Shown here piece after piece: positions 1 through 64,000 of a stretch of DNA of 64,000 bases (position 1 is the first letter of the stretch; each line of letters starts with the position of its first letter). Source of the DNA: Terriglobia bacterium (GTDB lineage Bacteria; Acidobacteriota; Terriglobia; Terriglobales; Acidobacteriaceae); assembly GCA_020072645.1 (NCBI GenBank), contig JAIQGK010000007.1, positions 124,001 to 188,000 on the forward strand, given 5' to 3'. The position numbers and the translations under genes are program-made. The notes under the pieces were generated by a model. It did no database searches. It saw only the letters and a program-made list of their open reading frames with translations, and was not told the origin of the DNA.

Positions 1-95
1 GTCGCATATGGCCGTATCAGAAGATAGCTCAAATAAAGCGCCACCGCCGTAATGCCGGCAAGGAACAGAGTTGCGGAGTCTCTTTTCTCTATCAT
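1..95 (-). CDS. N-terminal fragment of a membrane protein, possibly AI-2E/PerM family transporter (partial)
   Basis: Only the first 31 codons are in the window; the gene runs off the left edge. The ATG at 95-93 overlaps the TGA of the upstream P-type ATPase (ATGA arrangement), which supports translational coupling and this start. The visible peptide begins MIEKRDSATLFLAGITAVAL and continues into a hydrophobic helix followed by LLIRPY. An N-terminal helix ending in such an 'LIRP' turn resembles AI-2E (PerM/UPF0118) family permeases, but this identification rests on about 30 residues and is inference. Confidence 0.45.
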   Translation of the reverse strand, partial: MIEKRDSATLFLAGITAVALYLSYLLIRPYA

Positions 96-2716
96 TTGCC
101 CACCTCTGCCGGACCGTGATGCAGGCGTTTTCCGGTTACAAGCTTGAGAGCTTCAAACCACAGCACGCCCAGGCAGCCCGCAAACACGGCTATGAAGATG
201 TCACTGGGATGCACCGGAGAAAAATGAAACAGGCTCGTGAGCGGGGGAACATATAGAACGAGCAATAGAGCGACGCACGTCCCAATAGCGATCGCCCAGA
301 GAGACGTGTTCATACCTCGTACACTGTTCCATATGGTTCGGGTCCAGGATCGATTCGTGAAAATCAGCGCTAAATTGCCCACCACAAGGGTAGAGAAGCC
401 CAGGGCGCGCGAATCAGTCTCAGAGTGTCCATGATGTAGAAAGACGCCATACACCGCTAGAGTGGTAATGAAGACGCCAAATCCCTGCAGCAGGCTCAAC
501 AGGACTCTCTTGCGTTCAAACAGCCGCTCGTCCCGTGCTCGGGGCGGTCGGGCCATTACGTTTGGCTCTTCTGGTTCGGCCTCAAACGCAATTGAACAAG
601 CCGGATCGATGATTAGCTCAAGAAAGACGACATTGATGGGAATCAAAAGCAGCGGCCATCCCAGCAGCAACGGAACCAGTGTTACTCCGGCAATGGGCAC
701 GTGAACCGCAAGCACGAATGCGGTGGCTTTCTTCAAGTTATCGTAAATGCGGCGGCCAGACCGGATCGCGTTTACTATCGAGCTGAAATCGTCGTCCAGC
801 AGCACCAGCGCTGCGGACTCGCGCGCCACGTCAGTACCACGATTACCCATCGCAATGCCGATATCCGCTGCCTTCAGCGCGGGAGCATCGTTCACTCCAT
901 CGCCGGTCATGGCTACCACTTCACCCAATGATTTCAATGCGTTTACCAGACGCAGCTTTTGCTCCGGCACCACGCGAGCAAAGACGTTTACGTCACGCAC
1001 ACGCTGTTTTAGTTGTGCATCGTCCATTTTTTCCAGTTCCGCGCCTGTGTTCGTCCGATCAGGGTTATGTAACCCTATTTGCGCAGCGATGCTCTGCGCC
1101 GTTACTGGATAGTCCCCGGTAATCATGATCACGCGAATACCGGCGCGATAGCACTCCTGGAGCGCTGCGGGAACAGAAGGGCGTACGGGGTCGGCAAGCC
1201 CGACAAGTCCTATCAGTTGAAATGGGATCATTTCCTGCTCCGCGGGCAGATCGCCTTCGACGGTCGCTTTCGCCACTCCCAGCACGCGCAATCCCTGGCT
1301 TGCCATTTCCGCTGTGGCAACTTTCAGTCTCGCTCCTTCTTCGGCAGATAATTGGCAAAGTTGGGCAACCGCTTCTGGAGCGCCCTTTGCGGCGATATAG
1401 CGAGTCGTTGTCCCTGGCACATTCCACGCCCGAGACATCACGAGCAGCGCGGGAGACAAAGGATACTCCCGGGCTAAACTCCAGTCCGCATGCAGGTGCT
1501 CCGTCGATTGCAGAAAGTCCTGCCCCAGAGTAAGAAATGCCTTTTCCATTGGGTCAAACGGATCTCTGCTGCTTGCCAATATGCTGTATTCGACTGTTTC
1601 GTGGAACCCTTCCGGGATCACACTGCGGTCGTCACGGACGTTCCATAACTGACCGCCACTGAAAAGCACTTGTACTGACATCCGGTTCATCGTCAAAGTG
1701 CCCGTCTTGTCCACGCACAGCACGGTCGCAGCTCCCAGCGTTTCAATCGCGGGCATGCGGCGCGTCAGCACTCTTTGTCGTGACATCCGCCAGGCGCCCA
1801 TGGCAAGGAAAATGGTCAGCACCACGGGGAATTCTTCCGGGACCATGGAGATCGCCAGTGTCAGGCCCGCCAGCACTCCTTGCAGCCAGTTGCCGTGCGT
1901 ATAGCTGAAGACCAGGACAACGATGCCGCAGAGCAGGACTCCGATTACGGCAAAGATTTTGACGAGATTGTTCGTCTCCTTCTGGATCTGCGTGCTATCC
2001 GGGCGCAGGCCCGCCAGGCTGGTGCCGATCTTTCCCAGTTCGCTGGCGAGCCCTGTAGCGCGCACTTCAATAATGCCGCGGCCTTTCACCACCAGAGTCC
2101 CAGAGAACGCATTTGGCGTGTTGTCGCCCCCGGGGCGTCCCAGTTCGCCATCTGGAGCTCCTTGAGTCTTTGTTACGGGGAGCGACTCGCCCGTCAGCAG
2201 CGATTCATCTATCTGAACGTTCCTGGATTCCAGGATGATTCCATCTGCCGGAATCCGGTCACCTTCAGAGATAACCACCAGGTCCCCTGGCACTACTTCA
2301 CGCCCGGCAATTCTCTTGCGCACACTCTGGCGGATCACCAGCGCTCTTGGGCTTGAAAGATCGCGCAACGCGTGCAAAGCACGTTCTGTTTTTCGTTCCT
2401 GGTAAAGGGTGATTCCAATGATGCCAAAGATTGCCACCAGCAGTACGGCTGCTTCCGTCGGATCGCCCAGCAGCAGGTACACGCCGCCGGTCCCTATAAG
2501 AAGAAGCAGCATCGGTTCTTTGAGAACATCGAAAGCAATGCGCCAGAATGTGCGTTCTTGCGCGGACGGCACCTCATTGGGCCCATAACGGACCAGCCGT
2601 TGCGCCGCCTCATCATCGCTCAGACCTATCCATTGTGGCGCGACAATTTCCTTTCTGGTTTTATCGCCAGTCTGGATAATGGTGTCAGCTGATACGCTTT
2701 GCATGTGCCCTGTCAT
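92..2716 (-). CDS. P-type cation-translocating ATPase (P2-type, calcium-ATPase-like)
   Basis: A roughly 874-residue P-type ATPase. It pumps cations across the cytoplasmic membrane through an aspartyl-phosphate intermediate. Seen directly: an N-terminal cation-ATPase domain, the actuator TGES motif (LLTGESLPV), the ion-site loop VPEEFPV before the phosphorylation motif DKTGTLT, the TGD hinge (MITGDYP), the [10 protein letters not shown] hinge motif and a C-terminal helical bundle with LELIIDPACS. No heavy-metal CPC motif or HMA domain is present, so it belongs with the Ca/Mn/Na group rather than P1B; the exact ion is unknown. The start at 2716 follows an AGGGAG purine run; a longer frame from 2788 would overlap the stress-protein gene, and ATG 2704 is an alternative. 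It lies 32 bp downstream of the stress-protein gene, probably in one transcript. Confidence 0.9.
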   Translation of the reverse strand: MTGHMQSVSADTIIQTGDKTRKEIVAPQWIGLSDDEAAQRLVRYGPNEVPSAQERTFWRIAFDVLKEPMLLLLIGTGGVYLLLGDPTEAAVLLVAIFGIIGITLYQERKTERALHALRDLSSPRALVIRQSVRKRIAGREVVPGDLVVISEGDRIPADGIILESRNVQIDESLLTGESLPVTKTQGAPDGELGRPGGDNTPNAFSGTLVVKGRGIIEVRATGLASELGKIGTSLAGLRPDSTQIQKETNNLVKIFAVIGVLLCGIVVLVFSYTHGNWLQGVLAGLTLAISMVPEEFPVVLTIFLAMGAWRMSRQRVLTRRMPAIETLGAATVLCVDKTGTLTMNRMSVQVLFSGGQLWNVRDDRSVIPEGFHETVEYSILASSRDPFDPMEKAFLTLGQDFLQSTEHLHADWSLAREYPLSPALLVMSRAWNVPGTTTRYIAAKGAPEAVAQLCQLSAEEGARLKVATAEMASQGLRVLGVAKATVEGDLPAEQEMIPFQLIGLVGLADPVRPSVPAALQECYRAGIRVIMITGDYPVTAQSIAAQIGLHNPDRTNTGAELEKMDDAQLKQRVRDVNVFARVVPEQKLRLVNALKSLGEVVAMTGDGVNDAPALKAADIGIAMGNRGTDVARESAALVLLDDDFSSIVNAIRSGRRIYDNLKKATAFVLAVHVPIAGVTLVPLLLGWPLLLIPINVVFLELIIDPACSIAFEAEPEEPNVMARPPRARDERLFERKRVLLSLLQGFGVFITTLAVYGVFLHHGHSETDSRALGFSTLVVGNLALIFTNRSWTRTIWNSVRGMNTSLWAIAIGTCVALLLVLYVPPLTSLFHFSPVHPSDIFIAVFAGCLGVLWFEALKLVTGKRLHHGPAEVGK

Positions 2717-2748
2717 TGCTCCCTTTTTGTTATTGCATCCTGCTTGGA

Positions 2749-3648
2749 TCACGTTCCGGTGACACTGCGAATCGTGAGCACCGGACAACGTATTTCTGAG
2801 ATCACCCGTGCAGCAGTGGAAAATAATCCGTGCGTGGCAGCACGCGTAAACGCACCACCGGAACGAACTCCAAGAACCAGCAGATCCGCGTCTAATCCTT
2901 CAGCCAACTTGATCATTCCCTCAGGCGCAACGCACGCCTCAACCACCACGTCCGCAATCTGACTGCGGAACTCTGGATCGATCATCTCTGTGAGTTGGTG
3001 TTCAAGATTTCGCCGTGATTGATGCCGTTCATTGACGCTGTCGGCTTCCTGTTCAAGAAAGTGCGCCAATGTCAGCCGGGCGGAAGGGTCCTCATGCAGC
3101 AGGAATTCAACATAGGGAAGAGCAATTCTGGAAAATGGGCCCAGGTCTGTGGCAAACAGCAAGCGGCTGAACATTGCGGTCTTCGGCAGCACTTTGGCAT
3201 TCGGCCCTACAACCATCACGGGACATTGCGCCGTGCGGAAGACCTCTTCTGCCATTGAGCCTTCAAACAAGCGGCTGATTCCTGTGTCACCCCGGCTTCC
3301 CAGGACGACGAGGTCAATTTCATGTTCTCGAATGAACTTTTCCAGGGCTTCGGATGTCTCTCCCTCGATCAGGTAAGGTTCGATTCTGGCTTGTTCGAGA
3401 TCGTTGGCGCGCACAAAGTGTTTCATCTGCGCCTCGGCATTCTCCCGGATTTCCTCGATCTTGGCCTTCGCGGCATGATCTGCACTCAATACAAACGGGA
3501 ATACGTCCATCACATGAACGACAAAGAGCTTCGCGTTCTGTCGGCTGCAAAATCGCCTTGCGTAATCCACTGCCTGGGCCGATTCTGCCGAAAAGTCGGT
3601 GGCCAGCAATACACTTGAAATCGCGATTTCTGTGCTGCATCGGGCCAT
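2749..3648 (-). CDS. Universal stress protein with two tandem UspA domains
   Basis: A 299-residue protein made of two UspA (PF00582-type) domains, about residues 5-145 and 155-297. Domain 1 keeps the ATP-binding pattern G-x2-G-x9-GS (GSRGDTG...EGS); in domain 2 the corresponding loop (GVRSGGAFTR...) is degenerate, a common pattern in tandem Usp proteins. A strong AGGAGG ribosome site lies 7 bases before the ATG. The gene is followed by the P-type ATPase, suggesting a stress or ion-homeostasis unit. A CRP/FNR-like palindrome lies 45 bp upstream of the start and may regulate both genes. The fold assignment is firm; the physiological role is inferred from family knowledge. Confidence 0.9.
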   Translation of the reverse strand: MARCSTEIAISSVLLATDFSAESAQAVDYARRFCSRQNAKLFVVHVMDVFPFVLSADHAAKAKIEEIRENAEAQMKHFVRANDLEQARIEPYLIEGETSEALEKFIREHEIDLVVLGSRGDTGISRLFEGSMAEEVFRTAQCPVMVVGPNAKVLPKTAMFSRLLFATDLGPFSRIALPYVEFLLHEDPSARLTLAHFLEQEADSVNERHQSRRNLEHQLTEMIDPEFRSQIADVVVEACVAPEGMIKLAEGLDADLLVLGVRSGGAFTRAATHGLFSTAARVISEIRCPVLTIRSVTGT

Positions 3649-3692
3649 AAAACGCCTCCTCTTCTATTGGACACAGGCGCCATGCGTGTTGC

Positions 3693-3708
3693 CGTGATTC
3701 GGGTCACA
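3693..3708. promoter_or_regulatory. CRP/FNR-family-like operator ahead of the usp-ATPase unit
   Basis: The palindrome CGTGATTCGGGTCACA has the half-sites GTGA-N6-TCAC. It lies 45 bp before the universal stress protein ATG on the opposite strand. Two near-identical palindromes precede pntAA and gap in this window. The binding factor is inferred. Confidence 0.5.
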
Positions 3709-3861
3709 TGACACTCGTTGGGTGTGTTCGGAAGGTCTCAACGGAGGCCAGGGAGGCCCTTCCCTGAGAAGACTGCAAGAGGAGGTGTGAATATGGAGAA
3801 TACTGCGTTGAGCAGCTTGTTGCGATAGGGCTCACTGCCGCAACCCTGCTGCAAGAGTTTG

Positions 3862-5520
3862 TTATCCTGCCTGTATCTTGATGACCTGGTGCTCTCCGCA
3901 TCCTGTGCGGACTGCAGCCTTGATTTGCTCCAACATGCTTTTTCCGTACTTCAGCAGGAAATATGCCGCGCCAATCTCTCGTTCCTGCAATTCTTTGTTG
4001 GGATAAAGTGCGGTGATCAACTCATCGGCGTGGCGGAGGACCTCGGTATTCTTCCGCGCTTCTGCGCGCGCGGCTTTGTCGCGAATGCCCTGCAACTGGT
4101 ACCGCATTTTCGATCCCGCGTTTTCCGCAGCATCGATCAGCGTTTTATCCAGCTTTTCCAGCTGGCTCTGGATCAGAGCCAGCGCCTTGTCCACATGCTC
4201 CGCTGCGAGATCAAAACTCTTGAGTATGCTGTCTGGCAGTGCTCGGCTGGCCACCAGTTCGCGCGTTTTTTCCGGCGTATTGAAAAGGTCGGCAAGAGAA
4301 AGCTGATAACGGTCCATCAGTTTGGCGGTGCGAGGTTCGATCAGCGTGGCAAAAATTCGCGGGACAACCGGCGTCACCCTGCTTGCCAGCTTGCGGTAAA
4401 CAACTTCAATTTGCGCGAAGTATGCTATCTCGGCAGGCCCGCCGATATAGCACAGAGTCGGCAACAGATAATCCTGCATCAGCGGGCGCAGCAGCACGTT
4501 CGCGCTGAACTTTTCTGAACATCGCTCCGCTTCATTCAACAATTCCGCTGCAGCCAGCTTGCGCTCGCCAATAAAAAACTCCCCATCCTGGTGGCGTACG
4601 GGTGTTCTGGCCCCATCTTCAAAATAGAAACACAGCGTGTGAGATGGCGTTACCTTTACCTGCGCATGGTATCCCAAGGCTTCCAGTTCGTGATTGCGCG
4701 CCACCAGCGCCTGATTGATTTCTTCGGATTTCTCCAGCGCCGCGCGAAATACCGGCTGCGCGATGCGGTGCAGCTCTTTGTCGAGAGGGTTCAGGAAGAC
4801 CACGCCCATCTCAGAGAATACTTTGGTGTAGAACCTGGCGAATGCGGTCCCAAACGTCTCGCCTTTGCGATAGCTCGCCGCCAGAAGCTCGCTGATCTCT
4901 GATTTCCCAAACAACGCTTCCACCTGCTGCGTTGCTGCGGTGACCTCATCCGTGAATGCAATAGTCCCAACCGGCGCGCCTTCCACATGTGGCACATTCA
5001 CCGTGAACTTTTGCAGATGATCGCCCGCTGCCAGATTTACGGTATTGACCTCTTCCAGATCATGGTCTTCGGTTGCCAGCCAGAACATTGGCACGGCGCC
5101 GGCTTTTTCCGCCATAATGACGGCGGTCAGGGCTTTCAGGATGCAAAACATCGGCCCGCCGAACAGGCCGACTTGCTGCCCCGTCACCACAGCCGCAGCG
5201 CCCTGCCGCAGCCGATCGATATTTGCCAGCGTTTTTTCGCACGCGCCAAATTCGCGGTTCTGCCGCTCCAGAATCGCCGCTACCGCCTGCCGGCGCTCCG
5301 CGGGATAATTGATTTTCTTGGTCTCGTCCGCCCACCACTCCTGGCTCAGGGGCGGGTGGGCATAAAACTGCTTTACGCTGTCAAAGTGATGGAGATAATC
5401 GTCAAACAGGCGGGTTGTGTGGGGAATACTTGAAAACGGCAGACACTCGGTTTCCACGTTTGGGCTCTCCACCATCTGCATAGACTCATTGGACTCACGC
5501 CGGCTCCGCTGGTTGCACAA
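3862..5520 (-). CDS. bshC: Bacillithiol biosynthesis cysteine-adding enzyme BshC
   Basis: A 552-residue protein with the BshC architecture: a Rossmann-like core containing VVTGQQVGLFGGP and a ligand-binding stretch around VPMFWLATEDHD, a middle region with the P-S-H-T-L segment, and a C-terminal coiled-coil region rich in Leu, Glu and Lys (about residues 430-520). In characterised organisms BshC adds cysteine to GlcN-malate to finish bacillithiol. The length is close to family members (~540). The first ~15 residues are Arg/Ser-rich and unlike the family, so the real start is probably the ATG at 5481 or 5475. The gene stands alone; bshA and bshB are not in this window. Confidence 0.9.
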   Translation of the reverse strand: MCNQRSRRESNESMQMVESPNVETECLPFSSIPHTTRLFDDYLHHFDSVKQFYAHPPLSQEWWADETKKINYPAERRQAVAAILERQNREFGACEKTLANIDRLRQGAAAVVTGQQVGLFGGPMFCILKALTAVIMAEKAGAVPMFWLATEDHDLEEVNTVNLAAGDHLQKFTVNVPHVEGAPVGTIAFTDEVTAATQQVEALFGKSEISELLAASYRKGETFGTAFARFYTKVFSEMGVVFLNPLDKELHRIAQPVFRAALEKSEEINQALVARNHELEALGYHAQVKVTPSHTLCFYFEDGARTPVRHQDGEFFIGERKLAAAELLNEAERCSEKFSANVLLRPLMQDYLLPTLCYIGGPAEIAYFAQIEVVYRKLASRVTPVVPRIFATLIEPRTAKLMDRYQLSLADLFNTPEKTRELVASRALPDSILKSFDLAAEHVDKALALIQSQLEKLDKTLIDAAENAGSKMRYQLQGIRDKAARAEARKNTEVLRHADELITALYPNKELQEREIGAAYFLLKYGKSMLEQIKAAVRTGCGEHQVIKIQAG

Positions 5521-5582
5521 AAATCTGCACCTTCTGGCGCTTGTCGATTGTAAAGGATGAATGTGATTTCCAGCCCGGGGAA

Positions 5583-5681
5583 GCCTTCCGCGTCAATCGT
5601 AAGACTCGTTCATTACGATTCAATTGGCAAACGCGGGTATATCAACGTAGAGACGCAGCACTGCTGCGTATCCAAATCGGC
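5583..5681. repeat. Direct repeat copy 1 with palindromic core
   Basis: About 99 bp that recur with roughly 88 percent identity at 6408-6505, in direct orientation. Inside it is a near-perfect inverted core, ACGCAGCA-C-TGCTGCGT (about 5652-5668), within a GTAGAGACGCAGCA context. The two copies bracket the small secreted-protein gene at 5771-6325. Confidence 0.8.
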
Positions 5682-5770
5682 TCTCTGGCTATTGCGTTAT
5701 GAGTGTAAACGCCTGTTATCAACAATCACGATGCGTCATAGTGTAGCATTCCGTTAGGTATGATCTGGGC

Positions 5771-6325
5771 ATGATAAAACCGCTGATTGGCACACTGATT
5801 CTGGTCTGCATCATGGCGATGTCATTACTAGCGCAGACTGGAGAGTGGCCTCTCAAATCGAAAAGGGCTGCCGAGAACGTGGTCGCGAATCAAGTGGATG
5901 CTCTTCGTCGTTCAGAAGGGCTCCCGCTACTGCATCGAGTGGCGCCCACGCTAAAACAGGTGCAGCTCGTCTGTACTGCCGCTGTAACCGGAAAGACGAT
6001 ACGGGTCGATGAATTTCAGACCTACGTTACCCGTGACCTGTCTGCAATAACTGAACAGCTCAAACTGGTCAGCACAGGTATTTCTATTTATTCAGACGGA
6101 TCGCACGTTCGGGTGTACTCGGACAAAGATTGGCCCCGGTATTCCGTCGCCGTACAAATTGTTCCGAATAGCCCTGCCGACCATCCGGCCTATGCGGTCG
6201 CAATCGAACGCCGCAACTCTTCTCTCACCGAGACGTTGACCCCGATGACATTTGATCGTCCTCTGGAGAACAGCAGGGGATGGAAAAAACAAATTGCGCC
6301 TCAATGTACTGATGTGCGGCCATAA
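5771..6325 (+). CDS. Secreted protein of unknown function between direct repeats
   Basis: A 184-residue protein that I do not recognise. It begins with a convincing Sec signal peptide (MIKPLIGTLILVCIMAMSLL, then AQ as the probable cleavage site). The mature part has one Cys near residue 75 and another near the C-terminus, so a disulphide is possible. The segment around residues 38-50 (NQVDALRRSEGLPLL) faintly recalls the first helix of CAP/SCP-type secreted domains, but the catalytic His motifs are not evident. It is monocistronic, with ~90 bp to the upstream repeat copy and ~80 bp to the downstream copy. Confidence 0.65.
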   Translation: MIKPLIGTLILVCIMAMSLLAQTGEWPLKSKRAAENVVANQVDALRRSEGLPLLHRVAPTLKQVQLVCTAAVTGKTIRVDEFQTYVTRDLSAITEQLKLVSTGISIYSDGSHVRVYSDKDWPRYSVAVQIVPNSPADHPAYAVAIERRNSSLTETLTPMTFDRPLENSRGWKKQIAPQCTDVRP

Positions 6326-6633
6326 CTACGCCTGATCCCGTCCAGTGATGACGAAGGCCGGTTTCAATTGAACTTGCGTATTACGTACGCAGTCGCAAGC
6401 ATCTGGGGCCTTCCTCGTCAATCGTAAGACTCGTTCGTAGCGATTCAGTTGGCGAACGCGGGTATTCAACGTAGAGACGCAGCACTGCTACGTCTCAAAA
6501 TCGGCCGGATCGTTGCTGAATGCGCAAAGCAGATGCAGGCGGTCTCAGGCGCGGCATTGATGACGACGAAAGACAGGAACGGAGGTAGCCGACACCCAAA
6601 ACGCAAATTCCTTATAAAATGAAATATTCCCAA
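6326..6633. other. Gap before tRNA-Leu with repeat copy 2
   Basis: No coding potential was recognised here. The stretch holds the second ~100-bp direct repeat and, just before the tRNA, an AT-rich segment with a TATAAA hexamer at about 6613-6618 that could be the tRNA promoter -10 element. Confidence 0.5.
6408..6505. repeat. Direct repeat copy 2 with palindromic core
   Basis: Partner of the copy at 5583-5681. The palindromic core here has one mismatch (ACGCAGCACTGCTACGT). Shared blocks include CAATCGTAAGACTCGTTC and CAACGTAGAGACGCAGCA. Confidence 0.8.
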
Positions 6634-6723
6634 GCCGGGATGGCGGAACTGGCAGACGCAGCGGACTTAAAATCCGCAGCCCTTAAAAGGGGCGTGGGGG
6701 TTCGAGTCCCCCTCTCGGCACCA
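6634..6723 (+). tRNA. tRNA-Leu (anticodon UAA)
   Basis: A full cloverleaf with the long variable arm of class II tRNAs. The acceptor stem GCCGGGA pairs with TCTCGGC (one G-T). The anticodon stem GCGGA/TCCGC encloses loop CTTAAAA, giving anticodon TAA. The T-arm GGGGG-TTCGAGT-CCCCC and an encoded CCA are present. Confidence 0.97.
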
Positions 6724-6737
6724 TGATCACTCTGGAG

Positions 6738-6759
6738 ATCCTTCGACTACGCTCAGGGT
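6738..6759. repeat. Dispersed palindromic repeat (CCTTCGACT/GCTCAGG type)
   Basis: ATCCTTCGACTACGCTCAGG is an imperfect dyad 15 bp after the tRNA 3' end. The same element in inverse or diverged form occurs near 34594, 45236, 45348, 45378 and 46904. Confidence 0.6.
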
Positions 6760-6777
6760 TCACGCCCGCCAACAGCC

Positions 6778-7131
6778 TTAACTTCTGCGAAGTCCAAGAA
6801 ACGACGGCATCTTCCACCCAGCCAACACAACCGCCAGGCCCAGCAATACCCATTGAGAGTGAACTTGAAGCAATAGCTGCCACGTTGAAACAGAAACAGG
6901 TTGCCCTTGCGCTAAAGAGCTCGAATCGAAGAGCTCTATCGCGCAAATGGCCAGGATTCCAATCAGGGTTGCGGCGGCAAACACCGCTCCCGGCAGCGCC
7001 CGCTTCCACGGAAATGGAATCGGAGGAGGAGCCGCAGCTTCGCGCCGCACCGCTTCTATCACTGAAGCGGCAAAGCCTGAGGACGGCAGAATTTCTTCTT
7101 CCGACATGATGCGGTCAAAGTCATCGTTCAT
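6778..7131 (-). CDS. Small membrane protein coupled to the ECF sigma factor, putative anti-sigma factor
   Basis: A 117-residue protein with a soluble N-terminus (about residues 1-42), a hydrophobic segment around 45-70 and another around 87-108. Its ATG overlaps the stop of the upstream sigma factor (ATGA), so the two are translationally coupled. A small membrane protein in this position is typically an anti-sigma factor. No zinc-binding HxxxCxxC (ZAS) motif is visible, so function is inferred from context only. Confidence 0.7.
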   Translation of the reverse strand: MNDDFDRIMSEEEILPSSGFAASVIEAVRREAAAPPPIPFPWKRALPGAVFAAATLIGILAICAIELFDSSSLAQGQPVSVSTWQLLLQVHSQWVLLGLAVVLAGWKMPSFLGLRRS

Positions 7132-7742
7132 GGTAATGCCTCTCTGGGACTTTCCAGTGATAGATGCGGGAGCTTCTTGCGAAGTATCTCACGGGCGCGG
7201 AAGAGTCTTGACTTCAAGGTGCCCTGGTTCAATCCCAGGCTGCGTGCCGCCGCATCCAGGTCCATCTCCTGAAGATAAAAAAAGATCACGGCATCACGAT
7301 ATTTTGAAGGTAGCGCGGCGACCGCCTGTCGAATCGCCCGGTCGCGCTGTTCTTCTTCCAGCCCCGGCTGCGACGGCCGTGTATCTTTAGGTTCCAGAAT
7401 TTCATCCAGCGGCACTGTCTTCATCGGAATCCGCCGCAGCTCTGAACGATAGAGATTTGCAGCCAGCGCGAACAGCCAACTGGAAAAAACGGCGTCGCTT
7501 CGCCAATGGCTCAGTTTGCGGAAGGCGCGCAAGAAAGCTTCCTGCGCCATTTCCTCGGCTCGTCCACGGTCCCGGCAATAACGATAAGCCAGGTTGACCA
7601 GCGGCCGCTGCCAGCGCAAAAGAATGCCTTGAAATGCCTCGACATCGCCTGCCAGGACCTTTTCCACGTCGGCTTTGTCTTCACTGGCACTCACAATTCC
7701 CCCTGCCACGGTATGACCGCGGGGCAAATCGGTCGGTTTCAT
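7128..7742 (-). CDS. ECF-family RNA polymerase sigma factor
   Basis: About 204 residues with the two conserved sigma-70 regions. Region 2 (around residues 25-95) contains LAYRYCRDRGRAEEMAQEAF and SSWLFALAANL. Region 4 (around 135-190) has a helix-turn-helix, AAARSLGLNQGTLKSRLFRAR. The linker is Pro-rich. The ATG at 7742 (MKPTDLPRG) is preferred; the frame stays open to 7784 but the extra residues are not sigma-like. It is followed in a 4-bp overlap by a small membrane protein, the usual ECF/anti-sigma arrangement. The regulon is unknown. Confidence 0.92.
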   Translation of the reverse strand: MKPTDLPRGHTVAGGIVSASEDKADVEKVLAGDVEAFQGILLRWQRPLVNLAYRYCRDRGRAEEMAQEAFLRAFRKLSHWRSDAVFSSWLFALAANLYRSELRRIPMKTVPLDEILEPKDTRPSQPGLEEEQRDRAIRQAVAALPSKYRDAVIFFYLQEMDLDAAARSLGLNQGTLKSRLFRAREILRKKLPHLSLESPREALP

Positions 7743-7843
7743 TATTTTTTGAAAATCATCGGTTCCCAAAAATAACGCAACCACCGAGGGAACCTACCTG
7801 TCTTACCCGGTGCAGCGGTTATCTGTCTGCCAGGAGATGCGAA

Positions 7844-8242
7844 ATGAACGCCGGAACCCTTGCCCTGTTTATCCCTATTGTTTCTGTTATTTGCGTGTTT
7901 ACGTTTATTTCCATTGCTTCCTGGGCTGACGCGCGCCGCAAGGAACGGGAAGCTTACTACAAGAGTGAGACGCTCAAGAAAATCGCCGAAAGCCAGGGCC
8001 CGGGCGCTACCTCAGCCCTGGAACTCATGCGCGAGGAAGAGCGCATCGCCGTGCGAAGGCAACGCCAGGGGCAGCGGCTGGGCGGCGTGGTGGCGATTGC
8101 TGGTGGCATGGCCCTGATGCCTTTCCTCTGGTTCATTCTCGACCCCGGCGATAAAGCTGTAGCGCTGGTTGGGCTGTTTCCCATGCTGATCGGTGTGGCT
8201 TTGCTCTTCTATTCCTATGTGCTGGCCCCCAAGGAACAGTAA
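7844..8242 (+). CDS. DUF6249-like membrane protein
   Basis: 132 residues: an N-terminal transmembrane helix (about 5-25), a charged cytosolic linker (ADARRKEREAYYKSETLKK...) and two C-terminal helices (about 78-98 and 102-125). The order of one helix, a charged linker and a paired-helix C-terminus matches DUF6249 proteins found beside ECF sigma factors. The start is set by AGGAG six bases upstream of the ATG. It is divergent from the sigma factor with ~100 bp between the starts, so it may belong to the same regulon. Confidence 0.75.
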   Translation: MNAGTLALFIPIVSVICVFTFISIASWADARRKEREAYYKSETLKKIAESQGPGATSALELMREEERIAVRRQRQGQRLGGVVAIAGGMALMPFLWFILDPGDKAVALVGLFPMLIGVALLFYSYVLAPKEQ

Positions 8243-8390
8243 CGAATTTCGGCTACCAGGGCATTCCTTTCGTGACTCTTTCAAGGTTAGCGAATGCGCT
8301 CAAGCTCAAATGCGGCGGGCTTTGTTAAGTGAAATTACCCTTCTGGTTTCGTGTCGGGGGAGTGACAATCGAAAGCGCCCCAAACGCAGA

Positions 8391-8421
8391 ACTGCCCGGA
8401 GCTTGAAAGCATCCGGGCAGT
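8391..8421 (-). terminator. Rho-independent-like terminator of the cold-shock gene
   Basis: A perfect 10-bp stem, ACTGCCCGGA / TCCGGGCAGT, with an 11-nt loop, 12 bp past the cold-shock stop codon. The T-rich tail is weak. Confidence 0.65.
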
Positions 8422-8432
8422 GATTGGGGTTG

Positions 8433-8636
8433 TTACAGAACTCTTACGTTCTCTGCCTGTAGGCCTTTGGGACCCTTGGTAACGCTGAATTCCACGGCCT
8501 GGCCTTCCGGCAAGCTCTTGAACCCGTTGGACTGGATCGCTGAGAAGTGCACAAACACGTCTCCGTCACCGCTGTTGCGGGTAATAAATCCAAATCCTTT
8601 TGCGTCGTTAAACCACTTCACAATTCCTTGTTCCAT
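8433..8636 (-). CDS. Cold-shock domain protein (CspA family)
   Basis: A 67-residue single cold-shock domain that binds single-stranded RNA/DNA as a chaperone. RNP1 (KGFGFI) and RNP2 (VFVHF) are intact, and [11 protein letters not shown] marks the first strands. AAGGA lies 9 bases before the ATG. There is no gene for ~280 bp upstream, leaving room for the long 5' leader typical of csp mRNAs. A terminator-like hairpin lies immediately downstream, so the gene is monocistronic. Confidence 0.95.
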
Positions 8637-8914
8637 TTGTAGTTGTTCCTTTGTTGTTTTGATATTCCTGCTGAAGAAGATTGACTGGTATTTGTGAGGT
8701 GGGTTGTCGCTTTGAGGCTGGACCGGCTCGCTAACCGTTGGTGAATCACTTAACGGGAAGTCTTAGTATATCACCGAATCGAGATGAAACCTAAGAAATC
8801 GATACCGACCATCTTGAAATAATCTTGAAGCGTGTTTTGACCTCGAGAAAGCACTAATAACGGCTCAGCCCGATTCATGTTGCAGCAAATCCTCTGAGCG
8901 CGTAGTTTGAACAT
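8637..8914. other. Non-coding stretch upstream of the cold-shock gene
   Basis: About 280 bp without a credible gene. It should contain the promoter and 5' leader of the cold-shock gene on the minus strand. No certain promoter hexamers were picked out. Confidence 0.4.
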
Positions 8915-9061
8915 ATGACCCCACCCAACGTGAACACTCCTCCGGCGTCCCGTCCAAAAGTTGTTGTCAAAGGCCCAATTCGCTGTCATAAATGCCAGAT
9001 GCTTTGCCAGGACGCCGAGCAATATCTAAATCATGTCTGTGTACCGAGGCCCCCGCGTTAG
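8915..9061 (+). CDS. 48-residue peptide with a Cys/His zinc-knuckle-like motif
   Basis: A short reading frame, ATG to TAG, bounded upstream by an in-frame stop at 8903-8905. The product is Pro/Val-rich at the N-terminus and then carries C24-x2-C27-x12-H40-x-C42, with an extra Cys at 31 (CHKCQMLC ... NHVC). The spacing suits a small zinc-binding knuckle. No strong ribosome site is visible and the gene is isolated, so it is a candidate only. Conservation of the Cys/His residues would decide the case. Confidence 0.4.
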   Translation: MTPPNVNTPPASRPKVVVKGPIRCHKCQMLCQDAEQYLNHVCVPRPPR

Positions 9062-9120
9062 TAAGCAAGGCAGCACCGTGCCGAATCTTTTTTTGACAAG
9101 CACTTCGAACGGTGAGTGAT

Positions 9121-10212
9121 CTATGCGGGTTGCTGCAACCCGATCTGATGGCTGGTCTTCCTGACTTCTGCCGTGTCTTCCGGCAGCTCCAGCGGAATTC
9201 GATGGTCCCTTGCCGATGCGCGTCCCGCCTGTACCCAACCAAAACGCGTGAGCAGGGAACCGGCAACGCTCGACCACGCCGCCGCTCGGCGGAGCTTCTT
9301 ATTGCCGCTCACGGCGTAGGCAAGACGCAATGCCAGCGGTACCGGTCCGGACAACACTCCGCCCGCTCTCACAATCGCGCCACTCCACCCTTTACGCAAC
9401 GGTTCATTTACGCGATGGCGTTTGCTTTCCAGCAACACCCCTTCCGCTACCTCATAACATGATGCGGAAATTCCCAGCAGGTTCAACGCACGATTGTAAT
9501 CGTGTCCAAACAGCTCTAGAAGAGAGACCGCCGAGTTGAGTCCTGAAGCCGCGAAGTGCTGCGGAAGCGTTCCGACGTTTTCATTCCACACAGGTATCAC
9601 TGTCGCGCCAATCAACACTCCCGTGTAGCTCGACATCACTAGTCCCGTCGCAGTAGCCAACGCTCCCGCCGCATTTTCAATCAGGCGGATCGGGATTGAA
9701 AGGCCAAACTTTACTTGCATCACATTGGCAAATGCCGCCGCCGCAGAGAAGCTGGAGAAAGCAGATAGCGTCCACGCGCCCATGCTCATGGGACTTTGCG
9801 GCTTGAACACCCGGAGCATGTTCAGGAAGCGCGATGGCATTCCCAGATCTTTGATTAACAGTGCTGACGAAAGCGCGCCTCCGCCCGCGGCCATCCATCG
9901 TGCGCTGCGCACTAGTTCGCGATCGTTGCCCAGCCAGCTTGCCATATCCGCAATTACGGCCGATGCTCCAGCCGCGCCGCCTACAAAAAAATACAACGGC
10001 ACTTCCGGATTCCACTGTGGCTCCTTGAGCAGCGGCACTCCGTAGTAGCCGGTATTCGGTGAGGCTTGCCGGAACGGCGCTCCCGCTGGCGTCACTCCTT
10101 TTCCTGAGACCATGCCGGATTGCGCGGCCTCGCGACGCAAAGCGGTAAGCCGTCGTTCGCTTTGTGAATCTGGAACACGTCCGGGCAATTCAGGTAAGGG
10201 AACTCGGCTCAT
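9121..10212 (-). CDS. nrfD: NrfD/PsrC-type integral membrane subunit of formate dehydrogenase
   Basis: About 363 residues. After a soluble N-terminus of ~70 residues comes a polytopic region with around eight hydrophobic helices (for example VPLYFFVGGAAGASAVIADM), as in NrfD/PsrC membrane subunits that pass electrons between an iron-sulphur subunit and quinone. NrfD proteins have no haem, unlike the FdnI-type gamma subunit. The ATG at 10212 overlaps the fdhB stop (ATGA), which fixes the start; the frame is open to 10284 but that part overlaps fdhB. Gene order fdhA-fdhB-nrfD supports a membrane-bound formate:quinone oxidoreductase. Confidence 0.87.
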   Translation of the reverse strand: MSRVPLPELPGRVPDSQSERRLTALRREAAQSGMVSGKGVTPAGAPFRQASPNTGYYGVPLLKEPQWNPEVPLYFFVGGAAGASAVIADMASWLGNDRELVRSARWMAAGGGALSSALLIKDLGMPSRFLNMLRVFKPQSPMSMGAWTLSAFSSFSAAAAFANVMQVKFGLSIPIRLIENAAGALATATGLVMSSYTGVLIGATVIPVWNENVGTLPQHFAASGLNSAVSLLELFGHDYNRALNLLGISASCYEVAEGVLLESKRHRVNEPLRKGWSGAIVRAGGVLSGPVPLALRLAYAVSGNKKLRRAAAWSSVAGSLLTRFGWVQAGRASARDHRIPLELPEDTAEVRKTSHQIGLQQPA

Positions 10213-10991
10213 CGCTTGCCTCCCAGAAATGCCAGCAGGGTAGCGCCGAGCATCGCTCCAGCGGCGACGGCGGCAGATTGCCATGCTCTCTTTAAATAGG
10301 CGGTAGGGACCTCAGGATTCGGCGGCAGATTGTAGGTACACGGATCGCCACGCAGCAGAAACAGAGAATGTATTCCTTTAACACTGGTTGCAACGGGATC
10401 GTACACCACTGCGTCTGTTACGCCGCGCGATTTCAGAACTTCAAGTCTCGCTTTAGCTTCTTCTCTGAGCACATCTAACTCGCCAAATTTGATCGACTCT
10501 GTCGGACACGCTTTGGCACAGGCCGGCTGCAAGCCTGCCCGCTGACGGTCAGAGCAGAACGTACACTTGAACGCTCGGCCATCATCTTCATTTTTTTCAA
10601 CCACGCCAAAGGGACAAGCAACAACGCAGTATGAGCAGCCATTGCAGATATCCGGCTGAATGAACACTGCTCCAAACTCCATGCGCACGATTGCGCCCGT
10701 CGGGCATGCTTCAAGGCAGCCGGCCACTTCGCAATGCTTGCAGACGTCAGAGGAGAAGCCCCAGGCCGGCAGTTGCTCTGCAGCGTTGCCGCCGCGCCCG
10801 ATCTCTGGCGTGTTCTCCACAAACTTCACATGCCGCCACGTTGAATGTCCCACGGCCATGGTGTTGTCATAAGAATTTCCGCTCCACTCAAAGCCGTCTT
10901 CTCCGAGTTGATTCCACTCTTTGCACGCTACCTCGCAGGCCTTGCAGCCGATGCACAGCGTGGAATCCGTCAAAAATGCAGTTGTGCTCAT
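10209..10991 (-). CDS. fdhB: Formate dehydrogenase iron-sulphur (beta) subunit
   Basis: 260 residues with four ferredoxin-type Cys clusters visible in order: CIGCKACEVAC, CKHCEVAGCLEACP, CNGCSYCVVACP and CTFCSDRQ...CAKACP, enough for four [4Fe-4S] centres that wire the catalytic subunit to the membrane subunit. A C-terminal hydrophobic helix (AAVAAGAMLGATLLAFL) anchors it to the membrane, as in FdnH/FdoH. The ATG at 10991 overlaps the fdhA stop in an ATGA arrangement. Upstream open frame to 11069 lies inside fdhA and is not used. Confidence 0.93.
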   Translation of the reverse strand: MSTTAFLTDSTLCIGCKACEVACKEWNQLGEDGFEWSGNSYDNTMAVGHSTWRHVKFVENTPEIGRGGNAAEQLPAWGFSSDVCKHCEVAGCLEACPTGAIVRMEFGAVFIQPDICNGCSYCVVACPFGVVEKNEDDGRAFKCTFCSDRQRAGLQPACAKACPTESIKFGELDVLREEAKARLEVLKSRGVTDAVVYDPVATSVKGIHSLFLLRGDPCTYNLPPNPEVPTAYLKRAWQSAAVAAGAMLGATLLAFLGGKR

Positions 10992-13900
10992 GCCGTCCTC
11001 CGCAGGTCCTGTCTCCACATTTTCAATGCTTGTGCGTTCCGCGGTACGCGTCCCGGATGCGCGTTGCAAACAAGCGCCTTGGTTTCCATGATGCGCACGT
11101 TGGGTTCTTCAGAAATTGAAAGCAGATCGTTCGGCACGTCGCCGGTGACAAGCCCCTTGTAGCCGAATTGGTACGGCAGGCAGATCGTGTGCCTGAGTTT
11201 CCCATCGATCACCAGCGGCTGGTTTCGCTCAGTGATCAACGCGCGAGCTTCAATAATTCCGCGCATCGTGGTAACGGTGAGATACTCTCCGGTTCGAACT
11301 CCGATCTCTTCCGCCAACTGTGGTGAGATTTCTGCAAATAATTCCGGCTGCAGCTCCGCCAGATGCGGCAGATATCGGCTCATGCCTCCACCGGTGTGGT
11401 GTTCAGTCAATCGGTAGGTGCTCAGCAGGTAAGGGAATCGCTCGTCGCCGGCAGGAAAGGCGTACGTATTGTCGGGCCGTTCTTTCTTGTCTGCCGCGGG
11501 ATTTGTGCTGTGGTCTGGATAGAGTGGATTCGTAACAACGCTTTCCAGAGGTTCATAGTGCGTTGGCAGCGGGCCATCTTTCAGTCCGCTGGAAACCCAG
11601 ATCCATCCCACGCCGTCTGGATGCATGATGAACGGCTTGTCGCCCGCAATAGCATCATCGCCTTTAGCGCCTTTTTCTGGCCGATAGTCCGGCGCTTTAT
11701 CTTCTGTGAAATCCGCAGTGTCGTGGCCTGTCCATTTTTTTTGGTCGACGTCCCACCACACCAGCGCTTTGCGCTCGCTCCATGGCTTCCCGTCCGGACG
11801 CGCGGATGCACGGTTGTACAAAATCCGGCGATCGCTTGGCCATGCGTAGCCCCACCCGTGTCCATAGCGGCCTTTGGGCTCGCGCTTGCGCGCCTTGTTT
11901 TCTGTTGGAGAGGGCATTACTCCGGAATAAATCCAGCAGCCGCACGCTGTGGAACCATCGTTCTTTAGCTCTTTATAGCCTGAAACCAGAGTTCGGTCGC
12001 TTACGCGATAGCCGTTGATTTCGCCGATGATCTCTTCAACGTTCGGCTCGGCATGGCGCCCGTGCGTCCCGTAGTCCCATGTGAGCGCGTTTAAAGCTGC
12101 ATTGCGCGATGTCTGCTGTTTGGTTGCTCTGGCTTTCAACCTTCGTCCCAGGTGGTACATGAACCATGTTTCGCTGCGGCAATCTTCCGGCGGATCGATT
12201 GCTTTTTCGTGGAACTGCAGCAGGCGTTGCGTGTTGGTAAAACTCCCGTCTTTTTCCGCGTGACCGGCCGCGGGAAGAAAAAAGATTTCCGTCGGGATCT
12301 TTTTGGGATCAAGTTCGCCGCGGTGGACTTCTGGCGAGTCTTTCCAGAATGCGGCTGTCTCTGTTTCCACAAAGTCGCGAACGACGAGCCACTTCAGGTT
12401 GGCCAGCGCGGAACGCTCGAGTCTTCCGTTCGCCGCGCCGACCGCCGGATTCTGTCCCATCACAAAAAGACCTTCCAGTTTGCCATCGGCCATATCAAGC
12501 CAGTAACCGTATTCAGAATGGTCGCCGGTGACGCGCGGCAGAAACTGAAATCCAAATTGGTTTTCGGCAGTCGCGGCCTCTCCGTACCAGGCTTTGAGCA
12601 GGCTAATGGCGTATTTATCAAAGTGGTTCCACCAGCCTGTCTCGGAGGTATGCTTTTTCAGATAGGTGGCCAAGCTATCCGAATCGCCTTCGAAAAAGGG
12701 CATCGGCAGGTAGCCGGGCAAAATGTCATAAAGAGTTGGTATATCGGTGGAGCCCTGGATCGACGAATGGCCGCGCAAGGCCATAACGCCCCCGCCAGGA
12801 CGGCCTGTATTCCCCAGAAGTAATTGCAGGATGGCTGCCGCACGAATGATCTGCGGGCCTTTGGAATGCTGCGTCCAGCCGACGGCGTAACAGATTGCTC
12901 CCGTCCGCTCCGGACCAGAAGCGGATGTGTAAACTTCCGCAACTTCCAGAAATTTTTCTTTTGGAATGCCGCAAGAGGACTCAACCAACTCCGGCGTATA
13001 GCGGGCAAAATGTTTTTTCAGGACCTGAAAGACGCAACGCGGATTTTCCAGACCAGGATCGTCCTTATGCTCGCCCAGGTCACCCGCTTCACCGCCGCGA
13101 TCTTTGCCATGGCCCCCGCCATGTTTTGAGTGTCCTGCAAACACTCCGCCTGAGTCCTTTGACGGAGAACCTTCATAGAGCCAGGTCTTGGGGTCGTATT
13201 GCTTCTCTTCCTGGTTCCAGCCGGAAAATACGCCGCCAAGATCTTCAGTATCGCGAAAATCGTCGCGCAGCAGCGTGGATGCGTTGGTGTAATGGACTAC
13301 ATATTCGCGGAAATATTTTTCATGCGTGAGGACGTAATTGATCAGCGCGCCAAGAAAAATTATGTCTGAACCGGGCCGCAACGGCAGCCAGTAATCCGCC
13401 ATGGCCGAGGTGCGGCTGTAACGCGGATCAATGTGAATTACTTTTGCGCCCTTCTCGCGCGCTTCCATCACCCACTGGAACCCGACGGGATGATTCTCCG
13501 CCATGGACGAACCCATGATCAGGATCGCGTCAGAATATTGCAGGTCCTGTTGGGCGGTGGTTGCTCCGCCGCGACCGTAAGATGTGCCCAGACCGGGCAC
13601 CGTGGAGCTGTGTCATATTCGGGCCTGGTTGCTGATGCAAACCATGCCTAGACCGCCGGTAAACATTTTTTTGATCAGGTAATTTTCTTCGTTATCCAGC
13701 GTGGCGCCGCCCAGATGCGCTACCGCTTTGGTCTGCATCAGGGTTTGTCCATCCTGCTTTTCAACAAATGACCGTTCTCGCGCATCCCAGAGCCGGTCAG
13801 CGATCATGTCCATGGCCGTTTCAAGATCAAGGCTTTCCCACTTCTTGCTGAACGGCTTACGGTACTTCATCTTCAGTTCGCGATTTGCATGGGTCAGGAG

Positions 13901-14173
13901 CTCAAAGCTGTCGGCTCCTTTGGGGCAGAGTCGTCCGCGGGAGATGGGAGACTCAGGATCGCCTTCAATGGAAACCAGCTTGTTGTTTTTGTGGTAAACC
14001 AGTTGACCGCAGCCCACGCCGCAATACGGACAGACGGAACGCGCCACTTCAGCACCAGCCGTGCGCGGCCCCAGACTGTGGGTCTTGTCAGACATGGCTT
14101 CCGCGCCAGTTCCGTCTCCACCTGTCTGGATTTGTTTAACGACTGGCCAGCGCGCAAGCAGCTCCCGGAGCAT
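10988..14173 (-). CDS. fdhA: Selenocysteine-containing formate dehydrogenase catalytic subunit (Sec187, in-frame UGA)
   Basis: About 1061 residues when the UGA at 13615-13613 is read as selenocysteine. The N-terminal [4Fe-4S] motif is C48-x2-C51-x3-C55 ... C83 (CPYCGVGC, RLCPKG). Just before the UGA is ISNQARI and just after it HSSTVPGLG, which aligns with the NQAR-Sec-H active site of FdnG/FdhF-type enzymes, where Sec ligates Mo/W. Homology continues past the UGA (MGSSMAENHPVGFQW) to a molybdopterin-dinucleotide C-terminal domain. The SECIS hairpin follows directly. The start at ATG 14173 has GAGGGG ten bases upstream. There is no twin-arginine signal at the N-terminus, unlike E. coli FdnG/FdoG. 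It oxidises formate or reduces CO2. Gene callers would split it into two ORFs. Confidence 0.95.
13584..13615 (-). promoter_or_regulatory. UGA selenocysteine codon with bacterial SECIS hairpin in fdhA
   Basis: Downstream of the UGA (13615-13613) the mRNA can form the stem GTGCCC / GGGCAC with apical loop GGTCT. The loop occupies nucleotides 22-26 counted from the U of UGA. From memory of the E. coli fdhF SECIS, both the GGUCU loop and its distance from the UGA are the same there, which is the SelB recognition element. Confidence 0.9.
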
Positions 14174-14372
14174 CTTTTTTTGTCCCCTCAAGTTGTGAGG
14201 AGCGATTGTTTAAGCGGGTTGCCTCGCGGCGGGCACGGTTGCATCGCAATACGATCTAATATGCCCCGACTTCCCACTTCTGCATACCGGAACAAAATTA
14301 AGAAGCAGCAGAAACCGGATTAAAAAGTAGTACAAATTGGCAATTGCTTTTTTATTGCAAAGGAGAATTCCC

Positions 14373-14543
14373 ATGCCAAAAAGCACAGAAAACAACAGAG
14401 TCCTCGGCCGCCTGTTTGGCCGTGAATTAAGCACAGCGGAGGTAGAGCAGGTCCGCGGTGGTATTCTCACCCACATGTGCACCTTTGATTTCACAACCTG
14501 CGCAATGGATGGCGATTGTGAACAAATACCCCAATGCCCGTAG
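14373..14543 (+). CDS. RiPP/bacteriocin-like precursor peptide with GG leader and 4-Cys core
   Basis: A 56-residue peptide with a clear AAGGAG ribosome site 8 bases before the ATG. The N-terminal half is leader-like: LGRLFGRELSTAEVEQV followed by the double glycine G29-G30, the usual cleavage point for C39-type peptidase/exporter leaders. The 26-residue C-terminal part holds Cys36, Cys43, Cys49 and Cys55 with several Thr and Asp residues and ends CP. This layout resembles natural-product or bacteriocin-like precursors. No maturase, peptidase or exporter gene lies next to it, so modification, if any, would act in trans. It sits alone between divergent fdhA and a nuclease gene. Confidence 0.65.
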   Translation: MPKSTENNRVLGRLFGRELSTAEVEQVRGGILTHMCTFDFTTCAMDGDCEQIPQCP

Positions 14544-14786
14544 AGAGTAGCCGTTAAGCAACTTGCAACAAAGGCACTGACGAAGGCGCTGTTATGGCTT
14601 TCGCAATCTCTAATTATTGAAGGGGCTTTAAATCCGTGGGCCCAGGATGGCCCGTGGGGACGAAGCCCCCTCGCTGCACCATGAATCACTGGAGAGCCTT
14701 CCCACACCCCTCCGCGCTTCCTCAGGATTGCGGCAGCATGCTTCCGCAATCTCGCTTTCTGGGTGCGCGGCATTGCGCGATTTTGT

Positions 14787-15341
14787 TTACCTCGGCGACG
14801 AGTCAAAGAGAAACTTGTTCAGGGCATCAGGATGTCCTGGAGCGATGAGGCTATGACTCACGCCGTCAGTTGCGCGGTCGTGCTTGGCAATGAGCCATCC
14901 AACATAAGCGGGCAGGGAATCAGGCAGGGGCGTTGGATTCCCACCCTTTGTAAAGTACAGAGTTTCGCCTGAAGCAAGCTGGATCAAAGCAATCCCATGT
15001 TGAAGCGCGTAATTTACCGCCCCTTCGTTAAAACCAGAGGTAGAAAACATCATTGCTTTTTGCGCGCCAAGCGATACCTGTTTGGCGTGCAGCACCTGCA
15101 CGTAGTCGCGCATAATACGGTTTTTGTGGTGTTTACATTCCACCAGAACGAGAAACTTCGCTCCGAAAGCTCTAAATCTTACCGTTATGTCAATTTCATA
15201 GGTGCCATCGGTCCCCTCAATAGACTCCAGGTGTTCGGTTTTAAATTCCTCCAGCTTCCCGGAGGTTGACTCCAGGAACTTCTTGACCTGGAGCTCAAAT
15301 TCGGCTGAAGTGATTTTCGGCTTTTTCTTGACTTTAAACAT
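14787..15341 (-). CDS. Mrr-like restriction endonuclease (PD-(D/E)xK)
   Basis: About 184 residues. The nuclease core is visible as D51 (YEIDITVRF), E68-x-K70 (LVECKHHKN) and Gln82 in the following helix (DYVQVLHAKQ). This is the D-x(n)-E-x-K...Q pattern of Mrr/type IV-like and Holliday-junction-resolvase-fold nucleases, followed by the Mrr-like segment AMMFSTSGFNEGAVNYA. Mrr proteins cut modified foreign DNA. The start at ATG 15341 gives a Lys-rich N-terminus; the frame open to 15503 codes a hydrophobic, unrelated stretch. No methyltransferase partner is present. It lies in an accessory stretch with a deaminase and a SIR2-like protein. Confidence 0.78.
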   Translation of the reverse strand: MFKVKKKPKITSAEFELQVKKFLESTSGKLEEFKTEHLESIEGTDGTYEIDITVRFRAFGAKFLVLVECKHHKNRIMRDYVQVLHAKQVSLGAQKAMMFSTSGFNEGAVNYALQHGIALIQLASGETLYFTKGGNPTPLPDSLPAYVGWLIAKHDRATDGVSHSLIAPGHPDALNKFLFDSSPR

Positions 15342-15556
15342 TCGATTTGATCCGGGCGCGAGGCGACAAGCACGTATGGGCAGAAGTAACCCGATACGAG
15401 CTGAAGCAAGCGCGATCATTATAGCGAATATGAGACGAAAGTCAAATAACCCGGAGACGGTTGGAGAAGTCAATCTACGTGGACGGCGATCTGGCATCCA
15501 CAATGCGCTATCTGCGTTCCCAGCGGGGCTTGCAGCGATGAACTCAAAGGTCGAGG

Positions 15557-16702
15557 TTGTCGGGCGTAGCGTATTATGGTGCAGTGAAGCTGCATCAAGA
15601 AGGACATATCACCAGCCTGCAAGGTCAATCTTTTCCCGTGGTTTTGGACTTGGACGCCACGGACGACGGACATCTGTCCGGCTTCGTCAATTTCCATAGC
15701 AATCGACGACCACAAGGGTTCCCGACGGGAGAAAAGTTGTCAATAATTACTGACGATCCACGGGCAGGCATCATCCAACAACCCCTATATCTCACGATTC
15801 GATTTGTAAGCAACCAGACAGCACAGGTGCAGGGTTACATCGACGGCAGCCGTGCGCAATTTCAGAACGTCAAGACCGTCGAGAACGTGCAAGTTGAACT
15901 GGATGAGCGTTATGCGAAGATGGCGATTGGAATCGCCAAGAAAAGCACGCCGGAAGACGACAAGCCACATCCAAAGGTGGGCGCAGTCGCTGTCAAGCAC
16001 GGTCAACTGTTAGGTATTGACTGCCGTACTGCGGTGCAGACGAACGGGAAAATGAGTGGACAGCATGCAGAATTTCGTCTTACCACGACTTCGAGCGGTG
16101 GTGCCCTTGATGGTGCGACCATCTACACGACATTGGAACCTTGCCTCAATCGCAGTGATGAAAAGGTATCATGCGTGGATCGCCTGATTTCAGCCAAGGT
16201 GGCTCGTGTTGTGATCGGTGCGCTTGACCCCGACCATCGGGGAAACGGGCTGAGAAAACTTGCCCATTCATCTACTATCGAAGTTGCGTTATTCCCGGCT
16301 GCGCTGAGAGCGGAGGCACGTGAGTTGATTCGGGAATGGAAAGAACACAGCGAAAATCGACAGCAGCTTATTTTTGCGGGTGCTTACGCGAAATTTGAAT
16401 ATGAATTTCTGACGCAGCTCCACAAGTTCCCTGACCAGTTTATGCAGTACCCGCATCAGCTATCGGAAAAGTACGGCATATCCGTCAAGCACATAGAGCA
16501 GCTTTTCATCGACTTGGCGAATAAAGGATTTATTTCCCTCACTGCTTGGGACAATGCGATTCATAGCGAACGTCCGTGGAACACTTGGGCTGACCCTCTG
16601 GGCGTGTTTTCCGCGCCGTCGGATAAACCCGCCGTCCGTGTCCGAATACTCGCACTCGGCAGCAAACATCTTGAAACCCTCAAGAATCCCTCAAAATCTT
16701 AA
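15557..16702 (+). CDS. Multidomain protein with RibD/CDA-like zinc deaminase domain and C-terminal helical domain
   Basis: Up to 381 residues. Residues 1-115 form an N-terminal beta-rich domain that I do not recognise. Residues about 117-240 are a cytidine-deaminase-fold domain: H170-A-E172 and P195-C196 ... C206 supply the zinc ligands and proton shuttle, with RibD-like flanks (HPKVGAVAV, TLEPC, ARVVIGALDPD). Residues about 250-380 are helical and include a winged-helix-like stretch (LSEKYGISVKHIEQLFIDLANKGF). The fusion differs from riboflavin RibD, which carries a reductase domain. The start is uncertain: the frame opens with TTG at 15557. It ends in a 4-bp convergent overlap with the SIR2-like gene, in what looks like a defence island. 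Confidence 0.75.
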   Translation: MSGVAYYGAVKLHQEGHITSLQGQSFPVVLDLDATDDGHLSGFVNFHSNRRPQGFPTGEKLSIITDDPRAGIIQQPLYLTIRFVSNQTAQVQGYIDGSRAQFQNVKTVENVQVELDERYAKMAIGIAKKSTPEDDKPHPKVGAVAVKHGQLLGIDCRTAVQTNGKMSGQHAEFRLTTTSSGGALDGATIYTTLEPCLNRSDEKVSCVDRLISAKVARVVIGALDPDHRGNGLRKLAHSSTIEVALFPAALRAEARELIREWKEHSENRQQLIFAGAYAKFEYEFLTQLHKFPDQFMQYPHQLSEKYGISVKHIEQLFIDLANKGFISLTAWDNAIHSERPWNTWADPLGVFSAPSDKPAVRVRILALGSKHLETLKNPSKS

Positions 16703-17721
16703 GTGGGCTTCCTCGGCCGTCCTGCTTTTGAAGACTGCAACCACTTATCAAAATACCCGCCTTTGAACGCTTTCACATTTCGGAAGTTCGCCTTCCGAAA
16801 ATACCCCGCGATGTCTTCGCTTTGCCCACCACAAATGACGGTTATGCTAATGTCCTTGTCCTTGATCCCCAGTAGTAACCTGCGTGCGCGTTTATCCGCC
16901 TTGGGCATGCTGTACCCGCAAATAACCAGCCTATCGGAGTTTTTTAAAGCCTTAGCAGCTTTAGACCAGAGTGCATTCCAAAATCCCTCATACTCAGGGC
17001 CAAATGAGGTATCAATAACAAATCTTTTGCATCGACCCGGAAGGATGAGACTCTGCATAGCCGCTCCCCCGCCCGGATAAATGCTCCCCTCGAATGTCTT
17101 ATATCCGAGATACTTCGCGTCCTCTGGATGAATAACAGGATGGTCTCCTAACGTCTTGCCCGGCTGAAATTGCATGAAGCCCATTGCCCCATTATTAATG
17201 GACAACATCCAGTTCATGCTCCCGTGCAGCTTGAGCATTAACACCTTTGACAGTGCGTCAGCGTTGCCCAACGGAAACCCATAGCCACGCGATAAATCCC
17301 ACTTCCCAACGTGTCTAAGTTCACGGTCCAGAGAATCATCGTAGTTGAATGTGATGACCGTATCCCCCGGTCTAATGATTCGTTTCGCAAAATCCTCATA
17401 GTCCCTTGCAGGCTTTTTGTGAAGTTTACGGAACCACTCACGCAGCATCACCGCAAACCACCCCCGAGCATTGCCCCAAACTCTCCTCTCCTCGGTCTTT
17501 CCCTCTTTTCTCAGTGATTCAATTCTTGCATCAATTTCTGTGATGAGGTCCTCAATGTTGGGTGATTTTCCAAACGTGTCAACAATCAATTGTCCATAAT
17601 GTCGAGATAAGGCATGGGAATGCTTAATCATGAAATTCAATAACTGTTCACCCATCTTCGAGGCAAGCGGATACCCCGCATGTATCGAGGCCCCGGCACC
17701 AAAAACAAATGTGGTTTTCAT
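16699..17721 (-). CDS. SIR2-family NAD-binding protein (putative defence NADase)
   Basis: 340 residues with SIR2-like signatures: nucleotide-binding GAGAS at residues 8-12, T124-F-N126-Y-D128, L165-H166-G-S, and a late GYS motif (VICGYSMPKAD). In this superfamily the Asn and His positions are catalytic for NAD cleavage. No Cys4 zinc ribbon of deacetylase sirtuins is seen, pointing to the SIR2_2/phage-defence NADase branch. The start at ATG 17721 is chosen because GAGGAAGG lies 8 bases upstream; a GTG at 17745 that overlaps the upstream stop is the alternative. It follows a small membrane protein at 20 bp or less, so both are probably one unit. Defence function is inference. Confidence 0.82.
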   Translation of the reverse strand: MKTTFVFGAGASIHAGYPLASKMGEQLLNFMIKHSHALSRHYGQLIVDTFGKSPNIEDLITEIDARIESLRKEGKTEERRVWGNARGWFAVMLREWFRKLHKKPARDYEDFAKRIIRPGDTVITFNYDDSLDRELRHVGKWDLSRGYGFPLGNADALSKVLMLKLHGSMNWMLSINNGAMGFMQFQPGKTLGDHPVIHPEDAKYLGYKTFEGSIYPGGGAAMQSLILPGRCKRFVIDTSFGPEYEGFWNALWSKAAKALKNSDRLVICGYSMPKADKRARRLLLGIKDKDISITVICGGQSEDIAGYFRKANFRNVKAFKGGYFDKWLQSSKAGRPRKPT

Positions 17722-17741
17722 TACGCGAACCTTCCTCGGCT

Positions 17742-18221
17742 TCACTGACTGATGTCAAGGTACTTCTTAAATTTCTCCTTAGCGATTTGCGGTTGAGCCA
17801 TAAACCACTCTTCCGCTTTCGTCATTCTGTCTACGACCTTCTGATGGTCATACCCTTGAGGGATCGGCTGAGTGAAATCCCGATATTCAAAGTTCGCCGT
17901 GTTGAGGCTGAAACCACGAACATAAATCTCATTGAGGTACTTGGGAATCTCTTCACCAAATAAAAAGTCGGCTTCAGCCGTGTCTGCGCTGAACTTTATG
18001 AGGTCAGGGACTTCCGGCTTGAAGTCCTTGGTAACAAGTCGAATCATCTCGACAATGCGCTGGTAGATTTGGAGCCGCCGTTCGTATCTTTCAAGGATGG
18101 TCTTTCGTCGGTTGATTTGAAACTGCTGCCATGCGATGTAAAGAGTGGTTAACCCGATAACGGGCGTTAGCAGGCCCTGCAAAATTTGCAGCCAAGGTGA
18201 AATGGATGCGGGTAAAATCAC
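17742..18221 (-). CDS. Small single-helix membrane protein paired with the SIR2-like gene
   Basis: 159 residues, family not recognised. It has one N-terminal transmembrane helix (about residues 12-32, LQGLLTPVIGLTTLYIAW) followed by a basic, probably cytoplasmic region (INRRKTILERYERRLQIYQ) predicted to be helical or coiled-coil, then a mixed C-terminal part. It is the first gene of a two-gene unit with the SIR2-like protein and its stop abuts or overlaps that gene. The topology fits a membrane-tethered sensor or anchor for a cytosolic effector, but no function can be shown from sequence. Confidence 0.7.
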   Translation of the reverse strand: MILPASISPWLQILQGLLTPVIGLTTLYIAWQQFQINRRKTILERYERRLQIYQRIVEMIRLVTKDFKPEVPDLIKFSADTAEADFLFGEEIPKYLNEIYVRGFSLNTANFEYRDFTQPIPQGYDHQKVVDRMTKAEEWFMAQPQIAKEKFKKYLDISQ

Positions 18222-18328
18222 GGCTAAATGTTAGCAAACCCTGCATTTCGTTGTAGGGTGAGCCATACAACAAGATCGCAACACCCCACGAATTGACAGG
18301 TAATAGAAACCGCCCGCCGGAAGCCTCC

Positions 18329-18344
18329 TGTGATCCTCATCACA
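18329..18344. promoter_or_regulatory. CRP/FNR-family-like operator ahead of pntAA
   Basis: TGTGATCCTCATCACA is a perfect TGTGA-N6-TCACA palindrome, 123 bp before the pntAA ATG and 107 bp before the divergent membrane-protein gene. It matches the classical CRP consensus core; which family member binds here is unknown. Confidence 0.6.
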
Positions 18345-18467
18345 GTCTGCGCAGCCCCTTGCGTTTAAAGTCTTACTTTTGTAAATATGCGCCTTCAGGA
18401 ATAATGTTTCTCCTGGATATTTCGGGTGTACCATACCGAGTTTTGCAGTGAGAGAGGAAACGGACAT

Positions 18468-19607
18468 ATGAGAATTGCGGTCCCAAGGGAACAGCAGCAA
18501 GGTGAAGCCCGGGTAGCGTTGGCGCCTGAGTCGGTCAAAAAGCTGGTGGCAGCCGGCGCGGAGGTTGGCATTGAGACCGGCGCGGGCCTGCGCGCCGGAT
18601 TTACTGACGCGGACTATCAGACAGCGGGCGCGAGCCTGATGGCGCGAGCGGATCTGCTGCCGGAAGCCGATATTCTGGCGTGCGTAAATCGTCCGGAGCC
18701 CGGCGACTTTAACAAGCTGAAGTCGGGAGCTGTGATCATCGGCTTTCTGAAGCCGCTGGATGAGCCAGCCGCGCTGGAGCCAATCATTGAGCGCAAGCTC
18801 ACGGCATTTGCCATGGAGCTGGTGCCGCGATCCACGCGCGCTCAATCCATGGACGCGCTCTCTTCCATGGCCACTGTTGCGGGCTACAAAGCCGTGTTGA
18901 TCGCCGCCGCGCGCCTGCCGCGAATGTTTCCCATGCTGATGACGGCCGCCGGCACAGTTCCTCCGGCTAAGGTCCTGGTGCTGGGCGCGGGCGTTGCTGG
19001 ATTGCAAGCTATTGCCACCGCTCGACGCCTTGGCGCCGTGGTGGAAGCTTATGACGTGCGCGCCGCCGCCGGCCAGGACGTGAAATCACTGGGCGCGAAA
19101 TTTCTTGAAGTGGACCTGGGCGGAATTGAAACGCAGGACGCCGGCGGATACGCCAAGGAACTTTCTCCTGAAGCGCTGCAGCGCGGGCGCGATATGGTGG
19201 CCAAGCACGCCGCAACTTCCGATGTAATCATTACCACGGCGCAGGTGCCCGGACGAAAAGCTCCGCTGATGCTGACGGAAGAAGCGGTGAACAACATGCG
19301 TCCGGGAGCAGTGATCGTTGACTTGGCGGCTTCCACCGGCGGCAACGTTGCCTATACCAAGCCCGGTGAAGACGTGGACCGCAACGGCGTAACGATTCTT
19401 GGCCCGCTCAATTTGCCCGCCACGGTCCCGGGACACGCCAGCCAGCTTTATTCGCGCAACCTGACAACGTTCATAGCCCTGATCAACGACAAGGGCACTC
19501 TGAAGATCGACATGAATGACGATATCTTGAAACCAGCTTGCGTCGCTTATGAAGGCGGGAGCGTCCATCCGAAAGTGGCCGCGGCGTTGGGACATCCGGT
19601 AGCGTAG
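18468..19607 (+). CDS. pntAA: NAD(P) transhydrogenase alpha subunit, NAD-binding part
   Basis: 379 residues forming domain I of proton-translocating transhydrogenase, which exchanges hydride between NADH and NADP. Seen: N-terminal IAVPRE, RPEPG-like NRPEPGDF, and the dinucleotide fold VLVLGAGVAGLQAIATARRLGA split here to GAGVAGLQA, then the mobile-loop region near AYDVRAAAGQ. The ATG at 18468 has GAGGAAA upstream. This is a split-alpha arrangement (pntAA, pntAB, pntB) as in Rhodospirillum. The enzyme links the proton gradient to NADPH supply. Confidence 0.95.
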   Translation: MRIAVPREQQQGEARVALAPESVKKLVAAGAEVGIETGAGLRAGFTDADYQTAGASLMARADLLPEADILACVNRPEPGDFNKLKSGAVIIGFLKPLDEPAALEPIIERKLTAFAMELVPRSTRAQSMDALSSMATVAGYKAVLIAAARLPRMFPMLMTAAGTVPPAKVLVLGAGVAGLQAIATARRLGAVVEAYDVRAAAGQDVKSLGAKFLEVDLGGIETQDAGGYAKELSPEALQRGRDMVAKHAATSDVIITTAQVPGRKAPLMLTEEAVNNMRPGAVIVDLAASTGGNVAYTKPGEDVDRNGVTILGPLNLPATVPGHASQLYSRNLTTFIALINDKGTLKIDMNDDILKPACVAYEGGSVHPKVAAALGHPVA

Positions 19608-19616
19608 CGCAGCAAG

Positions 19617-19665
19617 CTAGTAGTTAGTAATTGGTATTTAGTAGTTGGGTGTTAGTAATCAATAG
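19617..19665. repeat. Low-complexity TTAGTA-type repeat
   Basis: Iterated TAGTAGTTAGTAATTGG-like units between pntAA and pntAB. A related TTAGC-iterated tract lies at 56789-56816. Confidence 0.5.
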
Positions 19666-19699
19666 AGCCGCTTTAAAGAGTAAGCCCAAGGAGACCTGA

Positions 19700-20104
19700 A
19701 TGGAGCACTTATTGTTTCATCCTGTAGGATTCATCGTCGCGCTGGCGATGATGGAAGGGACAAAGGAACTGTCTTTCAACCCGGCGGTCCTCATCGCTTC
19801 TCTGTATGTTTTTGCCCTGGCCGCTTTTCTTGGCTATCAGGTGATCTCACGCGTGCCTCCGCTGCTGCACACGCCGCTAATGTCGGCCACGAACGCGATT
19901 TCAGGTATCTCACTGATTGGCTCGATTGTGATTGCGGGATCGCACTATGACGAGCACCAGATGCTGGCGTCGATCCTGGGCTGCGCCGCGGTGACCTCCG
20001 CCATGATCAACGTGACGGGCGGGTTCCTGATTACTGACCGCATGCTGAAGATGTTCCGCAAGAAAGAAGCGCCCAAGACCGATAAGCCGGAGGAGAAAAA
20101 GTGA
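19700..20104 (+). CDS. pntAB: NAD(P) transhydrogenase alpha subunit, small membrane part
   Basis: 134 residues with about three transmembrane helices; conserved VPPLLHTPLMSATNAISG is typical of the PntA membrane segment (domain II). A Lys/Glu/Pro-rich tail follows. AAGGAG lies 7 bases before the ATG. The last bases overlap the GTG start of pntB, so expression is coupled. Confidence 0.95.
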   Translation: MEHLLFHPVGFIVALAMMEGTKELSFNPAVLIASLYVFALAAFLGYQVISRVPPLLHTPLMSATNAISGISLIGSIVIAGSHYDEHQMLASILGCAAVTSAMINVTGGFLITDRMLKMFRKKEAPKTDKPEEKK

Positions 20105-21474
20105 GCCACGCTCAATATTTCCTCGAAGCCACATATCTCATCGCTTCCTGCCTCTTTGTTTTGGGCTTGAAGGGGCTGAGCCATCCTGATACGGCGCGGC
20201 GCGGCATGATTATGGCTGCCGCTGGAATGGCAGCCGCTGTGATCGGCACGCTTTTCCATCCTGATATTCATAACTATCTATATATCGCCATCGGTCTGAT
20301 TCTGGGTTCGAGCATTGGTATTCCCATGGCCATGGTGCCGATGACAGCCATGCCACAACGAACCGCGCTGTCGCACGCGTTTGGCGCGCTGGCTGCTTCG
20401 ATGGTGGGCATTGCCGAATACGTGATTCACGGCAGCAAGCTTGGTCCGGTGAAAGTCGGCGCACTGGGTTTGGAAGTTATGCTTGGCTCGTTGACTGTGA
20501 CTGGATCGCTGATTGCCGCAGCTAAGCTTCAGGAACTGATGCGCGGAACTCCAATCATGTTTAAAGGCCAGCAGATTTTTAATCTGGCACTTTTTATTGT
20601 GATGGTCGGTTCTTTTGTCGCGTGGATTGTTAATCCTGCGGGCGCTACATTTTTCTATGCGATGGTCGGCTGCGCTTTTGTGTTTGGCATCATGCTGGTC
20701 ATTCCCATCGGCGCGGCGGACATGCCCGTGGTGATGTCGCTGTTGAACTCTTACGCCGGTCTTTCATCGGCAGCAACCGGCTTTGTGCTAGGCAATAACG
20801 TGCTCATCATCGCCGGTACGCTCGATGGTTTCTCCGGATTTATCCTGTCTATTTTGATGTGCCGCGCCATGAACCGCTCGATCACCAATGTGCTGTTTGG
20901 CGGCTTTGGCGCCGCAGTCACATCAGAAACAGCTGTAACGGGATCGATGCGCGAAGTCGGGCTTGATGATGTTGCGGTGCAGCTTGCTTATGCTAACCAG
21001 GTTGTCTTCGTTCCAGGATACGGCATGGCCACCGCGCAGGCGCAACACGCCTGTCGCGAGCTGGGCAATATCCTGGAAGAACGCGGCATCTCGGTGAAGT
21101 ACGCAATTCATCCCGTTGCCGGACGCATGCCGGGACACATGAATGTGCTTCTGGCGGAAGCCAACGTGCCGTACTCGTCGCTTTATGAAATGGAACAGAT
21201 CAATCCTGAGATGCAATCTACTGACGTCGCGGTAGTTATCGGGGCCAACGACGTAGTCAACCCCGATGCCCGAGATAATCCCAAGAGCTTAATTGCTGGA
21301 ATGCCAATCATAGAAGTCGATAAGGCAAAATCGGTGGTTGTCTTGAAACGCGGCAAGGGAAAAGGTTTTTCCGGACTGGAAAATCCTCTCTTCTTTAAAC
21401 CGGTCACAGGGATGCTCTATGGCGATGCCAAGTCATCGCTTACAAATCTTGTTCAGGCGGTGCAGAAGGTATAA
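20101..21474 (+). CDS. pntB: NAD(P) transhydrogenase beta subunit
   Basis: 457 residues. The N-terminal half is membrane domain II with about eight or nine helices (LIASCLFVLGLKGLSHPDTA, MPVVMSLLNSYAGL). The C-terminal third is the NADP-binding domain III, visible as VPGYGMATAQAQH, HPVAGRMPGHMNVLL and VVIGANDVVNPDA, all PntB hallmarks. It starts with GTG at 20101, overlapping the pntAB stop. It completes the proton channel and NADP site. Confidence 0.96.
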   Translation: MSHAQYFLEATYLIASCLFVLGLKGLSHPDTARRGMIMAAAGMAAAVIGTLFHPDIHNYLYIAIGLILGSSIGIPMAMVPMTAMPQRTALSHAFGALAASMVGIAEYVIHGSKLGPVKVGALGLEVMLGSLTVTGSLIAAAKLQELMRGTPIMFKGQQIFNLALFIVMVGSFVAWIVNPAGATFFYAMVGCAFVFGIMLVIPIGAADMPVVMSLLNSYAGLSSAATGFVLGNNVLIIAGTLDGFSGFILSILMCRAMNRSITNVLFGGFGAAVTSETAVTGSMREVGLDDVAVQLAYANQVVFVPGYGMATAQAQHACRELGNILEERGISVKYAIHPVAGRMPGHMNVLLAEANVPYSSLYEMEQINPEMQSTDVAVVIGANDVVNPDARDNPKSLIAGMPIIEVDKAKSVVVLKRGKGKGFSGLENPLFFKPVTGMLYGDAKSSLTNLVQAVQKV

Positions 21475-21569
21475 CTTCCGGACTAGAACCTGAGTCCTGA
21501 ACTGTAACGTAATCGAGCGTCACGCTTGAGTGGCGCTCATTGCGTTTCATTCTCCGTAAATCGCCGAGC

Positions 21570-23558
21570 TTAGTAATTCATGTTGAAGTTCAGCAGGTTC
21601 CAGTGATAAGAGAACCACACAAAGCCAAGACAAGCCAGCAGGAGCAGGAGGTTCCAGACCTTGCCCCAGAACCATGCATGCGGGTCTCTCCATGACCGAA
21701 GTGACGCCAGCAATACAACAACTGTTCCCAGCGCTCCCACGACTCCCAGAAACTGTATCGCTTGAAATTTGAAGTCGGTCCGGGAACTCAGGACGTTAAT
21801 CCCTCCGCTTGTAAGCACCGTCAGAAAAATCAGCAGGAATGTAATATCCACCGCGCAGATCACTCTCACCCACGGCCGCAGACGCATGTAACTGGGATCG
21901 AGTTCGAGCCGCTGGTGATAGTGTCCTCGAATTATGGCGGCCAGCAGCCAGCACAGCAGCGTCAGTCCCAGAATAATCAGAACGCCTACGATCAATGCCT
22001 GGTTAAAATCGGCGCTTTGTGCCAATGACACGCGTTGCTCTGCAGCGGCAGGGAAGTTCGGCGCCAGCAGCATATTCCCGTTGTAGTCGCGAACGAAAGC
22101 AAGCAGGTCCTGGCCATTCACGGAGCGATAAACCAGCGGCGCAATCTCCTGCCATTTTTTGATCTGCCCATTGAAATCCTTGAAGGGCTCCACTTTGATG
22201 GTTCCATTCTCCTCTGGTGTAACGCGGACATTTTCTTCGACAGCGCCAACCTTCAGAAAACTACCTTCAGATCGGCGCGTCGTAAGATATCGACCGGCAA
22301 CGGTTTTCGCATCGGCATCAGCGCTAGCCAGCTTCTCAATTTTGGGCGGCGTGTAAGGAAAGTAACGATCCAAAAAGTGATACCACAAAGCGCTGCGTGG
22401 ACTAATGTCGCCCTTGCCGCCGCTGTTATACGAGACAAAGAAGCCAATACCGTTTTCCAGCATCAGATGCAGGTCGCTGTGGAAGTAAACCGTGTCTCCA
22501 CCGTGGCCGATGATGCGTTTCCCATTGCGCGATTCTTCATAGAAGCCCAGGCACATGCCGTTGAGCGCCGGGCTAAGCCCAAACTGGCGTGAGTGCATCT
22601 GCGTTACTGTCTCCGGACGCAGAATCTGCGCGTTTTCAAGTTTGCCGTTTTGAAGGTGAGCGATCATGAATCGCGAAATATCAGCCGCAGTGGCGGCTAA
22701 TGCTCCAGCCGGAGCTTCTTCAATCATTTCGAACGGCTTTGCCTTGCCCGACCCTAGCCGGTAGCCATTGGACATCTGCGGCTTCAAGTCGGCAGGCAGC
22801 GGCTGAGTGAAAGTCGAGTGCGCCATTCCCAGCGGCTTGAAAATATTTTCTGCCACGTAATCATTGAATGGACGTCCCGAGACGCGCTCCACAATGTATC
22901 CGGCGAGCGAAGCTCCGTAATTGGAATAAGCAGGAGTGGTTCCAGGAGGGAAGATGCGTTCCGGAATATGCGTGACAAGATGCTGCTTCAGCGTGGCGAC
23001 AGGTGCCGCATCTTCGGTGATCAGGTCTTTGATCTGCTCCTCAAAACCCGGAGTATGCGTCATGATGTTGCGTAGCGTAATCGGCTTGCCAAATTTTGCC
23101 GGGATTTTGAAGTCCAAATAGTCGTTGATGTCGCGGTCGAGGTCGAGCTTGCCTTGTTCCACCAGTTGCATCACGGCGGTCCAGGTAAACAGCTTGGAAA
23201 TCGACCCCGGACGGAACAGCGTGGCATCAACCGTTACTGGAGTTTTCTTTTCCACGTCACTATAGCCGTAACCCTTGGCGAATAAGATTGCCCCATCCTT
23301 TACCACCAGCACCACTGCCCCGGCTATGTCTTCTCTCTCAAGCTGCATGGGAACAAAGCCATCCAGGAAAGCATGCACGTCTTCCGCGGTAAGCTCATGC
23401 GGAGGCTCCGTCACCTTCGATTCACCAGCCGTCGGCGACTGAGGTGTGGGAGGAACCGGCGTCTTTTTTGGCGCCTGCGCCATCGCAATGGAAGCGAGCA
23501 GGACAAGCTGAAGAGCAAATGGCAGAACCATCCTTGGTTTCATGCGACGAGGTCTCAT
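21570..23558 (-). CDS. Exported serine hydrolase (beta-lactamase/PBP4-like) with C-terminal membrane helices
   Basis: About 662 residues. A signal peptide (MKPRMVLPFALQLVLLAS, then AMAQ) precedes a class C beta-lactamase-fold domain with S-I-S-K as the SxxK nucleophile motif (RPGSISKLF), Y-S-N as the YxN motif (PAYSNYG) and HGG as the third motif (IGHGGDT). A linker domain is followed by about four transmembrane helices near the C-terminus. Such proteins act as periplasmic peptidases or esterases. The start is uncertain (ATG 23558 or 23543 rather than the unlikely 23618). Substrate unknown. Confidence 0.85.
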   Translation of the reverse strand: MRPRRMKPRMVLPFALQLVLLASIAMAQAPKKTPVPPTPQSPTAGESKVTEPPHELTAEDVHAFLDGFVPMQLEREDIAGAVVLVVKDGAILFAKGYGYSDVEKKTPVTVDATLFRPGSISKLFTWTAVMQLVEQGKLDLDRDINDYLDFKIPAKFGKPITLRNIMTHTPGFEEQIKDLITEDAAPVATLKQHLVTHIPERIFPPGTTPAYSNYGASLAGYIVERVSGRPFNDYVAENIFKPLGMAHSTFTQPLPADLKPQMSNGYRLGSGKAKPFEMIEEAPAGALAATAADISRFMIAHLQNGKLENAQILRPETVTQMHSRQFGLSPALNGMCLGFYEESRNGKRIIGHGGDTVYFHSDLHLMLENGIGFFVSYNSGGKGDISPRSALWYHFLDRYFPYTPPKIEKLASADADAKTVAGRYLTTRRSEGSFLKVGAVEENVRVTPEENGTIKVEPFKDFNGQIKKWQEIAPLVYRSVNGQDLLAFVRDYNGNMLLAPNFPAAAEQRVSLAQSADFNQALIVGVLIILGLTLLCWLLAAIIRGHYHQRLELDPSYMRLRPWVRVICAVDITFLLIFLTVLTSGGINVLSSRTDFKFQAIQFLGVVGALGTVVVLLASLRSWRDPHAWFWGKVWNLLLLLACLGFVWFSYHWNLLNFNMNY

Positions 23559-23631
23559 GGGACGAAACGACTCCGTTTCCTGGTTTTCAATCGGGAAAGA
23601 ATACCATGCGTGCCACAAAGAATTGGTCAGG

Positions 23632-24867
23632 CTAATGCGTTGGAACTCGCTGTCTATTGAGCAATCCAGTCATCGCCCAGATTCCGAGCAATGGTCCTAG
23701 CGCCATGCTTGCCAGTGCCCAGTTCCATCCGTAGAGCGCCGCAATGGCTGCCATCAAGCGGATGACAAAAGCTGTCAACAGAAATCCCAACGCTACCTGG
23801 CAGGTCAGCGCCGTCCCGACGTAGTTTTTATCCGATACCTCACTAATTATGGTGGAGAATTGCGCTGAATCGGCAATGACCGCTATTCCCCAGATCAGGG
23901 AAAGTGGAATCAGAATCATCGGTCGATGCAGAACCAGTGCAGCCAGCACGCAACATACAGAGCTGATGGCCATGGCAATAATGGTTACGCGTGCGCGCTG
24001 CGCCACGCGTATGCCAGCCGCCTGGTCCTGCAATTTATCACTAGCTGCCCCGGCCCAGATGCAGCCAACTGCTCCAATAGCTATTGCTAATGCGGCCATG
24101 GTTTCAAACATTGAGCGGGACCACGCCGCTGACACTGAAAAGATCACGGCGATCCATCCCCACATGGAATAGAGCTCCCACATGTGACCGAGATAGCCAA
24201 GATTAGCGAGTCGTAATGGTCTGTTACGGACAATCTCAAGAATCTGCGCTGGATCAAAGCGCGATTGCGGCATGGCATACGGCCCTTGGCGAACCGCCAA
24301 AGCAACAATCAAAGCGCCCAGCAATGCTTGCGCGCTTCCTAGCAGGATCACGCCCTGCCAGGGAACTCTGCCTAAAGCATTCACGGCATGGGGCACCGCC
24401 GATCCAACCGTCAGCGCGCCAATCATTATCCCGAGAGCCAGACCACGTCCGCGCTGGAACCACCCTGCAATAATCTTCATCCCTACGGGATAAACACCGG
24501 CCAGGAAGAATCCTGTAGCGCCTCGCAGCAGAATGGCTGGAAGTGGTTGCGCGGCTAAAAAAGCAAACGCGGCATTGGCAGCCGCTGCCGCAATGGCAGA
24601 AACAACCAGAACTTTAATTGGACTAAAAACATCGGGAATATTGAACAGCGCAAAAGTGATTGCTCCGACAGAAAATCCAATTTGCACCGCAATCGTAAGC
24701 CATGATCCCAGCGCCAGCCCCGAATGCCAGAGTGTTGTGATCTGCGGAATCACGGCGGTCCCGGTGAACCACAGTGACATGGCCAGCAAAATGGAAACTG
24801 AAAGCAAAAAAAGTGCCCGCCGGGATGAAAGTCCCTGGCGGGCTTCTGTCTGAACCGTTACAGGCAT
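23632..24867 (-). CDS. Major facilitator superfamily transporter
   Basis: 411 residues with about twelve hydrophobic helices and a cytoplasmic loop between helices 6 and 7. Helices 4-5 include GATGFFLAGVYPVGMKI and the following loop WFQRGRGLALG, resembling the nitrate/cyanate-like or YNFM branches of MFS. Substrate cannot be read from sequence. It starts one base upstream of the peroxiredoxin stop codon, so the two genes are likely cotranscribed, with the peroxiredoxin first. Confidence 0.85.
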   Translation of the reverse strand: MPVTVQTEARQGLSSRRALFLLSVSILLAMSLWFTGTAVIPQITTLWHSGLALGSWLTIAVQIGFSVGAITFALFNIPDVFSPIKVLVVSAIAAAAANAAFAFLAAQPLPAILLRGATGFFLAGVYPVGMKIIAGWFQRGRGLALGIMIGALTVGSAVPHAVNALGRVPWQGVILLGSAQALLGALIVALAVRQGPYAMPQSRFDPAQILEIVRNRPLRLANLGYLGHMWELYSMWGWIAVIFSVSAAWSRSMFETMAALAIAIGAVGCIWAGAASDKLQDQAAGIRVAQRARVTIIAMAISSVCCVLAALVLHRPMILIPLSLIWGIAVIADSAQFSTIISEVSDKNYVGTALTCQVALGFLLTAFVIRLMAAIAALYGWNWALASMALGPLLGIWAMTGLLNRQRVPTH

Positions 24868-25452
24868 CTAGCCTTTGAGCTTCCGGCGTTCGCAGGAGGT
24901 CACAACGGCGGTAGGATCAATAGCTTCGCGATCCATTTGCATCTCCAGAACCTTGCCTTCCTTATCCAGCAGGAAGGTCACCCGGCGTGCGTGATGTTGT
25001 GTCGTGTAAATGCCGAGTTCTTTGGTAAAGTTTCCCTCCCAATCACTCAAGATGGGGAACTTGATTCCTTCTTTTTCCGCCCATGCAGCGTTGCTGAAAG
25101 GGCTGTCCATACTTACACCCAGTACCTGGGTGTCTGCAGCTTCCAGTTTTTGCAGGTTCTTCTGGAAGTTCTGCATCTCCGCGGTTCAACCAGGGGTGAA
25201 GGCGAAAAAAACAAATGCGACCGCAACATTCTTCTTACCTTTGAAGTCGTGCAGAGAGACTTTATTCCGATTCTGGTCGATGAGAGTAAAATCAGGGAAG
25301 GTATCGCCCACTTTGACCTTGGGCTCAGGCTGCGCCGGGGGCGCCTCTTTTTTTTCTTCTTTCTTATCGCTTTGCGAAAACAAGCTGGTTCCGGCAGTTG
25401 GCCCCAGCAGCGCTAGCGTTCCCAACATTTGGACGGCAGTTCTTCTACGCAT
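24868..25452 (-). CDS. Exported selenocysteine peroxiredoxin (AhpC/TSA family, Sec89 from in-frame UGA)
   Basis: 194 residues when UGA 25188-25186 is read as Sec. The sequence before it is VAFVFFAFTPG and after it TAEMQNFQ, so the UGA stands exactly where the peroxidatic Cys of the FTPGCT motif belongs in PrxQ/AhpC-type peroxiredoxins. Homology continues on both sides (KVGDTFPDFTLIDQ before; VLGVSMDSPFSNAAW, RRVTFLLDKEGKV after). The N-terminus MRRRTAVQMLGTLALLG looks like a twin-arginine signal, so the folded protein may be exported. No resolving Cys follows at +5; a Cys lies in TSCERRK near the C-terminus. A nonsense mutation is the alternative, but another Sec gene lies in the same window. 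Confidence 0.82.
25151..25188 (-). promoter_or_regulatory. UGA codon and candidate SECIS hairpin in the peroxiredoxin gene
   Basis: From nucleotide 14 to 38 after the U of UGA the RNA can pair TGCAG with CTGCA, then CTT with AAG around a CCAG loop at nucleotides 24-27. The position suits a bacterial SECIS; the loop differs from the GGUCU of fdhA, so confidence is moderate. Confidence 0.5.
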
Positions 25453-25585
25453 TAGTTCTTCCTCCGCATGAATGCTGCACGGTAAGCCTAAATTTATGCA
25501 ATGAGTACGTCAATAGCGAAGCGCAACCTAATGGGCCAGCAACTTTGCGCCAACTGGGTGTTAGTATTTGGCGGAGATAATTCCA

Positions 25586-26308
25586 ATGAAAAGATTACTT
25601 TTTGTGGCAGTCCTGGCGTTGGCCGCCGTCGCCTCTGCGCAGGTTTCCAGCACTCCCGCTGCAATCCAGCTCAATACCATTTATGCCGGCGCCGATGGCA
25701 AATTTGAAGCCGCTCCAGACACTGCTGTCATCCGCATGGACATTGCTTCCCAGCAGGACACATCGCGCGCCGCCTATGACCGCGCAGCTTTGGCCGTCGA
25801 TCACGTTCGCCAGATCTTGAAGAACAATGGCATTGATTTGAAAGCCGCGCAATTTGGGACGTATCAGGGCCAGCCCATGTACGATTGGAAAAATCCCAAA
25901 CACAAAGTGATCGGGTATCGAGTGACCTCGGACATCACTTTGAAGCTGCGCGACTTTACCAAGATCGGCGCACTTACAGAGCAATTGGCGGACGTTGAGG
26001 ACACGCAGAACCAGTCAGTGAATTACACCCTGGAAGACATTGAACAAGCCAAGGCCAAAGCATCAGAAGATGCGCTGAAAAAAGCCCGCAACCAGGCAGC
26101 AGCCGTCGCTAGTGCTGGTGGACGTACACTGGGCGATCTTCTCTATGCCTCGGTAGACGTGAACCAGCCGAACATCGTGCCTATGGTATTCGCGCAGGGC
26201 ATGGCACGCTCAGCCGCGCCTGCGGCCACGCCGCCGCCCATGGCTGATTTCACTCCGCAAACGGTAACTATCAACGCGCATGTGAATGCCTTGTTCGCGT
26301 TGAAATAA
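25586..26308 (+). CDS. Periplasmic SIMPL-domain (DUF541) protein
   Basis: 240 residues. Signal peptide MKRLLFVAVLALAAVASAQ, then one SIMPL domain with the usual features: an early 'A.PDTAVIRMDI' strand, YKVTS-like GYRVTSDITLKLRDF, and the late segment AKAKASEDALKKARNQA followed by GRTLGDL. Family members (BP26/OMP28, YggE) are periplasmic or outer-membrane associated and linked to oxidative stress. The start at 25586 is taken because the signal peptide begins there and GGAG lies ~9 bases upstream. It is divergent from the exported peroxiredoxin. Confidence 0.88.
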   Translation: MKRLLFVAVLALAAVASAQVSSTPAAIQLNTIYAGADGKFEAAPDTAVIRMDIASQQDTSRAAYDRAALAVDHVRQILKNNGIDLKAAQFGTYQGQPMYDWKNPKHKVIGYRVTSDITLKLRDFTKIGALTEQLADVEDTQNQSVNYTLEDIEQAKAKASEDALKKARNQAAAVASAGGRTLGDLLYASVDVNQPNIVPMVFAQGMARSAAPAATPPPMADFTPQTVTINAHVNALFALK

Positions 26309-26346
26309 ATGCACAGCCGGCTGACACTTCGGCGCCGGCTGAGTGA

Positions 26347-27186
26347 CTAGTCCTGGCCCATGATCAGCGGCAGACCATTCTTGGGATTGCCGATCACAAT
26401 AATCTTGGCGTTGGGGCTTTTAGCCAGAGTTTCCGTGGCCTCAATGCCTTTCCACTGCAGTAGCTGCGCGCTGATTCCCTGGGCCACAATCTGCTGGAAG
26501 TCATGAATGCCCTGGGCTTCAATCCTCTTGCGGTCCGCTTCCTGGCGTTCCTTTTGCAGCCGGAAATTCATCGCCAGCGACTCCTGCTCCGCCTGCTGCT
26601 TCGTTTCAATGGATGCCCTTAACGTGTGTGGAAGCTGAATGTCGCGCAAGAGCACGCTTTCCACTATGACTCCCCTTGGCTCCAGCGCGGCCTTCAATCC
26701 AGCTTTGATCTCGTCCTCCACTTCTTTTCGTGAACTTGAATAAAGCGTGTTGGCGGAATGTCCCGCGGTGGTATCGCGAATAGTGGAACGCAGGTTGGGA
26801 TCGATGATGGTGCGAGCGTAGTCCGGTCCCAGCTTGCTGTACACATCTGCAGCACGGCTCTGTTCCAGGTGATAAATAAGAGACGTGTCAATCTCCAGGT
26901 TCAGGCCTTCCATGGACGGCGTGGAGGTGTGCTCCTCCTGCGTTTGTGTCCGCACGGAAAAGACATGGTTGATTTTGAATGGAGAAACAAAATGGGTGCC
27001 TGCCGGCAGCGTTTCACCCGTTACCCTTCCAAAATAAACCAGCACACCCACATTTCCCGGCGGAACATACGCAACGGAAGCCCACAAAAGGATGATGAGG
27101 AACACAAGCCCAGTCCCGACCAGGATGGGAGTGCCGGAAATTGACTTGGGATTTGAGCTGATAATTCTGGGATCGAAGTGTGACAT
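26347..27186 (-). CDS. SPFH/prohibitin-family membrane protein
   Basis: 279 residues. One transmembrane helix near the N-terminus (about 20-40, ILVGTGLVFLIILLWAS) is followed by a Band 7/SPFH domain (VPPGNVGVLVYFGRVTG through IVESVLLRDIQLP) and a Glu/Arg/Gln-rich coiled coil (KQQAEQESLAMNFRLQKE). This is the layout of prohibitin/HflC proteins that assemble into membrane rings and influence FtsH-type proteolysis. AAGGAG lies 9 bases before the ATG. Monocistronic, convergent with the SIMPL gene. Confidence 0.9.
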   Translation of the reverse strand: MSHFDPRIISSNPKSISGTPILVGTGLVFLIILLWASVAYVPPGNVGVLVYFGRVTGETLPAGTHFVSPFKINHVFSVRTQTQEEHTSTPSMEGLNLEIDTSLIYHLEQSRAADVYSKLGPDYARTIIDPNLRSTIRDTTAGHSANTLYSSSRKEVEDEIKAGLKAALEPRGVIVESVLLRDIQLPHTLRASIETKQQAEQESLAMNFRLQKERQEADRKRIEAQGIHDFQQIVAQGISAQLLQWKGIEATETLAKSPNAKIIVIGNPKNGLPLIMGQD

Positions 27187-28087
27187 TCAGGAAAACTCCT
27201 TTTCTTTGTTGCGGTTAGTTAATGCCTCTTGGCGAACGATGGCGATTTCCTGCCGGCGGCATGATTCACAATGGTTCTTTGCAACTTCTTTATAATTTGG
27301 CTGGTGACGGTTCTAAGAATAAGGCCGCTGAGGGATTGCGGCTAAGTAATAATTGGGTGGAAAACGTGGTCTCAGAAAAATCCACAGAGCAATTTTTTCA
27401 GGGGCAGGGAATTACTACCCGCTTTTCCACTGAGCTACTCTGCTAAACCCTTTATTTTCAGTCGCAATTGAATGGCACAGAGGATGCAATAACCCATGCC
27501 AGACGAAGTGGCGCGCATCGGGGCGCTTTCGAATGGATCTAACGGCCAGAGATCCCTCGAAAGTGCCTCGTTGCATTTTGAGCCGGTATGCAGGCGTGAG
27601 GAAGGCGCAGCCGACCGGGAGCCTGCAGGCGAAATCCTGAGCGCCCGGTTTGCGCGAAGGATCTCTGCCTCGAGCGGTACTGCCGGCGCGAGTGAGGCGC
27701 AAGCCGAACGGGAGTCCGCACGCGAAATCCTGAGCGCCGGGTTTGCGCGAAGGATCTCTGCTTTGAGCCGGTGTTCAAGGCGAAGCTGGACCAGTGGCTG
27801 CTGGCGAAATCCTGAATTTGAAATAGCCCTGCCGCTATTGCTGAGCGTCCTGATGCAATCTCCCGACCTGATCTCGCAGCCCATTCCTGTATTTCTCATT
27901 CCTGAAATTCTTAGACACAAGGGTTGCCGCTAATCCCTGCTGTACAATCTCTGCGTTTTGCGAATCGTTTCTCATCGTCTTGCCCTGGACGTGAGACAGC
28001 TTGGTGGGACGGTCCGAACGTACTGGCAGCAGATGGAGCAATTTGGCAGATTGGATTTACAGCAAGTTATCCTAATAAGGACCAACC
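27187..28087. other. 900-bp gap filled with repeats and a tRNA-like remnant
   Basis: Open frames exist on both strands (27435-27920 minus, 27496-27933 plus), but they mirror each other across an imperfect tandem repeat and have repeat-driven composition, so I do not call genes. At 27383-27443 (minus) there is a tRNA-like 5' half containing GTAGCTCAGTGG without a T-arm. Confidence 0.5.
27565..27770. repeat. Tandem repeat of ~93 bp, two and a half imperfect copies
   Basis: The block GCGAAATCCTGAGCGCC followed by GGTTTGCGCGAAGGATCTC recurs 93 bp apart (27629 and 27722), with partial further copies either side. The unit contains the same GATCCTTCG / CTGAGCG words as the dispersed palindromes elsewhere. 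Confidence 0.7.
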
Positions 28088-28669
28088 ATGCCCTGGAAAC
28101 TCTTAGCCGTTGTTGCACTTGCTCTTCTGGCGGCCACCGGTTTGTTATACCGGATGAAAGCCTCGCAGCAGCCTCCACGCTTCGTGCCTGTTCCACCAGA
28201 AAAAGCCATGGAGGTCTATCTCGGTCTCAGAACCCAGGCGTTGACCTCTACATCGGCCAAGATTGGGTTGAAAAATATCGGACCGGACGATCCCTTAGCA
28301 GTCCTCATGGACCTGAATACAGGTGCTCGCAACGTTACGGTCGCCGCTTTTGCTGATGGCGCTGCCAGTATTTACATAAGCAATGGAGGCGGATTTATTG
28401 GAGGTGGCCAAAATTATCCATCAGTTCACCAAGCCGGCCAGAATTTTATCGCCGTGGCGCGCAGGTTTCGTGCCAAGATGCAGAAGACGCAAAATTATCC
28501 CTTGCCCCAAAAAGGCGAGGTTTTCTTCTACCTGATAACTGACAATGGCGTTTACACGGTGAGCGCACCGGAAACGGAATTGAACCGAAGAACGCATGCT
28601 CTTACTGAGTTGTATGCGGCTGGCCAGGAGATCATCACACAATACCGTCTCAACACGCCAAAGCATTGA
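28088..28669 (+). CDS. Membrane-anchored or secreted protein of unknown function
   Basis: 193 residues. An N-terminal hydrophobic helix (PWKLLAVVALALLAATGLLY) acts as an anchor or signal; the rest is soluble. The Gly-rich stretch SNGGGFIGGG around residues 97-108 and the later GEVFFYLITDNGVYTV suggest a beta-rich fold. AAGGA lies 5 bases upstream of the ATG. I do not recognise a family. It ends 17 bp from the convergent small metal-site-like gene. Confidence 0.65.
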   Translation: MPWKLLAVVALALLAATGLLYRMKASQQPPRFVPVPPEKAMEVYLGLRTQALTSTSAKIGLKNIGPDDPLAVLMDLNTGARNVTVAAFADGAASIYISNGGGFIGGGQNYPSVHQAGQNFIAVARRFRAKMQKTQNYPLPQKGEVFFYLITDNGVYTVSAPETELNRRTHALTELYAAGQEIITQYRLNTPKH

Positions 28670-28686
28670 ATCAGGTGGCGTGATTT

Positions 28687-28926
28687 CTAGACGAGCTGAA
28701 CTTTTTCTCGGAGATCGATTCCGGCCCGCCGCAGGATGCCGGCAATCTCGCCATCATTCAACCGTGAAGCATCATACTCAACGCGGATGGTGTGCTCTTT
28801 CTCGTCAAACTTGATCTTGCGCACGCCGTAAACTTCCCAGGCATTGTTCAACGCTTCCATTTCTTTCTCTCCGGGCGGCGTGCCATATTTGAAAACCACA
28901 TCCAGCAGGGTCATCAGGGTCTCCAC
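28687..28926 (-). CDS. Small HMA-like-fold protein without CxxC
   Basis: 79 residues. The secondary-structure pattern and VRKIKFDEKEHTIRVEYDAS ... GEIAGILRRAGI resemble a ferredoxin-like heavy-metal-associated domain, yet the metal-binding CxxC is absent and no Cys is present at all. It starts 57 bp from the CsoR-type operator and is divergent from csoR-copA. A copper-related role would be inference from location. Confidence 0.6.
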   Translation of the reverse strand: METLMTLLDVVFKYGTPPGEKEMEALNNAWEVYGVRKIKFDEKEHTIRVEYDASRLNDGEIAGILRRAGIDLREKVQLV

Positions 28927-28983
28927 TTAAATGTTTTTGGTGACCCTCCAATATATCGCAACCTTGCATCCAGATTTGACCGT

Positions 28984-29002
28984 TATACCCCTAGGGGGTA
29001 TA
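28984..29002. promoter_or_regulatory. CsoR-type operator
   Basis: TATACCCCTAGGGGGTATA is a near-perfect G-tract palindrome of the type bound by CsoR/RcnR repressors. It lies 24 bp before the csoR start, between divergent genes, fitting autorepression of csoR-copA that is relieved by Cu(I). Confidence 0.85.
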
Positions 29003-29025
29003 GTGAGAGGTAAGTCAGGTCCGTT

Positions 29026-29346
29026 ATGAAGAAGCGAAAAGCACAGAAAGAATCGCACCGCGCCATGCCGCGTGAAGCCTGCGCGCGCCAGGATTTGCTG
29101 CTGCGTCTGCGCCGGGTTGAAGGCCAGGTCCGCGGCGTGCAGAAGATGGTGGAAGAAGATCGTTACTGCCCGGACGTGCTGGTACAGATGTCCGCCATTC
29201 ATGAGTCGCTGCGGGCCGTGGAAAGAATCCTGATGAAAGACCATTTGCAGCATTGCGCCACCGAGGCATTGCGCTCCGGCGACGACAAACAGGCGCAGCG
29301 CACTTATAACGAGTTGACAGAACTCTTTTACCGCCACGCCCGCTAG
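29026..29346 (+). CDS. csoR: Copper-sensing repressor CsoR
   Basis: 106 residues of the all-helical CsoR/RcnR (DUF156) family. The Cu(I) triad is exact: C48-x24-H73-x3-C77. The conserved [19 protein letters not shown] helix, split here as [11 protein letters not shown], is present, and DLLLRLRR precedes it. It heads a two-gene operon with copA (14-bp gap) and has its operator just upstream. Binding of Cu(I) would release the promoter. Confidence 0.93.
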
Positions 29347-29359
29347 AGGCCTCAGGGAC

Positions 29360-31870
29360 ATGAATCCAGAAGGAATAAGTTCGGAAAAAACAGGCAGGAC
29401 GCTCGTCAAAGATCCCGTTTGCCACATGGACGTTGATCCTGCAAGGGCCGCGGGTTCGTCCGAATATAAAAGTCGAACCTACTATTTTTGTAGCCTGGGA
29501 TGCGTGAAGCGCTTCAACGCCGACCCGGAAAAATATCTCGCGCCCAGGCCCGCCGCTCAACTTCCCAAAAGCCAGATGGTGCAGATCGGGGGAATCACGC
29601 CAGCATCAGCCGCTGCTCCCCCGATAACAAAATCTGTACCGGACCAATCAGCCGGGAAGGGAACCGTCACCTATGTTTGCCCCATGGATCCTGAAGTTCG
29701 TGAGCAAAAACCCGGAGCATGTCCCAAGTGCGGCATGGCGCTTGAGCCTGAAACCGTGGAGTACACATGCCCCATGCATCCGGAAATCGTCCGCAGCGGC
29801 CCGGGGAATTGTCCAATCTGTGGAATGGCCCTTGAGCCGCGTGTTGCTGCAGGAATCCATGAAGAAGACGATTCTGAATTGCGCAGCATGCAGAAACGGC
29901 TATGGGTCGGCGTCGCGCTCAGTGTCCCTTTGCTTGCCATCTCCATGGGTGGCATGGCTTCCGGCAGTCCTTTGCACAACCTGCCTGCAGGGTGGATGGC
30001 ATGGCTGCAACTTTTGCTGGCAACACCCGTCGTGCTGTGGGGAGGCTGGCCCTTCTTTCAGCGCGGTTGGGCATCGCTTGTCAATCGCCACCTGAATATG
30101 TTCACGCTCATCGCCATGGGCACCGGCACAGCATATTTCTTCAGCTTGATTGCAACGCTGGCGCCCGGCATTTTTCCTGCTTCTTTTCTTGGCCACGGCG
30201 GGAGGCCAGAAGTCTATTTTGAGTCCGCGGCTATCATCGTTACGTTGGTCTTGCTGGGACAGGTGTTGGAGTTGCGTGCTCGACGGCAGACAAGCTCGGC
30301 CATCAAGGCTTTGCTCAATCTCAATCCTAAAACTGCGCGACGCGTGCGTGCAGATGGATCGGATGAAGAAATCTCTCTTGACCATATCCAGCGTGGCGAC
30401 CGGCTGCGCGTGCGTCCGGGCGACCGTATTCCTGTCGACAGCGTTGTGGAAGAAGGGAATAGTTCGGTCGATGAATCGATGATCACCGGTGAATCGATGC
30501 CAGTGGAAAAATCGCCCGGTATCAAGGTCGTCGGTGGCACAGTGAATCAAACTGGTTCTTTCATCATGCGCGCCGAAAAGCTGGGTTCAGAAACGCTCTT
30601 GGCCCAAATCGTGCGCATGGTGGCTGAAGCCCAACGCAGCCGCGCTCCAATCCAATCGCTGGCCGACAAAGTTTCCGGATATTTTGTGCCTGCCGTCTTG
30701 CTCGTGGCCGTTCTCACCTTCATAGTCTGGGCAATCTGGGGCCCCGAGCCGCGACTTGCCTATGCTCTGGTCAACGCCGTTGCGGTACTCATTATTGCCT
30801 GTCCTTGTGCCCTGGGTCTGGCTACTCCGATGGCTGTGATGGTCGGCACCGGACGCGGCGCGCATGCCGGTGTTCTCGTTAGAAACGCCGCGGCTCTGGA
30901 ACTCATGGAAAAAGTTGACACGCTAGTGCTCGACAAGACCGGCACGCTGACAGAAGGTAAGCCCCGGATGACGTCTATGGCTGCAACTGGTGGCATCTCT
31001 CAAGTCGACCTTCTGCTATTAGTCGCGGCCGTCGAGAAGCTAAGCGAACACGCCGTAGCCGCAGCCATCGTTCGCGAAGCAGAACAACGCCGACTGAAGA
31101 TTCCACAGGTGGCGCAATTCCAGTCCTTCACCGGCCAGGGTGTTACGGGAGAAGTTCTGGGGCGGCAGGTTGTTGTAGGAACACCTGATTTTCTTGTGAG
31201 CCGCGGAATCGACACGCGCTCCATATCCCTGCAAGCTGAAATCTTTAGCCGTCAAGGACAAACAATCGTATTGGCCGCGGTGGACGGTAAAGTTGCCGGC
31301 GTGATCGCCGTTGCCGATCCTATCAAGAGTTCTGCTCGTGAAGCTGTGGCAGCCTTAAAGCGTAGCGGCCTTCGCCTGGTGATGCTCACGGGCGACAATC
31401 GTGCCACGGCGGAAGCTATCGCCAAGGAATTGGGTATTACCGATTTCGAAGCCGAGGTGTTGCCGGAAAAGAAACTGAGTATCGTCAAAAAGCTTCAAAG
31501 CGAAGGCCGCACCGTTGCTATGGCGGGAGATGGAGTCAATGACGCGCCTGCGTTGGCCCAAGCCAATGTCGGTATCGCCATGGGGACCGGTACGGACGTG
31601 GCCATGGAGAGCGGCGACGTCACCCTGATCAAAGGCGACCTCAACGCCCTGATGCGGGCGCGCAATCTCAGTCGCGCTACCATGAGCAATATCCGGCAGA
31701 ACTTGTTTTTCGCGTTTATCTACAATTTGCTTGGCGTGCCGATTGCCGCCGGCGTGTTGTATCCATTTACCGGATTACTACTGCAACCAGTATTCGCCGC
31801 CGCCGCGATGAGCTTTAGTTCAGTATCAGTGATCGCCAATGCTCTGCGTCTGCGTAGAGCCAAGCTTTAA
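29360..31870 (+). CDS. copA: Copper-exporting P1B-type ATPase with YHS and heavy-metal-binding N-terminal domains
   Basis: 836 residues. Residues 17-60 are a YHS domain ([10 protein letters not shown] ... YYFCSLGC), residues about 105-130 and 135-160 are two heavy-metal-binding domains (YVCPMDPEV...[15 protein letters not shown]...CPICGM). Then come eight transmembrane helices with the Cu-transport motif C481-P-C483 ([13 protein letters not shown]), phosphorylation site D525 (DKTGTLT), TGE actuator loop ([14 protein letters not shown]), and [10 protein letters not shown]. There is no classical CxxC HMA domain. Located in the inner membrane; exports Cu(I). Cotranscribed with csoR. Confidence 0.95.
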
Positions 31871-31873
31871 CCG

Positions 31874-33334
31874 CTATACCACCTTCAGCTTCCATTTACC
31901 TCTTTTGAAGATGTAAATGCCGATGAGCGAGAGCAGGATCTCGGCCACAAGGATCGCGTAATATGCGCCGTTCGGGCCAACCCCGAATTTCATGCTCAAG
32001 ACATATGCCAGCGGCAGTTGGACGATCCAGTACACAAAAAAATTAATCCACGTTGGCGTCCAGGTATCGCCCGCTCCGTTAAAGGCCTGCACAATCACCT
32101 CGCCGTAGGCCCACAGGACATAGCAACAGCTGATGATGCGCAGACAGCTTGCGCCGTAGCGGACCACCTGCGGATCGTTGCTGAACACACCAACCAATTG
32201 CGGCGCAAAGATCAGGAACCCCAGTGAAACTACCGCCAGAAAGACAGCGTTAATGAAACTCGCGCGCCAGACCGATTGCTCGGCCCGATCTGGCTGCTTC
32301 GCTCCCAGGTTCTGCCCCACCAGCGTTGCCGCCGCCGACCCCAGCCCCCACGAAGGAAGAGTCGAAAAGATCACAATACGGATCGCCACGGTATAACCCG
32401 CGGTGGCCTGGCTGCCAAAAGACTGAATCATGCGCACCATCGCCAGCCAACTCGCCGTGGCTATCAGGAGCTGCAAGACGCCGATCCCAGCAACCTCGAA
32501 GATGTTCCACATCAGCTTTAACTTCAGGCGGATGTGCTTCCGCAAAATGTTGAGGTGCGCGCTGCCCTTGCTGAGCAGGTAGAGCTGGAAAACGATGCCA
32601 ATGCTGCGTCCTATGCTGGTGGAAACCGCGGCACCTGTAACGCCGAGCTTGGGAAATGGTCCAAGACCCCTGATCAGGCAGGGATCGAGGCACAAATTGA
32701 TGAAGTTGGCCAGCCAGAGAACACGCATGGCAATGGCCGCATCTCCAGCCCCGCGAAAGACCGCATTGATGAGGAAAAGCAGAAGAATGATGCCGGAACT
32801 GCTCAACATGATTCGCGTGTAAAGAGACCCAACGCGCACAATCCCCGGACCGGCTCCCATCCAGCGAAGCAATGCGGGCGCGAAGGGAAACGCAATGGCA
32901 AAGATCAGGATTGCGAACCCCAGACCAATCAGGATCGATTGGACAGCGGCTTCCGCAGCGCCATTCTGGTCATGCTCGCCAACGCGACGCGCCACCACAG
33001 CGGTGGTTCCCATGCTTAGCCCGAAAGCTACCGCCATCACGAGCACCAGCATGCCTTCAGTGATGCCAACGGTGGCGGTTGAGTCCGCGCCCAGATGCGC
33101 GACAAAGAAAATATCGACGATGCCGAAGAGCGACTCCATTGCCATCTCCAGCACCATGGGCACGGCCAGCAGTACGATTGCCCTGTCGCTAGAAATGGCG
33201 GTGAAATCCTGCTTGGAGCCGAGAATGGCTTCTTTGATCAGGGCAAACCATCGCGTGGCCCGGGAAGGAACGGAAGTGGTAACAGTTGAACTCAAGAAAA
33301 TCTCCATCAACTGCCGGATGGCAGTCAGCAACAC
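31874..33334 (-). CDS. MATE-family efflux transporter
   Basis: Up to 486 residues with about twelve transmembrane helices in two MatE repeats. Characteristic segments are AVPMVLEMAMESLFGIVDIFFVA and VGQNLGAKQPDRAEQSVWRA, quoted here as MESLFGIVDIFF and VGQNLGAKQPDRAE. MATE proteins expel cationic drugs or metabolites using H+ or Na+. The first ~45 residues are soluble; the start may be ATG 33307 rather than 33334. The stop lies 3 bp from the convergent copA stop. Confidence 0.88.
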   Translation of the reverse strand: MLLTAIRQLMEIFLSSTVTTSVPSRATRWFALIKEAILGSKQDFTAISSDRAIVLLAVPMVLEMAMESLFGIVDIFFVAHLGADSTATVGITEGMLVLVMAVAFGLSMGTTAVVARRVGEHDQNGAAEAAVQSILIGLGFAILIFAIAFPFAPALLRWMGAGPGIVRVGSLYTRIMLSSSGIILLLFLINAVFRGAGDAAIAMRVLWLANFINLCLDPCLIRGLGPFPKLGVTGAAVSTSIGRSIGIVFQLYLLSKGSAHLNILRKHIRLKLKLMWNIFEVAGIGVLQLLIATASWLAMVRMIQSFGSQATAGYTVAIRIVIFSTLPSWGLGSAAATLVGQNLGAKQPDRAEQSVWRASFINAVFLAVVSLGFLIFAPQLVGVFSNDPQVVRYGASCLRIISCCYVLWAYGEVIVQAFNGAGDTWTPTWINFFVYWIVQLPLAYVLSMKFGVGPNGAYYAILVAEILLSLIGIYIFKRGKWKLKVV

Positions 33335-33480
33335 GAACTGAAAACGAGACGATTCCCGCGGCCAGAAGATTGGCGGCGACTAAGGAAAGCGACGATTAGT
33401 AGGAGACTTTCATCGGCGTAGAGCATTTTTTACCACAAAACTCAGGCGGAAATCAAAAAGCATCAATCGTTGTCCTTCTG

Positions 33481-33510
33481 CTTCGCGACCTTCGCGTCCT
33501 TTGCGGTAAA
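33481..33510. repeat. CGCAAAGGACGCGAAGG-type dispersed repeat
   Basis: Reverse-orientation copy (CTTCGCGTCCTTTGCGGTAA) of a ~30-bp repeat with ~9-bp internal periodicity. Other copies lie at 42841-42870, 43468-43495, 43522-43551, 55374-55405 and, diverged, 57034-57063. Confidence 0.75.
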
Positions 33511-33532
33511 ATCCTGCGCGAGGGTCCCACCG

Positions 33533-34555
33533 ATGAAAAGTGTTCTGGCTGTGCTGCTGTGCTCCGCTGCTGCGATCGCGCAAAACTCTGAAGAAGGCAA
33601 GGTTGTCCGCTACGAACTGAAACCCAGCGAACTCAAATACACTTACGCTGCGTCGTACAGTCCGGTCGCGCATCTGAAATCCGGCAATATCCTGGAAACG
33701 AATACCGTCGACTGTTTCGGCAATGCCATCAAGAAGCCGGGCGACACGCTAGACATGGCTCCCGGCGACAATCCTCTCACCGGACCATTCTTCATCGACG
33801 GCGCAGAGCCGGGCGACACACTGGCGGTGAAGTTCCTTGAAATCAAAGTGGACAGCAATCAGGGCATTGGTGCGCTTGCGCCGGGATTTGGCGCGATCAA
33901 TTCCACCAATTACACGCCGATGCTGAATGCGCCCATCAAAGAGAAGATCTGGTTTTATCCCATCGACCACGCCACAAATACCGCTACCTTCCAGGCGCTG
34001 GATTCCAATTACAAGGTGAAGTTCCCCCTGCATCCGTTCTTTGGCTGTATCGGCGTGGCGCCGGCTGGCGGCGAGGCCCGCACCTCCGTGGTGCCGGAAG
34101 CTTTCGGCGGCAACATGGATTCGCCAGAAGCCAGCGTGGGCAACACGGTTTATTTTCCGGTGAATGTTCCCGGAGCAATGCTCTTTCTGGGTGACGGACA
34201 CGCCGCCATGGGCGACGGCGAAATTGCCGGTACCGCCTTAGAAGTTCCTCTGCGAGGGCGCGTGCAGGTGCATGTGATCAAAGGCCAGAAAATCAGCTGG
34301 CCGCGCTTTGAAAATGACGATTACATCATGACCGTCGGCGCTTACCGCCCGCTGGACGATGCTCTGCGCATTGCATTTACGGAATTGGTCGGCTGGATCC
34401 ACACTGACTACGGCCTATCTGAAATGGATGCCTATGAGCTGCTATCAAAAGTCGGGGAAATCCATCTGAACGAAATGGTTGACCCCAACTATGTGATTGT
34501 CGCCAAGGTGAAGAAGAGTTTTCTGCCGAAGCCGAAAGTCGCGGTGGCTAAATAA
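33533..34555 (+). CDS. Exported acetamidase/formamidase family protein
   Basis: 340 residues. It starts with a Sec signal peptide (MKSVLAVLLCSAAAIAQ), then an FmdA/AmdA-family domain (PF03069-type): the N-terminal SPV...SGNILETNTVDCFGN, GPFFIDGAEPGDTLAV, and the central HPFFGCIGVAP...PEAFGGNMD block are typical. The family hydrolyses short-chain amides such as formamide to acid plus ammonia. Cytosolic members lack a signal peptide, so this one probably acts in the periplasm. Start ATG 33533 is set by the signal peptide; the frame open to 33470 runs through a dispersed repeat. Confidence 0.88.
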   Translation: MKSVLAVLLCSAAAIAQNSEEGKVVRYELKPSELKYTYAASYSPVAHLKSGNILETNTVDCFGNAIKKPGDTLDMAPGDNPLTGPFFIDGAEPGDTLAVKFLEIKVDSNQGIGALAPGFGAINSTNYTPMLNAPIKEKIWFYPIDHATNTATFQALDSNYKVKFPLHPFFGCIGVAPAGGEARTSVVPEAFGGNMDSPEASVGNTVYFPVNVPGAMLFLGDGHAAMGDGEIAGTALEVPLRGRVQVHVIKGQKISWPRFENDDYIMTVGAYRPLDDALRIAFTELVGWIHTDYGLSEMDAYELLSKVGEIHLNEMVDPNYVIVAKVKKSFLPKPKVAVAK

Positions 34556-34593
34556 CTGGCAGCATCTCGAAGCTTCGTCTTTTCTGCAATCTC

Positions 34594-34615
34594 GATCCTG
34601 AGCGGAGTCGAAGGG
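34594..34615. repeat. Dispersed palindromic repeat (CCTGAGCGGAGTCGAAGG)
   Basis: Inverse-orientation relative of the element next to tRNA-Leu(UAA), between the amidase and the TlpA-like gene. The 158-bp gap otherwise shows nothing. Confidence 0.6.
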
Positions 34616-34713
34616 GAGAGATCCCTTTGGTCAATAAGAATTTCGAGAACGGCGAAGCATCTCTTGGCAATAGCGATCCCTCACCCGCTCTGCGGGATTT
34701 GGGATTTCAGAAA

Positions 34714-35211
34714 CTATAGCTTCTGCAGGTACTCCACGATCTCCGGGCTGGTCCAGTTCTCCGCGAGCACAAACTTGCGGCGAACCACGCCTTTGCGATC
34801 GATGATAGTCGTTTCCGGATAACCTGTGGCCCCATACAGGTTGTAGCTGTCTTTAGCTGAGTCGAGCACAGTCAGGAAGTCAATACCGTGCTTTTGCAGA
34901 AAGGCGTGGTACTCGTCATTCGTGGCATCTACTGCTACGCCCACCACGGTGATCTTGTCACCCATGCGCTTCTGTAATTGCACCAGGGAAGGCATTTCCG
35001 CGATACAAGGCGCGCAATGCGGCGACCAGAAATTCAATACCACTATCTTGCCCCGGTAGTCATGGAGGGAGACTTTGCGGTCGGTATCCTGCACGGTGAA
35101 ATCCGGGGCCTGTGAGCCGATAAAGCGCAATTTGGGCTGATCATTGCAGCCAACGCAGCCTGCCAAAACTGCCGCCAGAAGGACCGGAATTAGAATTCGA
35201 AAGGGCTTCAC
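34714..35211 (-). CDS. TlpA/ResA-like thiol-disulphide lipoprotein
   Basis: 165 residues. A lipoprotein signal (KPFRILIPVLLAAVLAGC, lipobox LAGC) is followed by a thioredoxin-fold AhpC/TSA-Redoxin domain with active site C-A-P-C in NFWSPHCAPCIAEMPS. TlpA/ResA relatives keep periplasmic thiols reduced, for example during cytochrome c maturation. The start is taken as GTG 35211, where the signal peptide begins; ATG 35253 would overlap the divergent gene. A TATTAT hexamer ends 6 bp before this GTG, so the mRNA may be nearly leaderless. Confidence 0.88.
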   Translation of the reverse strand: MKPFRILIPVLLAAVLAGCVGCNDQPKLRFIGSQAPDFTVQDTDRKVSLHDYRGKIVVLNFWSPHCAPCIAEMPSLVQLQKRMGDKITVVGVAVDATNDEYHAFLQKHGIDFLTVLDSAKDSYNLYGATGYPETTIIDRKGVVRRKFVLAENWTSPEIVEYLQKL

Positions 35212-35216
35212 ACCCT

Positions 35217-35222
35217 TATAAT
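35217..35222 (+). promoter_or_regulatory. Candidate -10 box in a 23-bp divergent promoter
   Basis: TATAAT lies 12 bp before the ATG at 35235. The overlapping reverse-strand hexamer TATTAT lies 6 bp before the GTG of the divergent lipoprotein. No good -35 elements were found. Confidence 0.35.
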
Positions 35223-35234
35223 AACCCGATTCTG

Positions 35235-36302
35235 ATGGAAACTGACCGCGCAAAACGGATGGTCGACATCATCATTCCCGCACGGAATGAGGAGGATTGC
35301 CTTGGCCGGTGCCTTCAGTCGCTTGTGGCCCAGCAGGGCATCTCCTTTAAAATCAAAGTGGTAGACGATGGATCGACAGACCGAACCCGGGCCATTGCGG
35401 AATCATTTTCCGGGGTGCGAGTGCTGAGCGCGGGCGAACTTAAGCCGGGAATGACGGGGAAAGTTAATGCGCTTGTCACCGGGGCGGCCGGAAGCACTGC
35501 CGAATGGTTGCTGTTCACTGACGCCGATACCTTCCACTACCCGGGATCGCTGGCAGCTTCCGTGCGTGAAGCTGAGAGCCGCAAAGTCGATCTGTTCTCA
35601 TACTCGCCTGAGCAGGAAACCGCCTCATGGTGGGAGCTGGCGGTAATGCCGCTGGTTTTTGCCGATCTTGTGCGGATCTATTCGTCGGAAAGAATCAACG
35701 ATCCCGCAGACCCCACGGTGGCGGCGAACGGGCAATACATCCTGGTTCGGCGCGAGGTATATGAAGCTCTTGGAGGCCATGGAGTGCTGCCGCTCAATGT
35801 GCTTGAAGACATTGAGTTAGCAAAAAGTTTTAAAGTATCAGGTCATAGAATCTGGTTTGGCTATGGTGCGGGACGGGTGCGCACCAGAATGTACCGTACA
35901 TTTAGCGCCATGTGGGAAGGATGGTCGAAGGGCCTGGCGATTCTTTTCCGTCGGCCAGTATTGCTGGCAGCAAGGCGTGCGCTTGAGTTCATTGCGATTG
36001 CGCTCCTGCTCGGAGCCGGGCTTGGCATGGTGGTCCTAGACAAATTCGAGAGTGGAGCAGTGTTCCTGGCGATAGGGACGATTTTCTATCTGATTTTTCT
36101 TTTCCGAATTCGTCAGGCGCATTTCCCCTGGAAGGCTAACCTCATGGCCTTCATAGGGTTACCGATTTATGTGTCACTTTTGTTGCGGTCACACCTCCAT
36201 TTCAATCGGCGGGGCGAGTTAACATGGAAGGGGCGGACGTACTTACAATCTGCACCTAAGGCAGTTGCGGATTCATCTACTCGAAAAGGCGATCTGCGCT
36301 AA
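35235..36302 (+). CDS. Family 2 glycosyltransferase, HpnB-like
   Basis: 355 residues. The GT-A catalytic part (about 9-230) shows IIPARNEEDCLGRCL, the nucleotide-sugar site VVDDGSTDRT, the metal-binding DAD (FTDADTFHY), and LEDIELAKSF as the ED motif. C-terminal hydrophobic helices (about 260-330) anchor it in the membrane. Overall it resembles hopanoid-associated glycosyltransferases (HpnB), but no squalene-hopene genes lie nearby. It heads a run of five closely spaced genes (15 bp to the next), the rest being pterin-related. The acceptor is unknown. Confidence 0.85.
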   Translation: METDRAKRMVDIIIPARNEEDCLGRCLQSLVAQQGISFKIKVVDDGSTDRTRAIAESFSGVRVLSAGELKPGMTGKVNALVTGAAGSTAEWLLFTDADTFHYPGSLAASVREAESRKVDLFSYSPEQETASWWELAVMPLVFADLVRIYSSERINDPADPTVAANGQYILVRREVYEALGGHGVLPLNVLEDIELAKSFKVSGHRIWFGYGAGRVRTRMYRTFSAMWEGWSKGLAILFRRPVLLAARRALEFIAIALLLGAGLGMVVLDKFESGAVFLAIGTIFYLIFLFRIRQAHFPWKANLMAFIGLPIYVSLLLRSHLHFNRRGELTWKGRTYLQSAPKAVADSSTRKGDLR

Positions 36303-36317
36303 GGAATCTCAAATCTG

Positions 36318-36728
36318 ATGGTTTATTTGACAAGGAAAGCGGAGTTTTCAGCGTCGCATTACTACCACAATCCGGAATTCACCCCGGAGGAAAACCAGCG
36401 CATTTTTGGCAAGTGCAACAATCCGCACGGCCATGGACACAATTACACGCTGGAAGTTACGGTAAAGGGCAATGTGGACCAGCGGTCTGGATTTGTGGTG
36501 GACCTGAAAGAATTAAAGGAGATCATGAACCGCGAGGTGATTGAGGCAATGGACCATCGCTTCCTTAACAAGGAAGTTGCCGATTTCAAAGATCAGATTC
36601 CCACGACCGAAAATCTGGCCATTAGCATCTGGCGACGCCTCGAGCCCAAGCTTAATTTGGCCGAACTGCATCGCGTCCGCGTGTATGAAACACCGGATCT
36701 GTTTGTGGATTTTTACGGAGAAGCATGA
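36318..36728 (+). CDS. 6-pyruvoyl-tetrahydropterin synthase / 6-carboxytetrahydropterin synthase family, copy 1
   Basis: 136 residues of the PTPS/QueD fold. Zn ligands H14 (SASH), H39 and H41, and Cys33 are visible in GKCNNPHGHGHNY; late segment PTTENLAISIW carries the conserved ENL. The enzyme acts on 7,8-dihydroneopterin triphosphate, giving either 6-carboxytetrahydropterin (queuosine route) or 6-pyruvoyltetrahydropterin (biopterin route). It overlaps the next paralogue by 4 bp (ATGA) and precedes folE, which makes the substrate. Confidence 0.9.
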   Translation: MVYLTRKAEFSASHYYHNPEFTPEENQRIFGKCNNPHGHGHNYTLEVTVKGNVDQRSGFVVDLKELKEIMNREVIEAMDHRFLNKEVADFKDQIPTTENLAISIWRRLEPKLNLAELHRVRVYETPDLFVDFYGEA

Positions 36729-37147
36729 AAGCCTACCTGACCAGAAGATATCTGTTCTCGGCGTCGCACCGGCTGCATTGCGTGGAAATGTCAGACGCGG
36801 AGAATAAGGCCGTCTATGGTAAGTGCAACAATCCACACGGTCATGGCCACAATTATTCAGTTGAAGTCACGGTTTCTGGCCGGGTTGACCCGCGAACGGG
36901 CATGGTTTGTAACCTGGTTGATCTCGATTCTTTTGTGCATGAAAAAATCCTGGAACGTTTTGATCACCAGAACCTCAATACATTGGCGGAATTTCAAACC
37001 ACCGTGCCGACCACGGAAAACCTGTGCGTTGAAGTCTTCGATATTCTGGAAAGGGACTTTCACCATGCAGAGGTCGAAAAGGTTCGTATTGAGGAAACCA
37101 TGCTCAATTCCTTTGAATACGCCGGGGGCAGGGAAATCCGCTACTAG
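36725..37147 (+). CDS. 6-pyruvoyl-tetrahydropterin synthase / 6-carboxytetrahydropterin synthase family, copy 2
   Basis: 140 residues, a diverged paralogue of the preceding gene with the same GKCNNPHGHGHNY core (Cys34, H40, H42), FSASH near the N-terminus and PTTENLCVEVFD. The two differ widely elsewhere, so this is not a recent duplication; division of labour between queuosine-type and biopterin-type chemistry is possible. ATG overlaps the stop of copy 1. folE follows after 9 bp. Confidence 0.9.
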   Translation: MKAYLTRRYLFSASHRLHCVEMSDAENKAVYGKCNNPHGHGHNYSVEVTVSGRVDPRTGMVCNLVDLDSFVHEKILERFDHQNLNTLAEFQTTVPTTENLCVEVFDILERDFHHAEVEKVRIEETMLNSFEYAGGREIRY

Positions 37148-37156
37148 GAGATTTTG

Positions 37157-37780
37157 GTGAAATCAGGAGCTGTTGTGAAGAAATTTGACGAAGCCTCGCC
37201 GGTATCCGCAGTCAGCACGCAGGAGTTACTGCGTGAACTGCTGGTGCGCCTGGGTGAGGATCCCAGCCGTGACGGCCTTTTGCGAACGCCGGAGCGCATG
37301 CAGAAGTCTCTGGAATATCTGACCAAGGGCTATGACCAGGATGCGGACAAGGTCCTGCGGGGCGCACTCTTTGACGTGCCTTATGATGAAATGGTCATCG
37401 TTAAAGACGTTGAGATGTTCAGCCTGTGCGAGCACCACATGTTGCCGTTTTTTGGCAAAGTCCACGTTGCCTATATCCCAAACGGCAAGGTCCTGGGATT
37501 GAGCAAGATTCCCCGGCTGGTCGATATCTTTGCCCGCCGCCTGCAGGTGCAGGAACGCCTGACCGTGCAAATTGCTGAAACCATCCAGAACGCTATCAAT
37601 CCTCAGGGCGTCGGCGTTGTGATTGAAGCGCGCCATCTGTGCGTGATGATGCGCGGCGTGGAAAAGCAGCATTCCGCTGCTGTAACTTCGCATATGCTGG
37701 GCACTTTCCGCACCGCGCAGAATACGCGAGAAGAGTTTCTTTCCCTGATACGCAACGGTAAAAACGGAAATTCGTTCTAA
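37157..37780 (+). CDS. folE: GTP cyclohydrolase I
   Basis: 207 residues. It converts GTP to 7,8-dihydroneopterin triphosphate, the common precursor for folate, queuosine-type and biopterin-type pterins. Zn site CEHHMLPF with the later Cys in [11 protein letters not shown] is intact, as is [18 protein letters not shown] (key residues SKIPRL). Two start options have good ribosome sites: GTG 37157 (AGGAG 6 bases upstream) and GTG 37175 (AGGAG 5 bases upstream). The stop TAA shares a base with the ATG of the following SDR. Confidence 0.95.
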
Positions 37781-38502
37781 TGCCGGCAACGAATGTCGTG
37801 CAAAATCCAGTCGCGGTCATTACCGGCGGCGGCAGCGGCATTGGCCTGGCGATGGCCCGTATTTTCGCAGCGAGCGGCTATTCAGTGGTCATCACCGGCC
37901 GGGACGCGAAGCGCCTTCAGAAAGCCGCCGCGACGATCTCTGAAAAAAAACAAGTTGCCGGCATTCCCTGTGACGTCCGAAATCCTGCGTCAGTGGAAAA
38001 GCTTTTCCGCGAAATCGGCAAACAGCACTCCGTGATCGACGTGCTGATCAACAATGCTGGAGTAGCTCACGCGCTTGCGCCAGTGGATCAGCTATCGATT
38101 GAAACCTGGAAAGAAGTCATCGATACGAACCTGACTGGCACATTCCTAGTCACGCGAGCGGCCCTGCCGTTGATGCGCGCGGGTGGAACCATTGTGAACA
38201 ATCTTTCGGTTGCGGCGTTGCAGCCGTTCGCCGGCATGGCCGCTTACAATGCGTCGAAGTTTGGCGCTCTGGGTTTCACGCACGCATTGCGTGAAGACCT
38301 GCACAAGCGTGGCATCCGCGTTCTTGCGTTGCTGCCGGGCGCCACGGACACCGACATCTGGAGCCAGTTCTGGCCGGACGCACCAAAAGAAAAGATGATC
38401 TCGGCTGAAACCGTGGCGCAGGCGGTGCTGCATGCCGTTTCAGCTCCTGCGAACACCGCCATTGAAGAGATTCGCATTGGGCCAGCTGCGGGGGTGCTCT
38501 AG
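37780..38502 (+). CDS. Short-chain dehydrogenase/reductase, possible sepiapterin-reductase-like step
   Basis: 240 residues, classical SDR: cofactor motif TGGGSGIG (ITGGGSGIGLAMA), NNAGVAH, and active-site S...YNASK (LSVAALQ...YNASKFG). The Arg after the second strand (TGRDAKRL) favours NADP(H). It overlaps folE by one base. Coupled to folE and two PTPS-family genes, it could perform a sepiapterin-reductase-like or dihydromonapterin-reductase-like reduction; this is inference from operon context, since SDR sequence alone does not give the substrate. Confidence 0.88.
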   Translation: MPATNVVQNPVAVITGGGSGIGLAMARIFAASGYSVVITGRDAKRLQKAAATISEKKQVAGIPCDVRNPASVEKLFREIGKQHSVIDVLINNAGVAHALAPVDQLSIETWKEVIDTNLTGTFLVTRAALPLMRAGGTIVNNLSVAALQPFAGMAAYNASKFGALGFTHALREDLHKRGIRVLALLPGATDTDIWSQFWPDAPKEKMISAETVAQAVLHAVSAPANTAIEEIRIGPAAGVL

Positions 38503-38528
38503 CAGCAGAACCTGGTAATCCCACTTAC

Positions 38529-39230
38529 TCAGTAATCTTCAAAGGCATACACGTTTTTTCGCGTAGGCACGAGCTGGATCAACAACATTCCGGCCACAAA
38601 TCCGCCGACATGCGCCCAAAACGCCACGCCGCCCACAGGTCCTTTGGACTCCGATAATGACAAAGCTGCGCCACTCAAGAGGTTGATGATGAGCCAGTAT
38701 CCCAGCACCAGCCACGCGGGCAGCCAGAAGACAAAAAATCCCCACCACGTTAGCACGCGCGCCCGCGGATAAAGGACCAGATAAGCTCCCATAACGCCGG
38801 CAATCGCGCCGCTGGCGCCAACGGTGGGCACTGTGGAAGTGAAATTGAAAATCAAATGCGTGACGCCGGCAGCCAAGCCGCACACAAGGTAAAAGGCCAG
38901 ATAACGAAAATGACCAAGACGGTCTTCAACGTTGTCTCCGAAAATCGCCAGCCCCCACATATTCAGCAGCACATGAGGCAGGGAAGCATGAAGAAACATG
39001 GAGCTGAGAAAGGGAACAAAAGCAACTGACGCAGGCAGATACCCTTTCATCCAGGCAGCTACGTGATCCGGAACAAACGCAAATTGCATTTCAAAGTCGG
39101 CCCGGGCGCGGGGTCCTCCGGAGACCTGCAGTGACAATTCAAAAAGAAAAATCGCAATGTTGAGTACGATAAGAAAGTAGTTGATAAACGGTGTTGTCGA
39201 TCGGGGAGCGTCGTCTCGGATGGGGAACAT
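38529..39230 (-). CDS. Rhomboid-family intramembrane serine protease
   Basis: 233 residues with about six transmembrane helices. The catalytic dyad is visible as Ser in GASGAIAG and His in WAHVGGFVAG; the HxxxN-like loop SLPHVLLNMWGLAIFG is also present. Rhomboids cleave transmembrane substrates within the bilayer. The gene stands alone; its start is 49 bp from the divergent truB GTG. Confidence 0.92.
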   Translation of the reverse strand: MFPIRDDAPRSTTPFINYFLIVLNIAIFLFELSLQVSGGPRARADFEMQFAFVPDHVAAWMKGYLPASVAFVPFLSSMFLHASLPHVLLNMWGLAIFGDNVEDRLGHFRYLAFYLVCGLAAGVTHLIFNFTSTVPTVGASGAIAGVMGAYLVLYPRARVLTWWGFFVFWLPAWLVLGYWLIINLLSGAALSLSESKGPVGGVAFWAHVGGFVAGMLLIQLVPTRKNVYAFEDY

Positions 39231-39279
39231 GCGGTGGCAGCTTCTTCAGTATGATGCTTGATTCAACGGAGTTACTCAA

Positions 39280-40158
39280 GTGGACGCTGTATTGATCGTC
39301 GACAAACCGGCTGGAATGACTTCGCATGACGTGGTGGCGCGCGTGCGCCGCATCGTCGGTGAAAAGTCCGTGGGCCATCTTGGCACGCTCGATCCCATGG
39401 CGACCGGCGTGCTGCCGCTGGTCCTTGGCCGCTTTACCCGCTTGGCGCAGTTTTATAACGAGGCCGACAAGCGCTACGAAGGAACCATTCGGTTTGGCTG
39501 GGCGACCGACACTTACGACGCGGAAGGCCAGCCTGCGGGCCTTAAACAATCTGTCGAGCTCTCATTGGAGCAGGTGCAAGCCGCTGCCGGGGAGTTTATT
39601 GGCGAAATTTCTCAGTATCCGCCGCCATTTTCCGCCAAGAAAATTGCCGGCATCCCCGCGCATCGGCTGGCGCGCAAAGGGCAGCCAGTAGAGCTTAAGC
39701 CCAAGCAAGTCGAAATCAAAACGTTGGAGTTCTATGATTGCGACGGCGAGACAGTTTGCTTCCACGCCTGGGTCAGTTCGGGAACATATTTGCGATCACT
39801 GGCGCATGATCTTGGAAAAAAGCTGGGATGCGGAGGACATCTGGCCGCGCTTAAACGGACGGCTGTCCGTGAATTCACGATCGACGAAGCGCACAGCCTG
39901 GAACAACTGGAACAAGCCCAGGCGAGCAACACACTTGACGATCTCTTTCTCCATCCCCGGCTGGTGCTGCCGGAATTTCCCGCCGTCGTTGCGTCGCCTG
40001 AAAGTGCGGCCAGAATCCGCCACGGCGGCGCGGTCAACCTGCCGGAATTCAGCAAAGCAGCCATCGTCAGAGTGTTTGCTGGGCAAAGGGAACTGCTGGC
40101 AATCGCCCGAAGAGTCGCGGGGACGCTATTCCAACCTAAAGTAGTACTGTGCGGATAA
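39280..40158 (+). CDS. truB: tRNA pseudouridine-55 synthase TruB
   Basis: 292 residues. Isomerises U55 in the T-loop of tRNAs. The N-terminal catalytic domain has VDKPAGMTSHDVV and the catalytic Asp in GHLGTLDPMATGVLPL; YEGTIRFG and the C-terminal PUA-like segment follow. Start is GTG 39280 with ACGGAG upstream. The usual infB/rbfA neighbours are absent. Confidence 0.96.
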   Translation: MDAVLIVDKPAGMTSHDVVARVRRIVGEKSVGHLGTLDPMATGVLPLVLGRFTRLAQFYNEADKRYEGTIRFGWATDTYDAEGQPAGLKQSVELSLEQVQAAAGEFIGEISQYPPPFSAKKIAGIPAHRLARKGQPVELKPKQVEIKTLEFYDCDGETVCFHAWVSSGTYLRSLAHDLGKKLGCGGHLAALKRTAVREFTIDEAHSLEQLEQAQASNTLDDLFLHPRLVLPEFPAVVASPESAARIRHGGAVNLPEFSKAAIVRVFAGQRELLAIARRVAGTLFQPKVVLCG

Positions 40159-40300
40159 TGGAAATGCCGGTCTATAGATCGCAATGGGCGGCTGTATGGC
40201 TGACTTGGCTCGCCATTTACAATGTCTGATAACAGATATTATGTAAACTAAACGAAATGCTGTGATCTGCGGGCTCCTTAGGTCGGAAAAAGTGACCTTG

Positions 40301-40624
40301 TTACTGAATCGCCTCTTCCCCCCGAAGAATAGCCTTTAAATCGGATCGAAACCGCTCCAGCGTGGCAATCCGTTCGGGCGTGGCTTCGATCATTTCCTGT
40401 TTATGGACAAAAACCTGGCGGCCTTCGCGCTGTACCAGCGGACCAAGGCTTTCTCCCATGCGCCAGCCGACATTGCCAAGAATCTGCAACCCGTCGGGCC
40501 CGGGGACAAGAAATGCCAGACAACCGTCGCGCAGGACTCCCACGGCCTTGGGAAAGCGCTCAAAGGTTTGCAGGTCAAAGCCGGCCAGATAGAGGCGCTG
40601 GAGTTGGTGTTCGGGATTGGGCAT
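40301..40624 (-). CDS. Conserved-looking small hypothetical protein
   Basis: 107 residues, soluble, no recognised family. It has a beta-rich first half with CLAFLVPGPDG and GNVGWRMGE, and a helical C-terminus (ERIATLERFRSDLKAIL). Composition and length suggest a real protein. It lies alone between truB and the bifunctional-nuclease-family gene with a dispersed repeat just upstream. Confidence 0.55.
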   Translation of the reverse strand: MPNPEHQLQRLYLAGFDLQTFERFPKAVGVLRDGCLAFLVPGPDGLQILGNVGWRMGESLGPLVQREGRQVFVHKQEMIEATPERIATLERFRSDLKAILRGEEAIQ

Positions 40625-40635
40625 GAAAAAAGCTG

Positions 40636-40710
40636 AGCCGCGAATTTACGCGAATAACTCACAAATTAGAGTTCATTCGGATTTCGCGAGATTCGCGTTT
40701 ATTCGTGGCT
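40636..40710. repeat. Inverted repeat of CGCGAAT words
   Basis: AGCCGCGAATTTACGCGAAT (40636-40655) is repeated in inverse form at 40691-40710 with 17 of 20 matches, forming a long hairpin between two minus-strand genes. Confidence 0.7.
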
Positions 40711-40720
40711 AAAAAGGCCT

Positions 40721-41206
40721 CTACATCTTGTAGTGACCCAGGTCCTCGTCATTCAAGCCTTCCAACCACTTACGCAGATCGTCAGAAGAGATTTTGTCCG
40801 CAGCGGTGCTGGCCACCTTGGAGGTCTTGAGCACTTCATCCTCAACGTAAATGGGGCAATCCAGACGCAGAGCCAACGCCAGAGCGTCTGACGGACGGGA
40901 ATCGATGCTGATGACTCTTCCCTCACGCTCCATCCAGATTACGGCGAAAAATGTGTCGTCGCGCAGCTCATTCACCACAATTTTGTGGACATGCGTGTCC
41001 AGGCCGATCAGCAGATTCTTGATCAGATCATGCGTCATGGGGCGTGGCGTGCTGACTTTCTCGATCTCCAGGGCGATGGCGTTGGCCTCATAGACGCCGA
41101 CCCAGATCGGCAGGACCGTATCGCTCCCAATATCCTTCAATACGACGATGGGCATGTTGGTCACAGGATCCATCATCAATCCGCGAATTTTCATTTCTAT
41201 TTCCAT
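40721..41206 (-). CDS. Bifunctional nuclease family protein (DUF151)
   Basis: 161 residues matching the BFN/DUF151 domain: M-x2-V-x-PIVVLKD, LPIWVGVYEANAIA, PRPMTHDLI and the segment SRPSDALALALR. Characterised members have RNase/DNase activity; in many bacteria the role is unknown. GGAGC lies 9 bases before the ATG at 41206. A short C-terminal extension follows the core. Confidence 0.9.
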   Translation of the reverse strand: MEIEMKIRGLMMDPVTNMPIVVLKDIGSDTVLPIWVGVYEANAIALEIEKVSTPRPMTHDLIKNLLIGLDTHVHKIVVNELRDDTFFAVIWMEREGRVISIDSRPSDALALALRLDCPIYVEDEVLKTSKVASTAADKISSDDLRKWLEGLNDEDLGHYKM

Positions 41207-41449
41207 TGTCGCTGCGCTCCAAACCGCCGGGGGGATGCTTCGCCCGTTACCTAATTATGCTCCGATGTCAATCGGTTCGGCGCGTGGTCGGCCTCGCCCA
41301 TTACTCGTCTTACAGAATGTCGCTGTGCTCCAAACCGCTAAGGGCCGACTTTCACGCCATCAGCATTTATGCTCCTGAGTCAATCACTCGTCCGTTAACC
41401 CAATTATGCTCCTAAATTAATCGACTCGGCGCGTGATCGGCGCACCGAA
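41207..41449. repeat. Degenerate duplicated segments between miaB and the BFN gene
   Basis: The word TGTCGCTGCGCTCCAAACCGC (shown shortened: CGCTGCGCTCCAAACCGC) at 41209 recurs at 41320, and AATTATGCTCC...CGGCGCGTG-TCGGC at 41252-41292 recurs at 41400-41440. No gene is seen here. Confidence 0.55.
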
Positions 41450-42784
41450 TCACCTCAAGTAAACCATTTCACCCAACAGACTGTTAGGGAAACTCCTGGT
41501 AACCAGCACGTTAGCATAACTGCCCACGGCCGGTACGGCCTCTTTCGGCGCGGTAAAGTTCAGGGTGATGTTTTGCGACGTGCGCCCAATCATTTGTCCC
41601 CGTGATTCATTTATGCCTTCAACCATTACTTCAAGCGTCTGGCCTACTCGCTTTTCGTAGTTGATCCTTTGAATCTCTCGCTGGCGTTCCTGCAGGATCT
41701 GCAGGCGCTTGGACTTCTCTGCATCGCTGATGCTGTCAATCATGCTCAGCGCCGGCGTGTTGGGACGAGGCGAGTACTTGAAGGTGAAAACGGCGTCAAA
41801 CTGGCACTCATGCAGCAGAGTAACCGTTTCCTCAAATTCGGACGCTGTCTCATTCGGGAAACCGGCAATCACGTCCGTGGTGATCGAAAGCGGGCGCTTC
41901 GCGCCTTTCATCCATGAGATTTTTTCCAGATACATTTCGCGCGTGTACTCGCGGTTCATGGCCTTCAGCACACGCGACGATCCGCTCTGCACCGGCAGAT
42001 GAATGTGGTCGCACAGGCGGGGTGAGGCTACGATGGCATCCACAATATCCTTGCTGAAGTGCCGCGGATGGGACGTGGTAAAGCGCACGCGTCGAACGCC
42101 GGGAATTTCGCCAATCGCATACAGCAGCTCAGCAAACGTCTTCTTGCCCAGCGGATCGGCATAAGCGTTTACGTTCTGGCCCAGCAGTTGAATATCGGTA
42201 TAGCCAAGATCAGCCATCTGGCGAGCTTCGGCCATGACTGAATCCGATGTGCGGCTGCGCTCCTTGCCGCGCGTGTACGGCACCACACAGTAGGCGCAGA
42301 ACTTATCACAACCTTCAATGATGGTGATGTAACCCCGGTGCGGGTTGGTGCGCGCGGTGAAGTCGGTTTCAAAAGTGAGATCGGTCTGGCGATCGTCCAG
42401 CCCAGTTACGCGATTGTCCCCTGCCTCAATCTGTACCAGCATGGCCGGCAAGTTGCGGTAAGAAGCTGAGCCAGCCACGAGCGAGACGTAGGGCGCTTTG
42501 TCGAAGATCTTTTCACCTTCCTGCTGCGCCACACAGCCCAGCACGCCAAATTTCTTGCCCTGTGACTGGAGCTTCTTGTAGTCGTTCAGGCGATGAAAAA
42601 CTTTTTGTTCCGCCTTATCGCGGATGGAGCAGGTGTTGTAAAGGACCAGTCCGGCCTCTTCGACAGTCTGGACCTGTCGGTACCCTTGATGCACCAGCGT
42701 GCCAATGACTTTTTCAGAGTCATGCACATTCATCTGGCAGCCAAAGGTTTCAAGGTAAAACGTCTTTTCCTGCTCTGCGCTCAC
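41450..42784 (-). CDS. miaB: tRNA-2-methylthio-N6-dimethylallyladenosine synthase MiaB
   Basis: 444 residues. Radical-SAM methylthiotransferase for A37 of tRNAs reading UNN codons. The N-terminal auxiliary-cluster Cys residues appear in ETFGCQMNVHDS, NTCSIRDKA and VLGCVAQQEG; the radical-SAM motif is C-x3-C-x2-C in GCDKFCAYCVVPYTRG; a C-terminal TRAM domain follows (QTLEVMVEGIN). Complete, monocistronic. Confidence 0.96.
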   Translation of the reverse strand: MSAEQEKTFYLETFGCQMNVHDSEKVIGTLVHQGYRQVQTVEEAGLVLYNTCSIRDKAEQKVFHRLNDYKKLQSQGKKFGVLGCVAQQEGEKIFDKAPYVSLVAGSASYRNLPAMLVQIEAGDNRVTGLDDRQTDLTFETDFTARTNPHRGYITIIEGCDKFCAYCVVPYTRGKERSRTSDSVMAEARQMADLGYTDIQLLGQNVNAYADPLGKKTFAELLYAIGEIPGVRRVRFTTSHPRHFSKDIVDAIVASPRLCDHIHLPVQSGSSRVLKAMNREYTREMYLEKISWMKGAKRPLSITTDVIAGFPNETASEFEETVTLLHECQFDAVFTFKYSPRPNTPALSMIDSISDAEKSKRLQILQERQREIQRINYEKRVGQTLEVMVEGINESRGQMIGRTSQNITLNFTAPKEAVPAVGSYANVLVTRSFPNSLLGEMVYLR

Positions 42785-42840
42785 AGCATCCAGTATAACG
42801 CAGCAAAATAGCGGCGATTGCGGTTATTCTTTAGTGTCTC

Positions 42841-42870
42841 TTCACCGCAAAGGGCGCGAAGGTCACAAAG
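42841..42870. repeat. CGCAAAGGGCGCGAAGG-type dispersed repeat
   Basis: TTCACCGCAAAGGGCGCGAA and the following GGTCACAAAG lie 6 bp upstream of the methyltransferase ATG, occupying the place where its ribosome site should be. Confidence 0.7.
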
Positions 42871-42876
42871 AATTAA

Positions 42877-43452
42877 ATGGAACTTGACGAAAATGCATCG
42901 TGGAACAAGAAATACAGCGAGGGCTCGCACGGCTCGCTCGATCCTGATCCGTTTCTGCTGAGCGCTTACGATGAGTTCCTTTTTGGCACATCTCCCGGCC
43001 TTGCCTTGGATGTCGCCGGCGGAGTTGGACGGCATTCGATCTGGCTGGCGCAACGCGGTTGGCGAGTGAAGCTGCTAGATATCTCAGAGGTTGGCATTCA
43101 AAAGGCACAGGAGAATGCGCAGAGCACAAATACCTCTAGTTCGATCCTTACCGAAGTCCTCGACCTGAACGTCGTGCAAGATCTCGGCCGCGAGCAATAC
43201 GATCTGGTTCTTGTCTTCTTCTTTCTCCAGCGCGAGCTCTTCCCTGCCGTGATATCGGCGCTCAAGCCCGGCGGGTTCCTGATTTATAAAACCTACACAA
43301 CCGAGCAGAAGAACTTTGCGGGTGGCCCCAGTCATCCCCTGTTCCTGCTTGAGCCGAATGAGTTGCTACACGCATTTTCATCGATGCGCGTGTTGCATTA
43401 CCACGAGACAGTTCAGCAGCGGGGTGTGGCGGAGCTGGTGGCGAGGAAATAG
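42877..43452 (+). CDS. Class I SAM-dependent methyltransferase
   Basis: 191 residues. SAM-binding motif I is ALDVAGGVGRHSIWLA; motif II VKLLDISEVGI; an acidic motif near YDLVLVFFFLQRELF. The N-terminus WNKKYSEG resembles TehB/thiopurine-type methyltransferases. Substrate unknown. The region before the ATG is a dispersed repeat, and its GCGAAGG may serve as the ribosome site. Confidence 0.85.
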   Translation: MELDENASWNKKYSEGSHGSLDPDPFLLSAYDEFLFGTSPGLALDVAGGVGRHSIWLAQRGWRVKLLDISEVGIQKAQENAQSTNTSSSILTEVLDLNVVQDLGREQYDLVLVFFFLQRELFPAVISALKPGGFLIYKTYTTEQKNFAGGPSHPLFLLEPNELLHAFSSMRVLHYHETVQQRGVAELVARK

Positions 43453-43467
43453 CATTTAGCAAAACCT

Positions 43468-43551
43468 TTTCACCGCAACGGACGCAAAGGAGAACCAGAA
43501 TTCAGAAGAGATGCGCCTATTCCTTCGCGTCCGTGGCGTCCTTTGCGGTAA
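43468..43551. repeat. Inverted pair of CGCAAAGG-type repeats
   Basis: A forward copy at 43468-43495 and a reverse copy at 43522-43551 (CCTTCGCGTCC...GGCGTCCTTTGCGGTAA) face each other, so the transcript could fold into a hairpin. Confidence 0.65.
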
Positions 43552-43610
43552 TTGGTTTGGCTGAATGCTGAGTGCCAATTGCTGATTGCTATAATCGTTG
43601 CTTCACGCAA

Positions 43611-44117
43611 ATGGCAAAACGCAAAATTTCTCACGGACACGCGGTCGTCGGCAAACCCAAACCGCGCAAGAACCATTGCTTTGGCTGCGGTCACGACAAT
43701 CCCCAGGGCATGCGGCTGAAGTTCTCACTGGACGAAGATTCGCGTCAAGCCATTTGCCACTTCAAGCTGTCGCGCAAATATACCGGACCTCCCGGCCACG
43801 CGCATGGCGGCATTATCGCCACCATTCTGGATGAAGCCATGGGCAAGGTGAACAAGTTTCGCAACGTGCTGGCGCTCACGGCGTCCATGGAAATCAAATA
43901 TTTGAAACCTGTGCCTCTGGGCGAACCGCTTACCGTCACCAGCGCGGAGCAGAGCGTGGATGGACGACGCCACATCAACATGGCTGAGATCAGCAATGCC
44001 AAGGGTGAAGTTCTGGCGCGGAGTACAGGAACGTTCATCGCCATTGATCCGGAAAAGATGTTTGCCCGGCACGGAGTTCCAGCGGGCATCGTTGCGGATA
44101 ACGAAAGAGAAGCCTGA
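43611..44117 (+). CDS. Hotdog-fold thioesterase (PaaI-like)
   Basis: 168 residues. The core shows the hotdog thioesterase pattern: NHCFGCGHDNPQGMRL at the N-terminus, then GPPGHAHGGIIATILDEAMG carrying the HGG...DE residues and LTASMEIKYLKPVPLG. Members hydrolyse acyl-CoA thioesters. Start ATG 43611 gives a Lys/Arg-rich N-terminal tail. Substrate unknown. Confidence 0.85.
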   Translation: MAKRKISHGHAVVGKPKPRKNHCFGCGHDNPQGMRLKFSLDEDSRQAICHFKLSRKYTGPPGHAHGGIIATILDEAMGKVNKFRNVLALTASMEIKYLKPVPLGEPLTVTSAEQSVDGRRHINMAEISNAKGEVLARSTGTFIAIDPEKMFARHGVPAGIVADNEREA

Positions 44118-44212
44118 TTGCAGCAGAAATCCTTCCAACCGAGTAAAATAAGAGTTCAGCCATACAAGTTTCGCCGTGACGCACCAGCGTGAACACGGCG
44201 CGGGAGTTCGCA

Positions 44213-45226
44213 ATGTCTAGATCACGGGGAAAGAAAGAAGCTACGCCGGCAAAGGCCCACAAACCTGTTTCCAACGGCCACAATGTCACGGTCACACCCA
44301 ACGGCGGTGGCACCGTGCTGAACGGCAGTTCCGGATTGCGACTGAAGACCGGACTGGCAGAGATGCTCAAGGGCGGCGTGATCATGGATGTGACCGACGC
44401 TCGCCAGGCAGAGATCGCCGAAAAAGCCGGCGCTGCTGCGGTGATGGCTTTGGAGCGCGTTCCGGCCCAGATTCGCGCACAGGGTGGCGTGGCCCGTATG
44501 GCATCGCCCAAGAAGATTCGCGAGATCATGGAGACAGTTTCTATTCCGGTGATGGCCAAGTGCCGCATTGGCCATTTTGCTGAGGCGCAAATTCTTCAGG
44601 CGCTGGGCGTGGATTACATTGACGAATCCGAAGTCCTGACCCCAGCTGACGAAGCGCACCATGTGGATAAGCATGCCTTCCAGACGCCATTTGTATGCGG
44701 CGCCCGCAACCTGGGCGAAGCGCTGAGGCGCATCGCGGAGGGCGCAGCCATGATTCGTACCAAGGGCGAGGCCGGGACGGGCGACGTAGTCCATGCCGTA
44801 AAACACATGCGGCAGATCATGCGCGAAATGAAGACTTTAAAGGCACTCTCTGAAGAAGAGCTTTATGCCCAGGCCAAGGATTTGCAAGCCCCAGTTGAGC
44901 TGGTTCGACTTGTGGCAAAAACGGGCAAGCTGCCTGTGCCGAACTTCTCCGCTGGCGGGATTGCGACGCCCGCCGACGCAGCCTTGGTCCGCCAACTTGG
45001 AGCGGAAGCCGTGTTCGTTGGATCAGGAATCTTCATGGCTGACGGCCTGAATTTCTGCGAGCCGAAGGAAGCGGAGAAGCGAGCGAAAGCTATCGTCCGC
45101 GCCTGCACGCATTTTGACGATCCTAAAGTATTGCTTGAAGTCAGCGAGGACTTGATCGGTGCCATGAAGGGCTTGGCTGTAGCGGCAATGGCGGAAGCGG
45201 ATATGTTGCAGACGAGGGGATGGTAG
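44213..45226 (+). CDS. pdxS: Pyridoxal 5'-phosphate synthase lyase subunit PdxS
   Basis: 337 residues. With PdxT it builds pyridoxal phosphate from ribose 5-phosphate, glyceraldehyde 3-phosphate and glutamine-derived ammonia. Core begins at [17 protein letters not shown] and includes the catalytic lysines ([20 protein letters not shown]). It carries a ~45-residue N-terminal extension rich in Lys, Asn, Gly and Thr, absent from the usual ~293-residue form. ATG 44213 with GGGAG upstream is preferred to GTG 44189. pdxT follows after 182 bp of repeats. Confidence 0.95.
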
Positions 45227-45235
45227 GTTTTTAAA

Positions 45236-45396
45236 TCCCGAGCAAAACGAGGGATCCCTATCAGCACGAAAACTTGCTCGCAAAATATTTGCACCAATCG
45301 GCGTTGCGACATATCTTTTCCTCTTAGAGCAATTTAAGTCGTAGGGTTCCCTCGCTTTGCTCGGGACAAGAAGAGGTTCCCTCGCTTCGCTCGGGA
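45236..45396. repeat. Cluster of three TCCCTCGCT/GCTCGGGA palindromes
   Basis: TCCCGAGCAAAACGAGGGA at 45236-45254, TCCCTCGCTTTGCTCGGGA at 45348-45366 and TCCCTCGCTTCGCTCGGGA at 45378-45396 (30-bp spacing of the last two). Each forms a short hairpin between pdxS and pdxT. Confidence 0.85.
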
Positions 45397-45408
45397 CAAA
45401 GAAAAACC

Positions 45409-45987
45409 ATGAAAATCGGCGTCTTAGCCATCCAGGGTGACTATGAAGCGCACAAGGCGCGGCTGGAGCAGTTGGACGTCGAAGTCACGCTGGTGCGCAA
45501 ACCCGAGCAACTTGATGCGATTGATGGCATTGTGATTCCCGGTGGCGAGTCCAGCACATTTCTGAATTTTCTGGCCGAGCGCGGATTCCTGGAAAAGCTG
45601 CGCGACTTTGTTTCCACCAAACCAACTTTCGGGACCTGCGCCGGCGCGATCCTGCTGGCCAGACATGTTGAGAACCCGCCGCAGCAATCGCTCGCAGCGA
45701 TGGACATACGCATCCGCCGCAACGCCTACGGCCGCCAGATTGACAGCTCAATACGCGAAGCCCAGAGCAAGCTGGGACAAAAACCTCTGGAGATGGTGTT
45801 CATTCGCGCGCCTAAGATCGTGGGCACAGGAAAAGGCGTTGAGGTTTTGGCTACGGCAGGCGGCGATCCGGTACTGGTGCGCCAGGGGAAAATTATGGCT
45901 GCGACTTTCCATCCCGAATTATCGGAAGACACGCGTGTCCACCAGGAGTTCGTCAAGATGGTGAAGAATGGCCATCGGCGGAAATAA
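45409..45987 (+). CDS. pdxT: Pyridoxal 5'-phosphate synthase glutaminase subunit PdxT
   Basis: 192 residues, class I glutamine amidotransferase. Glutaminase motifs: GGESSTF, nucleophile Cys in FGTCAGAILLA, and the His/Glu pair in FHPELSED. Supplies ammonia to PdxS. The ATG at 45409 is 12 bp after a palindromic repeat. The 3' end overlaps the first 20 bp of coxB. Confidence 0.96.
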   Translation: MKIGVLAIQGDYEAHKARLEQLDVEVTLVRKPEQLDAIDGIVIPGGESSTFLNFLAERGFLEKLRDFVSTKPTFGTCAGAILLARHVENPPQQSLAAMDIRIRRNAYGRQIDSSIREAQSKLGQKPLEMVFIRAPKIVGTGKGVEVLATAGGDPVLVRQGKIMAATFHPELSEDTRVHQEFVKMVKNGHRRK

Positions 45988-46762
45988 GTCTAGAGCTCTG
46001 CGGCTCGCCCTGCTGCTGATTGTCCTTGGCTGTGTCTATCTTTTCCTCGCTCGTCCATACTGGTTCCCTGCCGGGGCCTCCGCAAGTTCCGCGCCTATTG
46101 ATCATCAATTCAAGATCGCCTTTTGGATATTTGGGACGCTGTTTATTGTCGGTCACCTTGTCCTGATCTTTGTTCTGTCAAAGAAGCCGCAGGACGATGG
46201 CAGGATATCCAGAGGAAGCTGGCGGCTGGAAGTCACCTGGACTCTTGCAGTCACGATCATCTTTTTCTGGTTCAACATTTCCGGCGAGCACTTGTGGTCA
46301 AGCATAATGCCTGCGGAGAATCAGGCGGGTGAGATCGAGGTTGAGGTCACAGGAGCGCAGTTCCAATGGTATTTCCGCTATCCCGGAGCTGACGGAGTTT
46401 TTGGTCGAACCGACGCACAGAAGTTTGCTCGCCCGGACGAAGGCAATCCGCTGGGCATTGATCCCAGCGATCCCGCCGGGCGAGACGACATTCTCTCTAC
46501 GGCGATGGTTGTTCCCGTTGGTCACAGCGTGCACCTGCATCTGCGGGCGCAGGACGTGATTCACAGTCTTTTTATCCCAGCAATGCGCTTCAAGCAGGAC
46601 ACGGTCCCGGGAATGGAGATTCATTCACATTTCACTCCTACTCAGACAGGCAGCTATGAAATTGCGTGCGCTGAATTGTGCGGACTTGGGCACTATCGCA
46701 TGCGCGCGATGGTGCGGGTGGTGAGCGAAGAGGAATTTGAGAAGTGGTTGAGAGCGCATTGA
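45968..46762 (+). CDS. coxB: Cytochrome c oxidase subunit II
   Basis: 264 residues. Two N-terminal helices (about 10-30 and 45-66) precede the periplasmic cupredoxin domain. The CuA site is complete: His in DVIHSLFIP and the cluster C-A-E-L-C-G-L-G-H-Y-x-M. The QFQWYFRYPG electron-entry motif is seen. There is no fused cytochrome c domain. The start overlaps pdxT by 20 bp; this is the first frame start consistent with an N-terminal signal-anchor. Confidence 0.94.
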   Translation: MAIGGNKSRALRLALLLIVLGCVYLFLARPYWFPAGASASSAPIDHQFKIAFWIFGTLFIVGHLVLIFVLSKKPQDDGRISRGSWRLEVTWTLAVTIIFFWFNISGEHLWSSIMPAENQAGEIEVEVTGAQFQWYFRYPGADGVFGRTDAQKFARPDEGNPLGIDPSDPAGRDDILSTAMVVPVGHSVHLHLRAQDVIHSLFIPAMRFKQDTVPGMEIHSHFTPTQTGSYEIACAELCGLGHYRMRAMVRVVSEEEFEKWLRAH

Positions 46763-46844
46763 CTTCATTTTTTGAAATCCAGAGCGCCGCGAGGGAATCG
46801 TATCAGTTAAATTGATCTGGGGGCGGAAACCGTGATTCGGAGCG

Positions 46845-48605
46845 GTGATACCTAGTAGTAATGAGAAAACAATATTCCTTATGACTTCTGGTGAGAATCG
46901 GGATCCCTCGCTCCGCTCGGGATTTCAGAAAAACCGCCTTGTCTTCAGCACTGACCATAAAGTCATCGGCCTCGGATACTTTTTTCTCTCGCTGGCTGCC
47001 GTGCTGGTGGGGGCATGGCTTTCATTGCTGATGCGCATCCATCCGGTCTGGCCGCACGCTGCAATTCCCTTGCTCGGTGAGATCAAACCAGAAAATTATC
47101 TGGCTCAGCTAACGATGCACGGAACGTTGATGGTTTTTTTTGTCCTCTCGACTGTGCCGCAGGCGGGTTTTGGAACGTTCTTTCTTCCTCTGCAATTGGG
47201 CACGTCGAACATGGCATTTCCGCGGCTCACTGCCACGGGCTTCTGGACAGCTTTACTTGCATTCTTTGTATTGATGGCGGCTTTCACCGTCCCGGGCGGC
47301 GCGTCGGGAGCTGGATGGACGCAATATCCACCGCTAAGTGCTCTTGCTTCGACTGGTCCCGGACAGGGTCTGGGAACCGATCTATGGCTGGTCAGTATTG
47401 GGCTGTTTTGTCTCTCATCGCTCATGAGCGCCGTGGGATTTGTGGCCACCACTGTGCGTCATCGCGCACCGGGGATGACGTGGATGCGCATGCCGCTGAC
47501 GTGCTGGAGCTGGTTCGTCACTTCGATCCTGATTCTCCTCGCTTTTGGCATCTTGCTGGCTGCGGTGGTTCTGCTGATGCTCGACCGCCACGCAGGGACG
47601 AGCGTCTTTATTCCCGGCGGACTGCTGGTAAGCGGTAAAGCAATCGCTCATTCCGGCGGTTCGCCGCTTATGTGGCAACATCTGTTCTGGTTCTTCGGGC
47701 ACCCAGAAGTTTACATCGCCATCCTTCCCGCGATGGGTGTTACCTCGCACCTGCTGTCAGTCTTCGCGCGCAAACCAGTCTTCGGATATAAAGCGATGGT
47801 TGGCGCCACGCTGGCGATTGGCGCCCTGGGTTTCATGGTTTGGGGGCATCATATGTTCGTAAGCGGCATGAACCCGTATGCGGGCTTCGCGTTCTCGACA
47901 CTGACGACTGCTATCGCTGTTCCTTCCGCCATCAAAACTTTTAACTGGGTAGCGACGCTCTACGGCGGAAGAATCCGCTACGCCACGCCGCTGCTCTTTT
48001 CCGCCGGCTTCGTATCGTTGTTCATCACTGGCGGACTGACCGGCCCGATCCTGGCCCAGCCCGCGCTCGATACTTATCTGCATGACACATATTTCGTGGT
48101 TGCGCATTTTCACCTGATCATGGCGATGGCGGGTGTGTTTGCCATCTTTTCCGCCACATATTTCTGGTTTCCTAAAATGTTTGGCCGAATGATGAATGAG
48201 ACCTTGGGACGGCTACATTTCTGGATTACGCTACTTGGCGCTTACGCCACATTTATGCCAATGCATTTGCTGGGAATTGCCGGACATCCGCGGCGCTATT
48301 CCGAGCTGAGCGGCGTACAATATGTAGCGGCCATGGCGCCGTTGCAAAAATTTGTGACGATGGCTGCCATCGCTATGATGGGCGGACAGCTGATATTTTT
48401 GGTGAATTTATTCTGGAGCATGTTCAGGGGCAAAGTGGCGGAGGCTAATCCCTGGGAATGCACCACGTTGGAGTGGACTTTGAGCTCTCCAGTTCCTGCA
48501 GAGGGATTTGGCGAGCGGCGGCCTCAGATAAATCATGGACCCTATGAGTACAATGTTTCCGGAGCGAAAAAAGATTTTGTGATGCAGGACGCTCCGGCCA
48601 GCTAG
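46845..48605 (+). CDS. coxA: Cytochrome c oxidase subunit I (A-type haem-copper oxidase)
   Basis: Up to 586 residues, twelve transmembrane helices. Proton-pumping oxidase core: FGHPEVYIAILPAMG with the Cu-B His and cross-linked Tyr and the D-channel Glu, the His-His Cu-B pair in WGHHMFVSGM, and haem ligands in HDTYFVVAHFHLI. Family homology begins at RLVFSTDHKVIGL (about residue 31). The preceding N-terminal extension contains a palindromic repeat translated as DPSLRSG. The start is uncertain (GTG 46845 or ATG 46881). Confidence 0.94.
   Translation: MIPSSNEKTIFLMTSGENRDPSLRSGFQKNRLVFSTDHKVIGLGYFFLSLAAVLVGAWLSLLMRIHPVWPHAAIPLLGEIKPENYLAQLTMHGTLMVFFVLSTVPQAGFGTFFLPLQLGTSNMAFPRLTATGFWTALLAFFVLMAAFTVPGGASGAGWTQYPPLSALASTGPGQGLGTDLWLVSIGLFCLSSLMSAVGFVATTVRHRAPGMTWMRMPLTCWSWFVTSILILLAFGILLAAVVLLMLDRHAGTSVFIPGGLLVSGKAIAHSGGSPLMWQHLFWFFGHPEVYIAILPAMGVTSHLLSVFARKPVFGYKAMVGATLAIGALGFMVWGHHMFVSGMNPYAGFAFSTLTTAIAVPSAIKTFNWVATLYGGRIRYATPLLFSAGFVSLFITGGLTGPILAQPALDTYLHDTYFVVAHFHLIMAMAGVFAIFSATYFWFPKMFGRMMNETLGRLHFWITLLGAYATFMPMHLLGIAGHPRRYSELSGVQYVAAMAPLQKFVTMAAIAMMGGQLIFLVNLFWSMFRGKVAEANPWECTTLEWTLSSPVPAEGFGERRPQINHGPYEYNVSGAKKDFVMQDAPAS
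46904..46922. repeat. Palindromic repeat inside the coxA reading frame
   Basis: TCCCTCGCTCCGCTCGGGA, the same element as at 45348 and 45378, lies in frame near codons 20-26 of coxA and encodes part of DPSLRSG. Confidence 0.85.
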
Positions 48606-48635
48606 ACCGGTGGGAGCGACATCTCAAGTAGTGTT

Positions 48636-49391
48636 ATGCCGATCATCAGCGATCGAGTAGAAGTCGAACGGAAGCCCAGGCTGGGCGGTGGAGGGCCGGG
48701 CAAAATTCCGCATCGTCGCGGCTTCGGCGGCGGCGATGATGGCGACCACGGCAATTCCGGCGATTTTCGGTCGCGCGAGCAGCGCATGCGCCGTTACCGT
48801 ATCGGCATGACGCTGTGCATCATCTCCGTTACAGCCGTTTTTGTCCTGTTGACCATGGTTTACGTCTTCCGCATGGGCAAGGGCCGTTTTGATGAAGACG
48901 CGCATCGCTGGGTCCGCGACTGGATCCCTCTGGCCCTTCCCTATCTGCAGTTATGGATAAATTCCCTGATCTTGCTGCTCAGCAGCTTGACCCTTGAACT
49001 GGCGCGCCGTTCGATGGCGAAGAAGGAAGAGTTTGCAGCTATGGGCATCGTTCCTCCCCGGTTCAAGCGTGACCTGCCGTGGCTCGGCATCACCGTCTTT
49101 CTGGGTTTTTGCTTCCTTGCGGGACAGCTCGTGGTGTGGAACATCCTTCGAGCGCAGGGAGCTTTTCTGGCTTCAAACCCCAGCCGCTCGCTCTTTTATA
49201 TCCTCACGGGCACTCATGCTGTCCACCTGGTGGGAGGGTTGGTGGTGCTGCTTTATGCCGTAGCGGGACGGCTACTGGCCACAAGGTTTGAGTCGCAACA
49301 AATCGCTGTGGAGGTTACCGGCTGGTACTGGCATTACCTGGCGTTTTTATGGTTTGGAATCTTTGCCTTGGTGCACTTCGCCCGAGGCTGA
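48636..49391 (+). CDS. coxC: Cytochrome c oxidase subunit III
   Basis: 251 residues. A Gly/Arg-rich soluble N-terminus of ~50 residues (HRRGFGGGDDGDH) precedes five helices with the subunit III pattern: QLWINSLILLLSSLTLELAR (quoted core INSLILLLSS), FLAGQLVVWN, THAVHLVGGL and the terminal VTGWYWHYLAFLWFG, typical of CoxC. Follows coxA after 30 bp. No assembly factor genes are adjacent. Confidence 0.93.
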   Translation: MPIISDRVEVERKPRLGGGGPGKIPHRRGFGGGDDGDHGNSGDFRSREQRMRRYRIGMTLCIISVTAVFVLLTMVYVFRMGKGRFDEDAHRWVRDWIPLALPYLQLWINSLILLLSSLTLELARRSMAKKEEFAAMGIVPPRFKRDLPWLGITVFLGFCFLAGQLVVWNILRAQGAFLASNPSRSLFYILTGTHAVHLVGGLVVLLYAVAGRLLATRFESQQIAVEVTGWYWHYLAFLWFGIFALVHFARG

Positions 49392-49417
49392 AAGAGATCA
49401 GCGCCGGATCGGCGACA

Positions 49418-50200
49418 CTAAGTTTGTTCGCCTGAGCGCTTTACACGTACGACCGTAATTTTTCCGAAACCTTCTTCAAAGCCAGGTGCTTTCAGTTTGG
49501 CTGCCATCCGCTGGATTACATCCTCTTTTACCTGGCGCTCACGTTTGCGATTGCGCTCAAGACAAACTTCAAGTGGAACATCGAAAAAGACTGCATGTAC
49601 TTCATATCCAAAGCCTTTAGCCATCTTGATCCACTGACGGCGTTCATGCGGGGCCAGATTGCTGGCATCGACATAATTCCATGGCATTCGAGCGATCAGG
49701 CGAGCGCGGAGCAGGGACCTAAGAGTGGAGAAAACCAGGCCTTGATAGCGCTGCTCGGTGATGTCGTCAAAAAGGATGGAACGCAGCATGTCACTGGAAA
49801 GCGGGGTGACTCCGCGACGCTTAAACCAGGTCGTCTTACCGGATCCCGGCAAACCGATAGCCAACACCACCACGCCTTTGGATGGCCGTCCTGAAGCCTT
49901 GCCCGCTTGCTGTGCCGGACGATGCTCCGGAGCCCCTGGCGGCGGCACGGACGGCGATTCCGGCTGTACCTCGGTTTCCATGCGCGGCTCATTAGCTGCC
50001 TGAGTTTCCTGCGCAGCTTCGGGAGCTGGCTCAGCGGTGCGCGATGCCTCTGGCTCAATGTCGTCATAGGCCGGCATCAGGGGCTGTGGGTGAGCTTCAT
50101 CGACCAAAGGCTTCTGCTGGCCTACCTTGCCAGTGGCCTCGGTCTCATTTTCCGGCTTTTTTTTACGGCGCTTCATGCGCTCGCGCATCCAGTTGCGCAT
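49418..50200 (-). CDS. P-loop kinase-like ATPase with disordered N-terminus
   Basis: 260 residues. The first ~105 are Lys/Glu/Pro/Ala-rich and probably disordered. The C-terminal domain resembles polynucleotide-kinase/AAA_33 proteins: Walker A GLPGSGKTTWF, the SSDMLR segment typical of PNK-like kinases, VDASNL and EVCLERNRKRERQV. It likely phosphorylates a small molecule or nucleic acid end; substrate not known. Convergent with coxC. Confidence 0.8.
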   Translation of the reverse strand: MRNWMRERMKRRKKKPENETEATGKVGQQKPLVDEAHPQPLMPAYDDIEPEASRTAEPAPEAAQETQAANEPRMETEVQPESPSVPPPGAPEHRPAQQAGKASGRPSKGVVVLAIGLPGSGKTTWFKRRGVTPLSSDMLRSILFDDITEQRYQGLVFSTLRSLLRARLIARMPWNYVDASNLAPHERRQWIKMAKGFGYEVHAVFFDVPLEVCLERNRKRERQVKEDVIQRMAAKLKAPGFEEGFGKITVVRVKRSGEQT

Positions 50201-50339
50201 GCTTCTGTGTGTAACACAAGCAGCTAAGAAGTTGCAAGCAAAGGAGGTTTTTCAGCAGCGAAATGGGTGAAACCCTGAATCGGAGCCTCCGCATCGAAGC
50301 GCTTAGTGTTTTTGATCCGATTTCCAAGGGGGTATTGAG

Positions 50340-50735
50340 TTGAAAAAGCTATTCACAATCATTGCTTTAGCCGCGGCTTTGGCTGCTTCGGCCACGGCGG
50401 TGCCAAAGCGGGCACCGAAGGCGCAAGCAGAAAAGATCACTGATGGGCCACGCGTCGAGGGTACCGGTCCGACGTGGGCGGTTATCGCCTGGACTACGAA
50501 TACCGGCGGCAGCAGCGCCATCCATTATGGAACTGACGCAAATCATCTAAGCCAGACTGCGAAATCCGCGTACGCGGACAACGATAAGACAAAGGCGTAG
50601 AATCATCGCGTCCACTTGAAGAACCTGAAACCCAACACCAAGTATTTTTTCCAGGTGGATTCCGGCCAGGGTGAAGGGACCGGCACTGAAGCCAAAAGCA
50701 GCGTGGCTGAGTTCACCACCAAAGGCCACAAATAG
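50340..50735 (+). pseudogene. Exported fibronectin-III-like protein interrupted by an in-frame TAG
   Basis: The reading frame starts with TTG 50340 (AAGGGGG upstream) and gives a signal peptide (KKLFTIIALAAALAASATA), then a domain like those at the N-terminus of purple acid phosphatases and other Fn3 proteins (GPRVEGTGPTWAVIAWTTN, SAIHYGTD). TAG at 50598-50600 (codon 87) interrupts it. The same frame continues with HRVHLKNLKPNTKYFFQVDS and SVAEFTTKGHK, the expected second half, to TAG 50733-50735. So a single nonsense change appears to split a ~131-residue protein; readthrough cannot be excluded. Confidence 0.7.
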
Positions 50736-50808
50736 CCGCGACTCATCCAAAGCCCGGGCCGGTGAACCAAAAAAGTTAACCAGGCCGGGCTTTAACGCAA
50801 TTCTTCTG

Positions 50809-50836
50809 TTGCACCACAAATGCAACTTGTTATAAT
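50809..50836 (+). promoter_or_regulatory. Sigma-70-like promoter
   Basis: TTGCAC (50809-50814), a 16-bp spacer and a perfect TATAAT (50831-50836). Transcription would start near 50843, heading into a stretch without a known gene. Confidence 0.6.
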
Positions 50837-50842
50837 GGCGGC

Positions 50843-51460
50843 CCGCAACCGAACCAAGTCATTCAATAAACTCCTGGCAGGCAAAAGTCCCTGCAGGTGG
50901 CAAGGATTGGTTTCGCGACAGGAAAGTGCGCAGACGCTTTGGCGCTGGCTTCACATGATTGGACTGGACGGCTTGAATGTTCCTGCCTCAGCCCCATATC
51001 TGAAGATATCCAAAGAAAGTGCTTCGCAATGGGTTCCCGCTACACCAGCAATAGCAAGAAGCTTTCAGGCCACCCGCAATTCAGCACGGGACAATATGCA
51101 AAAGCAGTGAAGAGAGAGAAAGCAATTTAGGGCCAAGCAAAGAAGTTGAGTGGCACACGGAAAACTCCATCTTAAATAAACAGTGATTGTCGCCCCAGGG
51201 AAACCTATGGAATGCGAAGCCCACGGCCCCGGACCCGCGTGCTTCCCTTTTAAAGGTTAGTTGAGCGTTTTGGCAGATTGAGCCACAGCGGCGACAGCAC
51301 TTTTCGATGTTCCATGAACGGCCACGACACGAAGTGGCTGCCAGGAGCTGATGAAGGGATATGTGTGGCCATGCAGCAAACTTGTTAGTTTGAAAACCAC
51401 CCCAAGACACATTTATGCAAAAAGAAGCCGCGGGACTTGCGATCCGCGGCTTTGTCGTTT
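50843..51460 (+). ncRNA. Candidate non-coding or small-ORF transcript
   Basis: The boundaries are inferred from a consensus-like promoter at 50809-50836 and a rho-independent terminator at 51425-51460. I looked for tmRNA, RNase P, SRP and 6S hallmarks and did not find them. Identity unknown. Confidence 0.3.
51425..51460 (+). terminator. Rho-independent terminator
   Basis: Stem AAGCCGCGG / CCGCGGCTT (9 bp) with a 10-nt loop, followed by the T-rich run TTGTCGTTT. Confidence 0.8.
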
Positions 51461-51567
51461 CGCTCTCTTCGGTTCGGCCAAGGACACCCAGCGCCGGGAA
51501 AATGTGAAAACATATTTCAGAGAGTTTCTGGGCGCGATTTTCGAACCCATACTCTAGCTTTCTCGTC

Positions 51568-51583
51568 AGTGATCCATATCACA
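51568..51583. promoter_or_regulatory. CRP/FNR-family-like operator ahead of gap
   Basis: AGTGATCCATATCACA, a GTGA-N6-TCAC palindrome 146 bp before the gap ATG. It shares GTGATCC and ATCACA with the site ahead of pntAA. Confidence 0.55.
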
Positions 51584-51729
51584 CGCGCATGAAGCACGCC
51601 GCATTGCGCCGCCTGAATCATCTCTGCTAACCTGATTAGTTTCAACCGCGTATCGGAGTCCTACTGTGCGGTTTTCTGCATCCAACTGATGCTGGATTAT
51701 CAGGTTTCTTTGAAGGAGATTCAAACATA

Positions 51730-52737
51730 ATGGCAATTAAAGTCGGTATTAATGGTTTTGGCCGCATTGGCCGCAATGTTCTCCGCACGGCCCTTGACGA
51801 TTCAAACCTGGAATTTGTGGCGGTCAACGACCTGACCAGCCCGGCAACGCTCGCGCACTTGCTCAAATACGATTCGATTCTCGGCAATCTTAAGCAAGAC
51901 ATTAAGGCCTCAGGCGATTCCATCAACGTTGCGGGCAAGGCGATCAAGGTGTTTTCAGAGAAGGACCCGGCGGCCATCAACTGGGAGTCCGTGGGCGCTC
52001 AGATCGTTATCGAGTCCACCGGCAAATTCACCGATGCGGAGCAGGCAAAAAAGCATCTGCGCGGGCCGGTGAAGAAGGTGATCATTTCCGCGCCGGCCAA
52101 GAATGAAGACGTCACCATTGTGCTAGGGGTGAATGAAGGCAAATACGATCCGGCCAAGCACAATATCGTCTCGAACGCTTCCTGCACAACCAACTGCCTG
52201 GCGCCGGTGGCCAAGGTGCTGCATGACAGTTTTAAGATCCAGAGCGGGACGATGACCACGATCCATTCTTATACCAACGATCAGGTCATTCTTGATTTTC
52301 CCCATAAAGACCTACGCCGCGCCCGGGCCGCCGCGCTTTCCATGATTCCCACGTCCACTGGCGCTGCCAAGGCACTTAAACTGGTGATTCCTGATCTGGG
52401 CGGCAAACTGGATGGCTTTTCCATGCGCGTTCCAACGCCGAATGTCTCGGTTGTCGATCTGGTTGTTTTTGTGGAAAAGGCCACCAGCGTGGAAGAGGTG
52501 AACAAAGCACTGCAAGCCGCCGCCAATGGCCCGATGAAGGGCATCCTGGGCTATGAAACCGCGGAACTAGTTTCCGTCGATTATCGCGGCGACGAGCGCT
52601 CTTCCATTGTGGACGCGCCGCTCACGCGCGTTGTGGCGGGCAACTGCGTGAAGGTGATCGCATGGTACGACAATGAGTGGGGATACTCCTGCCGCGTACG
52701 CGACCTGATCCACTTCATGGCAAAGAAGGGGCTGTAG
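51730..52737 (+). CDS. gap: Glyceraldehyde-3-phosphate dehydrogenase, type I
   Basis: 335 residues. NAD-binding N-terminus [13 protein letters not shown]; active-site Cys in [16 protein letters not shown]-terminal [11 protein letters not shown]. Converts glyceraldehyde 3-phosphate to 1,3-bisphosphoglycerate in the cytosol. AAGGAG lies 9 bases upstream of the ATG. First gene of gap-pgk-macrodomain-tpiA with no space to pgk, so glycolytic flux genes share one transcript. Confidence 0.97.
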
Positions 52738-53973
52738 ATGGTAGTAGCAACTGAGAAGAACATAACCAAGCTTTCTATCCAGGACTTGAAACTTGAAGGC
52801 CATCGCGTTTTCATGCGCGTGGACTTCAACGTGCCGCTTACAGAAGATGGCCGCGTTTCCGATGACACGCGGATACGCGAGACGCTGCCGACAATCGAGT
52901 ATGCGCTGCGCAAAGGGGCAAAGCTGATCCTGGCTTCGCACCTGGGGCGTCCGAAAGGAAAAGTGAATGCCAAAATGAGCCTGCGGCCGGTGGCGGAACG
53001 CCTGCGCATGCTGCTGGATGAAAAGCTGGGACGCGCCTGCAACGTGGGGTTTGCTCCGGACTGCATCGGCCTGGCGGCGGAAGAGATGGCGCACAAGCTG
53101 GAAAAAGGCCAGACGCTGCTGCTGGAAAATTTGCGCTTTCACGCCGAAGAAGAAGCCAATGACGAAGCTTTTTCCCGCAAGCTGGCGGCGCTGGCCGATA
53201 TCTACGTGAATGACGCGTTCGGCACGGCGCATCGGGCACATGCATCGACTGTCGGCATTACAAAATTTCTGGATAAGTCCGCAGCCGGCCTGCTGATGCA
53301 AAAAGAACTGGAATACCTCGGCAAAGCTACAACGCATCCGGAAAAGCCCTTTGTCGCCATCATCGGCGGGGCCAAGGTCTCAGACAAGATTGATGTCATC
53401 CGCAATCTGCTCACGAAGGTTGACGTACTGCTGATCGGCGGCGCAATGGCTTATACGTTCCTAAAGGCCGAAGGCAAGCAGGTAGGAAAATCGCTGGTGG
53501 AAGAAGACAAGCTCGAACTGGCGAAGTCTCTTCTTCAGGATGCAAAGGCAAAGAACGTCCGGCTGCTGCTGCCATGGGACAACGTAGTGGCAGAAAAGAT
53601 TGACGCAGCGGCCAAAACTCAAACCATCAAAACAGATCAAGGCATTCCGGCCGATCAGGTGGGCCTGGACATTGGTCCTGACACCATTGCCACTTTCAGC
53701 AAAGAAATCGCCAGCGCCAAGACCATCGTATGGAACGGCCCGATGGGCGTGTTTGAGGTTGCGCCATTTGCGCGCGGGACGATGAAGATTGCCGAGGCCG
53801 TTGCCGGGAATCACGGGGCGATTTCGATTGTGGGCGGCGGAGATTCAGTGGCGGCGGTGCATCAGTCCGGTTTGGCGAACAAGATCACGCACATTTCTAC
53901 CGGCGGCGGAGCTTCACTGGAGTTTCTGGAAGGCAAAAAACTTCCGGGCGTGGAAGCGCTCACCAACAAATAA
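52738..53973 (+). CDS. pgk: Phosphoglycerate kinase
   Basis: 411 residues. N-terminal substrate-binding [16 protein letters not shown], and the nucleotide-binding C-terminal [17 protein letters not shown] and [10 protein letters not shown]. Begins directly after the gap TAG. The ~12-residue N-terminal tail before LSIQDL is slightly longer than usual; an internal start is possible. Confidence 0.97.
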
Positions 53974-54567
53974 ATGGCGCACAGCGTGCGATATCGAATT
54001 GGCCCGAAAGCCACTCTTGAATTGGCGATGGGCGACATCACCGACGAAACGACTGACGCTATCGTGAACGCCGCCAACTCTGGGCTGCTGGGCGGGGGCG
54101 GCGTGGACGGAGCTATTCACAGAGCTGCCGGGCCGGCGCTTCTGGCAGAATGCAAGAAAATACGTGACCAGCGCGGCCCGTTGCCGCCGGGACAGGCGGT
54201 TATTACTTCCGGCGCGAACCTGAAAGCAAAATACGTGATCCACACGGTGGGGCCAGTATGGCAGGGCGGCAAAGTGAATGAGCCGCAGATACTGGAGAGC
54301 TGCTACTGCAACTCCATGGAGCAGGCCAATCGCAAGCTGTGCGCCAGCGTAAGCTTCCCTTCTGTTTCCACAGGAGCGTTTGGGTATCCTGCGGGACCAG
54401 CCGCGCAAATAGCCTTACGGACGATTGCCGATCTTCTGCATGACCCGAAATCCGTGAAGCTGGTCCGCTTTGTGTTGTTTGACGAGCGCACTTACAAGGC
54501 TTACGCAACCGCGGCGGAGGAGCTGAGCCGCGACTTTCCCCACTACAAGATCAAGGCTGAAGCATGA
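53974..54567 (+). CDS. Macro domain protein (ADP-ribose binding/hydrolase)
   Basis: 197 residues. Macro-domain signatures: GDITDETTDAIVNAANSGLL and GGGGVDGAIHRAAG (MacroD-type catalytic loop), YVIHTVGPVW, and SFPSVSTGAFGYP. Family members bind ADP-ribose and remove it from proteins or hydrolyse O-acetyl-ADP-ribose. It begins directly after the pgk TAA and overlaps tpiA by 4 bp, so it is embedded in the glycolytic operon. Confidence 0.93.
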   Translation: MAHSVRYRIGPKATLELAMGDITDETTDAIVNAANSGLLGGGGVDGAIHRAAGPALLAECKKIRDQRGPLPPGQAVITSGANLKAKYVIHTVGPVWQGGKVNEPQILESCYCNSMEQANRKLCASVSFPSVSTGAFGYPAGPAAQIALRTIADLLHDPKSVKLVRFVLFDERTYKAYATAAEELSRDFPHYKIKAEA

Positions 54568-55313
54568 GAAAAAAGCTGATCGCAGCGAACTGGAAGATGT
54601 ACAAAACTCCGGAGCAGGCGCAGGCCTTTGTGTCCGCTTTTCTTCCTCTGGTGGCGGGACATGAGCGAGACGAGATTGTTCTCTGTCCGCCGTTTGTGCT
54701 GATCCCTCAGGTGGGATGGGCGCTGCGCGGCAGCAAGATTGCCCTTGGCGGCCAGGACATGTTCTGGGAGAGTGAAGGCGCATACACGGGAGCCGTATCC
54801 GCGCAGATGCTGCACGCCGTAGGCTGCTCGCACGTGATCATCGGCCATTCCGAGCGGCGGCAATATTTTGGCGAGACCGATGACACAGTAAACCGCAAGC
54901 TGCGCGCTGCTTTAGTGGCGGGATTGAAGCCGATCGTCTGTGTGGGTGAAGTTTTGCAGGAACGCGAAGCCGGCGTGACAGAAGATATTTTGCGGCGGCA
55001 ATGCAGCATCGCTTTCCGTGAGATTGCCGGCGGCGGAGCCCATGCTATTGTGGTGGCTTATGAACCTTGCTGGGCAATCGGCACAGGTAAAACGGCGACT
55101 CCGGAACTAGCCGCCGAGGCGCATCGAGTGATTCGTACCCAGGCGGCGGAAGCTTTCGGGGATGATGTCGCTGCGAAGATGCGGATTTTGTATGGCGGCA
55201 GCGTCAAGCCGGAGAACGCAAAGGCCTTGATGTCACAACCGGAGATTGATGGCGCTCTGGTTGGCGGGGCTAGTCTGGACGCGAAGTCGTTTGCGGCGAT
55301 TGTGCAGTGGTAA
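54564..55313 (+). CDS. tpiA: Triosephosphate isomerase
   Basis: 249 residues, complete TIM barrel. AANWKMYK at the N-terminus, catalytic His in IGHSERRQYFGE, catalytic Glu in AYEPCWAIGTGKTAT, phosphate-binding YGGSVKPEN and LVGGASLD. ATGA overlap with the macrodomain gene. Confidence 0.97.
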   Translation: MRKKLIAANWKMYKTPEQAQAFVSAFLPLVAGHERDEIVLCPPFVLIPQVGWALRGSKIALGGQDMFWESEGAYTGAVSAQMLHAVGCSHVIIGHSERRQYFGETDDTVNRKLRAALVAGLKPIVCVGEVLQEREAGVTEDILRRQCSIAFREIAGGGAHAIVVAYEPCWAIGTGKTATPELAAEAHRVIRTQAAEAFGDDVAAKMRILYGGSVKPENAKALMSQPEIDGALVGGASLDAKSFAAIVQW

Positions 55314-55884
55314 AACAAAATCTTACCGCTGATAGCGGATAACGCTGATTCAGGACGGATTGTAAAGCAAGAGTTTCACCGCAAAGGACGCGAAGGGCGC
55401 AGAGGAGATGGGCAGGCCCGGACCCGGCTTTACAACGTAAAGCGCGCGCCTAACAAAGTAAAACCGCCGCCTTACTTCCTTCGTTTTTTGTGCCGCGCTC
55501 TTGACATCAGCAACGACCGTCACTGATATTGCAAAAGGCTGTTGCTAATTGCCGCGAATTTCCAATTGCTATTTGCTTATGCGATAAGCCTTCATGAGTC
55601 CCGTGCAGATTGTGATCTTGAGACCGGCGGAGCCGATTCCTCGGTTCCTCACGGAGCCGTGACGGAGGTCTCAGCAGCGATGATGGTTCGGCCCCTCGGA
55701 ACAGCAGGTCGTTGTGTTGGTGTATTCGCCGGCTTGTGCAGTGTGTCAGCGCGAGGCGACTCCCGCAGAAACTGAGCACTTGAAGAGAACTCTCTACGCT
55801 GTTTGACAGAAATGTGCACCTTCGGGTCCTGCGACTTCCACCCCAGCGCGCGAAAACACACGCGCCAGGGACGGCTGAAGGTAC
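55314..55884. other. 570-bp gap with dispersed repeats
   Basis: No convincing gene. Contains an ACCGCTGATAGCGGATAACG-type repeat (55324-55353), a CGCAAAGG-type copy (55374-55405), an AATTGCTATTTGC-type tract around 55550, and an imperfect hairpin GAGACC ... GGTCTC at about 55620-55672. The frames at 55507-55779 (minus) and 55542-55775 (plus) look non-coding. Confidence 0.5.
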
Positions 55885-56607
55885 TTACACGCCCGACATC
55901 TGCTTCAACCGATCATTGGCAAAATATTGCGCCTGCCCTTCTTCAATGGCTTGCAGAATGATACCGGCAACAAATTCCGGCGTATCACCGGAAGCATAGT
56001 TCGCAGCGGGACCTCCGCCTGCGGGATTGCCCATCCTATTTTTTCCGAAATTGGTTGCCGTGATGAATGGATAGACTTCACTCACGACAATCTTGTCTTT
56101 TTCCAGTTCCGCCCGCGCGGTGAGGCTGAAGCCAAGAAGCGCGCGCTTGGAAGCAGAGTAAACGCTGTATTGAGGAATGGTCATAAAAGCCGTTCCGGAG
56201 TTTACATTCACAATACTTCCAGCGCCCTGTGCGCGCATGATGGGAATCACGGCCTGCATTGCCACGATGGGCCCAAGCACGTTGAGATGAAAGATTTCAT
56301 CGAATAACGCAGGATCAATCTCTTCTACCGCCGCCGCGTAGCTGCGTCCAGCGTTGTTGATCAGGCCATCCATCCGACCGTAACGCTGATGAGCCGTATG
56401 CACGGCTTGCCGCACTTCTGCAAAGTCCGTCATGTCGGCAATGATCGGGAAACTGCCGGGGAGCCGCGCAGAGAGTTCTTCGAGAGCCTTTTTGCTGCGG
56501 GCCAGCAACGCCACTTTGGCGCCACGCTCCGCAAGCGCGACTGACGTGGACAGTCCGATTCCAGAGGATGCGCCAGTGACGAGGAAAACATGGTCGTTGA
56601 TCTGCAT
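55885..56607 (-). CDS. Short-chain dehydrogenase/reductase
   Basis: 240 residues. Cofactor motif TGASSGIGLSTS, NNAGRSYA, and active site S...Y-x3-K in SVYSASKRALLGF. The Arg-Ser-Lys after the second strand (LLARSKKAL) favours NADP(H). Substrate unknown; monocistronic. Confidence 0.88.
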   Translation of the reverse strand: MQINDHVFLVTGASSGIGLSTSVALAERGAKVALLARSKKALEELSARLPGSFPIIADMTDFAEVRQAVHTAHQRYGRMDGLINNAGRSYAAAVEEIDPALFDEIFHLNVLGPIVAMQAVIPIMRAQGAGSIVNVNSGTAFMTIPQYSVYSASKRALLGFSLTARAELEKDKIVVSEVYPFITATNFGKNRMGNPAGGGPAANYASGDTPEFVAGIILQAIEEGQAQYFANDRLKQMSGV

Positions 56608-57325
56608 GAAGCTGACATCTCCAGAGTGCTTTTTATTCCAATTATGAGGATATCAAGAGAGGAGCCTTGGATTGTCCATACGGACAATGAACGATGTTAA
56701 GCAGAGGGTTGCACAAGACATGTCCGCTGCAAGTGAACTAGTTCGCGCGTGAATGCCGGCATGAAGTGCGCTAGAGTAAATCCAGCCTTTAGCTCTTAGC
56801 CATTAGCCTTTAGCCAGACCTGTCCGAAGCACAAATTCGACTGGGTTTGGGATTGGGCGGCCCTTGGGTGGCCCAAGCGTGGCCCAAGGGCCACCCGAGC
56901 GCGACGCAGGGGAGGCCCAAGCGTCGAATGGCGAAAGTGTTTTGTTTGCAACAAAAGTTGGAAAAAGGCGGGGGTGAGGGGTACGAAAGATCGCCGTGAG
57001 CGCCGGAATCGCGCGTGATCGGAAAAACAGAACGTCACCGCGGAGGTGCGGAGACGCTGAGAACAGCCAAGATCGAAAGTCTGATCCAGTCGACCAACCC
57101 CGGGATTGAATCGCGTAAGTTCTTTGGAATGCTAATTGAGGTATGGGGGGAGGGGCTGAATCCGACATCGCCGTCAGCGCTCGTGATGGGAAAAGGAAAG
57201 GCTAACCACTGATTTGCACTGATGGCACTGATCAAGCGAGGTCAGGGGAAATGGAGTTTGTTATAATCAAGTTTCCTTTTTCTCCCATCCGGCGTTCTGC
57301 GCTTGTGGGTGCAAACAGGCCCAGA
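56608..57325. other. 718-bp gap with repeats and a long GC hairpin
   Basis: No gene recognised. Contains a TTAGC-iterated tract (56789-56816), a 10-bp inverted repeat GGCCCTTGGG / CCCAAGGGCC (56859-56868 and 56883-56892), a diverged CACCGCGGAGGTGCGGAG copy (57034-57063), an ACCACTGATTTGCACTGATG-type repeat (57205-57230) and a TATAAT at 57262-57267 that probably drives the tRNA gene. Confidence 0.5.
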
Positions 57326-57410
57326 GCGGAAGTGGTGGAACTGGCAGACACACCATCTTGAGGGGGTGGCGCCGAAAGGCGTGGGGGTTCAAATCCCCCC
57401 TTCCGCACCA
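57326..57410 (+). tRNA. tRNA-Leu (anticodon GAG)
   Basis: Class II cloverleaf. Acceptor GCGGAAG pairs with CTTCCGC; anticodon stem CCATC/GGTGG encloses loop TTGAGGG giving GAG; long variable arm; T-arm GGGGG-TTCAAAT-CCCCC; encoded CCA. TATAAT lies 59 bp upstream. Confidence 0.97.
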
Positions 57411-57437
57411 AGTTTTGAAAGGACTTTGAATACCAAA

Positions 57438-57728
57438 ATGCTGCAAGGTTTAATTACCACTGTTCATGTGATTGTTTGCGCGGTTCTCATTGTGGTGGTG
57501 CTGCTCCAGCACGGTAAGAGCGCCGATATTGCTGCTACTTTTGGCGGTATGGGAAGCCAGACCGCGTTTGGTCCGCGCGGCACGGCGACCGTATTTTCCC
57601 GGCTGACGACATGGTGCGCCATCGTTTTTATGCTTACGTCCATGGCGCTGACATATATGACCAGCGTGCGTGGTTCATCTTCAATCATGGACCGGGTACC
57701 AACTCCGGCCGAAGCACCGAAGAAGTAA
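57438..57728 (+). CDS. secG: Protein-export membrane protein SecG
   Basis: 96 residues with two transmembrane helices (about 5-25 and 53-73) and the SecG loop HGKSADIAATFGG...TAFGPRG. It is a non-essential partner of the SecYE channel. A Pro/Ala-rich tail follows. The start could also be TTG 57426, better placed to the AAAGGA upstream. It lies 27 bp after the tRNA, a common tRNA-Leu/secG arrangement. Confidence 0.93.
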   Translation: MLQGLITTVHVIVCAVLIVVVLLQHGKSADIAATFGGMGSQTAFGPRGTATVFSRLTTWCAIVFMLTSMALTYMTSVRGSSSIMDRVPTPAEAPKK

Positions 57729-57860
57729 GCAACGATTGAGTTCAGCAGAGCCGTCCGCGGGCGGCTTTTGCTGTTGGAAACGAGTTCCCCTGCCGACGAG
57801 ATTTTTTGATAGTTAATGCCTGCGCTGGCCGCAGAACGCTTCTGCAATTAGCATATTTCT

Positions 57861-58490
57861 ATGATTCACAAAATCTTTCCCGTCGGGCCGCTGCAGTGCA
57901 ACTGCTCCGTAATTGGCGACGAGAAAACCCACGAAGCCATGGTCATTGATCCTGGAGACCAGATCGAGGGAATTCTGGAAATCCTGCGCCAGGAAAAGCT
58001 CACGCTTAAGCAGATTGTAATTACACATGCACACATCGATCACGTGGGCGGCGCAATGAAACTTAAAGCAGCAACGGGCGCGCCTATTCTGATGAACCAG
58101 AATGATCATGCGCTATTGAAGATGCTCGACATGCAGGCGGCATGGATTGGCATGCGCCCGCCTGGGGACGTTCATGTGGATGAAGCAATTGGGCAGGGAC
58201 GCGTGCTGAAGATCGGCGAAATCTCTTCAAACGTGATTCACACGCCGGGACACACGGAAGGCAGTATCTGCCTGTATTTCCCGAAAGAAAAGAAGTTGAT
58301 CGCCGGAGACACACTCTTTGCCGGCAGCATTGGACGCACAGATCTGCCAGGTGGATCGATGGATAAAATCATGCGCTCATTGCATACGCAGGTGATGGCG
58401 TTGCCGGATGAAACCGAAGTCGTGCCCGGGCATGGGCCGATCACGACGATTGGTGAAGAGCGCGAGACGAATCCGTTTTTGCAAAAGTAA
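57861..58490 (+). CDS. MBL-fold metallohydrolase (glyoxalase II-like)
   Basis: 209 residues. Metal motif HAHIDHVGG (HxHxDH), a second His in HTPGHTEGS, the bridging Asp in AGDTLFAGSIGRTD, and the last His in VPGHGPIT: the complete glyoxalase-II-like set. It probably hydrolyses a thioester or similar substrate. Monocistronic, convergent with the ABC cluster. Confidence 0.9.
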   Translation: MIHKIFPVGPLQCNCSVIGDEKTHEAMVIDPGDQIEGILEILRQEKLTLKQIVITHAHIDHVGGAMKLKAATGAPILMNQNDHALLKMLDMQAAWIGMRPPGDVHVDEAIGQGRVLKIGEISSNVIHTPGHTEGSICLYFPKEKKLIAGDTLFAGSIGRTDLPGGSMDKIMRSLHTQVMALPDETEVVPGHGPITTIGEERETNPFLQK

Positions 58491-58495
58491 ATCAC

Positions 58496-59365
58496 CTAGT
58501 CTGCCAGATAGCTGATCTCAGTCTTGCGAATTCGAAATGCGGCGAACACCAGAATAGCGGCGCTCAGTAAAAGCAATCCTGGAATCGCCAGCCAGGGCGA
58601 AACGGGTTCAGCTATGACAGTGAATAGCGCCATGAGACCATCGGGCGGAATGGTGACTGGTGAAAGCTGGGCCAGGTAAAACGTAACGCTGAATTTCTGC
58701 AGCAAGGATGGCGCAACGGCATGGAACGATTCCCACAACAGCACTACGACGCCGGGGATGATCGGGTTCTTGAAGATCAGGCTTAACGCCAGAAAGATTG
58801 AACCGAAACCCAGGCAGGCAAGTACCGTTACGAGCAGATAGGAGCCTAGCTGTCCAAGACCGGGTCCATTGAACACAAACGCGCGACCGGGAGCGCCAAA
58901 ATGTCCATAGGCAAAGGTGAAACAGAGCAGCACTGAAGCGCCAAAGATCAGCGATGTTGTGATCAATCCGGCCAGAAACTTCCCTGCTACGAGCAATTCA
59001 CGCCGCATAGGCGAGAGGAAATAATAGTGCAGGCTCTTCTCCACAATTTCACCGCGGAACAGCCAGGTGAACAGGCCCATGCAGCCAAAGAAAATCCCGA
59101 CGCGCAAATAAAATATCTGGAATGTATAGGCCAGCACACGCGTATCTTCTTCAATGCTGCAATTGCGTCCCATGGGGCTGGTAAGAGCGTGGATGCCGAA
59201 CATTACTGTTGGCGCAAAGGCCAGCAAGTAGATCCATATACTGCGGCGCATCCAGAGCGTCTTCTTGATCTCAATCCGCAGCAAGGCCGCAAGTTGTGAA
59301 GCCCATAACTGCCACGGAAGTTCCTTGATCGGCTTGCGCGGACGCGCGATGGCTGCTGTGCTCAT
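58496..59365 (-). CDS. ABC-2-type transporter permease
   Basis: 289 residues, about six transmembrane helices with a soluble N-terminus ([14 protein letters not shown]). Last gene of a four-gene run; overlaps its ATPase partner by 4 bp. Substrate unknown. Confidence 0.85.
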
Positions 59366-60312
59366 ACCGTGCCTCCTCCGCTGCCAATGAGATATTGATA
59401 GACGGAGTTCACGTCGTCATCATTGGGCGCGACTGTGTCTACGGCAAAATCGTCTTCAACTACGATCTTGTTCAGGAGTTGATAAAACTGGTCGGCGTCT
59501 TTTGTGCGCACCAGAACTCCCTTGCCGTCATTGTTCAGCTTGGCTTCCACCACGTGGTCCTGCGCAAACAGCCGTGACGCAAGCAAGCCTGGCCGCGCGC
59601 AGCGGATAAGAATCTGCATGGGATGCTCTTTCACTTCCGTGCGGACGCCGTGAATCTGTCCTTCTGCGACGACGTAGCCATAGCTCATGAGGACAACCTG
59701 ATCGGAAATCTTATCGACCTCATGCAGGACGTGGCTGGAAATGATCACGTGCAGGCCCTGTTTTCCCAGCGCTTCAAATAGCGCAATGGATTCCGAGCGC
59801 GCCATGGGATCAAGGCCGTTGAGCGGCTCATCGAGCACCAGCACTGTGGGATGATGTGCGATAGCCTGGGCCAGACGGATGCGCTGGCGCATGCCCTTGC
59901 TGTATCCCGCAACGCGACGATGAGCGGCATCGCCCATAGTGACGCGGTCAATCGCTTCAGTCGTCAAGCGTGCAGCGTCAGGGCCGCTGACTCCGCGCAG
60001 CCGCAGTGATTGCTGAATGAATTCGAAGCCTGTCACGCCTTTGGGAAATGAATCGAACTGCGTGCAATAGCCTACGTGGCGAAAGAATTCTTCCGGTTCG
60101 TCCGGCGTGAGTCCCAATACGCTAACGCGGCCCTGGGTTGGACGGACAAGTCCTGTAACAAGGTTCATTAGCGTGGTCTTGCCCGAACCGTTCGGTCCCA
60201 CCAGGCTGGTCACGCCCGGAGGCAAAGTCAGATTCACACGATTCACGCCAAGAACTTCGCCGTAAAACTTGGAGACGTTTTCAAAAATGATGTTGCTGTT
60301 CGCGGTGGTCAT
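59362..60312 (-). CDS. ABC transporter ATP-binding protein
   Basis: 316 residues. Walker [13 protein letters not shown], signature [14 protein letters not shown], Walker [14 protein letters not shown], His switch in [10 protein letters not shown]. The C-terminal ~80 residues form an accessory domain. Powers the adjacent permease(s). Overlaps the genes on both sides by 4 bp. Confidence 0.93.
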
Positions 60313-61193
60313 GAGCGCTCCACCTCCCGCGCCCGAAGCTTACGATCGAGCAGCCAGAAGCAGGCGGTGCAAAGCGACAAGAGCGACGCCCATGCGGCCC
60401 ATAGCGGCACTACGTCAAAGCCGGAAGAATGGCGCTCTATTGCTTTCAACCGGAACAGATGCGCCCAGACAATGGAGATCATATGGGTAAAGTTGATCAG
60501 GCTGCCCCACTGCGTGCGCAAGATAGCATCCAGCACAGCTCCAAGAGCCGGCAGCAGGAAGAATATTCCCAGCATCAGGGCAGTCGCGGCAATGCGCCAC
60601 TTTACCCAGACTGCAGCTGCCATTGAAACAAGAGAAATCACGGCAATCCACAGCAAACAGCCCAGTATGATCGAACCCGCCATCCAGAGATTGTCCCAAA
60701 GCCAACCATTGCCCTGAAGCTCAGCTTTTACAAAGAACAACAGCAGGGCTGGAATCCATGTAGTCGCTGACAGTAGGGCAGCCAGAACAGAAATCTTGCC
60801 AAATAGATATTCAGTTCGTGAAATAGGCCGGCTGAGATAAAGTTGCACGGAGTGATTGGCAAAATCCTTGGTAATCATTCCCGGTCCGCCCCATGCGGCA
60901 AGAATGAATCCCATCCCCGCTTCAAAGCCAAGGAATGAAAGAAACCAGACGTTGTTAACTGTCCCTGGAATTGTCTTGCCCACTCCCAGTACGGCCTGGG
61001 CTGCGGCGCTATGGACTATATAGATGTAGGCCAGCCCAACAAGAAATGGTAGGAAGCACAAGACAGTGTAAGCAGTGAATGGTCGTGAGTTAAATAATGT
61101 TGACAGGCCGTAGCGCGTCAGCACGGTAAAGCGCGACCACGCCGGTGTAAGTGGTCCGTGGTATGCCTTGTATGTACGCTTATAGACTGCCAT
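60309..61193 (-). CDS. ABC-2-type transporter permease
   Basis: 294 residues with about six transmembrane helices; cytosolic N-terminus [13 protein letters not shown]. The loop [20 protein letters not shown] (core [10 protein letters not shown]) is typical of ABC-2 permeases. Overlaps the upstream ATPase gene by 14 bp and the downstream one by 4 bp. Confidence 0.87.
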
Positions 61194-62139
61194 TGGCGCT
61201 CCCCTGTTGTGCTGAAGGTACCTGCGGGGTTCCGGCCATCGCCTTGAGGAAGATGTCTTCGAGCGTGTCTCTGCGATAGTTCATGCGGCGTATCTGCACT
61301 TCATGCTCTGCGGCGGTGCGATAGATCTGGCGCAGATCAATGTTGTCCGGCAGCACAATGCGGACTCGTCCGGCGCCAAAGCTGGCACATTCGCAGCCCA
61401 GCCCGCGCACCGACTCCAGAAATCCATTGCCCTGCGTGACTTCCAGTTCTAAAAACTTCAGGTTCGCTTTGCGCTCTTCTTCAAGATTGCATAGCGCGGC
61501 GATGCGGCCATCTTTCAGGATCAGCACCTGATCGCAGCATTCTTCAATATCGCGCAACAGGTGTGATGAGATGAGCACGCTGACCTCGCCAGTATCGCGA
61601 ATCTCACGCACCAGTTGCAGCATGCGAATGCGCGCCTCAGGATCAAGGCCATTCGTAGGTTCGTCCAGCAGCACCAGCTTTGGCCCGTGGGCGATGGCCT
61701 GGGCCAACTTTGCCAGTTGCTTCATTCCCAGCGAGTATGTTCCGAGCTTGCGGTACCGCGCCTCGCCCAAGCCGACATAAAAGAACGCTTCGTGGGCGCG
61801 CTCCATCGCTTCACCGCGCGGTAGGCCTGAGAGTTCCGCCATGTATCGAACAAAGCGGACGCCGGTCATGTCGGCAATAAAAGCGTCGCTTTCCGGCATG
61901 TAGCCAATCGCGGCGCGGAGTTCACGCAGATTGCTTTTAACTTCCTTGCCAAAGATGCGGGCTTCGCCGCCCACAGGCTCATAAAATCCCAGCAGCGTAT
62001 TGATCAGGGTTGACTTGCCCGAACCGTTTGGGCCCAGCAGTCCAATACAACGACCTGACAGCGCGCCGTTCAACTGGTTCAGGATTACCCTGTTGCCCAG
62101 CCGCACCGTCAGGTTTTGCATTTCAATGGTTGCAGGCAT
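61180..62139 (-). CDS. ABC transporter ATP-binding protein
   Basis: 319 residues. Walker [14 protein letters not shown], signature [14 protein letters not shown], Walker [14 protein letters not shown], His switch [12 protein letters not shown]. First of the four transporter genes, 8 bp after the large FecR-like protein gene. Two ATPase/permease pairs in one run suggest either a heteromeric exporter or two related exporters. Confidence 0.93.
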
Positions 62140-62147
62140 TCGGCCTC

Positions 62148-64000
62148 TTACCGAGAAAGCGCTCCATGCGCTCGTGAAGGCTGCACCACATTCATTAATG
62201 TGGTGAGAGCCAATGTGTTCAAGTCAAAGCCGAAGAGCCGGCTGCTGCTGGCCACGCGTATGGCATTGCTTTCACCATAAGCGCAGACTACGCTGGGTTT
62301 GGTCTCCGCTGCAATCTGTTTGAGTGATTGCAATTGCGAAGCGCTAAGCTGTTGTGCGATCGGCTGGATCACCGGCGCAAGGTTCTGATAGAGCACGGCG
62401 GAAACGTCAGGCTGTTCGTCCTGAGGCAGGAGCGCGCGGAAATCCGCTGAGTGTGCCAGCGAGTTCCCGTTCTGGTGGATGGCAATCGCATTCATAACCA
62501 GCGCCCTGCTTGGACCAAGAATCATGTATCCGTCAGTAAATGTATACGTAGCCTCGAATGGTTTTGTTTCATCGAGATGGCGGATTGTATAGAACGTCAA
62601 TCCATTGGCCGAAGTCTGTTCCAGCGCCAGGCCTGGATGCTCGCCCTTGACGTGATCATTTACATCCGTAACCAACTGTTGGATCGTGGATTGCAAGCGG
62701 CCGGGATCTTTCACCTCAGCCACAATCTTCCATGATGGCGTCGGTAGGATTGGGCCATCCAGCGCGATGGTAACTTCGCCGCCGAGCGTATCGGCCAGGT
62801 CACGATGGAACTGGATCTTCAGCTCGGACTCGCCCTGTGCAATTTTTGCCGAACCGTTATTCCCACTAGCATCGGCAAGGTTCAGGACATCATCCAGCAT
62901 GTCCGCCGGGTCCTTGGAGATGAACGCGGCCACGGCGCCGGCATCGGTGGAAACGAAGTCCAGTCCGCCGATTGGCGCAGGCGCAGCCAGCCATGAAGCC
63001 AGTCCATGGCGCTGGTTGGCGAACGTTAGTTGCGCGTGGTTCTGTACCTGCGAACCACTTCCCTTTCGCTCAGCAATCAGGTATTCAACGTCAGCAAGGC
63101 CAGTAAGCTGATAGCGCGAGGTCTGTTCCGGACTTTGCGGCCTATGCGCTGAGGTCATCACTGCCAGGTTCGCGCCAAACAGGATATCCGCGCCATTCTT
63201 GTACTGCGCAGCCATACGCTGGCCAAATGGTGTGCCGGCAAAGCCGCCTCCACCGCTGTTTAGTCCGGCAACAAATTGTTTGAGCGTTGCGGCATCGCCG
63301 GCCGCGGCAACAAAGTCAGAGCGGACCAGGATCAGCAACTGCTTCCCTTTCTGCGCTGGAATCTGGTTCAGCTCCTGTTCGTCGACGACCCGTATGTGCT
63401 CTTTTGTGCCTGCATACTTTGCCGCTTCCTGCTGGATGAATTGCTTCAGGCCGTCATGCTGCACCTGAGCGACCACCAGAGGCTCGCCGTCGTGCCCGTT
63501 CAGCGCGACGGAGAAAACAATTTCATCACCCAGATACTGTCCAAGATCGTGGACGTAGTTGATCAGTTCGTCAAACTCGGGGCCGTTCTTCTTCCCTGCC
63601 TGCACTTGCTGCCACCACTCGCGTAGCACGGCGGACTCCTGTAATTCCTGCTGGAAAAGTTTATTGGCTTGCTGGACTGCATCGCCCAGGTTGGGAATGC
63701 CGGCAAAGACAACGGTGTTCGCGGGCAGCGTTGGCAGTACATTGCTCTTGAAGCGCAAGCCCGGCATCTGTACGGTTTCCAGCTTGTTGCTCAAGTGAGC
63801 AAACTCCGCCAGCAGCGCCAGATGTTTATCCAGGTTCTGGCTCCACGCTATTTCCTGCTTTACTGGGACCGTTCCCAGGCTGGCGTTGGTCGTAAGCTGA
63901 TCGCCGGGATGCAGTACCTTCTCCGCTCCGGCTTCCGCCACACGCACTTCGCCTTCAATCACAGAAACGCGTGATCCTTTCATGCCGGCATTGACAGAAA
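62148..64000 (-). CDS. Large FecR-like/DUF3352-like protein (partial, runs off right edge)
   Basis: At least 617 residues in the window; the frame stays open at the right edge, so the ATG at 63983 is internal. The visible N-terminal part ([17 protein letters not shown] ... LHPGDQLTT) is a FecR-type beta domain. The remainder, with repeats of LP-NTVVFAG and long alpha/beta segments ([26 protein letters not shown]), resembles DUF3352-like secreted proteins with low certainty. Location ahead of the ABC cluster suggests a link with the transporter or cell envelope. Confidence 0.7.

What the first reader, a model, noticed from the sequence alone, without database searches (positions are those of the whole stretch)
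24868..25452. Second selenoprotein: an apparently Tat-exported peroxiredoxin with Sec in place of the peroxidatic cysteine
The UGA at 25188-25186 replaces the Cys of the FTPGCT motif, and homology is unbroken on both sides. A twin-arginine-like N-terminus (MRRRTAVQML) would send a folded selenoenzyme to the periplasm, which is rare. A possible SECIS hairpin (TGCAG...CTGCA with CCAG loop) starts 11 nt after the UGA.
Basis: partly seen in the sequence, partly recalled or inferred. Interest (0 to 1): 0.88.

Follow-up and report, generated by a model that had tools for sequence, protein, structure and literature searches.

The report
Exported selenium-containing peroxiredoxin of Acidobacteriota
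A soil-type bacterium carries a gene for an enzyme that probably breaks down peroxides outside its inner membrane, with the rare amino acid selenocysteine at the active site; many related bacteria share it, and it is a new branch of a known kind of enzyme.

Summary
The selenoprotein reading holds. Window 25452-24868 (-) is one 194-residue peroxiredoxin read through UGA 25188-25186. The genome has selA, selB, selC and selD. In the 60 best of a phylum search's matches the only inner stop is one TGA. Cysteine orthologues also exist: 15 of the 150 matches listed in a class search.

The protein belongs to an unnamed Acidobacteriota group. Of 72 Sec members read, 72 have a hydrophobic N-terminal stretch (9 of 33 other rows do) and a C-terminal Cys (C187 here, part of the grouping), and 53 lack the Pro of the PxxxTxxC motif (here Phe). 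Best mechanism: a periplasmic selenol peroxidase, possibly resolved by C187 (inferred).

Two details change. Hairpin stability follows Sec rather than Cys, though covariation near this gene is weak and the published SECIS model is met only marginally here. Twin-arginine export is undecided: MRRRTAV occurs in 5 of 72, and Tat-exported selenoproteins are not unusual (recalled). Variant of a known kind, of moderate interest.

The parts
24868..25452 (-). CDS of the exported selenoperoxiredoxin, 194 residues read through UGA; stop TAG 24870-24868
   Evidence: one gene by homology on both sides and by Cys orthologues with an open frame
25186..25188 (-). UGA codon, residue 89, read as selenocysteine (peroxidatic position)
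25461..25465 (-). GGAGG, likely ribosome-binding site, 8 nt before ATG
   Evidence: sequence; GGAGG also lies shortly before the start in L001, L002, L006, L065
25375..25452 (-). signal peptide, residues 1-26 (MRRRTAV plus hydrophobic stretch); cleavage site inferred
25135..25175 (-). SECIS-like hairpin: TGCAG, AA bulge, CTTCCAG, 15-nt loop, CTGGAAG, CTGCA (12 bp)
   Evidence: -14.3 kcal/mol, 0 of 400 synonymous recodings as stable; published bSECIS model met only marginally
   Evidence: not conserved, -5.6 kcal/mol
24892..24894 (-). Cys187 codon, conserved C-terminal Cys; possible resolving partner of Sec89 (inferred)
   Evidence: invariant in the 12 rows; in the 72 Sec rows and the 15 Cys rows (rows are grouped by it)
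24982..24984 (-). Arg157 codon, likely catalytic Arg of peroxiredoxins
   Evidence: Arg in 72 of 72
25207..25209 (-). Phe82 codon, in the place of the Pro of PxxxTxxC
   Evidence: Pro absent in 53 of 72
23632..24867 (-). MFS transporter gene whose ATG abuts the stop of the peroxiredoxin; probable same operon
   Evidence: next to the relative's gene in L001, L002, L006, L065

Best explanation
The gene makes a selenocysteine-containing peroxiredoxin that is exported across the inner membrane and reduces peroxides in the periplasm. Shown by sequence: UGA89 is an old, conserved sense codon; the genome has the genes to decode it; a hairpin after it is more stable than synonymous recodings; the protein has the AhpC/TSA fold with Thr86 and Arg157; it has a hydrophobic N-terminal signal and a conserved C-terminal Cys. 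Inferred: SelB and tRNA-Sec insert Sec at UGA with the help of the hairpin; the chain is exported (by Sec, or by Tat in this genus); the selenolate of U89 attacks peroxide to give a selenenic acid; Cys187, of the same or a partner subunit, attacks that to form an Se-S bond; a periplasmic thioredoxin-like reductant (TlpA or DsbD type) restores it. The last two steps are the least certain.
For: TGA in the same column in 11 of 11 near relatives; one inner stop, a TGA, in 60 of 60 best matches in the phylum. In the 72 Sec members read: Arg in the R157 column and Thr or Ser at -3 in 72, hydrophobic N-terminal stretch in 72 against 9 of 33 other rows under the same rule. Cys orthologues: 15 of 150 listed matches in a class search have no stop; all 15 were fetched and carry TGC or TGT at the site and the C-terminal Cys. 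selC 73.9 bits, selB 387.9, selA 550.5, selD 239.6, all over cut-off. dN 0.16-0.29 against dS 0.9-1.7 or saturated after the UGA, five relatives. Hairpin. Control: median z of the recoding test is -1.5 in 71 distinct Sec regions of the group and -2.37 in 13 other Sec regions, against 0.02 in 15 Cys regions of the group and -0.54 in 21 other Cys regions; 28 of 71, 8 of 13, 0 of 15 and 2 of 21 at <= 0.05. In 46 distant members TAT/GAT changes to TAC/GGT, keeping a pair at the price of Asp to Gly. Fold: AhpE Z 18.2 over 135 residues.
Against: No Se chemistry was measured. For this gene the hairpin has a 15-nt loop that starts AA; the form that fits the published bSECIS model reaches only -7.7 kcal/mol with a single closing pair. 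Covariation among the 19 near sequences is weak: one or two pairs changed on both sides, no more than shuffles give. L003-L005 have z of only -1.04 to -1.43; 12 of 19 reach <= 0.05. The Pro of PxxxTxxC is Phe here. Four of 59 family genomes gave no selA hit (G140, G226, G266, G314; 91, 77, 72 and 88% complete). The AlphaFold model is poor around U89 and C187 (pLDDT near 50), so the resolving role of C187 is untested. None of the four neighbouring genes scanned is a reductase.
Confidence: 0.8

Rival explanations
1. Exported selenoperoxiredoxin that works as a 1-Sec enzyme, like AhpE: the selenenic acid is reduced directly by a small thiol or thioredoxin-like protein, and the C-terminal Cys has another role (dimer contact, structure).
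For: Closest solved fold is the 1-Cys AhpE. The C-terminal helix with C187 is poorly predicted, so no contact with residue 89 is shown.
Against: C187 is invariant in the 12 rows although the sequence around it varies, and is present in 72 Sec and 15 Cys rows of the group (the rows were grouped by this feature, so the count is not an independent test; the second copy in L172, Sec, has no Cys in the column).
Confidence: 0.3
2. The UGA is a true stop: the gene is decayed or makes an 88-residue exported piece, with a separate product from ATG 25176.
For: An ORF of 102 aa starts at 25176. For this gene the SECIS model is met only marginally.
Against: Only TGA, never TAA or TAG, breaks the 60 best matches of a search that reads through all stops; dN/dS well below 1 after the TGA; Cys orthologues with open frames; sel genes present; six other TGA-interrupted redox, SelD or FdhA frames in the same genome.
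Confidence: 0.03
3. The UGA is a sequencing error for a Cys or Trp codon.
For: None found; reads were not available.
Against: Assemblies of many species carry the same TGA.
Confidence: 0.01
4. Export in this genus is by Tat, as the first reader proposed (a sub-question of the main reading).
For: MRRRTAV is kept in five genes with synonymous changes, while the hydrophobic part differs in L002 and L065; hydrophobicity of this gene's h-region is low (1.66) for the group; tatC is present, 191.5 bits.
Against: Ala where Phe or another hydrophobic residue is usual, two places after RR (consensus recalled); L002 and L065 have strongly hydrophobic h-regions (3.13, 2.69), as for Sec; L003-L005, which fall beside L065 in the tree, have ordinary signal peptides without RR; no Tat model matched (no positive control run); 65 of 72 members lack RR.
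Confidence: 0.4

Closest known systems
Sec-containing peroxiredoxins (PrxU of Eubacterium acidaminophilum; 'Peroxiredoxin TxxU' entry of PMC13188914, passages seen; PrxU biochemistry recalled)
   Same: Thioredoxin fold, TxxU active site, Sec in place of the peroxidatic Cys
   Different: NCBIfam PrxU model scores 59.1 against a cut-off of 270; here a signal peptide, a C-terminal Cys 98 residues after Sec, and in 53 of 72 members no motif Pro
AhpE, 1-Cys peroxiredoxin of Mycobacterium tuberculosis (5id2, 1xxu, 4x0x)
   Same: Closest solved sequence and fold: phmmer 1.7e-21, Z 18.2, 34% identity over 135 residues
   Different: AhpE has Cys and the motif Pro (alignment) and is classed as a 1-Cys enzyme; AhpE-like Cys rows (my label, e.g. 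L012) sit in another part of the trees
Cys forms of the same group (L155-L169)
   Same: TxxC site and C-terminal Cys in 15 of 15; a signal peptide can be read in 13 of 15
   Different: Cys codon and no sign of a selected hairpin after it; nine of 15 keep the motif Pro; L160 and L169 show no signal peptide
Sec AhpE-like family without signal peptide (WTPVUT, e.g. L125, L133; own genome C12:82840)
   Same: Acidobacteriota, Sec at the same column
   Different: No C-terminal Cys; 11 of the 12 Sec rows without that Cys keep the motif Pro

Membership tests
Bacterial selenoprotein gene | In-frame UGA aligned with catalytic Cys or Sec, homology on both sides | tested here: met
Bacterial selenoprotein gene | selA, selB, selC, selD in the genome | tested here: met
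   best matches over cut-off
Bacterial selenoprotein gene | bSECIS: loop 3-9 nt with G in first two, upper stem 4-16 bp, spacing 16-37 nt, MFE <= -7.5 (PMC13188914, passage seen) | tested here: inconclusive
   Best hairpin has a 15-nt loop; a fold that fits exists at -7.7 with one closing pair; L001 and L006 fit at -15.1, and distant members fit
Bacterial selenoprotein gene | Selenium in the protein | not testable with these tools
   needs 75Se or mass spectrometry
Peroxiredoxin (AhpC/TSA) | AhpC/TSA domain and fold | tested here: met
   PF00578 117.2 bits, cut-off 26; PDB matches
Peroxiredoxin (AhpC/TSA) | Thr/Ser at -3 and catalytic Arg | tested here: met
   T86, R157; 72 of 72 members
Peroxiredoxin (AhpC/TSA) | Pro of PxxxTxxC/U | tested here: not met
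   Phe82 here; Pro absent in 53 of 72. Filed as a divergent member of the AhpC/TSA superfamily by domain and fold, not as a canonical PxxxTxxC enzyme
PrxU (NF040737) | Score over the curated cut-off | tested here: not met
   59.1 against 270
AhpE / 1-Cys peroxiredoxin | No second conserved Cys | tested here: not met
   C187 invariant in 12 of 12 aligned relatives
2-Cys peroxiredoxin | Resolving Cys forms a bond with the peroxidatic residue | not testable with these tools
   C187 is conserved, but its contact is untested; the model is poor there
Tat substrate | SRRxFLK-type motif with h-region (consensus recalled) | tested here: inconclusive
   RRRTAV with Ala in the Phe place; conserved in 5; no model hit; tatC present

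The most novel reading that the evidence does not exclude
An unnamed family of periplasmic Sec-Cys peroxidases: the Prx active site has mostly lost its Pro, Sec89 is resolved by a conserved C-terminal Cys through an Se-S bond, the family has exchanged Sec and Cys several times within one phylum, and one genus has put the folded selenoenzyme on the Tat route.
Probability: 0.25. Interest if true: 0.65.

Novelty: new variant of a known kind. Interest (0 to 1): 0.5.

Why it matters
Selenoperoxiredoxins are known; the 2006 survey links Sec forms of Prx to low oxygen (PMC1794560, passages seen). Here a Sec form is common in Acidobacteriota (60 matches in 59 of 396 genomes sampled) and carries an export signal, which raises the question of how a selenol is kept reduced in the periplasm. 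The group gives natural Sec/Cys pairs with and without the RNA hairpin, a clean set for learning what SelB of these bacteria reads. No NCBIfam model passes its cut-off for the window protein, so such genes may well be annotated as broken (inference).

Tried and rejected

2. An energy test on bases 7-42 after the UGA gave z -0.98 for this gene, with 26% of recodings as stable, no support; that window cut off the 3' arm. The longer window changed the result. Both are reported.

3. 'The group is always Sec': held in the phylum sample (60 of 60 down to 9.6e-41) but refuted by the denser class sample (15 of 150 listed matches without a stop; all Cys).

4. Monophyly of the group: not shown. Outlying rows (L109, L127, L105, L108, the f48 rows) move between the two trees. 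Direction of the Sec/Cys changes was not established.

5. Contact between U89 and C187: not testable on the model.

6. Other phyla: not surveyed with the profile. The genome-contig search used peptide patterns from this protein. Of its 34 loci, L001-L015 were classified: TGA forms in L001-L011, all Acidobacteriota; Cys in L012-L015. L016-L034 (mostly short, weak matches) were not classified. So absence elsewhere is not shown.

7. Literature searches. None listed an exported acidobacterial selenoperoxiredoxin; most subscription papers and all supplements were out of reach. Papers seen: PMC1794560, PMC13188914, PMC12013277 as found passages; all others as search listings with the start of the abstract.

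9. Rows dropped: of the matches, 90 were fetched (30 loci, 60 regions) and weaker ones left out; the last 20 regions were picked by hand with TGA-bearing rows preferred, so the 12 and 21 rows outside the group are not frequencies. In the tree, 16 near-copies and 16 of 33 outside rows were left out.

Full report
What is there. On the minus strand, ATG 25452 to TAG 24868 is a 195-codon reading broken only by TGA at 25188-25186. With the TGA read as Cys or Sec the product is an AhpC/TSA protein: PF00578 E 5.6e-34, PF08534 E 7.8e-28. No NCBIfam model passes its cut-off. The closest solved proteins are AhpE of M. tuberculosis (phmmer 1.7e-21; Foldseek 6.8e-14; VIA-align Z 18.2, 135 residues, 34% identity). 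The AlphaFold model behind the fold matches has mean pLDDT 72.6 and is poor at residues 84-89 and at the C-terminus.

The TGA is a sense codon. The genome has tRNA-Sec (73.9 bits), SelB (387.9), SelA (550.5) and SelD (239.6, with a piece across its own TGA), all over their cut-offs. In 11 of 11 close acidobacterial relatives the column is TGA. In 396 genomes of the phylum all 60 matches down to E 9.6e-41 hold exactly one inner stop, a TGA, in a search that reads through all three stops; the next match (1.5e-40) has none and is a Cys protein without the C-terminal Cys. Of the 59 genomes with such a match, 55 have selA at E <= 1e-60; the other four are 72-91% complete. After the TGA, dN is 0.16-0.29 and dS 0.9 or more against five relatives. 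The same genome holds six more TGA-interrupted frames of Sec-using types.

Cys orthologues exist. A denser class sample (399 genomes) listed its 150 best matches: 135 with an in-frame TGA (one of them with a TAG too) and 15 without a stop. Weaker matches were not listed, so the overall share of Cys forms is unknown. All 15 were fetched: each has TGC or TGT at the site and a C-terminal Cys; 13 show a signal peptide, L160 and L169 do not. They fall in families f2, f93, f91 and f90; the tree needs five changes of the Cys label, at least three forced by well-supported branches. The direction of change was not tested. This corrects the first impression from the phylum sample that the group is always Sec.

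Anatomy of the group. Of 105 rows read, 72 are Sec with a C-terminal Cys, 12 Sec without it, 21 Cys without it (the rows outside the group were partly picked by hand). Of the 72, all have a 12-residue stretch of mean hydropathy 1.6 or more before the domain; under the same rule 9 of the other 33 do. All 72 have Arg in the column of R157 and Thr or Ser at -3, and 53 lack the Pro at -7, which is Phe82 here. A recent review calls PxxxTxxU highly conserved in Sec peroxiredoxins (PMC13188914, passage), so this is a departure. Neither tree shows the group as one clade.

The hairpin near this gene. The same 5' arm pairs with the next CTGCA, 25139-25135, enclosing CTTCCAG/CTGGAAG: 12 bp, -14.3 kcal/mol, as stable in 0 of 400 synonymous recodings, z -2.66. 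The inner seven pairs form in 97% of cells (shuffles 95.9%, 41 of 500 as high), the twelve in 84.2% (shuffles 80.7%, 1 of 500). Covariation is weak: one and two pairs changed on both sides, which shuffles often reach (198 and 469 of 500). All 19 sequences have negative z, -1.04 to -3.26, and 12 of 19 reach <= 0.05; L003-L005 are the weakest.

The hairpin elsewhere. In 46 distant members (36 distinct) a compact hairpin with a GGC or GTC loop in most lies at the same place: 87.7% of cells paired against 78.8% in shuffles, 24 cells changed on both sides against 6.5, none of 500 shuffles as high for either; the number of pairs changed on both sides (4) is reached by 88 of 500. The pair of columns 24 and 32 is U-A in 28 and C-G in 8 of 36 rows, and the C-G form changes Asp to Gly to keep the pair. 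As a control, the recoding z has median -1.5 in 71 distinct Sec regions of the group, -2.37 in 13 other Sec regions, 0.02 in 15 Cys regions of the group and -0.54 in 21 other Cys regions; 28, 8, 0 and 2 of these reach <= 0.05. Sec against Cys within the group gives Mann-Whitney p 2.8e-6, Sec of the group against other Cys 0.0016; rows are related, so p is only a guide.

Against the SECIS of this gene: its loop is 15 nt and begins AA, so the published model (PMC13188914) is met only by a marginal fold of -7.7; L001 and L006, which have GC where this gene has AA, fit at -15.1. The review itself says that some bSECIS elements do not fit the model.

Export route. MRRRTAV is found in this gene, L001, L002, L006 and L065, with silent codon changes in the motif; the hydrophobic part is shared by this gene, L001 and L006 and different in L002 and L065. 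That suggests selection on the motif. But L002 and L065 have strongly hydrophobic cores (3.13 and 2.69), L003-L005, which lie beside L065 in one tree, have ordinary signal peptides without RR, 65 of 72 members lack RR, and no Tat model matched (no positive control run). tatC is present. I leave the route open. Tat-exported selenoproteins such as E. coli FdnG are known (recalled), so Tat would not be extraordinary.

Surroundings. The stop abuts the ATG of an MFS transporter (23632-24867), and the pair is kept in L001, L002, L006 and L065; a SIMPL-domain gene and a Band-7 gene lie upstream in L001, L006 and L065. The MFS gene was not matched in the other 36 loci searched, most of which hold only about 1.5 kb on each side. 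None of the four neighbours scanned is a reductase.

How it most likely works. The selenolate of U89, placed by Thr86 and Arg157, reduces peroxide in the periplasm; the oxidised Se may be resolved by C187; a thioredoxin-like periplasmic protein closes the cycle. Location and catalytic residues follow from sequence; resolution and reductant are inference.

Verdict. A real selenoprotein, an exported and somewhat divergent kind of selenoperoxiredoxin, common in Acidobacteriota. I found no description of it in the library searched, which lacks most subscription papers.

Noticed in passing
window 10991-14209 (-): Formate dehydrogenase alpha subunit with in-frame UGA (13615-13613...NQARIUHSS...); the hairpin after it has a GGTCT loop, like the E. 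coli fdhF SECIS (recalled).
   Followed up: partly
own genome: L053, L054, L055, L058, L063: Five further TGA-interrupted frames of Sec-using types: AhpE-like DWSPTUT, Bcp-like TPGUTIEACGF, Prx-like YWUPFC, WASWUGC thioredoxin-like, and SelD (AAGUASK); with FdhA and this gene at least seven candidate selenoproteins.
   Followed up: partly
L125, L126, L128, L131-L133, L149, L151-L153: A second Sec peroxiredoxin family (WTPVUT type) without the C-terminal Cys and without an evident signal peptide, also in Acidobacteriota, beside Cys relatives.
   Followed up: partly
L170, L171, L172 (family f90): Two Sec-peroxiredoxin genes close together on one strand; for L172 the match to the second copy holds an additional TAG.
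   Followed up: no
window 25133-25115 (-): A perfect 8-bp hairpin with a GTA loop directly after the SECIS-like hairpin; too far from the UGA for the published model, conservation not tested.
   Followed up: no
L085, L087 and the f48 loci L110-L123: Asp to Gly change that keeps a base pair of the hairpin (TAT/GAT to TAC/GGT): the RNA may have driven an amino-acid change.
   Followed up: yes
window near 34861-35139 (-): TlpA/ResA-like probable lipoprotein with CAPC about 10 kb away; a candidate periplasmic reductant, no evidence for a link.
   Followed up: no
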